DNA of 45,150 nucleotides from Thioalkalivibrio denitrificans (lineage in GTDB: Bacteria; Pseudomonadota; Gammaproteobacteria; Ectothiorhodospirales; Ectothiorhodospiraceae), in assembly GCF_002000365.1 (NCBI RefSeq), contig NZ_MVBK01000060.1, positions 35,272 through 80,421 on the forward strand, written 5' to 3'. Both the position numbers and the translations under genes were made by a program. Positions 1 through 45,150 of this stretch are shown here, in pieces. Each line of letters starts with the position of its first letter. The first letter of the stretch is position 1. Under the pieces are notes generated by a model. The model made no database searches and was not told where the DNA came from. It saw nothing but the letters and a program-made list of their open reading frames with translations.

Positions 1-70
1 GCCTACGGACGCGAATCCTTCGCCTGCTCCCGCGATCCCGGGGAGACATGCGGGCTAGTGGGTGCCGCGG

Positions 71-157
71 CGTGCTTCTTGAGGATCAGCCACAGAGGTC
101 ACAGAGGGCACAGAGAAAGAACAAGCGCCTTTTATCTCTGTGACCTCTGTGGCCAAA
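71..157. repeat. CACAGAGG palindromic repeat, copy 1
   Basis: Perfect 18-bp arms GCCACAGAGGTCACAGAG (89-106) and its reverse complement (136-153) surround a short loop. The flanking bases from about 71 recur in the second copy 228 bp downstream. Confidence 0.85.
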
Positions 158-210
158 TGCATTTGCCTTGCCGGCGGCGGGTCGATTCGGGAGTTGCAGA
201 TCCCCTAGGC

Positions 211-283
211 CGGATAAGGCGCAGCCGCATCCGGCACATCATCGGCCGGGGGGCGGCTGCCCCTCGCTTATCCGCCCTACGAG
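211..283. repeat. REP-like palindrome (GGATAAG/CTTATCC type), copy 1
   Basis: The left part GGATAAGGCGCAGCCGC pairs imperfectly with the right part ending CTCGCTTATCCGCC. The same core, including the run ATAAGGCGCAGCCGCATCCG, recurs at 39564-39635, so it is a dispersed repeat. Confidence 0.75.
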
Positions 284-298
284 GCGAATGGGGGCGCG

Positions 299-397
299 GC
301 GTGTTTCTTGAGGATCAGCCACAGAGGGCACAGAGGGCACAGAGAAAGAACAAGCGCCTTTTATCTCTGTGACCTCTGTGTCCTCTGTGGCCAAAGG
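299..397. repeat. CACAGAGG palindromic repeat, copy 2
   Basis: Arms at 318-335 and 374-391 are complementary apart from one G-T pair. The unit, including the upstream TTCTTGAGGATCAGCCACAG, is a direct repeat of copy 1, with one extra 9-bp step in the right arm. Confidence 0.85.
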
Positions 398-435
398 CAT
401 TATTTCCTGACGGCCAGGACCAGTTCGGAGTGATC

Positions 436-1182
436 ATGAAATCGATGTTCAGCGTTGCGTGGTTTCTTGTGCTGTGGATGCTCAGCGCCACACTGGCTGC
501 GCAGGAGACGGAAGGGGACCAACTGCTGCGCGAGGTGGATCGGCGCATGCAGCCGGATTCCTTCGAGATGTATCGCAAGATCATCAACATCGAACCCGAC
601 GGGCGGCAGCGTGAGTTCGTGCTCTACAGTGTACGCAAGGGCGAGGACAAGATGGCGGCGGTGTTTCTGGACCCGCCCGGTGAGCGGGGCCGCAGCACCC
701 TGCGCCTGGACGAGAACATGTGGCTGTACATCCCGGAGGTGGGACGGCCCATCCGCATCACCAGCCTGCAGTCGGTCACCGGCGGGGTGTTCAGCAATGC
801 CGATATCCTGCGCCTGGACTTCAGCACCGAATACACGGCCACGCTTGAGGAGGAGGACGAAGAAGGCTACGTGCTGGACCTGAAGGCCCGCGGTCCGGCG
901 GTGGCCTACGACCGGCTGCGCATGGAGGTGGACAGGGCCTCGCTCACGCCGGTCACCATCGAGGCCTACGCGGCGGGCGGGCTGCTCATCAAGACCCTGC
1001 GCTACAGCAACATCACCGATTTCGGTCACGGCATCGTACGTCCCGCGGTGCTGGAGACCGACAGTCCGCTGCGTCGGGGCTACCGTTCGGTGATGCTGTT
1101 CTCGGGCATCACCCCGCGGGAACTGCCGGACGAGGTGTTCACCCTGAGCTACATGCCCCGGATCGGGGAGTTGCGCCGGTGA
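436..1182 (+). CDS. LolA-like outer-membrane lipoprotein-sorting family protein
   Basis: A 248-residue secreted protein with an N-terminal signal peptide ending near LSATLAAQ (about residue 20). The body resembles the LolA-like/DUF4292-type fold (COG2834), an open beta-barrel that shields lipid in the periplasm. Recognisable stretches are the QREFVLYSVRKGEDKMAAVF strand pair and the DENMWLYIPEVGRPIRI segment typical of this family. ATG 436 is preferred over GTG 430 because GGAG at 427-430 lies five bases before it. The gene overlaps the next one by four bases, so the two are probably translationally coupled. Such proteins usually accompany an ABC or MMPL-type permease; that partner would lie left of the window and is not seen. 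The lipid substrate is unknown. Confidence 0.8.
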   Translation: MKSMFSVAWFLVLWMLSATLAAQETEGDQLLREVDRRMQPDSFEMYRKIINIEPDGRQREFVLYSVRKGEDKMAAVFLDPPGERGRSTLRLDENMWLYIPEVGRPIRITSLQSVTGGVFSNADILRLDFSTEYTATLEEEDEEGYVLDLKARGPAVAYDRLRMEVDRASLTPVTIEAYAAGGLLIKTLRYSNITDFGHGIVRPAVLETDSPLRRGYRSVMLFSGITPRELPDEVFTLSYMPRIGELRR

Positions 1183-2450
1183 TCCATCGGTTCCTCCGGG
1201 TGCTGCTGCTCGCGGCACCCGCCGCGGCAACCGCGGAGTTCACCTTCGACTTCGACATCGCGCGCTACGAACGCCCGGCCTACGAGTTCAGCGGATATCT
1301 TCAGGGGACGGTGGAGCACCTGCGCCTGGACAGGGATTCCGCTCTGTATGCCCTGAACTTTCCCGACCGTGATCCGGGCAGCTTCGAACGCTACCGGGGC
1401 CTGGGCGAACTCTCGGCGCTGTACCGCCACGAGGACAGCACCCTGCGGGCCCGCATCCAGGCCGAGGCGGTGGATGACATCTTCGGAACCAGCAGCGACC
1501 TGAACGTCCACGAACTCTACGTGTCCACCCCGGCCGGGGAGCGCACCAGTCTCGAGATCGGCAAGCGCAGCCTGCGTTGGGGCACCGGCTACGCGTGGAG
1601 CCCCATCGGCTTTCTGGAACGCCCCAGGGATCCCACCGATCCGGAGCTGAGCCGCGAGGGCTTCTTTCTCGGCTCGGTGGAATACGTGCGCAGCTTCCCG
1701 CAGGGGCAACTGCGCACCGTCTCCTTCACGCCGGTCATTCTCCCGGTGACCGCGGACGTGAACGGCGATTTCGGCGAACGCGAGACCGTCAACGTCGCCG
1801 CCCGGCTGTACCTGCTCTACCGGGACACGGATATCCACGTGACCGCCCGCAGTGACGGCAGCCGACCGGGTGCGCTGGGCATCGGGTTCTCGCGCAACCC
1901 GGTGCCTCACATGGAGATCCACGGCGAACTGGCCTGGTACGACGGACGCACGCGCGCGCTGATCAGCGACGGGGGTCTCGAAACCGACGACACCCGCCCC
2001 GTGGACCTGTTGCTCGGCATGCGCTACCTGACCCGCGGGGAGACCACCTGGATCGTCGAGTACTACCGCAACGGCGCCGGTTACAGCCGGGACGAGATGC
2101 GGCGTTTTTTCGATCTGGCCAGCGCCTCTCGAGACGACCCGGCCCTGCGGCCCCGGGCCATAGCCGCCCGCCGCGAGGGTTACGGTGCGCCCCAGGCGAT
2201 GCGCGACTACCTCTTCCTGCGGGTGCGCAAGAGCGAGCCCTGGGATGCCCTCTACTGGAGCCTGGGGGTCAACGCCATCGTCAATCTGCACGACGGCAGC
2301 GCCTCGACCATCCCCGAGGTGATGTACACGGGCTTTCGCAACACCGAGCTGCGGGGCCGGCTGGCCGTGCTTTCCGGAGGGCGCGATACCGAGTTCGGTG
2401 AGCGCCTCAACGACTGGCGGCTGGAGTTGCGCGCCCGCTATTTCTTCTGA
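1179..2450 (+). CDS. Predicted outer-membrane beta-barrel protein of unknown function
   Basis: A 423-residue protein starting at a GTG that overlaps the stop of the LolA-like gene (GTGA). It has a short signal peptide (hydrophobic residues 5-19 ending AAATA). The rest is rich in alternating polar and aromatic strands, such as SGYLQGTVEHLRL and GLGELSALYRHEDSTLRARI, and ends in a C-terminal aromatic signature (LELRARYFF) typical of outer-membrane barrels recognised by BamA. I do not recognise a named family. The coupling to a LolA-like gene suggests that the two act together on an outer-membrane or lipid transfer task, which is inference. It could instead be a periplasmic beta-rich protein, but the terminal Phe favours a barrel. 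Confidence 0.7.
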   Translation: MIHRFLRVLLLAAPAAATAEFTFDFDIARYERPAYEFSGYLQGTVEHLRLDRDSALYALNFPDRDPGSFERYRGLGELSALYRHEDSTLRARIQAEAVDDIFGTSSDLNVHELYVSTPAGERTSLEIGKRSLRWGTGYAWSPIGFLERPRDPTDPELSREGFFLGSVEYVRSFPQGQLRTVSFTPVILPVTADVNGDFGERETVNVAARLYLLYRDTDIHVTARSDGSRPGALGIGFSRNPVPHMEIHGELAWYDGRTRALISDGGLETDDTRPVDLLLGMRYLTRGETTWIVEYYRNGAGYSRDEMRRFFDLASASRDDPALRPRAIAARREGYGAPQAMRDYLFLRVRKSEPWDALYWSLGVNAIVNLHDGSASTIPEVMYTGFRNTELRGRLAVLSGGRDTEFGERLNDWRLELRARYFF

Positions 2451-2463
2451 GTCTCGAACACGG

Positions 2464-2499
2464 CAGCGGCTGTCGCTTCTCCGGAAGCGACACGCGCTG
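2464..2499 (+). terminator. Strong stem-loop after the barrel gene
   Basis: A 9-bp perfect stem TGTCGCTTC/GAAGCGACA (2471-2492) with a TCCG tetraloop, extended outside a two-base bulge by CAGCG/CGCTG. It begins 14 bases after the barrel stop codon. There is no clear T-run, so intrinsic termination is likely but not certain. Confidence 0.55.
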
Positions 2500-2637
2500 T
2501 GGTGGGTAGAGGTCCGGTCATCGCCGTATGTGTTTCGTCTGTCCGGCCCGGATCGCCGTGAAGTCAGGGAAACGAGACAGGGCGGGGTGCTTTATGTATC
2601 TTGTATGCGCCCTCAACTGCCCCCGGGGATAACAATA

Positions 2638-3222
2638 ATGGAATGGGTCCTTCTGATTCTTGTCATCCTGCTGGTGATCTTCGTGGTGGTGATCTACAAC
2701 CGCCTGGTCACCGCGCGCAACCGCTACAAGAATGCGTTTGCCCAGATCGACGTTCAACTCACCCGCCGTTACGACCTGATCCCGAACCTCGTCGAGGTGG
2801 CCGAGCGGTACATGAGTCATGAGAAGGACACGCTGGAGGCGGTGATCAAGGCCCGCAACCAGGCCCTGGGCAGTCTGAAGGAGGTGGCCGCGGACCCCGG
2901 CAATGCCGAGGCCATGCAGCGGCTGTCCTCGTCCGAGCAGGGGCTGTCCGGCGTGCTGGGCAGACTGTTCGCGCTGTCCGAGAACTACCCGGACCTGAAG
3001 GCGAATCAGAACATGATGCAGCTTTCGGAAGAACTGGTCAGCACCGAGAACCGGGTGGCATTTGCGCGTCAGGCCTTCAACGACGCGGTGATGAGTTACA
3101 ACATCACGCGCGAGGTCTTCCCCAACAACCTCGTCGCCAACAACTTCGGCTTCCGCCCGGCGGCCCTGCTGGAGATCGATGCACCCGAGAAGCGCGAGGC
3201 GGTTCGGGTCGCCTTCCGGTAA
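2638..3222 (+). CDS. lemA: LemA family protein
   Basis: A 194-residue LemA protein, the normal length for the family. It has one N-terminal membrane helix (WVLLILVILLVIFVVVIYNRL, residues 3-23) and a helical body with the hallmark QIDVQLTRRYDLIPNLVEV and the terminal FRPAALLEIDAPEKREAV. The ATG at 2638 is chosen because translation upstream in frame shows no family similarity and the protein starts directly before the membrane helix. It sits six bases before an M48 protease gene. LemA proteins and these membrane proteases are frequent neighbours, but their joint role is not well defined. Confidence 0.92.
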   Translation: MEWVLLILVILLVIFVVVIYNRLVTARNRYKNAFAQIDVQLTRRYDLIPNLVEVAERYMSHEKDTLEAVIKARNQALGSLKEVAADPGNAEAMQRLSSSEQGLSGVLGRLFALSENYPDLKANQNMMQLSEELVSTENRVAFARQAFNDAVMSYNITREVFPNNLVANNFGFRPAALLEIDAPEKREAVRVAFR

Positions 3223-3228
3223 GGGCGG

Positions 3229-5184
3229 ATGAACTTCTTCGAGTACCAGGATCGTGCCCGGCGCCGGTCCCGATGGCTGCTGGTGCTGTTCCTGCTGGCC
3301 GTTGTGGCCATTCTCGTGGTGGTCAACCTCGCGGTGCTGTTGGCCCTGGGCGGTGCGGATCAGCTTCGCGAGCCCGCCACCCCCGGCCAGTTCCTTGCCC
3401 GGCATCTAGACGTCATCCTTTGGACAAGCCTGCTCACCGGCGGTGTGATCGGGCTTGCCAGCCTGTACCGCACCATGAGCCTTCGCCACGGCGGCGCGGT
3501 AATTGCCTGGGAGCTGGGCGGCACTCTGGTGGAGCCGGACACCAACGATCCCCTGCGCAGACGCCTGCGCAACGTGGTGGAGGAGATGGCCATCGCTTCC
3601 GGTGTGCCCGTGCCGGACATCTTCGTGCTGGAAAACGAGGGCGGGATCAATGCCTTTGCCGCGGGCTATTCCACCGGGGATGCCGCCATTGCCGTGACAC
3701 AGGGTGCGCTCGAGACCCTGGACCGGCGGGAACTGCAGGGTGTCGTCGCCCACGAGTTCAGTCACATCCTCAACGGCGACATGCGGCTGAATATCCGCCT
3801 CATGGGCATCCTGTTCGGCATCCTGGTCATGGGCGTGATCGGCCGACAGTTCATGTACTACACCCATCATGTGTCCGTACGGCGCACCCGGGCCAATCAG
3901 GGCGCCGCCGCATTTCTGCTCATCGGCCTGGCGCTCATGCTGGTGGGCTACGTAGGACTGTTCTTCGGACGCTGGATCAAGGCCATGGTGTCACGCCAGC
4001 GGGAGTTCCTGGCGGACGCCTCGGCAGTGCAGTTCACCCGCGAACCGGAGGGCATTGCCGGCGCCCTGAAGAAGATCGGCGCCGCGGGCGGCTCGGTGCT
4101 TCGGGCCAATCCGGAGGAGGTGGCCCACATGCTCTTTGCCAATGGCGCCCTCGGCCAGCTGTTTGCCACGCATCCTCCGCTGCTGGACCGGATTCGCGCC
4201 ATCGAACCGGGATTCGACCCGGACGAATACGGGGCCATCCGGGAGAAGCTGCGTCGTCACAGGGAAGCGCAACGGGCGGCCGCCGAGGAAGCGGCCCGGG
4301 AGGTCGCCGCCGGGGCCCCCGCACCCGGTGGCCTGGCCCTGGATGCCGACACCCTGATCGAGCAGATGGGTCATCCCGGGCTGGGCCAGGTGCTCGCCGC
4401 GGCGCTGCTGGTGGCGGCCATTCCCAGACCGCTGGAGCGCGCCGCCCATTCGCCCGAATGGGCGCCGGAACTGGTCTGTTACCTGCTGCTGGCGCCGCCG
4501 GGCGAAGTGCGCGAGCAACAGTTGCTCATGGTGGCCGAGGCACGGGGCGCCGACAGCGAGGCCCAGGTGCGCAAGCTCCTGGATATGGAGCCGCGGCTGG
4601 CACCGGAGTTGCGCATCCCGCTGCTGGAGATGGCCTTCCCCGCGCTCAAGCGGCGTCCGGATGGAGAAGTCGCGGAACTGCTCGCTCTGGTGGAGCGGCT
4701 GATCCACGCCGACGGCCGTGTCGAGGTGTTCGAGTATGCCCTGGCGCGCATGCTGGTCCGGCACCTGGAGGACGCCCGGGATCCGGTACGGGCCGCGACC
4801 ACGGGCCGGCGGCGTCTGTCAGACGTACAGGCTCCGGCCCTGGCCCTGCTGGGTAGTTTCGCCCACCACGGTCACCCCGACGATCCGGAAGCAGCCCGCG
4901 CGGCGCTCAATGCCGGCCTTGGTGTGCTGGGGATGTCGCCGGTGTCACGTCTGCCCGAGGCAGAAGGCTGGCACGAGCGCATGGATGCCGCTCTGGAGCG
5001 CCTGGACACCCTCGACGGTATGGGCAAGCAGCAGCTGCTGCGGGCCCTGGTGGTGACTGTCACCCACGGCGGCAAGACGGTACCCGCCGAAGCCGAGCTG
5101 CTTCGGGCCGTGTGCGCGGTGTTACATATGCCCCTTCCTGTGTTGGATGCCGTACAGCAGAACGAGGCGATGGAAGAGAACTGA
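3229..5184 (+). CDS. M48 family membrane metalloprotease (HtpX-like) with extra C-terminal domain
   Basis: A 651-residue membrane zinc protease. The N-terminus has two hydrophobic segments (about 15-45 and 62-82). The zinc site HEFSH places H175, E176 and H179, and the third ligand is E259 in REFLADASAVQF. Two more membrane segments lie between them. The M48 domain ends near residue 340. A further 300 residues follow: an Ala/Glu-rich linker, then a helical region with LVERLIHADGRVEVFEYALAR (about 485-510) that looks like a TerB-type helical domain. HtpX itself is about 290 residues, so this belongs to the long LemA-associated subgroup. Likely roles are membrane or envelope protein quality control; substrates are unknown. 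Confidence 0.9.
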   Translation: MNFFEYQDRARRRSRWLLVLFLLAVVAILVVVNLAVLLALGGADQLREPATPGQFLARHLDVILWTSLLTGGVIGLASLYRTMSLRHGGAVIAWELGGTLVEPDTNDPLRRRLRNVVEEMAIASGVPVPDIFVLENEGGINAFAAGYSTGDAAIAVTQGALETLDRRELQGVVAHEFSHILNGDMRLNIRLMGILFGILVMGVIGRQFMYYTHHVSVRRTRANQGAAAFLLIGLALMLVGYVGLFFGRWIKAMVSRQREFLADASAVQFTREPEGIAGALKKIGAAGGSVLRANPEEVAHMLFANGALGQLFATHPPLLDRIRAIEPGFDPDEYGAIREKLRRHREAQRAAAEEAAREVAAGAPAPGGLALDADTLIEQMGHPGLGQVLAAALLVAAIPRPLERAAHSPEWAPELVCYLLLAPPGEVREQQLLMVAEARGADSEAQVRKLLDMEPRLAPELRIPLLEMAFPALKRRPDGEVAELLALVERLIHADGRVEVFEYALARMLVRHLEDARDPVRAATTGRRRLSDVQAPALALLGSFAHHGHPDDPEAARAALNAGLGVLGMSPVSRLPEAEGWHERMDAALERLDTLDGMGKQQLLRALVVTVTHGGKTVPAEAELLRAVCAVLHMPLPVLDAVQQNEAMEEN

Positions 5185-5214
5185 TCGTCCTGGTTCATGT
5201 TGGGGTTGGTGGAA

Positions 5215-5390
5215 CAGTGGCGAGTGGCAAGTCTCAAGTGGCAAGGGAAACCACCCCCACCCTGACCCTCCCCCATGAGGGGGAGGGGAACAAAAGAACA
5301 TTCGTAGTTCGTTCCCCCTCCCCCGTGAAGCGGGGGAGGGCGGGGGTGGGGGCCTTCCCACTTCCCAATTCACCCTTCGCACTTCATTCC
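5215..5390. repeat. Composite GGGAAGTGGGAA palindrome, copy 1
   Basis: The outer arms (CAAGTGGCAAGG with ACCCCCACCC on the left; GGGGGTGGG with CCTTCCCACTTCCCAATTCA on the right) enclose two inner GC hairpins, CCCTCCCCC/GGGGGAGGG at about 5266-5288 and a second at about 5313-5340. The right end runs into the stop codon of the TauE gene. Related copies lie at 30140-30357, 36580-36770 and 37528-37682. Confidence 0.8.
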
Positions 5391-6133
5391 AGTATCAGCC
5401 GCACGATGATCGCCGCGATGATGAGCAGCGTGATGCGCTGGATCCAGACGGCGCCGCCGGGGCCGAGGGTCATGTGGGCGCCGATCCAGGCGCCGGCCAT
5501 GCTGCCCACCGCCAGCACCAGGCCGAATCCCCAGTGCACGTTGCCGGTGGCGACGAAGATGCCGAGCGCCGGGATCATGTAGACCAGTACCACCAGCACC
5601 TTGAGGATGTTCACCTGCACCAGGTCGATGCCCAGCACCCGGTACAGCAATACGATGAACAGGATGCCGACGGCCACCTGGATGAACCCGCCGTAGAAAC
5701 CGATCACGACCATGGCGACGATCACCGGCCAGCGCAGGTGGGAATCGTCCAGTTGCACCGTGTCACGACGGGCAGGCATGGGCATGAGCATCAGGATGGA
5801 CGAACCCACCATCACCAGGATCAGGATCCAGCGGAACAGGTCATCGCCCACCAGCGTCGCCGTCCACGCGCCGACCAGTGCGCCGGCCACCGCCGGCACC
5901 GAGAGCTTGAGGCCCAGGCGCAGGTGGCGGTGGCCGGCGCTGCGGTATTTCCAGGTGGCGGTGATGTTCTGCAGGACGATGCCGACGCGGTTGGAGCCGT
6001 TGGCGGTGGTGCTGTCCAGGCCCATGAACATGAGCACCGGCAGGGTGATCATGGAGCCGCCCGCGGACATCACGTTCAGGAAGCCCGACAGGGCCCCCGC
6101 CGCCAGCAGCAGGACCACCTGTTCGAGTGTCAT
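5384..6133 (-). CDS. TauE/SafE family sulfite/organosulfonate exporter
   Basis: A 249-residue integral membrane protein with about eight hydrophobic segments and the two-fold TauE/SafE architecture. The first repeat has GALSGFLNVMSAGGSMITLP and the second has GFYGGFIQVAVGILFIVLL. Family members move sulfite, sulfonates, sulfoacetate or other small anions across the inner membrane. It is the last gene of a minus-strand operon, starting one base after the TRAP permease stop. That context suggests that it handles a product of the compound imported by the TRAP system, possibly sulfite; this is inference. The stop codon lies in the edge of a palindromic repeat. Confidence 0.88.
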   Translation of the reverse strand: MTLEQVVLLLAAGALSGFLNVMSAGGSMITLPVLMFMGLDSTTANGSNRVGIVLQNITATWKYRSAGHRHLRLGLKLSVPAVAGALVGAWTATLVGDDLFRWILILVMVGSSILMLMPMPARRDTVQLDDSHLRWPVIVAMVVIGFYGGFIQVAVGILFIVLLYRVLGIDLVQVNILKVLVVLVYMIPALGIFVATGNVHWGFGLVLAVGSMAGAWIGAHMTLGPGGAVWIQRITLLIIAAIIVRLILE

Positions 6134-6134
6134 C

Positions 6135-8093
6135 TCAGGCCACGTGCCGGCGGTAACGCCAGAGACCGAAGGTCATCATCAGCAGAGTGATCGCAGCGTA
6201 AATGCCGGCGGTGGCGGTATCGGGATGGAATACGGCGGTACCCGCGAGCCCGGTCAGCACGATGCGAAGGGCCATGTCCACGGGGCGGGCAAAGATGAAA
6301 CTGCCCTGCAGGGCGAAGCTGATGGCCAGGGTGCCGATCAGCACCAGTGCGAAGGCGGGCAGTTGCGCCATGCCCGGCTGCACCACCAGATCGGGGCGCG
6401 CAAAGACCGCACCCATCATGAGCATCAATGGCATGCAGATCAGCACGGCCACCAGCATGGTTTGGATGAACGATGCCTCGGCGATGCGTGATGTCACCGC
6501 CGCGGTCACCGACGTGGGCGGCGAAAGTTCACCGAAGACCGCTACGAAAAATGCGAAGAAATGCACCACCCAGGGATCGACTCCCGCACGGATCATGAAC
6601 GGCGAGATGACGATGGCCAGGATGATGTAGGTGGGCGCCACCGGCAGGCCCATGCCGATGATGTAGCCGAATCCGAAGCCCACCAGCACCATGACGGCGA
6701 GGTTGATGCCCGCCCCCTCCATGAGCAGGATGCCCACCTTGGTGGGCACGCCGGTAATGGTGAAGGTGGCCGTCAGGATGCCCAGCGTGGCCAGCAGGAT
6801 GGTCAGCTCCGCCGTGATGGTGGCGTAGGACTCGATCATGCGCAGGAACGGACGGGTCAGCCATTCGAGCGTGAAACGGCGCGCCATGAAGGTCCGTATC
6901 AGGAATGCGGCGGCCAGGAATACCAAGAGGTAGGTGAACACCGTCTGGGCCGCACTCATCGCGGGCTTGCGTTCCACGCCCATGAAGTAGATGAGCCCCG
7001 CCACCGCAATGAAGTAGGCGGCCACGTTGGCCCAGTCCATGAAGCGCATGGGTTCCGCCTTCGGCGTGACGGCGCGCTTGTAGTAACGTCCCGCCAGCAG
7101 CCAGACGGCAAAGGCCACCCCCAGGTAGTAGATGATGGCCGGGGCGAAACCCCGCGCCACCACGTCGAAGTAACTGGTGCCCAGGTAGTCGGCCATCAGA
7201 AAGGCGGCAATGCCCATGAGCGGGGGCATGAGCTGGCCGCCCAGCGACGAGGATGTCTCCACGGCCGCCGCCGTGACCCTGGGGAAGCCGGCCTTGATGA
7301 GCACCGGAATGGTCGCCGTGCCGGTGGTGGCCGCGTTGGCGGCGCCCGACCCGGAGACCGCCGCCACGCCGAAAGACCCGAGCACCGCCGCCTGTGGAAG
7401 CAGGCGGGGGGATTTCACGGCGACGCGTGTTGAACCCAGGAGGATGGAATCGATGCAGCCGAAGGCGCGCAGCACCGCCAGCACGAGGATGAATGAGCCG
7501 ATGAGCGTCAGCCCGAGCTGCGGCAGGCGCTCGAACACCCCCGTGGACATTTCCACGCTGACGGAGCTGGCCACGCGGGTCCATGTCATGCCGGGGTGGT
7601 TGAACATCCCGGGCACCATGTAGCCGTAGACCGTGTAGAGGATCAGCAGGATGTTGAGAACGAACAGGACGAAGTACCGGCGTCGCGTGTATTCCATCAC
7701 CAGCGCCGCCACCAGCCCCCCCACGACCAGGTCATGCATGTTCCAGGTGCCGAGACGATAGATGCGGATCTCGTCGAATTCCCTCACCAGGTAATGGATG
7801 GCGTACAGGCAGATGCCGCAGTACACCAGCGCAATGATGAAGGGGGCCACATGGCCGAGCTTCGGATAAAGCTCGCCTCTCCTGAGGTCGTTGAGAATGA
7901 CGATGCAGATGGTGAGCGGAACACCCACCACGGCGAGCAGCGTGGGACCGCCCGCGCCGGTGATGTAATACCGCGAGAGGTGGAAAAAGAAGACCACCCC
8001 CGCGAGGTAGAAAAGGATCTCCGCCGCCAGCCTGAGCCGACGGGCCAGGGGCGACAGGTGCGGCTCAGCTATGCCGGCGGCGGGATCGCTCAT
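6135..8093 (-). CDS. TRAP transporter fused permease subunit (TAXI type)
   Basis: A 652-residue membrane protein in which the small (DctQ-like) and large (DctM-like) TRAP membrane subunits are fused, as is usual for TAXI systems. The N-terminal part (to about residue 170) has several helices. The DctM part carries the glycine-rich stretch AAVSGSGAANAATTGTATIP, typical of the transport core, and a second repeat around GFGFGYIIGMGLPVAPTYI. It imports a small organic anion using the sodium or proton gradient together with the periplasmic binding protein encoded 20 bases upstream. The substrate cannot be read from the sequence. Confidence 0.93.
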   Translation of the reverse strand: MSDPAAGIAEPHLSPLARRLRLAAEILFYLAGVVFFFHLSRYYITGAGGPTLLAVVGVPLTICIVILNDLRRGELYPKLGHVAPFIIALVYCGICLYAIHYLVREFDEIRIYRLGTWNMHDLVVGGLVAALVMEYTRRRYFVLFVLNILLILYTVYGYMVPGMFNHPGMTWTRVASSVSVEMSTGVFERLPQLGLTLIGSFILVLAVLRAFGCIDSILLGSTRVAVKSPRLLPQAAVLGSFGVAAVSGSGAANAATTGTATIPVLIKAGFPRVTAAAVETSSSLGGQLMPPLMGIAAFLMADYLGTSYFDVVARGFAPAIIYYLGVAFAVWLLAGRYYKRAVTPKAEPMRFMDWANVAAYFIAVAGLIYFMGVERKPAMSAAQTVFTYLLVFLAAAFLIRTFMARRFTLEWLTRPFLRMIESYATITAELTILLATLGILTATFTITGVPTKVGILLMEGAGINLAVMVLVGFGFGYIIGMGLPVAPTYIILAIVISPFMIRAGVDPWVVHFFAFFVAVFGELSPPTSVTAAVTSRIAEASFIQTMLVAVLICMPLMLMMGAVFARPDLVVQPGMAQLPAFALVLIGTLAISFALQGSFIFARPVDMALRIVLTGLAGTAVFHPDTATAGIYAAITLLMMTFGLWRYRRHVA

Positions 8094-8113
8094 GGGCCGG
8101 GGTCAACCGGCCT

Positions 8114-9154
8114 TTATCGGGATGCGATGCGGTCGTCCCAGGCGTCGTCCCAGGCACCCTTCTCTCGCAGATAGCGGGCAAGACCCGGGTGCACCTTCAC
8201 GGAGTCCACAGAGGCGGCCACGCCGCGCTGCTGGATGTTCACCATGTCCTCGCTGATCTGGCGGAATGCCGAATCCGTGCGGGCCAGTTCCTCGGCATGC
8301 TCCTCGATGATGGTCAGCATCCGGTAGACGTCTTCCTCGGGGACCTCCAGGCCTACGTGAAAGCCGTAGAAGAAGGGCACCAGCAGCACCGTATCCGTAC
8401 GCACGTCGCCGCGGAACACGTCGCCCGGCACCTCGACCACATCAAGGCCGGCCGCGCGCAGCTTTTCCACCTCTGCATCGCTGGGATTCAGGGCCGCCAC
8501 GTCGGTGGCGATCATCGCCTCGTTGACCCAGGGTGCGGGGCTCGCCTCGCCGGTGCTGTAGATGATGAACGCATCGATGGAGCGCTCGGAGAGCGAGGAG
8601 GCCGACAGCCCGAGGTCCAGTTCAACATAGTTATGGCCCACCTCGAGGGTCTGCATGGCCCGCTCCAGCTGGGCACGCACATCCCAGGGGGCAGGGCCCG
8701 TGAAGACCGGCCGACCGCTCAGGTCGCCCCAACCGGCATACCGGTCGCGATCACCGGCGCGTACGCCGAGACCCACCTCCATGGTGTAGGCCCAGAAGGA
8801 CTGGACCGGTTCACGCTGCATCTGGTCGCGGAAACCGCGGAATCGGCCGGTGTCGCCAGCGAGTTCCCGGAAGGCGATATCCGCCCCGTAGTAACCATCG
8901 AACTGGTTGGTGGCGTAGCCGCGCACGGTGGCCAGCGCACCCGGGGTGGGCAGCACGGTGATGGAGTAGTCGGGCATCTCCCGGTTGAGCATGGCCATCA
9001 GCGCGACCTTGGCGCGATGACCGGCGGAGCCCACGGCGGAGGTGGCCCAGCGGAGCTGGGTGACCTGCTGGGCATCGGCAGTACGGATTTCGGACAGGCC
9101 CAGCGGCACGGCAACCAGCAGGGCGGCGGCCAGCGCGGAGAGATAGCGTTTCAT
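8114..9154 (-). CDS. TAXI family TRAP transporter solute-binding protein
   Basis: A 346-residue periplasmic binding protein with a signal peptide of about 28 residues (MKRYLSALAAALLVAVPLG, cleavage near TADA-QQ). Family features are the opening strand LRWATSAVGSAGHRAKVALM, the middle FDGYYGADIAFRELAG and the C-terminal PFFYGFHVGLEVPEEDVYRM. TAXI proteins bind glutamate-like or other dicarboxylic and aromatic ligands, but the ligand is mostly unproven. It is the first gene of the operon TAXI protein, fused permease, TauE, and is divergent from the tetR-RND operon. The 256-base divergent region carries a palindrome that may serve as operator for one or both directions. Confidence 0.92.
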   Translation of the reverse strand: MKRYLSALAAALLVAVPLGLSEIRTADAQQVTQLRWATSAVGSAGHRAKVALMAMLNREMPDYSITVLPTPGALATVRGYATNQFDGYYGADIAFRELAGDTGRFRGFRDQMQREPVQSFWAYTMEVGLGVRAGDRDRYAGWGDLSGRPVFTGPAPWDVRAQLERAMQTLEVGHNYVELDLGLSASSLSERSIDAFIIYSTGEASPAPWVNEAMIATDVAALNPSDAEVEKLRAAGLDVVEVPGDVFRGDVRTDTVLLVPFFYGFHVGLEVPEEDVYRMLTIIEEHAEELARTDSAFRQISEDMVNIQQRGVAASVDSVKVHPGLARYLREKGAWDDAWDDRIASR

Positions 9155-9353
9155 GGGTCTTTTCCTCTTTTTTGGCGGTTCATCCCGGAAGATGACCGGG
9201 ACCGGCCGGATCGGGCCTGATGCGTCCCTGGCCGACCCGATGAGGCCGCGTTATGGGGTTTCTTATCCCAAGCATTAACTTAGCGCACCAGAGCCATTTT
9301 GTCCGCCGAAGACGGATCCCGGGAGCCCGGAGGTCGAGTGACGGTTGATTATG

Positions 9354-9372
9354 TTTTGAATCAGGTTCAAAA
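9354..9372 (+). promoter_or_regulatory. Palindrome TTTTGAA-N5-TTCAAAA, candidate TetR operator
   Basis: Perfect 7-bp arms around TCAGG, 38 bases before the TetR start codon and in an AT-rich patch of a GC-rich genome. Its position between divergent operons and its size fit an autoregulatory TetR-family operator. This is inference from symmetry and position. Confidence 0.5.
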
Positions 9373-9410
9373 TCCGACCTCTTTTCATTCTTCTCAAGTG
9401 GGTCAGCCTG

Positions 9411-10157
9411 ATGGGTACCCGGGAACGCAAGCAGAAGGAATTCAGCCTTCGGGAGGCCCTTTTCCTGGAGGCCGCCGAGGCCATGGTGAGCGAGGAGGGC
9501 TTTCTGCATCTCCAGATGGCGCGTCTGGCGGAGGCCTGCGACTACGCCACCGGAACGCTCTATCAGCATTTCTCCTCCAAGGAGGACCTGCTGCTGGCCC
9601 TGGCGAACCGCCGCATGGAGGCCTTTGTGGACATCTTCCGCAAGGTGGGAGCGTGGCAGGGCGGCACGCCGCGGGAACGCATGTTCGCCATTGCCGTGGG
9701 CGATCTGGACTTCTCACGGCACCATCCCGAACACGCGAAACTGACCCAGTATGTCCACGCCGAGGCGGTATGGGAGAACACCTCCCCGGAGCGCCGCGAG
9801 CAGGCCATGTGCTGCACCGGGCCGGTGGGCGAGGTGGTGGCCGGCATCGTCCAGGAGGCCATTGATCGCGGCGATCTGGATGCGCAGGGTCTCTCCCCCC
9901 TTGAACTGGCCTGCGGCCCGTGGAGCGTCTGCGAGGGGATGCGGGCGCTGAGTCACGTGCAGGGCCTGTTCGAGTCCCTGAATATCCGTTCGCCGGAGCG
10001 GTTGTTCTTTCGCCAGGTCCAGGTCCACCTTAACGGCCTGAACTGGGCGCCGTTGGCGGATCCGGCGGACCACGCCGCCACGGATGCGCTGGTCGCTCGC
10101 GTGCGCCGGGAGGTGTTCGACGTGTCGGGCCCGGACGCCCGGGAGGTTCGGTCATGA
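9411..10157 (+). CDS. TetR/AcrR family transcriptional regulator
   Basis: A 248-residue regulator, slightly longer than the usual 190-220. The N-terminal helix-turn-helix is at about residues 34-53 (LQMARLAEACDYATGTLYQH) and is followed by the FSSKEDLLLAL helix typical of the family. The C-terminal two thirds would form the ligand pocket and dimer interface. Its stop overlaps the ATG of the adaptor gene (ATGA at 10154-10157), so tetR, adaptor and pump form one transcript. It most likely represses its own efflux operon through the palindrome at 9354-9372 and is released by a substrate of the pump. Confidence 0.9.
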   Translation: MGTRERKQKEFSLREALFLEAAEAMVSEEGFLHLQMARLAEACDYATGTLYQHFSSKEDLLLALANRRMEAFVDIFRKVGAWQGGTPRERMFAIAVGDLDFSRHHPEHAKLTQYVHAEAVWENTSPERREQAMCCTGPVGEVVAGIVQEAIDRGDLDAQGLSPLELACGPWSVCEGMRALSHVQGLFESLNIRSPERLFFRQVQVHLNGLNWAPLADPADHAATDALVARVRREVFDVSGPDAREVRS

Positions 10158-11272
10158 ACAGACGCATGATCGTCATGCTCATCGGCGTGAGCATCCTGTT
10201 CGGCGGCATCTTCGGTTACAAGGCGTTCGTCAGCGCCATGATCGATGAGTATTTCGACAGCACGCCGCCGCCCACCGCCACCATTACCGCGGCCGAGGTG
10301 AGCCGGATGACCTGGACGCCGAGGCTTGAGGCGGTGGGCAGTTTCTCCCCGGTGCAGGGCGCCATGCTCACCACCGAGGCCGCCGGCATCGTGCGGGAGA
10401 TCCGCTTCGCCAGCGGTGATCGGGTCGAGGCAGGGGCGGAGCTTGTGGTGCTGGATTCCGAAACGGACCGCGCGCGCCTGCGCAGCCTGGAGGCCGCGAA
10501 ACGCCTGGCCGACCTTGAACTGGAACGGGCCCGGCGTCTGGCGGCGCAGAACAGCATTTCCGAGGCGGAACTGACCCGGCGCGAAAGCGAGGCGGAGCAG
10601 GCCACGGCCGCCGTCAACGAGCAACGTGCCCGCATCGCGCAGAAGACCGTGCGTGCGCCGTTTGCCGGCGAACTGGGCATCCGGCAGGTGAACGTGGGTC
10701 AGTATCTCTCGCCGGGCGATCCGGTCGTGTCCCTGCAGTCGGTGGATCCCGTCTACGTGAACTTCAATCTGGCGGAGCGTTACGTGGCCGATGTGCGGCG
10801 CGGGCAGGCGCTGCGCGTGCGGGTGGATGCCCGGGACGCGGAGTTTCGCGGCACCATCAATGCCGTCGAGCCCTCGGTGCGCGACAGCACGCGGACGTTT
10901 GCCGTTCAGGCCACCGTGGACAATCCGGACGGGCTGCTGCGCGCCGGCATGTTCGGCCGTGTCAGCCTTGACATCGGCGAAGCCGAGGATGTGGTGGTGG
11001 CGCCCCTGTCCGCCATCAGCTTCAGCCCCTATGGCAACTCCGTGTTCGTGGTCAGCGAAGACGACGACGGACAGCTCAGGGTCAGCCGCCGCTTTGTCCA
11101 GACCGGCAGCCGTCGCGGCGACCTGATCCGTATCACGCAAGGTCTTGAACCCGGCGACAGGGTGGCCACCAGCGGCCTCCTGAAACTGCGCAATGACGCG
11201 GTGGTCAAGATCAGCGACGACGAGGCCGTGCAGCCGCGACAGGACCCCGACCCGCGTCCGGACAACACCTGA
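10154..11272 (+). CDS. RND efflux transporter periplasmic adaptor subunit
   Basis: A 372-residue membrane fusion protein. A single N-terminal hydrophobic segment (residues 5-22, MIVMLIGVSILFGGIFG) anchors or exports it. The lipoyl-like halves are visible as GIVREIRFASGDRVEAGAEL and KTVRAPFAGELGIRQVNVGQ, separated by a coiled-coil hairpin of Ala/Glu/Arg-rich helices (about 115-165). A beta-barrel and a membrane-proximal domain follow (VDPVYVNFNLAERYVADV onwards). The C-terminus is a charged Asp/Pro-rich tail. It links the inner-membrane pump encoded 11 bases downstream to an outer-membrane channel, which is not in the window; a TolC-like protein would be supplied elsewhere. Confidence 0.94.
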   Translation: MNRRMIVMLIGVSILFGGIFGYKAFVSAMIDEYFDSTPPPTATITAAEVSRMTWTPRLEAVGSFSPVQGAMLTTEAAGIVREIRFASGDRVEAGAELVVLDSETDRARLRSLEAAKRLADLELERARRLAAQNSISEAELTRRESEAEQATAAVNEQRARIAQKTVRAPFAGELGIRQVNVGQYLSPGDPVVSLQSVDPVYVNFNLAERYVADVRRGQALRVRVDARDAEFRGTINAVEPSVRDSTRTFAVQATVDNPDGLLRAGMFGRVSLDIGEAEDVVVAPLSAISFSPYGNSVFVVSEDDDGQLRVSRRFVQTGSRRGDLIRITQGLEPGDRVATSGLLKLRNDAVVKISDDEAVQPRQDPDPRPDNT

Positions 11273-11283
11273 GGCCGGCCGGC

Positions 11284-14200
11284 ATGCGATTCACAGACGT
11301 CTTCGTCCGCAAGCCCGTGCTGGCCACGGTGGTCAGCCTGTTCATTCTGCTGCTGGGCATTCGCGCCGGCTTCGACCTAAACGTGCGCCAGTTCCCGGAA
11401 GTCAAGAACGCCGTGGTCACCGTGTCCACCGCCTATATCGGCGCCGACGCCGACCTGGTGCAGGGCTTCATCACCACACCGCTGGAACGCGAGATCGCGG
11501 CGGCCGAGGGCATCGACTACATCGTCTCCACGAGCGTGGCGGGCGTCAGCAACATCCAGGCGCACCTGCGCCTGGACTACGACCCCAACGAGGCGCTGAC
11601 CCAGATCTCGGCACAGGTGAACAAGGTACGCTCGGACCTCCCCGAGGAGGCCGAGGAGCCGGTGATCGAGCTGTCGGTCGGCCAGACCATCGCCGCCATG
11701 TACATGAGCTTCTATTCGGAGCTCCTGGACAACAACCAGATCACAGATTACCTGGTGCGGGTGGTGGAGCCGCAACTGTCCACCATCCCGGGCGTGCAGC
11801 GCGCGCAGATACTGGGCGACCGCACGTTTGCCATGCGCATCTGGCTGGACGCCGATCGCATGGCGGCCCTGGACGTGACCGGCGCCGACGTCAATCGCGC
11901 GCTGAGGGCCAACAACGTGCTCTCCGCCGTGGGCCGCACCAAGGGCCAGACGGTCACCATCGACCTGAAGGCGGCTACCGACCTGCACACGCCGGAGGAG
12001 TTCGAGCAGCTGGTGGTGCGTTCCGAGAACGGGGCCATCGTGCGCCTGGCCGATATCGCCGAGGTGGAACTGGGCTCCGAGAACTACGACATTTCGGTCA
12101 GCTTCAACGGACAGTCCGCCACCTTCATCGGCATCGAGGTGGCACCGGATGCCAACGCCCTGGACGTGATCGCCGAGGTGCGTCGCGTATGGGCAGCGGA
12201 TATTGAGCCGCAGTTCCCCCAGGGCCTCAACGGAGACATCGTCTACGACTCCACGCTGTACATCGAGAGCGCCATCAACGAGGTGATTGTCACCATCTTC
12301 CTGGCGCTGGTCATCGTGGTGGGCGTGATCTACCTCTTCCTGGGTTCCGTGCGCAGCGTGATCATCCCGGCGCTGGCCGTGCCGCTGTCACTGATTGGCA
12401 CCCTGTTCCTGATGCTGGTCATGGGCTTCACCATCAACCTGCTGACCCTGCTGGCGATGGTGCTGGCCATCGGCATCGTGGTGGACGACGCGATCATCAT
12501 GGTGGAGAACATCCACCGCCACATCGAGGAGGGCATGAAGCCCCTGGCCGCGGCGATTCAGGGGGCCCGGGAACTGGCCTGGCCCATCGTCGCCATGTCC
12601 ACCACCCTCGTGGCCGTATTCCTGCCCATCGGCTTTGTCGGCGGCATCACGGGGACGCTGTTCATCGAGTTCGCGTTCACACTGGCGGCGTCGGTCATCA
12701 TCTCCGGCGTGGTGGCGCTCACCCTGTCCCCGATGCTCAGCTCACGTCTGCTCAAGGCGTCTTCCGAGGGCGGCAAGGGGAGGCTGGAGGCATGGCTGGA
12801 TCGGCGCTTCGACGGTCTCAAGGGGCGCTACCAGCGCCGCCTGCACGGTGCGCTCAACGACCGGCACGTGGTGCTCACGTTCGGTCTGATCGTGCTCGTG
12901 TCCTGTTATTTCCTGTTCGTGACCAGCCCGGCGGAACTGGAACCGCCCGAGGACCAGGGCTTCGTGTTCTCCATTGCCGAAGCCGATGCGCCGACGACCC
13001 TGGATCAGCTGGAGCGGAATACAGGGGTGATGAACCGTTACCTGGACGAGATCCCGGAGGTGGAGAACATCTTCATCGTCAACGGCTTCGGGGGCGCCGG
13101 TATCGGCGCCGCCAATGCCGCCATTGCCGGATTCGTGCTGTCGCCCTGGGAGCAACGCACGCGTTCCACGCAGCAGGTGCTGGAAAATGATCTGCAGCCG
13201 CGTCTGGAGCAGATCCCCGGGCTGAACGTATTCGCCCTGGTGCCGCCGTCGCTCCCGGGCGGCGGGGGCGGGGCGCCCATCGAGTTCGTGATCCGTTCCA
13301 CGGAGCCCGCCGCGAACATGCAGGAAGTGGCGCAGGAGATCGTCGGCCGGGCCATGGCCAGCGGACGTTTCATCTTTATCGATGGTGACCTGAAACTGGA
13401 CAAGCCGCGCACCGAGATCCGCATCGACCGGGAGAAGGCGGCGCTCATGGGCGTGGACATGCAGACCCTGTCGCTGGACCTGGCGTCGCTGTTCTCCGGT
13501 GGACCTGCCGGGCGGTTCTCCCTGGAGAACCGGTCCTATCGCGTCATCCCCCAGCTGCAGCGCGTCGAGCGCCTGAACCCGGACCAGATCGAGGACCTGT
13601 ACACGCGCAACCGGGCCGGGGAACTGGTCCCGCTGGCGACCCTGATCACCCTGGAGGATTCTGTCCAGCCGCAGCAGCTCAAGCGCTTTCAGCAGCTCAA
13701 CAGCGTGACGCTCTCCGGTGTGCCGCGACCCGGCGTCACCCTGGGCGAGGCGCTGGACCTGCTGGACGGCATCAGCGCCGAGGTGCTGCCCCCCGGCTAC
13801 AGCGTGGACTACGCGGGGCAGGCGCGTCAGTTCGTCACCGAGGGCGAGCAGCTGATCATCACGTTCTTCTTTGCGCTCATCGTGATCTATCTGGTCCTGG
13901 CGGCCCAGTTCGAGTCTTTCCGCAACTCGCTCATCATCATGATGACCGTGCCCATGTCCATTGCCGGCGCGCTGATCTTCGTGAGCCTGGGCTTGACGAC
14001 GCTCAACATCTACACCCAGGTCGGCCTGCTGACGCTGATCGGTCTGATCGCCAAGCACGGCATCCTGATCGTGGAGTTCGCCAACAAGCTGCAGGAACAG
14101 GGTCGTTCCGTGCGCGAGGCCGTGGAGGAGGCCGCCGCCATTCGCCTGCGCCCCATTCTCATGACCACCGCGGCCACCGTCCTGGCGATGGTCCCGCTGC

Positions 14201-14370
14201 TGGTCTCCACCGGTCCCGGCGCCGGTGCGCGCTTTGCCATGGGCCTGGTGATCGCGTCCGGAATGACCCTCGGCACCCTGTTCACCCTGTTCGTGGTGCC
14301 GGCGGTCTACACCTACCTCGCCCGGGAGCGGTCCGCCGAGAGTCCCGTCGGTCAGCAGGCCGAGGCCTGA
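11284..14370 (+). CDS. RND multidrug efflux pump, inner-membrane permease (HAE1/AcrB type)
   Basis: A 1028-residue RND permease with the expected twelve membrane helices and two large periplasmic loops. The proton relay residues are visible: D401 and D402 in GIVVDDAIIMVENIHRH (helix 4) and K924 in LIAKHGILIVEFANKL (helix 10). It starts with the typical FTDVFVRKPVLATVVSLFI helix. Length and motifs agree with the hydrophobe/amphiphile efflux branch rather than heavy-metal pumps. With the preceding adaptor it would export toxic organic compounds, detergents or antibiotics; the actual substrates cannot be read from the sequence. Confidence 0.95.
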   Translation: MRFTDVFVRKPVLATVVSLFILLLGIRAGFDLNVRQFPEVKNAVVTVSTAYIGADADLVQGFITTPLEREIAAAEGIDYIVSTSVAGVSNIQAHLRLDYDPNEALTQISAQVNKVRSDLPEEAEEPVIELSVGQTIAAMYMSFYSELLDNNQITDYLVRVVEPQLSTIPGVQRAQILGDRTFAMRIWLDADRMAALDVTGADVNRALRANNVLSAVGRTKGQTVTIDLKAATDLHTPEEFEQLVVRSENGAIVRLADIAEVELGSENYDISVSFNGQSATFIGIEVAPDANALDVIAEVRRVWAADIEPQFPQGLNGDIVYDSTLYIESAINEVIVTIFLALVIVVGVIYLFLGSVRSVIIPALAVPLSLIGTLFLMLVMGFTINLLTLLAMVLAIGIVVDDAIIMVENIHRHIEEGMKPLAAAIQGARELAWPIVAMSTTLVAVFLPIGFVGGITGTLFIEFAFTLAASVIISGVVALTLSPMLSSRLLKASSEGGKGRLEAWLDRRFDGLKGRYQRRLHGALNDRHVVLTFGLIVLVSCYFLFVTSPAELEPPEDQGFVFSIAEADAPTTLDQLERNTGVMNRYLDEIPEVENIFIVNGFGGAGIGAANAAIAGFVLSPWEQRTRSTQQVLENDLQPRLEQIPGLNVFALVPPSLPGGGGGAPIEFVIRSTEPAANMQEVAQEIVGRAMASGRFIFIDGDLKLDKPRTEIRIDREKAALMGVDMQTLSLDLASLFSGGPAGRFSLENRSYRVIPQLQRVERLNPDQIEDLYTRNRAGELVPLATLITLEDSVQPQQLKRFQQLNSVTLSGVPRPGVTLGEALDLLDGISAEVLPPGYSVDYAGQARQFVTEGEQLIITFFFALIVIYLVLAAQFESFRNSLIIMMTVPMSIAGALIFVSLGLTTLNIYTQVGLLTLIGLIAKHGILIVEFANKLQEQGRSVREAVEEAAAIRLRPILMTTAATVLAMVPLLVSTGPGAGARFAMGLVIASGMTLGTLFTLFVVPAVYTYLARERSAESPVGQQAEA

Positions 14371-14395
14371 CGGCACGGGTCAGGGCCCGTCGGTG

Positions 14396-14480
14396 GACGC
14401 AGAGGTCGCAGAGACGCGGAGCACGCAGAGCGCCAATGAGCTTTCTTCCTCAAGACTTCGCGTTCTCTGGGTCTGTGGGC
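14396..14480. repeat. Degenerate CGCAGAG palindromic repeat
   Basis: The left part has tandem CGCAGAG steps (ACGCAGAGGTCGCAGAGACG) and the right part has TTCGCGTTCTCTGGGTCTGTGG, which pairs imperfectly. It is related to the better preserved element at 32421-32498 and lies in the gap between the RND pump and the desaturase. Confidence 0.6.
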
Positions 14481-14628
14481 CTTCGGCGCCCGGTCCCGAA
14501 TCCCGCAAGACTCGCATGAACTGAGATGGCAACGATCCAGTACCGATTGGCGGCCGGGCATCGGCAGGGGCCTTGCCTCCCTGCTAGAATGTGACCCATT
14601 ACCATCTACCGTACGCGAGCAGCCCCCC

Positions 14629-15768
14629 ATGAGTACTTCTGAATCCGGGAAGACACGCCCCCGCCTGATCTGGACCACCACCCTGATGTTCAGCCTCACT
14701 GCCCTGGGGGCGGTCACCCTGGTCCCCTGGTACGGGCTGACCCACGGCTACAGCGCCAGTGCCTGGGTGGCCTTCGCCCTGTTCATGGTCTTTGCCAGCA
14801 TGTCCATCACGGCGGGATACCACAGGCTCTGGGCGCATCGCACCTACGAGGCCCATCGGTCAGTGCGCCTGTTCATGGCGTTGTGGGGCGCGGCGGCCCT
14901 GCAGAACAGCATCCTGGTATGGGCGTCCGGACACCGCACCCATCACCGCCATGTGGACGACAACGATCGCGATCCCTATTCGGCAGGACGGGGCTTCTGG
15001 TTCTCCCACATCGGCTGGATGCTTCGGGATCATCCCAGCGGACAGGAGAACTTCAGCAACGCCCCGGACCTGCTGCGCGATCCCATCGTCATGTGGCAGC
15101 ACCGCTGGTACGTGCCCATCGCCCTTGGTATGAACATCGTTCCGGCGGCGCTGCTGGGGCTCGTGTTTGGCAACGTGATCGAGATGCTGCTCCTGGCCGG
15201 TCTGTTGCGCTTGGTGCTGGGACATCATTTCACCTTTTTCATCAACTCCCTGGCCCACACCTGGGGACGGCGGCCATATACCGACGAGAACAGTGCCCGT
15301 GACAACGATGTCCTTGCCGTGCTGACCTTCGGAGAGGGCTACCACAACTTTCACCATAAGTTTCAGTACGACTATCGCAACGGCGTGCGCTGGTGGCAGT
15401 ACGACCCGACCAAGTGGCTGATCGCGACCCTGAGCTGGCTGGGGCTCGCCGAGAACCTGAAGCGCGCCAGCAATTTCCAGATCCAGCAGGCCATGATCGC
15501 GATGCAGTTCCGCAAGGCGCGCGAGAAGCTGGCCCGGGCCGGTGGAAACGTGGAGAAGTGGAAAGCGCTGCTGGAACATGAGTACCAGCATTTCCTGTCG
15601 GTCCTCGAACAATGGAAGGCGCTCAAGAGCAGCCTGTACGCGGAGACGCGCCGCCATCTGGCCTACCACTGGGAACATGCCCTGGTGCGTACCCGGATCC
15701 GCGAGTTCGAATACCGGCTCAAGATGCAGCGCAAGCGGCTGGCCCTGCTGACGCTGCAGTTGTCCTGA
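14629..15768 (+). CDS. Acyl-CoA (delta-9 type) fatty acid desaturase
   Basis: A 379-residue membrane diiron desaturase. The three histidine boxes are HRLWAH (65-70), HRTHH (102-106) and HNFHH (239-243), with the additional conserved H210 in NSLAHTWG. Hydrophobic segments lie at about 15-35, 43-63, 85-100 and 165-200. It introduces a double bond into saturated acyl chains (stearoyl or palmitoyl-CoA) and so adjusts membrane fluidity. The last 110 residues (from about 270) are a charged helical, coiled-coil-like tail rich in Arg, Lys, Glu and Leu, longer than the minimal desaturase core. It appears to be a single-gene unit preceded by a repeat-containing gap. Confidence 0.93.
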   Translation: MSTSESGKTRPRLIWTTTLMFSLTALGAVTLVPWYGLTHGYSASAWVAFALFMVFASMSITAGYHRLWAHRTYEAHRSVRLFMALWGAAALQNSILVWASGHRTHHRHVDDNDRDPYSAGRGFWFSHIGWMLRDHPSGQENFSNAPDLLRDPIVMWQHRWYVPIALGMNIVPAALLGLVFGNVIEMLLLAGLLRLVLGHHFTFFINSLAHTWGRRPYTDENSARDNDVLAVLTFGEGYHNFHHKFQYDYRNGVRWWQYDPTKWLIATLSWLGLAENLKRASNFQIQQAMIAMQFRKAREKLARAGGNVEKWKALLEHEYQHFLSVLEQWKALKSSLYAETRRHLAYHWEHALVRTRIREFEYRLKMQRKRLALLTLQLS

Positions 15769-15839
15769 CGGATCGGGGTTGCGGCGCCGTGTCCTTCGCC
15801 GCGCAGACACATGGCCACTCGGGCTAGGGAGCACCGACG

Positions 15840-16862
15840 GTGAATACGGGTTTCCGGCCGCATGACACGGGTGAGGCAATCGAGGCGCCGGCGGCGCCTT
15901 TCGAGGGTCTGACACCCGATCGTATCCTCAATGTGCTGGAATCCGCCGGCCTCGCTTGTGACGGCCGATTGCTTGCACTCAACAGTTACGAGAATCGTGT
16001 CTACCAGGTCGGGCTGGAAGACGCGCCGCCGTGCGTGGTGAAGTTCTATCGGCCGGGGCGCTGGAGTGATGCCGCCATCCTCGAGGAACATCGCCTGGTG
16101 ATGCAGCTGGCGGCGCGGGAGATTCCCGCGGTCCCGCCCGTGGATTTCCCCGGTCGTGGCACGCTCCTGACTGAAGGCAGGGAGCGCTTCTCTGTGTTCC
16201 CGCGTCGCGGAGGGCATGCGCCGGAACTCGATGACCCGCAGACGCTGACGAGACTCGGCAGCTACATCGGCCGGATTCACGCCGTCGGTGCCGTGGAGGA
16301 CTATCGCCACAGGCCGGTCATCGATCTGGACACCTTCGGTGTGCAGGCACGCAACTACCTGCTGGATTACCGGATCGTGCCCGCCGAACTGGAGCCGGTG
16401 TATCGCGGCGTGGTGGACCAGGCCCTGGAGTCCGTCGCCCTGTGTTACCGTCGGGCCGGTCAGGTTCAGGGATTGCGTCTGCACGGGGACTGCCACGTCG
16501 GCAACATCCTCTGGACCGATGAAGGCGCGCATTTCGTCGATTTCGACGACAGCCGCATGGGCCCGGCCGTGCAGGACCTGTGGATGCTGCTGTCGGGCGA
16601 TCCGGAGAGCATGGCGCTGCAGTGGGCCGCGATCCGCGAGGGCTATGAGGCATTCCGTGATTTCGAGCCACGGGAGCTGCACCTGGTCGAGGCCCTGCGC
16701 ACCCTGCGCCTGATCCATTACTCGGCCTGGATCGCGCGCCGCTGGCACGATCCTGCATTTCCTCCGGCCTTTCCGTTCTTCGACAGTCCGCGCTACTGGG
16801 AAGACCGGGTACTGGAACTGCGCGAACAGATCGCGGCCATGGCGGAGCCGCCGTTGCTTTGA
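15840..16862 (+). CDS. srkA: Stress response serine/threonine protein kinase SrkA (YihE/RdoA)
   Basis: A 340-residue kinase of the choline-kinase-like fold. The N-terminal signature LTPDRILNVLESAGL and GRLLALNSYENRVYQVGLED is characteristic of SrkA. The catalytic loop is LHGDCHVGNILW with D217 and N222, and the metal-binding segment is HFVDFDDSRMGPAVQDLW with D234. In E. coli SrkA counters programmed cell death and envelope stress downstream of Cpx; here only the family role is known. The start is GTG at 15840, and upstream reading offers no better start. No partner dsbA gene follows, unlike in enteric bacteria. Confidence 0.92.
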   Translation: MNTGFRPHDTGEAIEAPAAPFEGLTPDRILNVLESAGLACDGRLLALNSYENRVYQVGLEDAPPCVVKFYRPGRWSDAAILEEHRLVMQLAAREIPAVPPVDFPGRGTLLTEGRERFSVFPRRGGHAPELDDPQTLTRLGSYIGRIHAVGAVEDYRHRPVIDLDTFGVQARNYLLDYRIVPAELEPVYRGVVDQALESVALCYRRAGQVQGLRLHGDCHVGNILWTDEGAHFVDFDDSRMGPAVQDLWMLLSGDPESMALQWAAIREGYEAFRDFEPRELHLVEALRTLRLIHYSAWIARRWHDPAFPPAFPFFDSPRYWEDRVLELREQIAAMAEPPLL

Positions 16863-16904
16863 GCGGTTTTGCCACGAACGACAGGAGCAAAGGCAAAGGC
16901 ATTA

Positions 16905-17073
16905 CTCTCGCGAAGCCGCGAAGCACGCGAAGAAGAACGAAGATCATTGGACTTAAAGAAACGATCGCCAACATGCGGTGCATGAGTCTGGCCACTGGTG
17001 TCAGGGTTGGCAGTGTTCACGCCGACCTACCCGTTTCTTGAATTTCTTGGCGTGCTTCGCGGCTTTGCGAGAG
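16905..17073. repeat. CTCTCGCGAAGCCGCG palindromic repeat, copy 1
   Basis: 24-bp arms CTCTCGCGAAGCCGCGAAGC (16905 on) and its near-perfect reverse complement ending GCGAGAG at 17073 surround a 121-base centre. Copies lie at 26280-26376 and 44859-44985 with different centres. It fills most of the gap between srkA and the quinone oxidoreductase gene. Confidence 0.85.
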
Positions 17074-17161
17074 ATATTTTTCTTGTGCCGTTCCACTGCC
17101 CGTGCTTCGTGATTAAGCTAAGGATCTTGCACATACAACCCACCCGGAGGAGAAACAGCCC

Positions 17162-18139
17162 ATGACCCATGCGATACGAGTCCATGAAACCGGTGGTCCG
17201 GAGGTGATGCGCTGGGAGTCCATTGAGGTGGGAGACCCCGGCCCGGGCGAGGTGCGTCTGCGCCAGACGGCGGTGGGGCTCAATTTCATCGACGTCTATT
17301 TCCGTACCGGCCTCTACCCGTTTCCGTCGCTGCCCGGGACGCCGGGCATGGAGGCGGCCGGGGTCGTGGAGGCCGTGGGGGAGGGCGTGACCACGCTGGC
17401 GGAAGGAGACCGGGTGGCCTATGCCACGCCGCCGCCGGGCGCCTACGCCGAGGCTCGCATCATGGCCGCCGAGCGGCTGGTGAAGCTGCCCGACAACATC
17501 GAGGAAAGGACCGCCGCCGCCATGATGCTTCGGGGCATGACGGCCCATTATCTCCTTCGGCGCATCCACCGCGTGGAGGCCGGTGACCGGATCCTCATCC
17601 ACGCGGCAGCCGGCGGGGTGGGGCTGATCGTCTGCCAATGGGCGAAGCACCTGGGGGCGACCGTCATCGGCACCGTCGGCAGTGACGAGAAGGCGGAGAT
17701 CGCCCGGGCGCATGGCTGCGACCATCCGATCGTCTACACCCGGGAGGACTTCGCTGCCCGGGTGCGCGAGATTACCGGTGGCGAGGGCGTGGCGGCCGTC
17801 TACGACTCGGTGGGCAAGGAGACCTTCATGGGTTCACTGGACTGCCTGCGTCCCAGGGGCATGATGGTCACCTTCGGCAATGCCTCGGGCCCCGTGCCGC
17901 CGTTCGAGCCGATCCTGCTGGCAAAGAAGGGATCGCTGTTCCTGACGCGCCCGACGCTGTTCCATTACACCTCCACCCCCGAGGATCTGGCCTGGGCCTC
18001 AGGCGACCTGTTCGAGGTGGTCGGCAGCGGCGCCGTGCGCATCGAGATCAACCAGACCTACGCCCTCAAAGACGCCGCACAGGCGCACAAGGATCTGGAG
18101 GGAAGAAAGACGACGGGCTCGTCGGTTCTGCTGCCCTGA
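17162..18139 (+). CDS. NADPH:quinone oxidoreductase, zinc-independent MDR family
   Basis: A 325-residue medium-chain dehydrogenase/reductase of the QorA type. It has the GroES-like N-terminal domain with LNFIDVYFRTGLYP and PGTPGMEAAGVVEAVGEGV, and a Rossmann domain with the NADPH-binding AAAGGVGLIVCQWAKHLGA (about 146-165). There are no zinc-ligand cysteines at the usual alcohol-dehydrogenase positions, which agrees with quinone reductase. It reduces quinones with NADPH in the cytoplasm. The ATG follows a strong Shine-Dalgarno (GGAGGAG at 17146-17152). The stop codon lies exactly in the centre of a perfect 21-bp palindrome. Confidence 0.93.
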   Translation: MTHAIRVHETGGPEVMRWESIEVGDPGPGEVRLRQTAVGLNFIDVYFRTGLYPFPSLPGTPGMEAAGVVEAVGEGVTTLAEGDRVAYATPPPGAYAEARIMAAERLVKLPDNIEERTAAAMMLRGMTAHYLLRRIHRVEAGDRILIHAAAGGVGLIVCQWAKHLGATVIGTVGSDEKAEIARAHGCDHPIVYTREDFAARVREITGGEGVAAVYDSVGKETFMGSLDCLRPRGMMVTFGNASGPVPPFEPILLAKKGSLFLTRPTLFHYTSTPEDLAWASGDLFEVVGSGAVRIEINQTYALKDAAQAHKDLEGRKTTGSSVLLP

Positions 18140-18148
18140 GGGCAGCAG
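18128..18148 (+). terminator. Palindrome centred on the stop codon of the quinone oxidoreductase
   Basis: CTGCTGCCC and GGGCAGCAG form a perfect 9-bp stem whose three-base loop is the TGA stop (18137-18139). There is no T-run after it; it may stabilise the 3' end or terminate with the adjoining repeat. Confidence 0.45.
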
Positions 18149-18153
18149 CACCG

Positions 18154-18222
18154 AAGGCTGAAGGATGAAGGTTGAAGGATGAATGGTTTCGTTCAACCTT
18201 CATCCTTCATCCTTCAACCTTT
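18154..18222. repeat. GAAGGATGAAGG palindromic repeat
   Basis: About 30-bp arms made of GAAGGATGAAGG steps and their reverse complement around TGGTTTCG. It sits between convergent stop codons (18139 and 18226) and would form a long hairpin read from either side. A shorter member lies inside dnaE2 at 25634-25670. Confidence 0.8.
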
Positions 18223-18225
18223 TCT

Positions 18226-18942
18226 TCACATAACCCCTTCGTTGCTCAGACAGCCCCGGAAAGCGGCGACCGACCCGTCGCCCTGCCGGTCCCAGCAGGT
18301 GACGATGCGATCGAAGCAGGCGTCGCGTTGGGCAGGATTGCCATTGGCGTTGCGACGGCATTGCAGGGCGGCTTCCTCGGACAGGGTGTCCACGGTGTGG
18401 TATGTGGCAGTCATGGGCCCTTCCTGGAGAATCCAGGGGATGGCGCGGTCGGCTCCCCGCAGGGAAAAGCGGGTCTTCTGCAGTTCACCGTCACCATCAC
18501 GAAACTCGACCTCAAGGTTGCCGCCTGCGCGCATCTCGTCGAGCAGGCTGGGCGGCTCACCGCCGGCACTCTTTTCCCAGACCGGCCATTCCACGCGGTT
18601 GGCAAGCTCCGGCTCATGGCCGTTACGGGCGCTGGCAGGGATGCGAAGATCTCCGATCCGGTGTTCGCCCTTGTCCGCCACGCTCAGGCGCAGGGCGTGC
18701 CCCGCATGGGCCGCGGCGCCGGTGCGTTCGTTGAGGATCAGCACCCCTTCAATGGGCCCGTTGCCCTGCTGACCGAAGGCCAGCAGATGCCCTTCCTGGT
18801 TCCGGGTGTAGGCCGCGATCAGAACTTTACTGGAGTCGGGGTCCGCCTGGGACATGACGGTCCAGTGGCCGAACGGTATGGTTTCGGCCGCGTGAAGGGG
18901 TGCGGCCATAGCGAGCGCAAGCAGTGCGAGCAGATACTTCAT
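18226..18942 (-). CDS. Secreted protein of unknown function
   Basis: A 238-residue protein with a clear signal peptide (MKYLLALLALAMAAPLHAAE, cleavage after residue 18-19). I do not recognise a family. The mature part contains PFGHWTVMSQADPDSSKVLI and many short beta-like segments, and a C-terminal region with three cysteines (AALQCRRNANGNPAQRDACF and RIVTCWDRQGD) plus a fourth near the end (FRGCLSNEG), so two disulfides are possible. The start follows a good Shine-Dalgarno (GGGAGG, nine bases upstream on the minus strand). It stands alone, with a repeat hairpin after it and its promoter region facing the hydrolase gene. Confidence 0.75.
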   Translation of the reverse strand: MKYLLALLALAMAAPLHAAETIPFGHWTVMSQADPDSSKVLIAAYTRNQEGHLLAFGQQGNGPIEGVLILNERTGAAAHAGHALRLSVADKGEHRIGDLRIPASARNGHEPELANRVEWPVWEKSAGGEPPSLLDEMRAGGNLEVEFRDGDGELQKTRFSLRGADRAIPWILQEGPMTATYHTVDTLSEEAALQCRRNANGNPAQRDACFDRIVTCWDRQGDGSVAAFRGCLSNEGVM

Positions 18943-19161
18943 CAGAAACCTCCCTTGGGTCGGCACTGAATCCTCTACAGTATAGATGAGATGTCGCCGA
19001 GACCGGTGACAGCCGCCCGACAATCGGCATTCAAGCCGGGATACGCGGGGCTGGAACCCACCCCGTGGCGCGACAGGACGCACGCGATCCGTTGTACCTT
19101 TCGAACGAGACGCCAGGAATTGGTTCATTATTGACCGCACACCGGTCGATACACATGAGCT

Positions 19162-20058
19162 ATGGACGAAATCGATCACGGACCTTTGCGTTATTGCCCC
19201 GCCGACGACGGCGTCAGGCTGGCCTATCGCGCACAGCCGGGCCACGGAGCGGATGCCCCGGCCCTGGTGTTGGTGCACGGGCTTGCCAGCAACAGCACCC
19301 GGTTCAGCGAGTTTGCCGCCACCACCCGCTTGAGGGGCCGATGGACCCTGTTGCGCCCGGACCTGCGGGGACATGGAGGTTCCATGCATCGCGGCAGCCT
19401 CACCCGCGAACGGTGGTGTGCGGATCTTGTCGCCATCCTGGATGCCGAGGGACTGAAACGGGCGGTCTTCCTCGGGCACAGCTTGGGCGCCCAGGTGGTC
19501 ATGGAACTCGCGGTGGCACACCCGGGCCGGGTTCAGGGCCTCATACTCATCGACCCGGTCTTCCCGGAGGCGCTGGGCGGCGTGATGGGGCGGGTGCGGC
19601 GGTTTGCCTTTCTGAACCGTATCGCCATTGTGGTGACCCGGGCCCTGGAGACTCTGGGGGTCGGCCGGAGGCAGTTTCCATACCGGGACCTGCACGCGCT
19701 GGACGTTCGCACCCGCGCCGCGCTGCGGGATAACCCTGCCGATGACATCTCCCGGCTGTACATGAAGCCCCGGGCGGACCTGCGTTTCCTGCCCCTGACG
19801 AACTACCTGCAGGACCTTCGGGAGGTGGTGCGTCCCGTTCCCGATCCCGCCCGCATCGGCACCCCGGTGCTCGTGCTTCGCTCGGGCGGAGCCACGGTCA
19901 GCGACCAGGATCGGATGCGCGACTGGATCGCCCGCTTTCCCCATGGGCAACAGGTGACCATCGACGCGGACCACTGGCTGCTGACCGAACATCCCCGGGC
20001 GGCCCGGGAGGCCATAGATGACTGGTGCGAGTCCCTCGTGAGGGAGAGGCGGGAATGA
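19162..20058 (+). CDS. Alpha/beta hydrolase
   Basis: A 298-residue alpha/beta hydrolase fold protein. The oxyanion region is LVLVHGLASNSTRFSEFA, the nucleophile elbow is GHSLGAQV with S107, and the catalytic histidine is probably in DADHWLLTEHPR near the C-terminus. RPDLRGHGGS after strand 4 is typical of the esterase, epoxide hydrolase and haloperoxidase groups. There is no signal peptide, so it is cytoplasmic. It precedes the chemoreceptor gene by 114 bases; the substrate is unknown. Confidence 0.9.
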   Translation: MDEIDHGPLRYCPADDGVRLAYRAQPGHGADAPALVLVHGLASNSTRFSEFAATTRLRGRWTLLRPDLRGHGGSMHRGSLTRERWCADLVAILDAEGLKRAVFLGHSLGAQVVMELAVAHPGRVQGLILIDPVFPEALGGVMGRVRRFAFLNRIAIVVTRALETLGVGRRQFPYRDLHALDVRTRAALRDNPADDISRLYMKPRADLRFLPLTNYLQDLREVVRPVPDPARIGTPVLVLRSGGATVSDQDRMRDWIARFPHGQQVTIDADHWLLTEHPRAAREAIDDWCESLVRERRE

Positions 20059-20172
20059 TCCGATTCAAGAGATCCGGTTGGGTGCCGATACAGGCGTAAC
20101 ACATCGGCGGGTGATGCACAGTCGCTTGCGCGGGTGGCTCCAAAAAAACCGATAATCGGAGACGCTGGTCCC

Positions 20173-21804
20173 ATGAAACTCAGGCTCACTGTCCGTACGA
20201 AACTCATTGCAACCGTGTTGCTGCCGGTCCTCGTCCTGCTGGCGCTGGCCTTCGTGTCCGTGCGCATGATGAGCAACATCGAGGCGGGCGTCGAAACCAT
20301 CTACGAGGACAGGGTGGTGCCCCTGCAGCAGCTCAAGACCATCGCGGATGCCTACGCGGTGTTTGTGATCGATGCGGTGAACAAGGCCAACGAGGGGATG
20401 ATGAGCGCTGAAGAGGCCCTGCAGGGCGTGCGCGAGGCCCGCAGGGAGATCCGGTTGCAGTGGGAATCCTACCTGTCCACGGAGCTGACGCAGGAAGAGT
20501 CGCGGTTGGTGGATGAGGCACGCACGCTGTTCCGGCCCGCCAATGCGGACCTCGATCGGCTGGAAGCTGCACTGTCCGGCCTGTCCGGCAACGTCCGGGG
20601 GCAGCTCGGTGACTTCAACGGTCCCCTGTACGACAGCATCGATCCCATCAGTTCCAAGATCACCGAGCTGGTGGATCTGCAGCTCAGGGTGGCCGGAGAG
20701 GAGCGGGCGCTGGCAGGTGCTATGTATCAGCGTTCGGTACGGCTGTTCAGCGGTGTCACGCTGATCGTGGTGCTGCTGGTCGCGCTGGCCGGCTGGTACA
20801 CGTATCGGTCCGTGGCCGTGCCCATCGGCCGCATGCGAGAGACCATGATGCAGATGGCTGCTGATCATGACCTGTCCAGACGGGTCACGGTCAGCAACGA
20901 TGACGAGATCGGTGCGAGCGCACACGCCCTGAACAGCATGCTGGACCAGTTCTCCACCACGCTTTCGGAATTGCGGGGCATGACCGAGCAACTGGCCTCC
21001 GCCGCAGAACAGCTGTCCGCGGTCAGCACCCAGAACAACACCAACCTGGACAACCAGCGTTCCCAGACCGAGCAGGTCGCGACGGCTATGAACGAGATGA
21101 CGGCCACCGTACAGGAAGTGGCACGCAGCGCGGGCGACGCTGCGCAGTCCAGCCAGGAAGCGGATTCACAATCGCGCACCGGTGGCGACGTGGTGGCCTC
21201 GGTGGTGCGCTCCATCGGTCAGCTCTCCGGGGAAGTCAGCCGGGTCGCCGAGTCCGTGCAGGCCCTCGATCAGCAGAGCCAGCAGATCGGTTCGGTGCTC
21301 GACGTGATCCGGGGCATCGCCGAACAGACCAACCTGCTGGCACTGAACGCCGCCATCGAGGCCGCCAGGGCCGGTGAGCAGGGCAGGGGATTTGCCGTGG
21401 TGGCGGACGAGGTGCGTACACTGGCTTCGCGCACCCAGGCTTCGACGGCTGACATTCAGGCCATGATCGAAGCGCTGCAGGACGGCACGCGTGGCGCGGT
21501 GGCCGCCATGAACCAGGGGCGTGAGATGGCGGAATCCACGGCCGCGGACGCCCAGCGGGCAGGAGAGGCCCTGGAGAGTATCGTGGACGCGGTGGCCCGC
21601 ATTCGCGACATGACCAGCCAGATTGCCAGCGCCGCGGAACAGCAGAACGCCGTAGCCGAGGAGATCAACCGCAACGTCACCACCATCAACGAGATCACCG
21701 GCGAGAGCGTTGCCGGTGCCAACCAGACCGCCGGCACAAGCCAGGAACTGGCCGGCATCGCGTCCCGCGCCAGGGAACTCGTGGCGGTATTCCGGCTGGC
21801 CTGA
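20173..21804 (+). CDS. Methyl-accepting chemotaxis protein
   Basis: A 543-residue transmembrane chemoreceptor. TM1 is at 11-30. A helical periplasmic domain of about 160 residues follows (31-190, of the four-helix bundle type), then TM2 at 192-212 and a HAMP domain at about 213-265. The long cytoplasmic coiled coil carries the conserved tip [20 protein letters not shown] (384-403) that contacts CheA and CheW. There is no C-terminal NWETF-type CheR tether. ATG 20173 is chosen because it begins directly before the basic residues and TM1. The ligand is unknown. Its stop is directly next to the stop of the convergent DUF3750 gene. Confidence 0.93.
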
Positions 21805-22578
21805 TCACTCCCCGGCAGTGGCTTCGCGCAGGGAGTGCGCGGAGCGGCCGAAATGCACGTGTCCGATGCCCGGCAGCTTGATGCCGGGCGGGCGCGTCTC
21901 CAGGCCCAGCACCAGTCCCAGTAGGTTCACCTCGATGCCCTCCTCGGGTGCGGCCAGCACGCCGAGCAGCCCGTTGAGGGAAAGCTGCAAACCGGTCCCG
22001 CTCGGTGCCGCGCCGATCCCCGCGGGTCCCAGGTAATCCTTGCCCACCGCGATGGCCGGCAGGCGTGCCCGCAGCTCCGGCACCTGGCGCGTGATCCATG
22101 CGGTAAAGGTGTTGCTGTTGGGTCCGGGCCAGGCACGGTAGTGATCGGCCCAGGGATACTCGGGAACGAGTGCCTCAATGCGGGCGATGGCCTGTTCCGC
22201 CTGCGGTCCGCGCAGCTCGGCCAGCACGTAGGGGGTATTGCCGAACCAGTTGGCGTCCGGCACGCCGGGCCCCGAGCGCAGCCCGCTCCAGCGGGTTACC
22301 TGATGCAGGGTATAGGTGTCCGCGCCGGCTGGTTTGAGTGCGATCCAGGTATGTGCGGCGAATACGCCGCGCCAGTCAAACGCACGGGCCCCGTATACCT
22401 GTACCACCGCCTCGGGAGTCATGGCGGGGTCGGGTGCGAGGCCGGCACTGGAGCGATCGGCATGACGCCAGGAGCCCCCCAGGGGCACCTGATCGGACAG
22501 TGCCATGATGGCAGGTCCCGTGAGCAGCAGGACCAGCAGAAGCAGGGTCCCGGCGAACCATTTCAATGCGGATTTCAT
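21805..22578 (-). CDS. DUF3750 domain-containing protein
   Basis: A 257-residue protein of the DUF3750 family. An N-terminal membrane anchor or signal (residues 7-27, WFAGTLLLLVLLLTGPAIMAL) is followed by a periplasmic domain. Family-typical stretches are VQVYGARAFDWRGVFAAHTWI, WPGPNSNTFTAWITRQVPEL and GIEVNLLGLVLGLETRPPGI. The conserved Asn, His and Asp residues hint at a papain-like or NlpC-type enzymatic fold, but the function is unknown. The convergent chemoreceptor gene ends at the base next to its stop. Confidence 0.85.
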   Translation of the reverse strand: MKSALKWFAGTLLLLVLLLTGPAIMALSDQVPLGGSWRHADRSSAGLAPDPAMTPEAVVQVYGARAFDWRGVFAAHTWIALKPAGADTYTLHQVTRWSGLRSGPGVPDANWFGNTPYVLAELRGPQAEQAIARIEALVPEYPWADHYRAWPGPNSNTFTAWITRQVPELRARLPAIAVGKDYLGPAGIGAAPSGTGLQLSLNGLLGVLAAPEEGIEVNLLGLVLGLETRPPGIKLPGIGHVHFGRSAHSLREATAGE

Positions 22579-22725
22579 GGGTTTCAGATGCTTATAATCA
22601 TTTTAAGAAGATACCCTATCTTACGGGATATAAATAAAAAAGATCTCTTGTATGCATTGACGTGGGGCGATCCATGAAGTTATGGACCCCGGGAGGGTCG
22701 AAGCGGTTCTCGCCGGGCGTCGTCC
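22579..22725. other. AT-rich gap between dnaE2 and the DUF3750 gene
   Basis: An unusually AT-rich stretch (about 22590-22655) for this genome, followed by a small imperfect hairpin GGGG-CGA-TCCAT/ATGGA-CCCC at about 22665-22692. It probably holds the minus-strand promoter of the DUF3750 gene and the 3' end of dnaE2. No gene is seen. Confidence 0.4.
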
Positions 22726-23510
22726 TCAGCAGAAATCCCGGGACGGCGTCATCAGCCGCCCCAGCCAGCCGCTGCGATCCACCAGCCGGCGGGCCACCAG
22801 ATGCATCACGCCCTCCACCCGCTGCAATTCGCCGCGAATCTCCAGCAATCGTCCCTGGATCACCTCCCGGCGATAGCGTTGCACCAGTGTCGGCCAGACG
22901 ATGGCGTTTACGGTGCCGGTCTCGTCTTCCAGGGTGAGGAACACGGTACCCCGGGCGGAGGCCGGGTGCTGGCGGGTGATGACCAGGCCGATGTGGCGCA
23001 CGTGCCGGCCGTGGGGATGTGCCAGCAGATCCTGCGCGGTGACGCCGCCCGCACGGCGCAGCCGGGTGCGCAGCAGGGCCAGGGGATGTTCGCCCAGGGT
23101 CAGGCCGGTGGCGCGGTAATCGGCCACGCAGTCCTCGCCGGGCGCGGGGGCCGTCAGCAGCGGATCGGCCTCCACCGGATCGGCGTCGGCGAGCAGGGGC
23201 AGGGGGGACTCCACGCCCAGGGCCGCCCAGCGGGCCCGGTGGCGATGCCCGGTAAGCGTCTTCAGGGCACCGGCCTCCGCCAGAGCATCCAGTTGCCGGG
23301 TGTCCAGCGTCGCACGCCGGGCCAGATCATCCACGCTTCGGAAGGGGCGTTCTTGCCGGGCGGCGACAATGCGCTGTGCCGGCGCCTCGCCCAGGCCCTG
23401 GACCAGGCGCAGACCGAGACGCAGGGCGGGGGACCTTTGGGTTTTCTGCCACGCCTGGCCCCCTCCCCGGCCCTCCACGGGGGAGGGCCGGGGAGGGGGC
23501 CGCGGCAGGT
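22726..23510 (-). pseudogene. dnaE2: 3' part of dnaE2 in the shifted frame (HhH and OB-fold region)
   Basis: This is the stretch read in the second frame. It contains [20 protein letters not shown] (helix-hairpin-helix type), the GLTLGEHPLALLRTRL linker that is conserved in DnaE2, and the OB-fold IGLVITRQHPASARGTVFLT with TLEDETGTVNAIVW. The end PSRDFC matches the family terminus. No ribosome binding site is evident for separate translation. The OB domain contacts single-stranded template, so loss would probably weaken lesion bypass. Confidence 0.8.
23460..23505. repeat. CCCTCCCCGGCCCTCC palindrome inside dnaE2
   Basis: CCCCCTCCCCGGCCCTCC and GGGAGGGCCGGGGAGGGGG pair around a very short loop. 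It equals the inner hairpin of the composite repeat seen at 5215, 30140, 36580 and 37528. The dnaE2 frame changes across it. Confidence 0.8.
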
Positions 23511-24557
23511 GAATTGACCACCAGCGTGCAGTCCCGGTCGCTCTCGCACACATCCACCGGCAGCACGGTCACCCCGTGACGCTGCGCATCCTGCACCAGT
23601 TGCGAGGGACCGTAGAATCCCATGGGCTGGCTGTTGAGCAACGCGGCGGTGAAGGCGGCCGGTTCGTGGCGCTTGAGCCAGGCGGAGACGTAGGCAATGA
23701 GCGCAAAGCTGGCGGAATGGGACTCCGGGAAGCCGTATTCGCCGAAGCCCAGGATCTGCTGGTAGATCTGCTCGGCGAAAGTCTCCGGATAGCCCCGCTC
23801 GGCCATGCCCCGGAGCAGCCGTTCCCGGAAAAGATGCAGGGTGCCCTTGCGCCGCCAGGCGCCAATGGCCCGGCGCAGGCCGTCCGCCTCACCGGCGGAA
23901 AAGCCCGCTGCCACCATGGCCAGCTTGATCACCTGTTCCTGGAAGATGGGTATGCCCAGGGTGCGTTCCAGGACGCCACGCACGGCCTCGCTGGGATATT
24001 CCACCGGTTCCAGCCCCTGCCGGCGGCGCAGATAGGGATGCACCATCTGCCCCTGGATGGGGCCCGGGCGCACGATGGCGATCTCGATGACCAGGTCGTA
24101 AAAACAGCGGGGCTTGAGACGCGGCAGCATGCTCATCTGCGCCCGGGACTCGATCTGGAACACGCCCACCGTGTCGCCCCGGGCGATCATTTCGTAGGTG
24201 GCCGGATCCTCGGCGGGCACCGTGGCCATGTCCAGAGACATACCCCGGTAGCTGCGAATGAGATTGAAGGCCCGCCGCACAGCGGAGAGCATGCCGAGCG
24301 CCAGCACGTCGATCTTGAGCAGACCGAGGGCATCCAGGTCGTCCTTGTCCCACTGGATCACGGTGCGCTCGGCCATGGCGGCGTTCTCGATGGGCACCAG
24401 CTTCGAAAGCACGTCCCGGGCGATGACGAAGCCGCCCACGTGCTGGGACAGGTGCCGGGGGAAACCCACCAGTTGCTCCACCAGTGCCACCAGGCGCCTC
24501 AGCACCGGGCTGTCCGGATCCAGGCCCGCCTCGCGGATGCGCTCGGCGGCCATGCTT

Positions 24558-24737
24558 AGCCCGCATTTCTCACCACCGTTCGTAGCGAGGGCGTCGAGGT
24601 GCCGCTGTGGGGGGGTGCACGCAGTGGAAGACGGCGCAGGCGTAGCCGACACTACGTCAAGCCGGCTGGAGCGAGTACGCCCCCCCACAGCGCGCAGATC
24701 GGCGGCCGCAGTAGAAGGGTGGTGAGATATGCGGGCT
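24558..24737. repeat. 180-bp palindromic element inserted in frame in dnaE2
   Basis: Outer arms AGCCCGCATTTCTCACCACC (24558-24577) and its reverse complement (24718-24737, one mismatch) enclose a second, perfect 13-bp pair CGCTGTGGGGGGG/CCCCCCCACAGCG (24603-24615 and 24680-24692). The total is 180 bp, exactly 60 codons, with no stop in the dnaE2 frame. It adds low-complexity sequence between LAWWEIARI and [15 protein letters not shown], which are normally close together in the family. Confidence 0.85.
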
Positions 24738-25633
24738 ATTTCCCACCAGGCGAGGTTTCCCGAGAGCCTCGTCACCTGATCCACAGACAGCCCCAGGGCC
24801 TTGCCCACGTCGCGGATGGCGCTGCGTCGGCGGTAGGTGATGAGTGTCGCGGCCAGTGCGGCCCGGTGGCGGCCGTATTTTTCATAGATGTACTGCATCA
24901 CCTCCTCACGCCGCTCGTGTTCGAAATCCACGTCGATGTCCGGCGGCTCGTTGCGTTCCTTCGAGACGAAGCGCTCGAACAGCATCTCCGAGCGGGCGGG
25001 ATCCACGGCGGTGATGCCGAGGCAATAGCACACGGCGGAATTGGCGGCGGAACCGCGGCCCTGGCAGAGGATCCCCCGGCCGCGGGCGAAGCGCACGATG
25101 TCGTACACAGTCAGGAAGTAAGGGGCGTAGTCCATCTCGCCGATGATGGCCAGTTCATGGGCCACCAGCTCCCGGATCTTCTGCGGCGCGCCGTTCGGCC
25201 AGCGCGCGGCCATGCCCTCGCGGGTGAGGCGTTCCAGATATGCCGTGGCCGACTCCCCGGGCGGCACGTCGTCCACCGGGTAGGTGTAGCGCAGTTCGTC
25301 CAGGGAAAACCGGCAGCGTCCTGCGACGGCCGCGGACTCGGCCATCCACTCGGGCCGGTACAGCCGCGCCAGGTCCTCCCGGGGGCGCAGGTGCCGCTCG
25401 CCGTTGGCGAACAGCCGCGACCCCGCCTCGCAAAGCGGCACCCGATGGCGGATGGCAGTGAGCACGTCCTGCAGGGCGCGGCGCTCGCGCAGGTGCATGT
25501 GCACCTCGCCGCTGGCGACAAGCGGCAGGCCGGTGCGGGCCGAGAGGGACTCCAGTTCGGTTCTGCGGGCGGCATCCGTGCCGTCACGATGCAGGCTGAT
25601 GGCGATCCATGTGCGATCCGGGAAGACGGCCTT

Positions 25634-25670
25634 CAGAAAGGATGAAGGAGGAAGGATGAAGGATGAATGG
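25634..25670. repeat. GAAGGATGAAGG repeat fragment inside dnaE2
   Basis: Tandem GAAGGATGAAGG steps, related to the element at 18154-18222, add about a dozen residues ([13 protein letters not shown]) in frame in the PHP-adjacent region. Confidence 0.7.
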
Positions 25671-25860
25671 CGGGGAGGGGACCACAGGGCCAGCAGGCCG
25701 GTTGCGTGGCGGGTCAGGTTGTCGCGGGTCAGGTGATATCGGCCCTTGGCGGCGTTGCGGCGACCCGCGGTGATCAGTTGCGAGAGGTTCTCGTAGCCCT
25801 CGAGGTTTTCCGCCAGCAGCACCAGATGCAGCGCATCCTCGGCGCATCCTTCCGGCACCC

Positions 25861-25948
25861 GTAGGTTGGGGTGAGCGCAGCGAACCCCAACAGGCCCATG
25901 CGGGGTCTGCCGCGAATGTTGGGGTTCGCTGCGCTCACCCCAACCTAC
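25861..25948. repeat. Perfect 32-bp inverted repeat inside dnaE2
   Basis: GTAGGTTGGGGTGAGCGCAG (start of the left arm, 25861-25892) and its exact reverse complement (25917-25948) enclose a 24-base loop. It interrupts the PHP domain between IIGTEVRLS and [19 protein letters not shown] without breaking the frame. Confidence 0.9.
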
Positions 25949-26189
25949 GGTGGACAGGCGCACCTCGGTGCCGATGATCAGGTGCAGGCCGTGTTCCTTC
26001 GCCGCCTGGTGGGCGCGCACTGCGCCGGCCAGCGAGCACTCGTCGGTAATCGCCAGCGCCCGGTAGCCCAGCCCGGCGGCCCGTACCACCAGCTCCTCCG
26101 GGTGCGACGCCCCACGCAGGAAGCTGAAACTGGAGATACAGTGAAGCTCGGCGTAGTCGGGAGGCATGGCGGCGGGATGGACTCGAATA

Positions 26190-26205
26190 CTGTTCTTATA
26201 TACAG
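26190..26205 (-). promoter_or_regulatory. LexA (SOS) box upstream of dnaE2
   Basis: CTGT-TCTTATAT-ACAG is a perfect match to the CTGT-N8-ACAG consensus. It lies 23-38 bases upstream of the dnaE2 ATG, where it would overlap the promoter. Confidence 0.85.
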
Positions 26206-26279
26206 TATACGTACGGTGCCGCAACCACCAAGGTTCTTGTGTAACCACGAACCACACGACAGGATTCAAAACATCATTT

Positions 26280-26376
26280 CTCTCGCGAAGCCGCGAAGCA
26301 CGCAAAGGAAATCCAAGAAATCTTTTTTGAAATGATCCTTCGGGGGTTCTTGGCGTGCTTCGCGGCTTTGCGAGAG
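26280..26376. repeat. CTCTCGCGAAGCCGCG palindromic repeat, copy 2
   Basis: Arms at 26280-26303 and 26353-26376 match those of the copy at 16905-17073, including the preceding ACGACAGGA. The centre is different and shorter (49 bases). It lies between the divergent dnaE2 and yaiI genes. Confidence 0.85.
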
Positions 26377-26520
26377 TCATAAAACGTGGAACCATCCTGG
26401 CCCCCGTCAGATCGTTCTTGCAGGACCGTTGGTAGTGAAGCACCGCATTTCAGAAACCGTCACGTGCCTCGTGGTAAAAGAACTCCGGCGACAGACTTAG
26501 CCTCAAGAGAGAAGATCGAT

Positions 26521-26970
26521 ATGCAGATATGGGTGGATGCGGATGCCTGTCCGAAGGTGATCAGGGAGATCCTGTTCCGGGCGGCCGAGCGGGTGAAGGT
26601 GCCGGTGATCCTGGTGGCCAACAGCGCCATGCAGGCACCCCGCTCCCGATGGGTGCGCACCCTGCAGGTCTCCGCCGGTTTCGATGTGGCGGACAACGAG
26701 ATCGTTCGCCGGCTGGAAGCGGGTGACCTGGTCATCACCGCGGACATCCCGCTGGCCTGGGAAGTGCTGGAGAAGGGCGGCCATGCGCTCAACCCCCGGG
26801 GGGAACGCTACACGCGGGACACCATCCGTGAGCGGCTGGGCATGCGTGACTTCATGGAAACCCTGCGGGCCAGCGGCGTGAATACGGGCGGCCCCGCCAC
26901 CCTCAGCCAGAAGGACCGACAGGCGTTCGCCAATCAACTGGACCGGTTCCTGACTGCGGCGGGACGCTGA
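26521..26970 (+). CDS. YaiI/YqxD family protein (UPF0178)
   Basis: A 149-residue protein of the UPF0178/DUF188 family. The start [20 protein letters not shown] contains the conserved DADACP motif of the putative metal-binding site, and [20 protein letters not shown] and [16 protein letters not shown] are the other family signatures. The fold is thought to be NYN/PIN-like, suggesting a nuclease-like activity on RNA, but none is proven for this protein. ATG 26521 is chosen because the family begins there and GAGAGAAG lies upstream. Length is normal. It is divergent from dnaE2, and whether it shares SOS control cannot be decided. Confidence 0.93.
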
Positions 26971-27154
26971 TGGCCCCCGATAAACGCGTGCCAATATATA
27001 GAAGCAATATCATGAATATGCAGTAACCTATTATGCAAAAAAGAATAATCAGATTGAAACGATAGGCTGTTACTGTACTGATCAGGGCCGATACAGCGGT
27101 GGGTGGCGTCCGCGCACAACATCGTTGAGTCAGGTGTCGGTCAGCCTTACACTT
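26971..27154. other. AT-rich non-coding stretch upstream of the diguanylate cyclase
   Basis: Bases about 26990-27090 are strikingly AT-rich against the surrounding GC-rich sequence (for instance CCAATATATAGAAGCAATAT and TTATGCAAAAAAGAATAATC). No open frame or known RNA motif is seen. It may hold promoters or curved DNA upstream of the Crp box. Confidence 0.4.
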
Positions 27155-27170
27155 TGTGACGACCATCACA
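27155..27170 (+). promoter_or_regulatory. Crp/Vfr-type binding site
   Basis: TGTGA-CGACCA-TCACA is a perfect match to the TGTGA-N6-TCACA consensus of the cAMP receptor protein. It lies 74 bases before the GTG start of the diguanylate cyclase and fits a class I or II activating position. Confidence 0.7.
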
Positions 27171-27243
27171 CACCCTTCATGCAGGGCTTCCCAACGGGGC
27201 GCGGCGATCGACAGCCGGTCCCAGGGTCGCCGACGGCGGGCTC

Positions 27244-28851
27244 GTGGGCAAACAAATACAACGCATGAGGCAGGCACTCGTCCAGTTGATCTTTTCCCGC
27301 CACCGGCGCCCCAGTGTCGCATTGGTGCGTCGCAGTGTGCTCGTGACGTTGTTTCTACTCGGCGTGTACGTGGCGCTGAGCCTCACCTACCTCACTTCGC
27401 TGCAATCCGCCATGACGGAGGTGTCCGAGGTCCATAACCGCAAGGTGGAGATCATCCATCAGATGTCCAATATCGTTCAGGCCCGCTCCCTGTACCTGTA
27501 CACCGTGGCCCTGAACGAGGATCCCTGGTTTCGCGACGACCAGTACATGGCGTTCCGTGATGTTGCGGTGGATTTCATCGATCTGCGGGAGCGACTCCGG
27601 GCGCTGGGGCTCACGTCCAATGAGGCGCAGTTGCTGGACCAGGCACTGGGCATCATTCGCGTGACCGCGCCGCTGCAGGAGGACATCATGCAGCGCATCC
27701 TCGGTGGTGAGGACACGGCGAAGGTGCATGCCGACATCATCGAGAAGGACCTGCCCCTGGAGTTGGAGCTCCTGTCCCTGTTCGATGCACTCGGAGAGCA
27801 GGTTCGGGATCGCGCACACGAGGCGCGGCTCGCTTCCGAGAACCGGTATCACATGGCGTTGAGGGTCCTGTCCGTGGTGACCCTGCTGATTGTCCTGTCG
27901 ATGCTACTCGGCGCGGCGCGTGTCGTGCAGCGGCTCGGTCTCATCGAAGGCTCCCTCCATCAGGAAAAGGAACTGGCCGTCGGCACCCTCAACAACATCG
28001 CCGATGGCGTGATCGTCACCGACGCCTCCGGAACGATCCTGTCCATGAACCGTCCGGCCGAGCAGATGACCGGCATAAGTGCGGGCGACGCGCAGGGGCG
28101 GCCCATCGAGTCCGTTTACCGGCCGGCACACCCTTCGGGCGAATCCTGTCTGTCGCCGAGCATGTTCGCTGCGCTGCTCAGCGGCCCGGCCAACCGGGCC
28201 TTCCGGCCCCAGCGCCTCGTCAATGCGTCCGGCGCAACGCACCACGTGGAGGAGACCGTCTCGCCCATCGTGGATGCGGCCGGAGAAGCGGTGCGGGTGA
28301 GTTACATCTTCCGTGATATCGGTGCCGACATGGCGCGCCTGGAGCAGATGTCCTGGGAGGCGAGTCACGATCACCTCACCGGCGCCCTGAACCGACGGGC
28401 CTTCGAGATGGAACTCCGGCAGGTTCTCGCGTCCGCGCGTCAGGGCGCCTCCCACACCCTGGTCTACCTCGACCTCGACGATTTCAAGGTGTTGAACGAT
28501 ACCTTCGGCCACCCGGCCGGAGACGCCTACCTCATCGAACTGGCCAGGACAATGAACAGCCGCATTCGCCGCCATGACAGGCTTGCCCGCCTGGGTGGCG
28601 ACGAGTTCGTGGTGCTGCTGCGCGATTGCAGCGTCGAAGATGCCGATACCATCATCAGGGACCTGTTCGAAGGCATTTCAAGTATCGATTTTGTCTTCGA
28701 CGGCCGGCGTGTACCCAATCCAGGCGCGAGTATCGGAGTGCTGGCCGTCTCCCCGGAACACCCCGATGCCGAAAGCATCATGCGCAAGGTGGACGAGGCC
28801 TGCTACCAGGCCAAGCGCACAGGCAAGAACCGGATCTGCGTCGCCCAATGA
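27244..28851 (+). CDS. Membrane diguanylate cyclase with PAS and GGDEF domains
   Basis: A 535-residue protein. TM1 (31-51) and TM2 (about 204-226) bracket a helical periplasmic sensor of about 150 residues. A PAS domain follows (about 240-355, with GTLNNIADGVIVTDASGTIL), then a GGDEF domain (about 370-532). The active site is intact: GGDEF at 451-455. The product-inhibition site RRHD lies five residues before it, so the enzyme should make cyclic-di-GMP under feedback control. There is no EAL domain. The start is uncertain: GTG 27244 is the longest choice, and ATG 27268 (MRQALVQLIF) is a good alternative. The Crp site upstream suggests joint cAMP control. Confidence 0.93.
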   Translation: MGKQIQRMRQALVQLIFSRHRRPSVALVRRSVLVTLFLLGVYVALSLTYLTSLQSAMTEVSEVHNRKVEIIHQMSNIVQARSLYLYTVALNEDPWFRDDQYMAFRDVAVDFIDLRERLRALGLTSNEAQLLDQALGIIRVTAPLQEDIMQRILGGEDTAKVHADIIEKDLPLELELLSLFDALGEQVRDRAHEARLASENRYHMALRVLSVVTLLIVLSMLLGAARVVQRLGLIEGSLHQEKELAVGTLNNIADGVIVTDASGTILSMNRPAEQMTGISAGDAQGRPIESVYRPAHPSGESCLSPSMFAALLSGPANRAFRPQRLVNASGATHHVEETVSPIVDAAGEAVRVSYIFRDIGADMARLEQMSWEASHDHLTGALNRRAFEMELRQVLASARQGASHTLVYLDLDDFKVLNDTFGHPAGDAYLIELARTMNSRIRRHDRLARLGGDEFVVLLRDCSVEDADTIIRDLFEGISSIDFVFDGRRVPNPGASIGVLAVSPEHPDAESIMRKVDEACYQAKRTGKNRICVAQ

Positions 28852-28878
28852 CCTGAATCCGCGCCCGCGCGGGTGCTG

Positions 28879-28890
28879 ATATGATCATAT
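28879..28890 (+). promoter_or_regulatory. Palindrome ATATGATCATAT near the second TauE start
   Basis: A perfect 12-bp palindrome with an overlapping TATGAT (28888-28893) that could be a -10 box, about 25 bases before the TTG start. It could be a promoter or a small operator. Confidence 0.35.
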
Positions 28891-28917
28891 GATACGCGCC
28901 GCGCCGGGGACCGATCC

Positions 28918-29682
28918 TTGGAAGCCTACAGCCTGACCGAGATCGTGGTGGTGATCGCCGTGGCGGTCATCGCGGGCGTGGTACACGGAATCTTCGGTCT
29001 GGGTTATCCGCTGATCGCAACGCCGCTGCTGGCCCTGGTCACGGATGTGAAGACCGCCATCCTGCTGACACTGGCTCCCAACATCGCCGTCAATGCCTGG
29101 AGCATGCTCCGGGGCGGCAACTGGGGCGCGAGCCTCGGGCGTTTCTGGCATGTGGCGGCCTGGATGCTGGCCGGCTCCGTGCTCGGCACGCTGCTGCTGG
29201 TCTGGCTGGACCCCAATCCCTTTCGCCTTCTCCTGGCACTGACGGTGGTCTTCTACCTGGTCAGCGATCACATTTCGAGACTCGACTTCAGCATTATCCG
29301 CAGACACCCGACCCGCAGCGGCAGCGTCGCGGGGCTGACCGGCGGCCTGCTGGGCGGTACGGTCAACGTGGGCGGCCCGGTCCTCATGATCTATTTCCTG
29401 GAGATGCGAGTGGCGCCCCTGGTGGTGGTCCAGGCCATGAATCTCGCGTTCCTGGTGGGCAAGGGGGCCCAGGCCGCCACCTTCAGCATGCTGGGCATGA
29501 TCGGCGTTCCGCTGTTGCTGCTGTCCATCCCGGTGGCGATCCTGGCCCTGGCGGGCCTGCGCGCCGGCATGTGGATACGGGAGCGGGTGAGCGCGGATGC
29601 CTACCGGTCGTGGCTTCGGGGCGCACTGTGGGTCCTCAGCGGCATGCTCGTCGTGCAGTTCCTGCTGCACCTGGGCGGTTGA
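28918..29682 (+). CDS. TauE/SafE family anion exporter, second copy
   Basis: A 254-residue membrane protein with about eight hydrophobic segments. The first TauE repeat has VIAGVVHGIFGLGYPLIATP and the second has GLTGGLLGGTVNVGGPVLMI, clearly different from the first TauE at 5384. The start is a TTG (MEAYSL), chosen because no ATG or GTG lies closer with a useful leader. It is 21 bases before a DUF1499 gene and probably shares its transcript. Family members export sulfite, sulfonates or related anions; the substrate is unknown. Confidence 0.88.
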   Translation: MEAYSLTEIVVVIAVAVIAGVVHGIFGLGYPLIATPLLALVTDVKTAILLTLAPNIAVNAWSMLRGGNWGASLGRFWHVAAWMLAGSVLGTLLLVWLDPNPFRLLLALTVVFYLVSDHISRLDFSIIRRHPTRSGSVAGLTGGLLGGTVNVGGPVLMIYFLEMRVAPLVVVQAMNLAFLVGKGAQAATFSMLGMIGVPLLLLSIPVAILALAGLRAGMWIRERVSADAYRSWLRGALWVLSGMLVVQFLLHLGG

Positions 29683-29703
29683 ACCGGTAACGAGGCGACG
29701 CGA

Positions 29704-30120
29704 ATGAAGATGCTCTGGTGGTTGGTACCCCTGGCGTTGGTGCTTGGCGCGGTGTTCGTTCTGGGTCGCTGGCCCATGATCAACGATGTACTCACGGGAC
29801 ACACGCCCGAGTATCCCGACATACAGCCACAGCATCTGAGGGCTGAACCGGGGGCCGTGTTCGAGGCCGCGCTCACGGTGGCACGGGATGCCGGCTGGGA
29901 GATCGTGGAGACCGACGCGGCGAAGGGCCGGATCGAGGCGGTGGCCACCACCCGCTTTCTGCGCTTCCGGGATGACGTGACCATCCTCATCGAGCCGGCG
30001 GGACAGGGCGGCAGCCGCGTGGACATCCGTTCCCGCTCCCGCGTGGGACGCAGCGACCTCGGCGCCAATGCACGAAGGATCCGGTCGTTTCAGGAAAAGC
30101 TGCTGAAGTTGCAAACGTGA
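29704..30120 (+). CDS. DUF1499 domain-containing protein
   Basis: A 138-residue protein with one N-terminal hydrophobic segment (WWLVPLALVLGAVFVLG, residues 5-21), followed by the DUF1499 domain. Family features are GWEIVETDAAKGRIEAVATT, RFRDDVTILIEPAGQGGSRV and DIRSRSRVGRSDLGANARRI. The protein should be membrane-anchored, with its domain on the periplasmic side. The function is unknown. It follows the second TauE gene closely, and the next 370 bases contain only a repeat and the rhlE promoter region. Confidence 0.9.
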   Translation: MKMLWWLVPLALVLGAVFVLGRWPMINDVLTGHTPEYPDIQPQHLRAEPGAVFEAALTVARDAGWEIVETDAAKGRIEAVATTRFLRFRDDVTILIEPAGQGGSRVDIRSRSRVGRSDLGANARRIRSFQEKLLKLQT

Positions 30121-30139
30121 ATCTGCACAACTGGAAATG

Positions 30140-30357
30140 ATGTGGGAATTGGGAATTGGGAATTGGGAAGTGTGAATGGGGAAGTGGGAAGCGGGAAGGC
30201 CTCCTCCCTGGCCCTCCCCCGCAAGCGGGGGAGGGGATTGCGGGGCTAGGGAGCTGGGTTATCCCTCTACCTCAGGGAGAGGGCGTGGTGAGGGTGGTTT
30301 GGTTTTATTCCGGGTGGTCTTATTCCCACTTCCCCATTCACACTTCCCACTTTTCCT
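30140..30357. repeat. Composite GGGAAGTGGGAA palindrome, copy 2
   Basis: The left arm GGGAATTGGGAAGTGTGAAT pairs with ATTCACACTTCCCACTT on the right. In between are the hairpins CCCTCCCCCGC/GCGGGGGAGGG and CCCTCTACCTCAGGGAGAGGG, plus the run GGTGAGGGTGGTTTGGTTTT. It is the longest copy and fills the gap between the DUF1499 and rhlE genes. Confidence 0.85.
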
Positions 30358-30364
30358 GTATACT
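30337..30364 (+). promoter_or_regulatory. Candidate rhlE promoter partly built from the repeat end
   Basis: TTCACA (30337-30342, one mismatch to TTGACA) and TATACT (30359-30364) are separated by 16 bases. The -35 lies in the repeat terminus (ATTCACACTTCCC) and the -10 just outside it. The ATG is about 125 bases downstream. Confidence 0.4.
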
Positions 30365-30490
30365 GCGCCTCACCGAACGCCCCGCCCGTCAGCGTCCGCT
30401 TACCTGATCTTCTCAAACCCCGGATTTCGTCTTCCCGGATGGGCGCCCCTCCAAATGTGAGCGGCGGGTCGTCGTTGGAGTAACTCCTGA

Positions 30491-31825
30491 ATGTCTTCTG
30501 TTTCCCGTTTTGCCGACCTCGGGTTGGCCGATCCCCTTTTGCGTGCCATTTCCGAAGCCGGTTATGAAACGCCCACGCCCATTCAGTCCCAGGCGATTCC
30601 GCTGGTGCTGGAAGGCCGGGACCTCCTGGCAGCGGCACAGACCGGCACGGGCAAGACCGCCGGTTTCACCCTGCCGATCCTGCACCTGCTGTCGTCGCGT
30701 TCCGCGCAGCGCTCCGGTGCGGGCCGTCCCCGCTGCCTGGTGCTGACCCCCACGCGGGAACTGGCCGCGCAGGTGCACGATTCCGTGCTGACCTACGGCA
30801 GGCACCTGAAGCTGCGTTCCACGGCCATCTTCGGGGGTGTCAATATCAATCCCCAGTTCCGTACGCTGCGCGGCCAGATCGACATCGTCGTCGCCACGCC
30901 CGGGCGCCTGCTCGATCACGTGGGCCAGAAGACGGTTGATCTCTCGGGTGTGGAGATCCTGGTGCTGGACGAGGCCGATCGCATGCTGGACATGGGCTTC
31001 ATCCCGGACATCCGTCGCATCCTCGGGCTGCTGCCCGCCACACGCCAGAGCCTGTTGTTCTCGGCCACCTTCTCCGACGAGATCCGGGCCCTCGCGGGCG
31101 GCATGCTCAACGATCCCGCCCGGGTGGAGGTGGCTGCGCGCAACACCGCCTCGGAGCTGGTACAGCAGCACGTGCACCTGGTGCACACGCACCAGAAGCG
31201 CGACCTGCTTAGCCATCTGATCAGGGAAAACCGCTGGGACCAGGTGCTGGTGTTCACCCGCACCAAGCACGGCGCCAACAAGCTGGCCGAAAAGCTGTCG
31301 AAGGACGGCATCCCGGCCGCGGCCATTCACGGCAACAAGAGCCAGGCGCAGCGCACCAAGGCGCTGCACCAGTTCAAGTCGGGTCGGGTCCCGGTCCTGG
31401 TGGCCACGGACATCGCCGCCCGAGGCCTGGACATCGATCAGCTGCCCCAGGTGGTGAACTTCGAACTGCCCAACGTGCCCGAGGACTACGTGCACCGCAT
31501 CGGCCGCACCGGACGGGCGGGCAGTGCCGGCGCCGCCCTGTCGCTGGTGGACGGAGAGGAGATGCGCCTGCTGTCGGGCATCGAGCGTCTGCTCCGCCGC
31601 CCCATCGAGCGGATCGAGACCGACGGCTTCGATGCGCCGCCGCCGGCCAATGATTCCCCGAATCGTTCCGCGCGCGGCTTCCGTCCCGCCGGCAACGGCG
31701 CACGCAGGAATCAGCCCCGTAACGGTCGCCCGCGCAGCGCGTCAAACGGCGCCGGTCGCCCGGGCCGGAGCAAGAACGGCAATGTACGCACGGGATCGGG
31801 CCAGGGCCGGGGCAACCGGATCTGA
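30491..31825 (+). CDS. rhlE: DEAD-box ATP-dependent RNA helicase RhlE
   Basis: A 444-residue DEAD-box helicase. The Q motif is in [20 protein letters not shown], Walker A is AAQTGTGKT (47-55), DEAD is at 160-163 in [13 protein letters not shown], and the SAT motif is at 191-193. The helicase C core has [19 protein letters not shown] and [13 protein letters not shown]. The C-terminal tail from about residue 385 is low-complexity and basic (Arg/Asn/Gly-rich), as in RhlE, and probably binds RNA. It remodels structured RNA in ribosome assembly or decay, often at low temperature. The ATG follows GGAG by about 12 bases. It is a single gene with a long leader. Confidence 0.93.
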
Positions 31826-31918
31826 GATCCGGCACCATTGCCCTGCCAGTGCGTACGTGAGATAAAGTCACACATGACCTGACACGCGCAGGTCCCTGGA
31901 TGACGGTTTGGACACAGG

Positions 31919-31940
31919 CGGCCCGCGCTCGCGCGGGCCG
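31919..31940 (+). terminator. GC stem-loop between rhlE and rnk
   Basis: A perfect 9-bp stem CGGCCCGCG/CGCGGGCCG with a CTCG loop, followed by the T-rich TTGTGCGTTTGCGGTTTT. It lies 94 bases after the rhlE stop and 37 before the rnk start, so it can terminate rhlE or attenuate rnk. Confidence 0.5.
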
Positions 31941-31976
31941 TTGTGCGTTTGCGGTTTTCGCAGGAGCCTTACAGCC

Positions 31977-32390
31977 ATGACACAGCAACCCCCGATCACG
32001 GTCTCATCCCTGGACCTCGAACGCCTCGAGCAGCTGCTCGACGGGCTGCCGCGCGATGCCCAGGCCGCCCATCAGGCGCTGCGTGAGGAACTCAACCGCG
32101 CCAACGTGGTGGAGTCGGACAAGATCCCGCCCTCGGTGGTCACCATGAACTCGACCGTGCGTTTCCGCGTGGAACCTGAAGGCAACGAATTCGAGCGCAC
32201 CCTCGTGTATCCGTCGGGTATGGACGGCAGCCCCGAGAGGATCTCCGTGCTGGCCCCTATCGGCAGCGCCCTGCTGGGCCTGTCCGTGGGCGACAGCATT
32301 GCCTGGCCCTCACCGCGGGGAGGCGACATGACCGTGCGCATCATGGAGATCCTCTACCAGCCGGAGGCGGCGGGCGAGATGCATCGTTGA
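31977..32390 (+). CDS. rnk: Rnk, nucleoside diphosphate kinase regulator (GreA C-terminal-like)
   Basis: A 137-residue protein of the Rnk family, with a short coiled N-terminus (LDLERLEQLLDGLPRD) and a GreA/GreB C-terminal-like domain. Typical stretches are ANVVESDKIPPSVVTMNSTV and the ending SVGDSIAWPSPRGGDMTVRI. Rnk binds RNA polymerase and affects nucleotide pools and transcription; it lacks the long coiled coil that lets GreA stimulate cleavage. ATG 31977 is supported by CAGGAG upstream (31961-31966). The rhlE hairpin lies just before it. Confidence 0.92.
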   Translation: MTQQPPITVSSLDLERLEQLLDGLPRDAQAAHQALREELNRANVVESDKIPPSVVTMNSTVRFRVEPEGNEFERTLVYPSGMDGSPERISVLAPIGSALLGLSVGDSIAWPSPRGGDMTVRIMEILYQPEAAGEMHR

Positions 32391-32420
32391 GCGCTGGTGT
32401 CTGTGTATGTATCGGTGATT

Positions 32421-32498
32421 GACGCGGAGGTCGCAGAGACGCAGAGGACGCAAAGATTTTGTAACAAATGACTCTGCGCTCTCTGCGACCTCCGCGTC
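32421..32498. repeat. GACGCGGAGGTCGCAGAG palindromic repeat
   Basis: The left arm GACGCGGAGGTCGCAGAGAC (32421 on) pairs with CTCTGCGACCTCCGCGTC ending at 32498. It fills the gap between rnk and the DJ-1/PfpI gene and is related to the degenerate element at 14396-14480. Confidence 0.85.
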
Positions 32499-32588
32499 AC
32501 GTCCGGAAATCAGGTTGTGGCACCGGCGTGCGTCATGCAGTAAAACCTTCGTGTCCCTCGTCACGTGCCTCTTGACTGTGGAACCTTC

Positions 32589-33212
32589 ATGCAAACCAAC
32601 GTCGGCATTCTGATCTTCGAGAATGTGGAGGTGCTGGATTTCTGCGGCCCTTACGAGGTGTTTGTCACCACGCGCCTTGACGAATCACGCAGGCGTGAAA
32701 CCGAGGCGCCCTACAAGGTGAGTCTGCTTGCCGCCACGGCGGAGCCGGTCACCTGCTCCGGCGGGATGCGGGTGCTGCCCACCCATACGCTGGCGGATGC
32801 GCCGGCCCAGGACATCCTGGTGGTACCCGGCGGCTGGGGTGTGCGGGCACTGCTGGACGATGCGCCGCTGATGGAATGGTTGCGGGAACAGGCTGGACAG
32901 GTGAAGACCCTGGCGTCGGTGTGCACGGGTTCCCTGCTGCTGGCCTCCGCCGGTCTGCTGGACGGCAGGGAGGCCACCACCCATTGGCGATCGCTGCCGC
33001 TCATGAAGGAGCGCTTTCCGCAGGTGGGCGTTCACGAGGACGTGCACGTGGTGGAAGACGGCAACATCATCAGCTCCGCGGGCATCTCCGCCGGCATGGA
33101 CCTGGCACTCAGGATCGTGGCCCGCGACCACGGCGACGAAGTCGCCGCCAACGCCGCCCGCAACATGGAATATCCGTGGCCTTCTGATAATCGGCGGCGG
33201 GTTGTTTTTTGA
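32589..33212 (+). CDS. DJ-1/PfpI family protein (class I glutamine amidotransferase-like)
   Basis: A 207-residue protein with the DJ-1/PfpI fold. It begins QTNVGILIFENVEVLDFCGP, typical of the AraC-type sensor and isonitrile hydratase branch. The nucleophile elbow is LASVCTGSLLLASAGLL with C112, and H132 in TTHWRSLPLM is the usual partner. The C-terminus keeps SAGISAGMDLALRIV. There is no DNA-binding domain. Likely activities are isonitrile hydratase or a related hydrolase, but the substrate is unknown. ATG 32589 is chosen by family alignment; the Shine-Dalgarno is weak. The stop codon is at the very edge of the repeat that begins at 33210. Confidence 0.88.
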   Translation: MQTNVGILIFENVEVLDFCGPYEVFVTTRLDESRRRETEAPYKVSLLAATAEPVTCSGGMRVLPTHTLADAPAQDILVVPGGWGVRALLDDAPLMEWLREQAGQVKTLASVCTGSLLLASAGLLDGREATTHWRSLPLMKERFPQVGVHEDVHVVEDGNIISSAGISAGMDLALRIVARDHGDEVAANAARNMEYPWPSDNRRRVVF

Positions 33213-33447
33213 AGGTCAAAAGCTTTGACGCAGAGGCGCAAAGACGCAAAGGAACGCAAAGAAAATTCTTGAGCTATTGCTGTTAAGCCCCTTCCAACCG
33301 TGTTGCAAAGTTCAGGTGTCATGGCCTGAATAGGCCCCAATGCTTTCATCTCGCAAAGAACGCGAAGATCGCAGAGAAAACAGAAGAACAAAACGAATTT
33401 CTTTGCGTTCCTTTGCGTCTTTGCGCCTTCGCGTTGAAATTTTTTCA
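33210..33447. repeat. Long palindromic repeat flanking imuB, left copy
   Basis: An element of about 238 bp beginning TGAAGGTCAAAAGCTTTGAC at the stop of the DJ-1/PfpI gene. It has tandem ACGCAAAG-type steps at both ends in opposite orientation and a non-repetitive centre (TTGCAAAGTTCAGGTGTCAT and neighbours). The copy at 35007-35242 is about 90% identical by eye in the opposite orientation. Confidence 0.9.
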
Positions 33448-33453
33448 GTAGGG

Positions 33454-34986
33454 CTACCCGAACACCCCGCACAAGCGAACCGAGTCTGTGCCGTGTTCGC
33501 GGTAGAGCCACCAGCGTACGCCGTGGCGGTCTTCGGCGGTGTAGTAGTCACGGCGTTCTCCGCCGCCGTCCCACCAGCCGGTTTCGATGCGTTCCGGGCC
33601 GTGCACACGGCGAAGGGAAGGCGGGCAGGGCAGGGAATGTTCAAGCAGCCACAGGGGCCGCGGACCATATCCGGGGGGAGCAATACTCACCGATGCTGAA
33701 TCGGCCGGGTCCGTACGCGCCCAGGCCCGGGCGGGGCGGTGATCGTCGCGCAGGGCGAGACCGAACACCGCATCCCGGCCCAGCCGGGCGCGCAGGCGGT
33801 CCAGCAGGGACTGCCGGGCATCCGCCTGCGCTTCGACATCCGGCAGCAGGGCGGTATCCCGGTGGGGCAGGGGCAGGAAGGCGCCGGCTTGCAGTTCCAG
33901 ACCCGTCACGTCCGCATCGAGGCACTGCCGGGACAGGCGTTCCATGCACAGCGCCAGCAGATGATCCGGGTCGCGTCCGGGGGCCGCGAGGCCCAGGTTC
34001 ACGTGCGTGGCCGGACGCCGGGCGTGGAGCAGTCGAAGGTCCAGGGACTGTACCGCCATGCCGCGTCCGCGCAGCACGCCCGCCAGTTCACGCAGCAGGC
34101 GCTGCAGGGGTGTGCGCAGCATGGCCTGGTCGTGCGTCTCCACGGGCAGCCACAGCCGGCGCTCGAAAGAGGGCGGCGGTTCGAAGCGCGGCCGCGGATC
34201 CGGCAGGTATCCCGTGAGGCGATCCAGGTAAGCCGGCAGCCACGCACCCAGGCGCCGGGCCAGCCCGTCCCGCGGCAGACGCCACAGGGCGCCGAGGGTG
34301 TTCACGCCCATGCCGCGCAGGCGCTGCACCACGGCCTCGGGCCACTCCAGCGCCTCCACCGGCAGTTCCCGGATCAGGGCAGCCAGGGTGTCCGTATCCC
34401 GGGCCGGTTCGGCAATGCCGGAGCGGGCCAGCAGGCGGGCCCCGAGGGGCGTGACTGCAAGCCCCGTACGGGCGTGATGGTCCAGTGTTTCGAGATCGGC
34501 GAGGATGCGCCGGCGCAGACGCTTCATGCCGCCGAACAGCCGCAGGCTGCGGCCCACCTCCAGCAGCAGCACGTGACCTTCCTCCACCGCCACGTGGTCC
34601 GTGTACTGCAACCCCCAAGCGGCGAGGGTATGCAAAGCGGCGTGCTCGGCCGCCGTGTCCCGCTGACGCACGCGCAGTTCCGCGCACAGCCCCAGTGCAT
34701 CGCCCAGAGGCGTACCGGGGCGGATGCCCGAACCCCGCGCTCCCCGGCTGGCCGCATGCACCAGTTGACGGCCGCGCACCGTCTGGCACACCACCAGCGG
34801 CATGGGTGCCGCATCCTCCTGCGCGATCATTTCCAGAGCCAGATGGGGAAAGTACAGCGCCAGCCACAGGCTGCCGGGCCGGTTTCGCGCGCGGGGCAAA
34901 GGCGTATCGGCCGGTACAGCAACTCGCACCGGCGCCGGATCGAGCCCCGGCAGGCTGTGCTGTCTTGTTCGCGCAAGCGGTTTCAT
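33454..34986 (-). CDS. imuB: ImuB, DNA polymerase Y family mutasome protein
   Basis: A 510-residue Y-family-like protein. After a 38-residue N-terminal extension, the family core starts at SLWLALYFPHLALEMIAQED. Other features are GLQYTDHVAVEEGHVLLLEV, LRGMGVNTLGALWRLPRDGL (helix-hairpin-helix) and the C-terminal RRDYYTAEDRHGVRWWLYRE that marks ImuB. ImuB is a non-catalytic adaptor that links DnaE2, ImuA and the beta clamp in translesion synthesis. A Q-x-x-LF-type clamp motif is not clear in the linker (HRDTALLPD), but RQHSLPGLDP near the N-terminus resembles one. No Shine-Dalgarno is seen at the ATG; a repeat lies directly upstream, so the original start may have been altered. Confidence 0.9.
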   Translation of the reverse strand: MKPLARTRQHSLPGLDPAPVRVAVPADTPLPRARNRPGSLWLALYFPHLALEMIAQEDAAPMPLVVCQTVRGRQLVHAASRGARGSGIRPGTPLGDALGLCAELRVRQRDTAAEHAALHTLAAWGLQYTDHVAVEEGHVLLLEVGRSLRLFGGMKRLRRRILADLETLDHHARTGLAVTPLGARLLARSGIAEPARDTDTLAALIRELPVEALEWPEAVVQRLRGMGVNTLGALWRLPRDGLARRLGAWLPAYLDRLTGYLPDPRPRFEPPPSFERRLWLPVETHDQAMLRTPLQRLLRELAGVLRGRGMAVQSLDLRLLHARRPATHVNLGLAAPGRDPDHLLALCMERLSRQCLDADVTGLELQAGAFLPLPHRDTALLPDVEAQADARQSLLDRLRARLGRDAVFGLALRDDHRPARAWARTDPADSASVSIAPPGYGPRPLWLLEHSLPCPPSLRRVHGPERIETGWWDGGGERRDYYTAEDRHGVRWWLYREHGTDSVRLCGVFG

Positions 34987-35006
34987 GGGGTGTTTGGGTG
35001 AAACTC

Positions 35007-35242
35007 AGAAAACCTCGACGCAGAGGCGCAAAGACGCAAAGGAACGCAAAGCAATTCGTTTTGTTCTCCTGTTTTCTCTGCGATCTTCGCGTTCTCTGCG
35101 AGATGAAAGCATTGGGGCCTGTCAGGCCATGACACCTGAACTTTGCAACATGGTTGGAAGAGACTTAATAACAAATAGCTCATGAATCTTCTTTGCGTTC
35201 CTTTGCGTCTTCGCGTCTTTGCGTCAAAGCTTTTGACTTTCA
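35007..35242. repeat. Long palindromic repeat flanking imuB, right copy
   Basis: Inverted copy of the element at 33210-33447. It occupies almost the whole gap between imuA and imuB. Its outer edge TGAAAGTCAAAAGCTTTGAC begins with the imuA stop codon, as the left copy begins with the stop of the DJ-1/PfpI gene. Confidence 0.9.
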
Positions 35243-35905
35243 TTTGCCGACCCCGCCCACAACCCGCGGCACCACAACCACCGAACCCCCCCAGCCGCGG
35301 CGGCGCTTGAGGATGCGGATATTCAGCCCGGCATCCGCCGGTGAGAGCAGCAGGCGCACCGTGGCCGGGGAGGCATGAGCAGCCTGGCGGGTCTCCCGGT
35401 AGAGGAAGCCGGTGGCGCGGCCTCGTTCCGCGGCCAGTTGCAGGCGGCGCAGGGCGCGGGTGTCCGCCCGGCCCGGCCAGGCCAGGGCCACGCCGCAGGC
35501 GCCGCTGCCGAGTGCCTGTTCCAGGGCCCACAGGGTTTCGGCATCGTCCTGCGTGGTGATCACCAGCACCCGCTCCAGACACACCCCGGCCTGTGCCAGG
35601 GCGGGGGCATAGGGAATGTGGGGCGGGGCGACGAAGGCGATGTGACAGCCCGCGTCCGTCTGTGCCGCCAGCAACGGCAACAACAGGGTGACTTCGCCGA
35701 TACCGTGCAGGTCGGTGAGCAGTTCCACCAGAACGCCCCGGGGCCAGCCGCCGCCCAGGGCGTCATCCAGGGCGGCATGGCCCGTGGGCAGAGCGTCGCC
35801 ACCCGGGAGTGGCGTGCCGCCACGCCAGATATCGCGGCGCCGGAGCAGGATGTCCAGGGACGCGTCGCCGCCGGTCGCATCCCGGGTGTCGGTATCCGCT
35901 TCCAT
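35240..35905 (-). CDS. imuA: ImuA, translesion synthesis-associated RecA-like protein
   Basis: A 221-residue ImuA-type protein (SulA/RecA-like). Family stretches are LPTGHAALDDALGGGWPRGV (the region that takes the place of the RecA ATP site), PLLAAQTDAGCHIAFVAPPH and LLSPADAGLNIRILKRRRGW near the end. It binds RecA and ImuB and is needed for the ImuB-DnaE2 mutasome. It starts six bases after the lexA stop, so lexA and imuA are cotranscribed under the SOS box. Normally imuA and imuB nearly overlap; here a palindromic repeat of about 236 bp separates them, and the imuA stop is the first codon of that element. Confidence 0.9.
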   Translation of the reverse strand: MEADTDTRDATGGDASLDILLRRRDIWRGGTPLPGGDALPTGHAALDDALGGGWPRGVLVELLTDLHGIGEVTLLLPLLAAQTDAGCHIAFVAPPHIPYAPALAQAGVCLERVLVITTQDDAETLWALEQALGSGACGVALAWPGRADTRALRRLQLAAERGRATGFLYRETRQAAHASPATVRLLLSPADAGLNIRILKRRRGWGGSVVVVPRVVGGVGK

Positions 35906-35911
35906 GACGGC

Positions 35912-36511
35912 TTATTTCGGGCGGTTGCGAATCACGCCCACGCCGATGCCTTCGATCACCAGCGGCTCGTGGCGCAGGTCCACGGTGATGGGTTCGAACT
36001 CCGGGTTTTCCGGCAGCAGGGTCACCCGGTTGCCCCGGCGGCGGAAGCGCTTCACCGTCACTTCGTCCTCGAGGCGCGCCACCACGATCTGGCCGTTGCG
36101 CACCTCGGGCGTGCGGTGCACCGCCAGCAGGTCTCCGTCCAGGATGCCCGCGTCCTTCATGCTCATGCCTCGCACCCGCAGCAGGTAGTCCGGCGCCGGG
36201 GTGAACAGGCGCGGGTCGATACTGTAATGATCCTCGATGTGCTGCTCCGCCAGGATGGGTTGCCCCGCCGCCACCCGCCCCACCAGGGGCAGACCGCCGC
36301 CGTCGCGCAGCCGGATGCCCCGGGAAGCACCCGAACGCAGTTCGATCGCCCCCTTGCGTGCCAGGGCCTGAAGATGGGCCTGGGCGGCATTGGGGGAGCG
36401 AAACCCGAAGGCCCGCATGATCTCCTCCCGGGTAGGCGGCATGCCGCTCTCGCCCAGGGTGTCGCGGATGAATTGCAGAATCTCGGCCTGTCGGGGGGTG
36501 AGGGGGTCCAT
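35912..36511 (-). CDS. lexA: LexA, SOS repressor
   Basis: A 199-residue LexA. The winged helix DNA-binding domain (residues 1-70) has [40 protein letters not shown] and [20 protein letters not shown]. The self-cleavage site is A82-G83 in [16 protein letters not shown]. The catalytic Ser-Lys pair is S117 in [14 protein letters not shown] and K154 in EDEVTVKRF. It represses the SOS regulon until RecA filaments trigger its cleavage. It is autoregulated by the box at 36532-36547 and heads the imuA-imuB operon. A second LexA elsewhere in the genome is possible, since such cassettes often carry an extra repressor. Confidence 0.94.
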
Positions 36512-36531
36512 GGGAACACCATGACGGATAA

Positions 36532-36547
36532 CTGTATTTAATTACAG
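36532..36547 (-). promoter_or_regulatory. LexA (SOS) box upstream of lexA-imuA-imuB
   Basis: CTGT-ATTTAATT-ACAG is a perfect CTGT-N8-ACAG box, 21-36 bases upstream of the lexA start codon and in an AT-rich promoter region. Confidence 0.9.
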
Positions 36548-36579
36548 TAGTCGGGATTCGGGGGGAAGGCAAGGATGAA

Positions 36580-36770
36580 GTTCGAAGTGGGAATTGGGAA
36601 GTGCGAACGAAAACCACCCTCACCCCGGCCCTCTCCCTGAGGGCGAGGGAGTGAAGACCCCCTCCCCCGCATCGCGGGGGAGGGCTGGGGAGGGGGCCTT
36701 CCCACTTCCCAATTCCCAATTCACACTTCCTACTTCATTCCCCCTTCCCAATTCTCACTTCGTACTTTCA
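36580..36770. repeat. Composite GGGAAGTGGGAA palindrome, copy 3
   Basis: Opposite orientation to copy 4. The arms GTGGGAATTGGGAAGTGCGA and TTCCCACTTCCCAATTCCCA enclose the hairpins CCCTCTCCCTGAGGGCGAGGG and CCCCCTCCCCCGC/GCGGGGGAGGG. The right side adds a second partial terminus that reaches the stop codon of the DUF4197 gene at 36755. Confidence 0.85.
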
Positions 36771-37489
36771 AAAACCTTCCTCAGCAGTTCGGTGGTGCGC
36801 TTCGCCGGATCCCGGCGGATGGCGGCTTCCTCGATGGCCAGGTAGTGGAACACACCGTCCAGGGCACGGCTGACGACGTGGCCCGTGAGGTCGCTCTCGA
36901 TCTCCGGCAGAAAGGGGATGCTGTGGTAGCGGCGCAGCAGATCGTCGTGGACCCGGACCGCGCCGGCTTCGGACAGGGTGTCGTCCACGATGGGGCGCAT
37001 CTCGGCAGCCAGCGGTGTCGACATGCGCGACTGGAAATAGCGAGTGGCGGCATCGTCGGGGCCGCGCAGGATGCCCTCGGCATCCTCCAGGGTCATGTCC
37101 CGGATGGCGTCCAGGAACAGCGCCTTCGCCCGGGGCGCCGCCGCCTCGGCGGCCCGGTTCATGCGCACTTCCAGGTCATCCAGCATGCCGCTCATGCCCA
37201 CCCGTGCCAGGGTGTCGCGCACCCGTTCTAGATCCCGGGGCAGCGGTATGCGGATGGCCGGATCCGCGAGAAATCCGTCCGTCCGCCCCACCTGGCTCAC
37301 CACGTTGTCGGTGCCGACGCGAAGCGCCTCACGCAACCCGTCGGCGATCTCGGCACGGGTCAGCGATGAGGCGGTACGACCCCCTGTCAGGTCCCGCAAC
37401 AGTTCCTGCCCCCGCTGCCACCAGTTGCCCTGGGCCTGTGTGGGGACCAGCAGGGCGAACGAAAGGATGAGCATCTGGCGTCGGTTCAT
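36755..37489 (-). CDS. DUF4197 domain-containing secreted protein
   Basis: A 244-residue protein of the DUF4197 family. The signal peptide is MNRRQMLILSFALLVPTQAQ (start at 37489; the ATG at 37498 is a possible alternative). The mature domain starts LRDLTGGRTASSLTRAEIAD and carries GLREALRVGTDNVVSQVGRT, DDLEVRMNRAAEAAAPRAKA and ending segments LDGVFHYLAIEEAAIRRDPA. It is helical and probably periplasmic; its function is unknown. The preceding in-frame sequence is read from a repeat and is not part of the protein. The stop codon lies at the terminus of the next repeat (AAGTGAGAATTGGGAAG). Confidence 0.88.
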   Translation of the reverse strand: MNRRQMLILSFALLVPTQAQGNWWQRGQELLRDLTGGRTASSLTRAEIADGLREALRVGTDNVVSQVGRTDGFLADPAIRIPLPRDLERVRDTLARVGMSGMLDDLEVRMNRAAEAAAPRAKALFLDAIRDMTLEDAEGILRGPDDAATRYFQSRMSTPLAAEMRPIVDDTLSEAGAVRVHDDLLRRYHSIPFLPEIESDLTGHVVSRALDGVFHYLAIEEAAIRRDPAKRTTELLRKVFESTK

Positions 37490-37527
37490 CAGGGGCATCC
37501 GGGGATGGGTGTGCCGACAGTATGGGG

Positions 37528-37682
37528 TGAGAAGTAAGAAGTGTGAATTGGGAAGTGGGAAGGCCCCCTCCCCAACCCTCCCCCGCGATGCGGGGGAGGG
37601 GGTCTTCACTCCCTCGCCCTCAGGGAGAGGGCCGGGGTGAGGGTGGTTTTATTCCCACTTCCCAATTCACACTTCCTACTTC
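37528..37682. repeat. Composite GGGAAGTGGGAA palindrome, copy 4
   Basis: The cleanest copy. The arm AAGAAGTGTGAATTGGGAAG pairs with CTTCCCAATTCACACTTCCT on the right. Inside are CCCCCTCCCC, CCCTCCCCCGC/GCGGGGGAGGG and GCCCTCAGGGAGAGGGC. It lies between DUF4197 and lysR, and its right end supplies the lysR stop. Confidence 0.9.
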
Positions 37683-38584
37683 ATGTCCCCCTTCCAATAC
37701 GGCGGATCCCCGAAGCTCGCTGCCAGGTGATCCACCAGGGCCCGAACCTTGGCGGGCAGGTGGCGGTTCTGGGGGAACACCGCGTACACGGCGGACTCGG
37801 GAAGCTCGGCGTCCAGCCTGACCACCTGCAGATGTCCGTCCTCGAGCGCCTGCCACACGATGAAGTCCGGGATCACGGCGATCCCCAGGCCGGCGATGGC
37901 GGCGTCGCGCATGGCATCACCGTTGTTCACGCGCATGGCCACGTTGAAATGACCGGTCACCCAGCCGCCGTCACGCCTGAAACGCAGCTGGTCGTTGGGA
38001 TGGACATTGGAGTAGAGAATGCCCCGGTGCCGTGACAGGTCCTCAACATGTGCCGGAAGTCCGTGGGCCCGGGCATATTCGGGGCTCGCCACCAGTACGT
38101 TGCGGGTCGAGACAAGACGCCGGGCCACCAGCGTGGAATCCGGCAACTGCCCGATGCGAATTGCCATGTCATAGCCTTCGCCCACCAGGTCTACCATGCG
38201 GTCATTCAGGTCCAGATCCAGCCGGATGCCCGGGTGTTCCCTGAGGAACGGGAAGAGTGCGGGCCCCAGGTGCAGCAGGCCGAAACTCATGGGGGCGGCC
38301 ACCCGCAACGGTCCCCGGAGTTCGTGGCCTTCCTCGGCGAGCAGCGAGACCGCTTCGTCCAGTTCCCCGAGCATGCGTGCGCAGAAGCGGTGAAAGGTCT
38401 GGCCCTGTTCGGTGAGCGACAGGCGCCTTGACGAGCGCTGCATCAGGCGTGCGCCGACCGCGTCCTCCAGCTCCGAGAGCCTGTGGCTGACCACCGACTT
38501 GGCCACACCCAGGCGGCGCGCGGCGGCTGTGATGGAGCCGGCCTCCACGATGGCGACGAAGGTTCGTATGCCTTCCAGTTTCAT
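37676..38584 (-). CDS. LysR family transcriptional regulator
   Basis: A 302-residue LysR protein. The N-terminal winged helix-turn-helix has FVAIVEAGSITAAARRLGVA and KSVVSHRLSELEDAVGARLM, and the effector domain has GPLRVAAPMSFGLLHLGPAL, ILYSNVHPNDQLRFRRDGGW and GLGIAVIPDFIVWQALEDGH. It is divergent from wrbA with a 113-base spacer, so it probably regulates wrbA and itself in response to quinone or redox stress; this is inference from arrangement. The last codons (MK-stop) are directly at or in the repeat terminus ATGAAGTAGGAAGTGTGAAT. Confidence 0.92.
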   Translation of the reverse strand: MKLEGIRTFVAIVEAGSITAAARRLGVAKSVVSHRLSELEDAVGARLMQRSSRRLSLTEQGQTFHRFCARMLGELDEAVSLLAEEGHELRGPLRVAAPMSFGLLHLGPALFPFLREHPGIRLDLDLNDRMVDLVGEGYDMAIRIGQLPDSTLVARRLVSTRNVLVASPEYARAHGLPAHVEDLSRHRGILYSNVHPNDQLRFRRDGGWVTGHFNVAMRVNNGDAMRDAAIAGLGIAVIPDFIVWQALEDGHLQVVRLDAELPESAVYAVFPQNRHLPAKVRALVDHLAASFGDPPYWKGDMK

Positions 38585-38697
38585 GTCAAATGTACGGAAA
38601 GAGCGAACACAGGTTTCGATTCTGGGCGCTTATTTCACGATTTTGCAACACATAGACTGGGAGCGTATCCATGACAACCTGATCCGGAGGCACTCCC

Positions 38698-39321
38698 ATG
38701 AGCACCAAGGTCCTGATTCTCTATTACTCCACGTGGGGTCACGTGGAGCAGATGGCCCGGGCCGTGGCCGAAGGCGTGCGCGAAGTCCAGGGTGCGGAGG
38801 CAGTTCTCAAGCGCGTGCCGGAACTCATGCCCGAGGATGTGGCGAAGAAGGCCGGCGCCAAGCTTGACCAGGATGCACCCGTGGCCGAACCGGCCGAACT
38901 GGCGGATTACGATGCCATCATCATCGGCACACCCACCCGCTACGGCCGGATGGCCGCACAGATGGCGAATTTCCTGGACCAGACCGGGCAACTGTGGTTT
39001 CAGGACAAGCTGGTGGGCAAGGTCGGCAGCGTGTTCGGCTCCACGGCCAGCCAGCATGGCGGGCAGGAGACGACCCTTGTCTCCACCATCGTCAACCTGC
39101 TGCACCTGGGCATGACCATCGTGGGCCTGCCGTACTCCGAGAAGCGCCAGCTCACCCTGGACGAGATCACCGGCGGCACCCCCTACGGCGCCACCACGCT
39201 CGCCGCCGGTGACGGCAGCCGCCAGCCCTCGGACAACGAACTGGCCATGGCCCGCACCCAGGGCCGCCACGTGGCGGAAGTGGCCACGGCACAGAGGCTG
39301 GGCAAGGCGCAGATGAGTTAG
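38698..39321 (+). CDS. wrbA: WrbA, NAD(P)H:quinone oxidoreductase type IV
   Basis: A 207-residue flavodoxin-like WrbA. The FMN phosphate loop is [19 protein letters not shown] (residues 9-27). [20 protein letters not shown] and [20 protein letters not shown] are the flavin and tetramer contacts, followed by [19 protein letters not shown]. It reduces quinones by two electrons in the cytoplasm and protects from oxidative stress. GGAGG precedes the ATG by nine bases. The final TAG stop is the first element of a repeat (GTTAGGCGTGAGGCGTTAGG). Confidence 0.95.
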
Positions 39322-39402
39322 GCGTGAGGCGTTAGGGGTGCGGCGCGAGGAATGGGGGTGCCGTGTGAACCCACCAAACGCCTGACGCCTCACCCCTTAC
39401 AC
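39317..39402. repeat. GTGAGGCGTTAGGGGTG palindromic repeat
   Basis: The left part AGGCGTGAGGCGTTAGGGG and the right part CGCCTGACGCCTCACCCCTT (ending about 39401) pair imperfectly. The wrbA stop codon lies in its left edge. Confidence 0.75.
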
Positions 39403-39425
39403 CTCTCATTGCAGGAGAAGCGTAT

Positions 39426-39499
39426 CTGTAGGTCGCCCTTCAGGGCGACAGCCGTGGTGAAGTCAGGCCCCGCTTGTCGGGCTGAAGCCCGACCTACAG
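39426..39499. repeat. CTGTAGGTCG palindromic repeat
   Basis: CTGTAGGTCGCCCTTCAGGG and GGGCTGAAGCCCGACCTACAG pair around a loop near 39460. Each arm also has its own short inner symmetry (CCCTTCAGGG and GGGCTGAAGCCC). Confidence 0.75.
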
Positions 39500-39563
39500 G
39501 CAGGCGAGACAGGCCCGGAGACTCTAATCATTCGCGATCCCTGGTGCAATGTCCGGGGCTAGC

Positions 39564-39635
39564 TCGATAAGGCGCAGCCGCATCCGGCACACCGGGATGA
39601 GGCATGGCGGATGCGCTTCGCTTATCCGCCCTACG
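39564..39635. repeat. REP-like palindrome (GATAAG/CTTATC type), copy 2
   Basis: Shares ATAAGGCGCAGCCGCATCCG with the copy at 211-283 and ends CTTCGCTTATCCGCCCTACG. With the two preceding repeats it fills the 427-base gap between wrbA and arfB, where no gene was found. Confidence 0.75.
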
Positions 39636-39748
39636 TCTCTGAGGCTGGGTTTGTCCCGTCTACCCGTCAGTAGCCTTGGTCTCCTAACCACTTGAGACCT
39701 GCCACTTCTTGCTAGACTGTGCGCTCGCGAAACCCAGTGCACGGTCCC

Positions 39749-40165
39749 ATGCTCCCCATTTCCAACAAGGTCTCCATCCCGGAGAACGAGATCGACATCA
39801 GTGCCATCCGCGCCCAGGGGGCGGGCGGCCAGAACGTCAACAAGGTGGCCAGCGCCGTTCACCTGCGCTTCGATATCCCGGGTTCCTCTCTGCCCGATTT
39901 CTACAAGACGCGCCTGCTTGCATTGCGTGACCGGAGAATCACGTCCGACGGTGTGGTAGTGATCAAGGCGCAGCGCTTCCGGACACTGGAAAAGAACCGC
40001 GAGGATGCCCTGGCGCGCCTCGCGGAGCTCGTGCGCAGCGTCGCGGTGGTGCCAAAGGCCCGCAAGGCGACACGCCCGAGTCTGACGGCAAAGCGCAGGC
40101 GGGTGGATGAGAAGACGCGCCGGGGCCGGACGAAGGCGTTGCGCGGCAAGGTGCCGATTCAATGA
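39749..40165 (+). CDS. arfB: Alternative ribosome-rescue peptidyl-tRNA hydrolase ArfB
   Basis: A 138-residue ArfB (YaeJ) protein, the normal length. The catalytic GGQ motif is at 26-28 in IRAQGAGGQNVNKVASAVHL, followed by the conserved LRFDIPGSSLPDFYK. The basic C-terminal tail (KARKATRPSLTAKRRRVDEK) would enter the mRNA channel of stalled ribosomes. It hydrolyses peptidyl-tRNA on ribosomes without a stop codon. ATG 39749 is chosen by family alignment over the GTG at 39719. Its stop overlaps the ATG of the ABC exporter (ATGA), so the pair is coupled. Confidence 0.95.
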   Translation: MLPISNKVSIPENEIDISAIRAQGAGGQNVNKVASAVHLRFDIPGSSLPDFYKTRLLALRDRRITSDGVVVIKAQRFRTLEKNREDALARLAELVRSVAVVPKARKATRPSLTAKRRRVDEKTRRGRTKALRGKVPIQ

Positions 40166-41964
40166 GGACGCGCAGGGACAGCGAATACCGGGGCGGACCG
40201 GTCAACTGGCGCATCATCCTGAGCCTCATTCCGTTTCTCTTGGAGTTCCGGGGCAGGGTGTTCCTTGCTCTGGGCCTGCTGGCGCTGGCCAAGCTGGCGG
40301 GTGTCACGGTACCGGTGGCCCTCAAGTTCATCGTGGATCATTTCGAGACGCGGGAGGAGGCGCTGGTGGCGATCCCGCTGGCGCTGCTGCTCGGTTACGG
40401 TGCGCTGCGTTTTGCATCCGTATTCTTCGGCGAGCTTCGTGACGCAGTGTTTGCCCGCGTTGCGGAGCGTGCCATGCGTCGTGTCTCGTTGCGCGTGTTC
40501 GAACACCTGCATCAACTGGATCTCGGTTTCCATCTCTCCCGGCAGACCGGCGGATTGGCCCGGGACATTGAGCGCGGCACCACCGGGATCAGCTTCCTGC
40601 TGCGCTTCATGCTGTTCAACATCGTGCCGACGCTTCTGGAGATCGGCATGATCGCCGTGATCCTGCTCGTGGCCTTCGATGCCAGCTTTGCGCTGACGGT
40701 TCTCGCCGCGGTGGGCGTCTACGTGATGTTCTCCATCTACGTGACCGAATGGCGCAACCGTTTCGTGCGTGAAAGCAACATCATGGACAACCGCTCCAAC
40801 ACGCGCGCCATGGACAGCCTGCTCAATTACGAGACGGTCAAGTATTTCGGCAATGAGACCTACGAGGCGCGGGAATACGATCGCAACCTTGTTGCGTGGG
40901 AAGAGGCGCGCATGAAGAACCGCCTGTCGCTGGCCGGTCTGAACTCCGGACAGGCGTTCATCATCGCGGCCTCGATCACCGTGATGATGATCATGGCCGC
41001 CAGACAGGTGGCCGCAGGGCAGATGACCCTCGGCGACCTGGTCATGATCAACGCCTACATGATCCAGCTGTTCATGCCGCTGAACTTCCTGGGTTTCGTG
41101 TACCGTGAGATCCGCGAGGCGCTGACCAACATCGAGCGTCTGTTCAGGCTCATGTACCAGCCGGCGAAGGTCGTCGACGCGCCCGATGCGGTGGAACTGC
41201 AACCGGACGGTGGCGCGATCCGGTTCGAGCATGTCAGCTATGCCTATACCGACGACCGCCCCATCCTGAAAGACGTCAGTTTCGAGATTCCGGCGGGCGA
41301 GAAGCTGGCCATCGTGGGGCCGAGTGGTGCGGGCAAGTCCACCATCGCACGGCTGCTCTTCAGGTTCTACGACGTGACGGACGGAGAGATCACGATCAAC
41401 GGGCAGGACATCCGCCGGGTGACCCAGGACAGCCTGCGACGGGCGATCGGTGTGGTGCCCCAGGATACGGTGCTGTTCAACGACACGATTCGCTACAACA
41501 TCGCCTATGGTCGTCCGGATGCCACTGACGCGGAGATCGAAAGGGCAGTCAGCATGGCGCATCTCGACGGGTTTATCGCCTCCCTGCCACAGGGACTGGA
41601 GACCCAGGTGGGCGAACGGGGCCTGAAGCTCTCGGGGGGCGAGAAACAGCGCATCGCGATTGCCCGGGTGCTGCTCAAGGATCCACCCATTCTGGTACTG
41701 GACGAGGCCACGTCATCGCTGGATTCACGGGCGGAAAAGGCGATCCTGGAAGCCCTGAACGAGGTGGCCGAACGGCGCACCACCCTGGCGATCGCCCATC
41801 GATTGTCCACCATCGTGGATGCCGACCGGATCATTGTGCTGGATCAGGGGCGCATCGTGGAGGAGGGCAGTCATCCGCAGTTGCTGGCCCGCGGGGGCAT
41901 GTACGCCCAGCTATGGACCCACCAGCTGCAGGAACAGGCGCGGTCGCTCGAAGCGCCTGCCTGA
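40162..41964 (+). CDS. Atm1/HMT1-type ABC exporter (fused membrane and ATPase domains)
   Basis: A 600-residue half-transporter of the ABCB/Atm1 family. The N-terminal membrane domain has six helices and the family stretch LNYETVKYFGNETYEAREYD. The ATPase domain has Walker A GPSGAGKS at 386-393, the signature LSGGEKQR near 490 and Walker B ILVLDEATSSLDSRAEKAIL. Atm1-type exporters move glutathione-derived or metal-linked compounds out of the cytoplasm and support iron-sulfur assembly or metal tolerance. It works as a homodimer. Coupling to arfB is by overlap only and need not mean a shared function. Confidence 0.93.
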   Translation: MRTRRDSEYRGGPVNWRIILSLIPFLLEFRGRVFLALGLLALAKLAGVTVPVALKFIVDHFETREEALVAIPLALLLGYGALRFASVFFGELRDAVFARVAERAMRRVSLRVFEHLHQLDLGFHLSRQTGGLARDIERGTTGISFLLRFMLFNIVPTLLEIGMIAVILLVAFDASFALTVLAAVGVYVMFSIYVTEWRNRFVRESNIMDNRSNTRAMDSLLNYETVKYFGNETYEAREYDRNLVAWEEARMKNRLSLAGLNSGQAFIIAASITVMMIMAARQVAAGQMTLGDLVMINAYMIQLFMPLNFLGFVYREIREALTNIERLFRLMYQPAKVVDAPDAVELQPDGGAIRFEHVSYAYTDDRPILKDVSFEIPAGEKLAIVGPSGAGKSTIARLLFRFYDVTDGEITINGQDIRRVTQDSLRRAIGVVPQDTVLFNDTIRYNIAYGRPDATDAEIERAVSMAHLDGFIASLPQGLETQVGERGLKLSGGEKQRIAIARVLLKDPPILVLDEATSSLDSRAEKAILEALNEVAERRTTLAIAHRLSTIVDADRIIVLDQGRIVEEGSHPQLLARGGMYAQLWTHQLQEQARSLEAPA

Positions 41965-41988
41965 ATTGCGTCCGGTGACAGGCGCTTC
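41950..41988 (+). terminator. Stem-loop at the end of the ABC exporter gene
   Basis: CGAAGCGCCTG and CAGGCGCTTCG form an 11-bp stem across the stop codon and the short gap to the convergent gene, with a loop of about 19 bases. It could terminate from either side. No long T-run follows. Confidence 0.45.
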
Positions 41989-41996
41989 GGAAGATT

Positions 41997-42767
41997 TCAG
42001 TGGATCGTGCGCGGACGGCCCCACTGCTCATGGTACCGGGACACCACTTCGCGCACCTGCGCTGGATAGTCCAGCGCCTCCATCTGCTCCATGCCCTGGC
42101 GAAAGAACTCGGGTGCTTCCTCGGGCAGGTAATGGATCAGGGTATCGTAGGCATGTTCCATGAGTGCCGGCTGGTGGCTGCGCGTGGCGATGATGCTGAA
42201 GTTCAGCAGCAGAATGCGCCAGGGCCTCATGGGATCCGACTTCTCGACATCCTGTCTCAACTGCTCATCCACGTGTTCCACGATCTCTGCCGTCACCCGG
42301 AACAGCTCCTCGAGGATCGCCGGTTCACTGGTGCGATTCGCCCGGTCGGCGATGGCGGTGACCACCGGCTGTAGAATGCGCAACTCCCCGCCATTACGGG
42401 CAATCCAGACAGCCAGCGGAAACGTAAGCTCCCTGAGGGTTTCGGACTGGCGTTCCAGCCCGAGCTGTGCTGCGTGGACTGCGAGTTCGTTGAGCAACTG
42501 GACACCGAACTCACCCAGTTCCGTCAGCTCCCGTTCATCCAGGGTCGGCGGGGCGTCGGGTGCGTTTTCCAGGTCACCCTGGTGTTCCTCGATACGCCTG
42601 TATAACTCCAGCAGCTGCTCCATGGCATCCACCAGCATGGCGGGTGTCTGATGCTGTTCCGCTGCCGCACGGGGATCGGACAGATCCTCGTATGCCTCCA
42701 CCACATCGCGCGATACCTGGGAGAAGGTTTCGTGCAGGTAGCTGACGTCGAATGGCGGAAGGTGCAT
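41997..42767 (-). CDS. Cytoplasmic helical protein of unknown function
   Basis: A 256-residue protein without signal peptide or membrane segment. I do not recognise it. It is acidic and helical throughout, with heptad-like Leu and Glu spacing (AMLVDAMEQLLELYRRIEEH, ILEELFRVTAEIVEHVDEQL) and a C-terminal AYDTLIHYLPEEAPEFFRQG that resembles tetratricopeptide-type or adaptor surfaces. It is downstream of the HiPIP gene on the same strand, but a strong hairpin separates the two. Codon use is like that of its neighbours, so there is no sign of transfer. Confidence 0.75.
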   Translation of the reverse strand: MHLPPFDVSYLHETFSQVSRDVVEAYEDLSDPRAAAEQHQTPAMLVDAMEQLLELYRRIEEHQGDLENAPDAPPTLDERELTELGEFGVQLLNELAVHAAQLGLERQSETLRELTFPLAVWIARNGGELRILQPVVTAIADRANRTSEPAILEELFRVTAEIVEHVDEQLRQDVEKSDPMRPWRILLLNFSIIATRSHQPALMEHAYDTLIHYLPEEAPEFFRQGMEQMEALDYPAQVREVVSRYHEQWGRPRTIH

Positions 42768-42824
42768 GGCTCGAGTTCCGAATGCTTTGGGCGACCGGCC
42801 GCCTCAGTGCAATGTCCGGCTTAG

Positions 42825-42853
42825 GGCACACCGGCGCCGCACGCCGGTGTGCC
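42825..42853 (-). terminator. Strong hairpin after the HiPIP gene
   Basis: GGCACACCGGCG/CGCCGGTGTGCC form a perfect 12-bp stem with a five-base loop, eight bases beyond the HiPIP stop. It lacks a T-run but is a likely 3' end. Confidence 0.6.
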
Positions 42854-42861
42854 TGCGAACG

Positions 42862-43188
42862 TCAGCCGCGGGGTACCCAGGCGGTGCACCAGCCGTTGGC
42901 TGATACCAGGTGGCCCGGGAAGGCCGAACACGGACCCCAGTCCGCGGCGTCCGGATCCGTGTAGAGCTGACAGTTGGCACACTTCTGGCCTTCCTCGTAA
43001 TCCGCGTGGTCCACATCGGCTACGTCATGCCGATAATGCAGAGCCTGTGCCTGCGGATTGTCCTCGCTCAGGCGTTCCTTGGCGAACGCCGGAGAGAAAA
43101 TCAGCGGGGCGGCCGGCACGGCTGCCAGGCTCGCGATACCTGCGCGCAGCAGGCGGCGACGCGTGAGGTTCGTTTTGCGATCATGCAT
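42862..43188 (-). CDS. High-potential iron-sulfur protein (HiPIP), Tat-exported
   Basis: A 108-residue precursor. A Tat signal (LTRRRLLRAGIASLAAVPAA, twin Arg at 10-12) ends at about AFA-KE (36/37), giving a mature protein of about 72 residues. The four cluster cysteines are C70, C73, C87 and C101, with HiPIP spacing C-x2-C-x13-C-x13-C and the usual aromatic WCTAW near the end. HiPIPs carry a [4Fe-4S]3+/2+ cluster in the periplasm and shuttle electrons, for example to a reaction centre or a terminal oxidase. The start is supported by AGGAGG eight bases upstream. The presence points to a purple-sulfur or haloalkaliphilic relative. No electron donor gene is adjacent. Confidence 0.95.
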   Translation of the reverse strand: MHDRKTNLTRRRLLRAGIASLAAVPAAPLIFSPAFAKERLSEDNPQAQALHYRHDVADVDHADYEEGQKCANCQLYTDPDAADWGPCSAFPGHLVSANGWCTAWVPRG

Positions 43189-43396
43189 GGCGATCCTCCT
43201 TTCGTGTGTCATGAGTGCACAACTACCCTAACAACTGTTTCGTCCGTCATTCAAAGATGCCCCGGCAAACTGAGATGCATTACCGGCGAAAATGTCCGGA
43301 ACGCACCGGTTTCCCCAACAAAACCGCAAGGGCATCAGGGTAAAGGCTTGCCGACAAAACGGATTCGTGGGCTTCATGGTGAAAGGCACCCAAATC

Positions 43397-44827
43397 TCAG
43401 CCCTTCACACACACCAGGGGCTCAACGCGGGCCACAAGGCGGGCCAGTCCCGCGTCATGAGTGGCCTGCACCACCTGGCTCACGTCCTTGTAGGCACCCG
43501 GCGCCTCCTCGGCCACGCCGCGCAGGCTGGGGCTTCGGATCAGAATGCCGCGCGCGGCCAGTTCGTCCACCAGAGCACGACCACGCCATTGGCGCGTGGC
43601 CTGGTGTCGGCTCATGGCGCGCCCGGCGCCGTGACAGGCCGAGTTGAAGGACAGGCGCTCACCTTCATTCGTACCTGCCAGGATGTAGGAAGCCGTGCCC
43701 ATGGAACCGCCGATGAGCACCGGCTGGCCCACGTCGCGCAGGCTCACTGGAAGCTCCGGGTGTCCAGGGCCGAAGGCACGGGTAGCGCCCTTTCGATGCA
43801 CATAAAGCTCACGGGGTTGCCCGTCGATGCCGTGGGTCTCCACCTTGCAGGTGTTGTGGGAGACGTCGTAGAGCAGATCCAGGCGGGCCTCGGGCAGGAC
43901 CTTCGCGAACACGCCCCGGGTGAGATGGGTGATGATCTGGCGATTGGCCAGTGCGCAGTTGATGGCCGAACGCATGGCGCCGAGATAACGCTGGCCCAGC
44001 TCCGAACGAATCGGCGCGCAGGCCAGTTCCCGGTCCGGAAGGTCGATGCCGTGGCGAGTGGCGGAGACCGCCATCTCGCGCAGGAACTCGGTGCCGATCT
44101 GATGCCCCAGGCCCCGGGAACCGCAATGGATGCTCACCACCACCTGTCCCTCGGTGAGGCCGAACACGTCTGCCACCCGGGGATCGTAGATCTGAGTAAT
44201 GTGCTGTACCTCGAGGTAGTGGTTGCCGGAGCCCAAGGTGCCCATCTCGTTGCGTTGCCGCTTGCGGGCGTGTTCGGATACCGCTTGGGGCTCCGCGCCG
44301 CTCATGCGGCCGTGTTCCTCGATCCGGTCCAGATCGGCGGCCTCCCCGTAACCCTGTTCCACCGCCCACGCGGCGCCGCCCGCCAGCATCCTTGTCATCT
44401 GTTGGTCCCGCAGATGGATGCGCCCGGTGCTGCCCATGCCTGCCGGCACGGCGTCGAACAGGGCGTCGGCCAGAGCGGGCTTTACCGGCTCAATGCATTC
44501 GCGGGTCAGCCCCGTGTGCAGGGTGCGTACCCCGCAGGAGACGTCGAAGCCTACCCCGCCGGCGGACACCACACCGCCCTCGTCGGCGTCGAAGGCCGCC
44601 ACTCCGCCGATGGGAAAACCGTAGCCCCAGTGGGCATCGGGCATGGCGTAACTGGCCTGCACAATGCCGGGCAGTGTGGCCACATTGCACGCCTGCTCGG
44701 CCACCTTGTCGTCCATCTCCGAAATCAGCGCCTCGGAGGCATAGATGATCGCGGGCACACGCATCTTTCCCGTGGGTTCCAGTTGCCAGGCGGTGTCGGA
44801 GAGTCGGGTGAAGCGATTCGGGTCCAT
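43397..44827 (-). CDS. rtcB: RtcB, RNA-splicing/repair ligase
   Basis: A 476-residue RtcB ligase. The metal site includes D95 and C98 in GVGFDVSCGVRTLHTG, the histidines in SIHCGSRGLGHQIGTEF and GSGNHYLEVQ, and the active-site region SACHGAGRAMSRHQATRQWR. RtcB joins 2',3'-cyclic phosphate or 3'-phosphate RNA ends to 5'-hydroxyl ends using GTP and manganese. The archease gene upstream on the same strand encodes its activator. A palindromic repeat lies between the two. No sigma-54 activator RtcR is present in the window. Confidence 0.95.
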   Translation of the reverse strand: MDPNRFTRLSDTAWQLEPTGKMRVPAIIYASEALISEMDDKVAEQACNVATLPGIVQASYAMPDAHWGYGFPIGGVAAFDADEGGVVSAGGVGFDVSCGVRTLHTGLTRECIEPVKPALADALFDAVPAGMGSTGRIHLRDQQMTRMLAGGAAWAVEQGYGEAADLDRIEEHGRMSGAEPQAVSEHARKRQRNEMGTLGSGNHYLEVQHITQIYDPRVADVFGLTEGQVVVSIHCGSRGLGHQIGTEFLREMAVSATRHGIDLPDRELACAPIRSELGQRYLGAMRSAINCALANRQIITHLTRGVFAKVLPEARLDLLYDVSHNTCKVETHGIDGQPRELYVHRKGATRAFGPGHPELPVSLRDVGQPVLIGGSMGTASYILAGTNEGERLSFNSACHGAGRAMSRHQATRQWRGRALVDELAARGILIRSPSLRGVAEEAPGAYKDVSQVVQATHDAGLARLVARVEPLVCVKG

Positions 44828-44858
44828 CGGTTTATGCCTCAGAAATCAAGAGATGATT

Positions 44859-44985
44859 CTCTCGCAAAGACGCGAAGCTCGCGAAGGAAAGGCGAACTGA
44901 ACAGCATGCAATCCTGAGCACCCGGCCTGAACGGCTTCTTCCTCAATATGCGGTACTTTGCGTGCTTCGCGCCTTCGCGAGAGAA
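44859..44985. repeat. CTCTCGCGAAG palindromic repeat, copy 3
   Basis: Arms CTCTCGCAAAGACGCGAAGC (44859 on) and GCGTGCTTCGCGCCTTCGCG with GAG (44962-44985) match the family at 16905 and 26280 with a few substitutions. It fills the gap between archease and rtcB. Confidence 0.8.
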
Positions 44986-45000
44986 ATGCCCTACTGAAGC

Positions 45001-45150
45001 TCAGATATCCAGCACACACTGAGCGATCCAGTGTCCGTCCTCCTGCTGTTCCACCTTGAGCTGAGTGAAGGTCGCGCCCTTCACCTCCACCGCCGGCTGG
45101 TGACGGGTCACGTCCACCCGCTCGCCCCAGGCCCGGGCGGTCAGCCGTTC
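45001..45150 (-). CDS. Archease (3' end only, cut by the window edge)
   Basis: Reading the minus strand from the edge gives 49 codons and a stop. The sequence has [40 protein letters not shown] and the ending WIAQCVLDI, which is the archease C-terminus with its DH-type metal-site surroundings. Archease speeds RtcB guanylylation and allows multiple turnovers. The pairing with rtcB just downstream supports the call. Confidence 0.85.

Follow-up and report, generated by a model that had tools for sequence, protein, structure and literature searches.

The imuB gene of Thioalkalivibrio denitrificans lies between two inverted copies of an intergenic element, which raises the question of whether this pair acts as a switch that flips or moves an error-prone polymerase gene, or records an earlier rearrangement. 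The window, meaning the whole 45,150-nucleotide stretch of DNA that was analysed, holds imuB (33454..34986, minus strand; 510 aa, Y-family polymerase-like, Pfam IMS 4.5e-9) downstream of the RecA-like gene imuA (35240..35905, minus strand), whose Pfam RecA match (2.2e-5) is below the curated cut-off and which occupies the same place in two congeners, and of lexA (35912..36511, minus strand; Pfam LexA_DNA_bind and Peptidase_S24). A LexA box, CTGTATTTAATTACAG, is located upstream of lexA at 36532..36547 and none was found near imuB. On the other side, a DJ-1/PfpI gene (32589..33212, plus strand) is convergent with imuB. The genes for an ImuA-ImuB-DnaE2 mutasome, imuA, imuB and dnaE2 (imuC; 23327..26167, minus strand, Pfam DNA_pol3_alpha), are all present and SOS-boxed. 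The order lexA-imuA-imuB and an SOS-boxed dnaE2 in the same region resemble described mutasome cassettes (e.g. PMC10421592, PMC3901139), but here dnaE2 is separate from imuB, some 7 kb off, with a LexA box of its own (26190-26205) apart from that of lexA, and the imuA-imuB gap measures 253 nt.

A sequence-only reading of this DNA had described two inverted copies of a 235-bp element, about 90% alike, that enclose only imuB and split the imuA-imuB operon. All of this was borne out except the extent, as the homology is longer, about 260 bp, and enters the last 13 bp of imuB. Two 240-bp copies, 90% identical, lie at 33210-33449 and 35003-35242, with imuB as the sole gene between them and the second copy separating imuB from imuA, which breaks up the lexA-imuA-imuB run. 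The pair aligns in three blocks (33332-33449/35003-35120, 92%; 33277-33329/35122-35174, 91%; 33210-33278/35174-35242, 91%), or as a single alignment of 260 bp at 88% identity scoring 321 bits; 50 dinucleotide shuffles of the region reached at most 44.6 bits. The homology runs 13 bp into the imuB 3' end (33456-33468 against 34987-34999, 12/13 identical). Counted in full, copy 1 (33210..33468, minus strand), a palindromic CGCAAAG-arm element, fills the imuB/DJ-1 spacer from the DJ-1 stop codon, its outer edge, to 13 bp inside imuB, while copy 2 (34987..35242, plus strand) occupies the interval between the stop codon of imuA and the ATG of imuB, which its first base adjoins once the overrun is included. 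Each copy is a palindrome by itself, with arms of 43-47 bp, built from CGCRRAG units, on either side of a ~135-bp centre. In a genome-wide search copy 2 matched at 90% over all 240 bases and the next-best match covered only ~55 bases; the centre occurs in these two copies alone, other genomic matches being confined to the arms. The copies differ by 23 substitutions over 252 aligned positions (9.1%), plus indels, and share identical runs of 29, 28, 27, 24 and 23 bp. This divergence bears on the suspicion that the pair is an assembly artefact: the genome is a draft of 167 contigs with no reads to consult, but copies that differ at 23 aligned positions and by indels are not one sequence used twice, and the region sits inside an 80-kb contig with the gene order of a related species (G002), so that an artefact is extremely unlikely.

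The genus was sampled with five genomes, one per species, comprising this one (G000) and G001 to G004. In G001 and G002 the arrangement of lexA-imuA-imuB next to DJ-1 agrees with that of T. denitrificans in gene order and direction, with imuB between imuA and DJ-1 (76% and 79% identity to the imuB studied here, respectively). The proposal that the repeats mobilise imuB as a composite unit found no support, and a mobile imuB cassette was rejected, as the gene has not changed position among the three congeners in which it occurs. G003 and G004 are without imuB and each has a single DNA_pol3_alpha gene. The sequence-only reading had said that elements present in single copy at this site in relatives would speak against it, and G002 comes close to this: it carries one shortened downstream element, sharing the outer ends and a single arm with copy 1, and none of the type upstream. 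Since that shortened element shares both outer ends, the downstream imuB/DJ-1 site appears to be the older one. Meanwhile, the imuA-imuB gaps of G001 and G002 hold unrelated repeats, namely a GTAGGTTGGGG palindrome plus other repeat fragments.

The imuB gene of G002 ends GGGGTGTTCGGGTGAAATTCAGAAAAC, and the inner end of copy 2 matches there at 25/27 positions (p ~1.5e-11, fixed register). Together with the position of the other end, where copy 1 stops at the DJ-1 stop codon, this match to the G002 imuB 3' junction makes copy 2 most plausibly a reversed duplicate of the entire imuB/DJ-1 spacer, with the final 13 bp of imuB carried along; the overrun is short in this genome alone, and the strong junction match relies on one sister species. 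The pair is thus interpreted, with a probability of roughly 0.7, as a local inverted duplication of the intergenic region, an event reconstructed from present sequences, and the locus has the appearance of a scar left by a rearrangement rather than of a switch. Copy 2 would have been created by a single rearrangement during replication or break repair, through staggered breaks or a template switch to the other strand at the palindrome. The duplication appears younger than the split from G002, because the copies are 9.1% apart whereas fourfold-degenerate sites differ between the two species by 25% in imuB and 20% in lexA, an apparent age that gene conversion could have changed.

The element itself belongs to a dispersed family, here called CGCAAAG-arm, whose arm pattern has 292 matches in this genome (160 forward, 132 reverse) against 1 for the reversed pattern, and 374 in G004; across the phylum it is patchy (58/299 genomes). 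With many copies and palindromic structure, the family is a dispersed palindromic intergenic repeat of the broad kind. Its members may turn over, since two other arm elements of the window seem to be missing in G002, where the alignments are too diverged to fix their ends. For the same reason, the defined ends and target-site duplication expected of a MITE could not be read from the comparison with G002. No match to the arm sequence was found in the open literature searched, broader repeat searches returning REP papers on other families, and the window has no Rfam match. The arms are like REP/BIME and TIR repeats (PMC3733652, PMC2817692) in being high in copy number, intergenic, palindromic, patchy between genomes and near repair genes, but they consist of tandem CGCRRAG units, whereas REPs are GTAG- or CGTC-tagged hairpins of 20-40 bp, and linkage to a transposase was not found in the flanks examined. 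Eight PF01797 (Y1_Tnp) transposase genes, of the REP-associated kind, are present in this genome; no consistent association with arms was seen in their flanks or in those of the Y1_Tnp genes of three relatives, the fetched flanks being generally without arms apart from isolated short clusters in L191, L199 and L203. An identity as RAYT-mobilised REPs was therefore rejected, as the arm lacks the GTAG tag and the Y1 transposase genes examined are not consistently arm-flanked.

A dispersed family of this size, with two further elements of the window apparently missing from G002, would suit the explanation that the same mobile palindromic element inserted independently on each side of imuB. However, the full unit with its centre is found at only these two sites in the genome, the Y1 transposase genes examined are not closely flanked by arms, and the copied unit overruns the element into imuB coding sequence, which also argues against transposition of the element alone. 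Independent insertion is accordingly considered unlikely.

Whether the pair could nevertheless operate as an invertible switch, with the copies recombining to flip imuB, so that some cells of a population would have the ImuA-ImuB-DnaE2 mutasome on and others off, depends first on the repeats themselves. Their inverted geometry permits flipping, and the five identical runs of 23-29 bp reach the shortest length at which RecBCD recombination is reported in E. coli (23-27 bp; PMC5378121, PMC12074656). Recurrent recombination should, however, leave the copies nearly identical, and they are 9% diverged; with identical runs at the reported lower limit, flipping of imuB is possible but probably rare. 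Furthermore, a scan of eight genes around imuB identified no recombinase. A flipped imuB would run against the operon, and 33150-35350 yielded no promoter-like site, nor did a search of the flanks for promoters or terminators give anything above chance. The on/off flip put forward by the sequence-only reading is likewise not supported by the comparative data: imuA and imuB run in the same direction in 103/103 loci where both genes were found, those of the two imuB-bearing congeners among them, and an inverted imuB was not seen in any genome examined. The locus resembles invertible phase-variation loci in that a gene lies between inverted repeats, and departs from them in its diverged repeats, the lack of an adjacent recombinase and a single orientation in all genomes seen. 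A switch is consequently judged highly improbable, and imuB should keep the orientation it has now, with transcription from the lexA promoter under LexA control. Were imuB able to flip, the result would be a heritable, reversible setting of the mutation rate of the cell.

A more elaborate history, in which a staggered-break inversion of imuB duplicated the spacer and recombination between the copies then restored the orientation, would account for the sequence seen today, down to the 13-bp imuB 3' end beside the ATG; indeed, duplication in one step would give the same sequence as a flip that was later reversed. Inverted duplications at breakpoints are regarded as the mark of staggered-break inversions in Drosophila (PMC5080602), where, as here, a segment is bordered by sequence that was once single-copy and now has an inverted duplicate, and the nearby DUF4197 gene shows a changed orientation within a surrounding inverted pair. 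On the other hand, imuB has the same direction here as in the relatives, the inverted intermediate is not found among the 103 loci, and two events are invoked where one suffices, which makes this history improbable beside the one-step inverted duplication.

The DUF4197 gene (36755..37489, minus strand) adjoins lexA in this genome, at the far end of the operon from DJ-1, and is flanked by an inverted pair of its own, of 155 bp and 93% identity (left copy 36575..36729, plus strand; right copy 37531..37684, minus strand). These flanks belong to a different repeat family from the CGCAAAG arms, repeat family B, with ~50 matches in the genome. The imuB and DUF4197 pairs, ~1.3 kb apart, were the only local inverted pairs in a scan of 818 kb of this genome (at least 100 bp, at least 80% identity, within 6 kb). 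In G003 and G004 DUF4197 is found between DJ-1 and a LysR gene, where it points the other way and its start overlaps the DJ-1 stop; G001 and G002 do not have it. The inversion affected DUF4197 by itself or, alternatively, a larger segment. In loci fetched from outside the genus, the gene was not beside DJ-1 or LysR, giving no outgroup polarity for the inversion. The unit appears to fit the staggered-break inversion model better than imuB does. The flip hypothesis retains a low probability on account of DUF4197, whose direction is not the same in all congeners that carry it. A broader form of the hypothesis would make lexA-imuA-imuB an inversion-prone site where single genes between inverted intergenic repeats flip, imuB being one such unit and DUF4197 one already fixed between species. 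This generalisation is very unlikely, and the evidence favours a passive scar; if it were true, a sub-population would be without a working SOS mutasome. The DUF4197 case nonetheless offers a concrete place for testing repeat-linked single-gene inversion in bacteria.

As to module history, lexA-imuA-imuB (33454-36511) sits between DJ-1 and DUF4197, genes that overlap in G003 and G004, and the LexA of those two species is only 44% identical and encoded elsewhere. This suggests that the module was gained with a LexA replacement, or else lost in G003 and G004. The DUF4197-LysR gap, compared between loci L253 and L254 of congeners that are 90-96% identical there, holds unrelated repeats, a GGGAATTGGG cluster versus a GTAG palindrome.

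If the inverted duplication is the correct reading, the locus shows how an SOS operon can be broken up by dispersed palindromic repeats through inverted duplication. In the lexA-imuA-imuB message copy 2 would form a long, stable hairpin and would uncouple imuB translation from that of imuA; the gap folds at -101.5 kcal/mol (z -7.0 against shuffles). The corresponding gaps of G002 and G001 also fold far better than shuffles (z -5.1 and -5.2) with unrelated sequence, and because these two congeners have arrived at much the same condition with other repeats, the gap looks repeat-tolerant and not regulated by copy 2. The absence of a visible Shine-Dalgarno at imuB, pointed out from the sequence alone, is real but not particular to this gene: the motif is also weak or missing at lexA, imuA and dnaE2 and at the imuB genes of G001 and G002, and the idea that the duplication had removed it was rejected on these grounds.

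The dnaE2 gene carries an in-frame GTAG-type palindromic pair (25859-25950) and a GAAGGATGA repeat (25638-25670), and such in-frame repeats add peptides to the polymerase, one of them of 11 residues. At 61-401, a 94-bp stretch that carries palindromes built of CACAGAG units occurs in two direct copies (95%) 229 bp apart.
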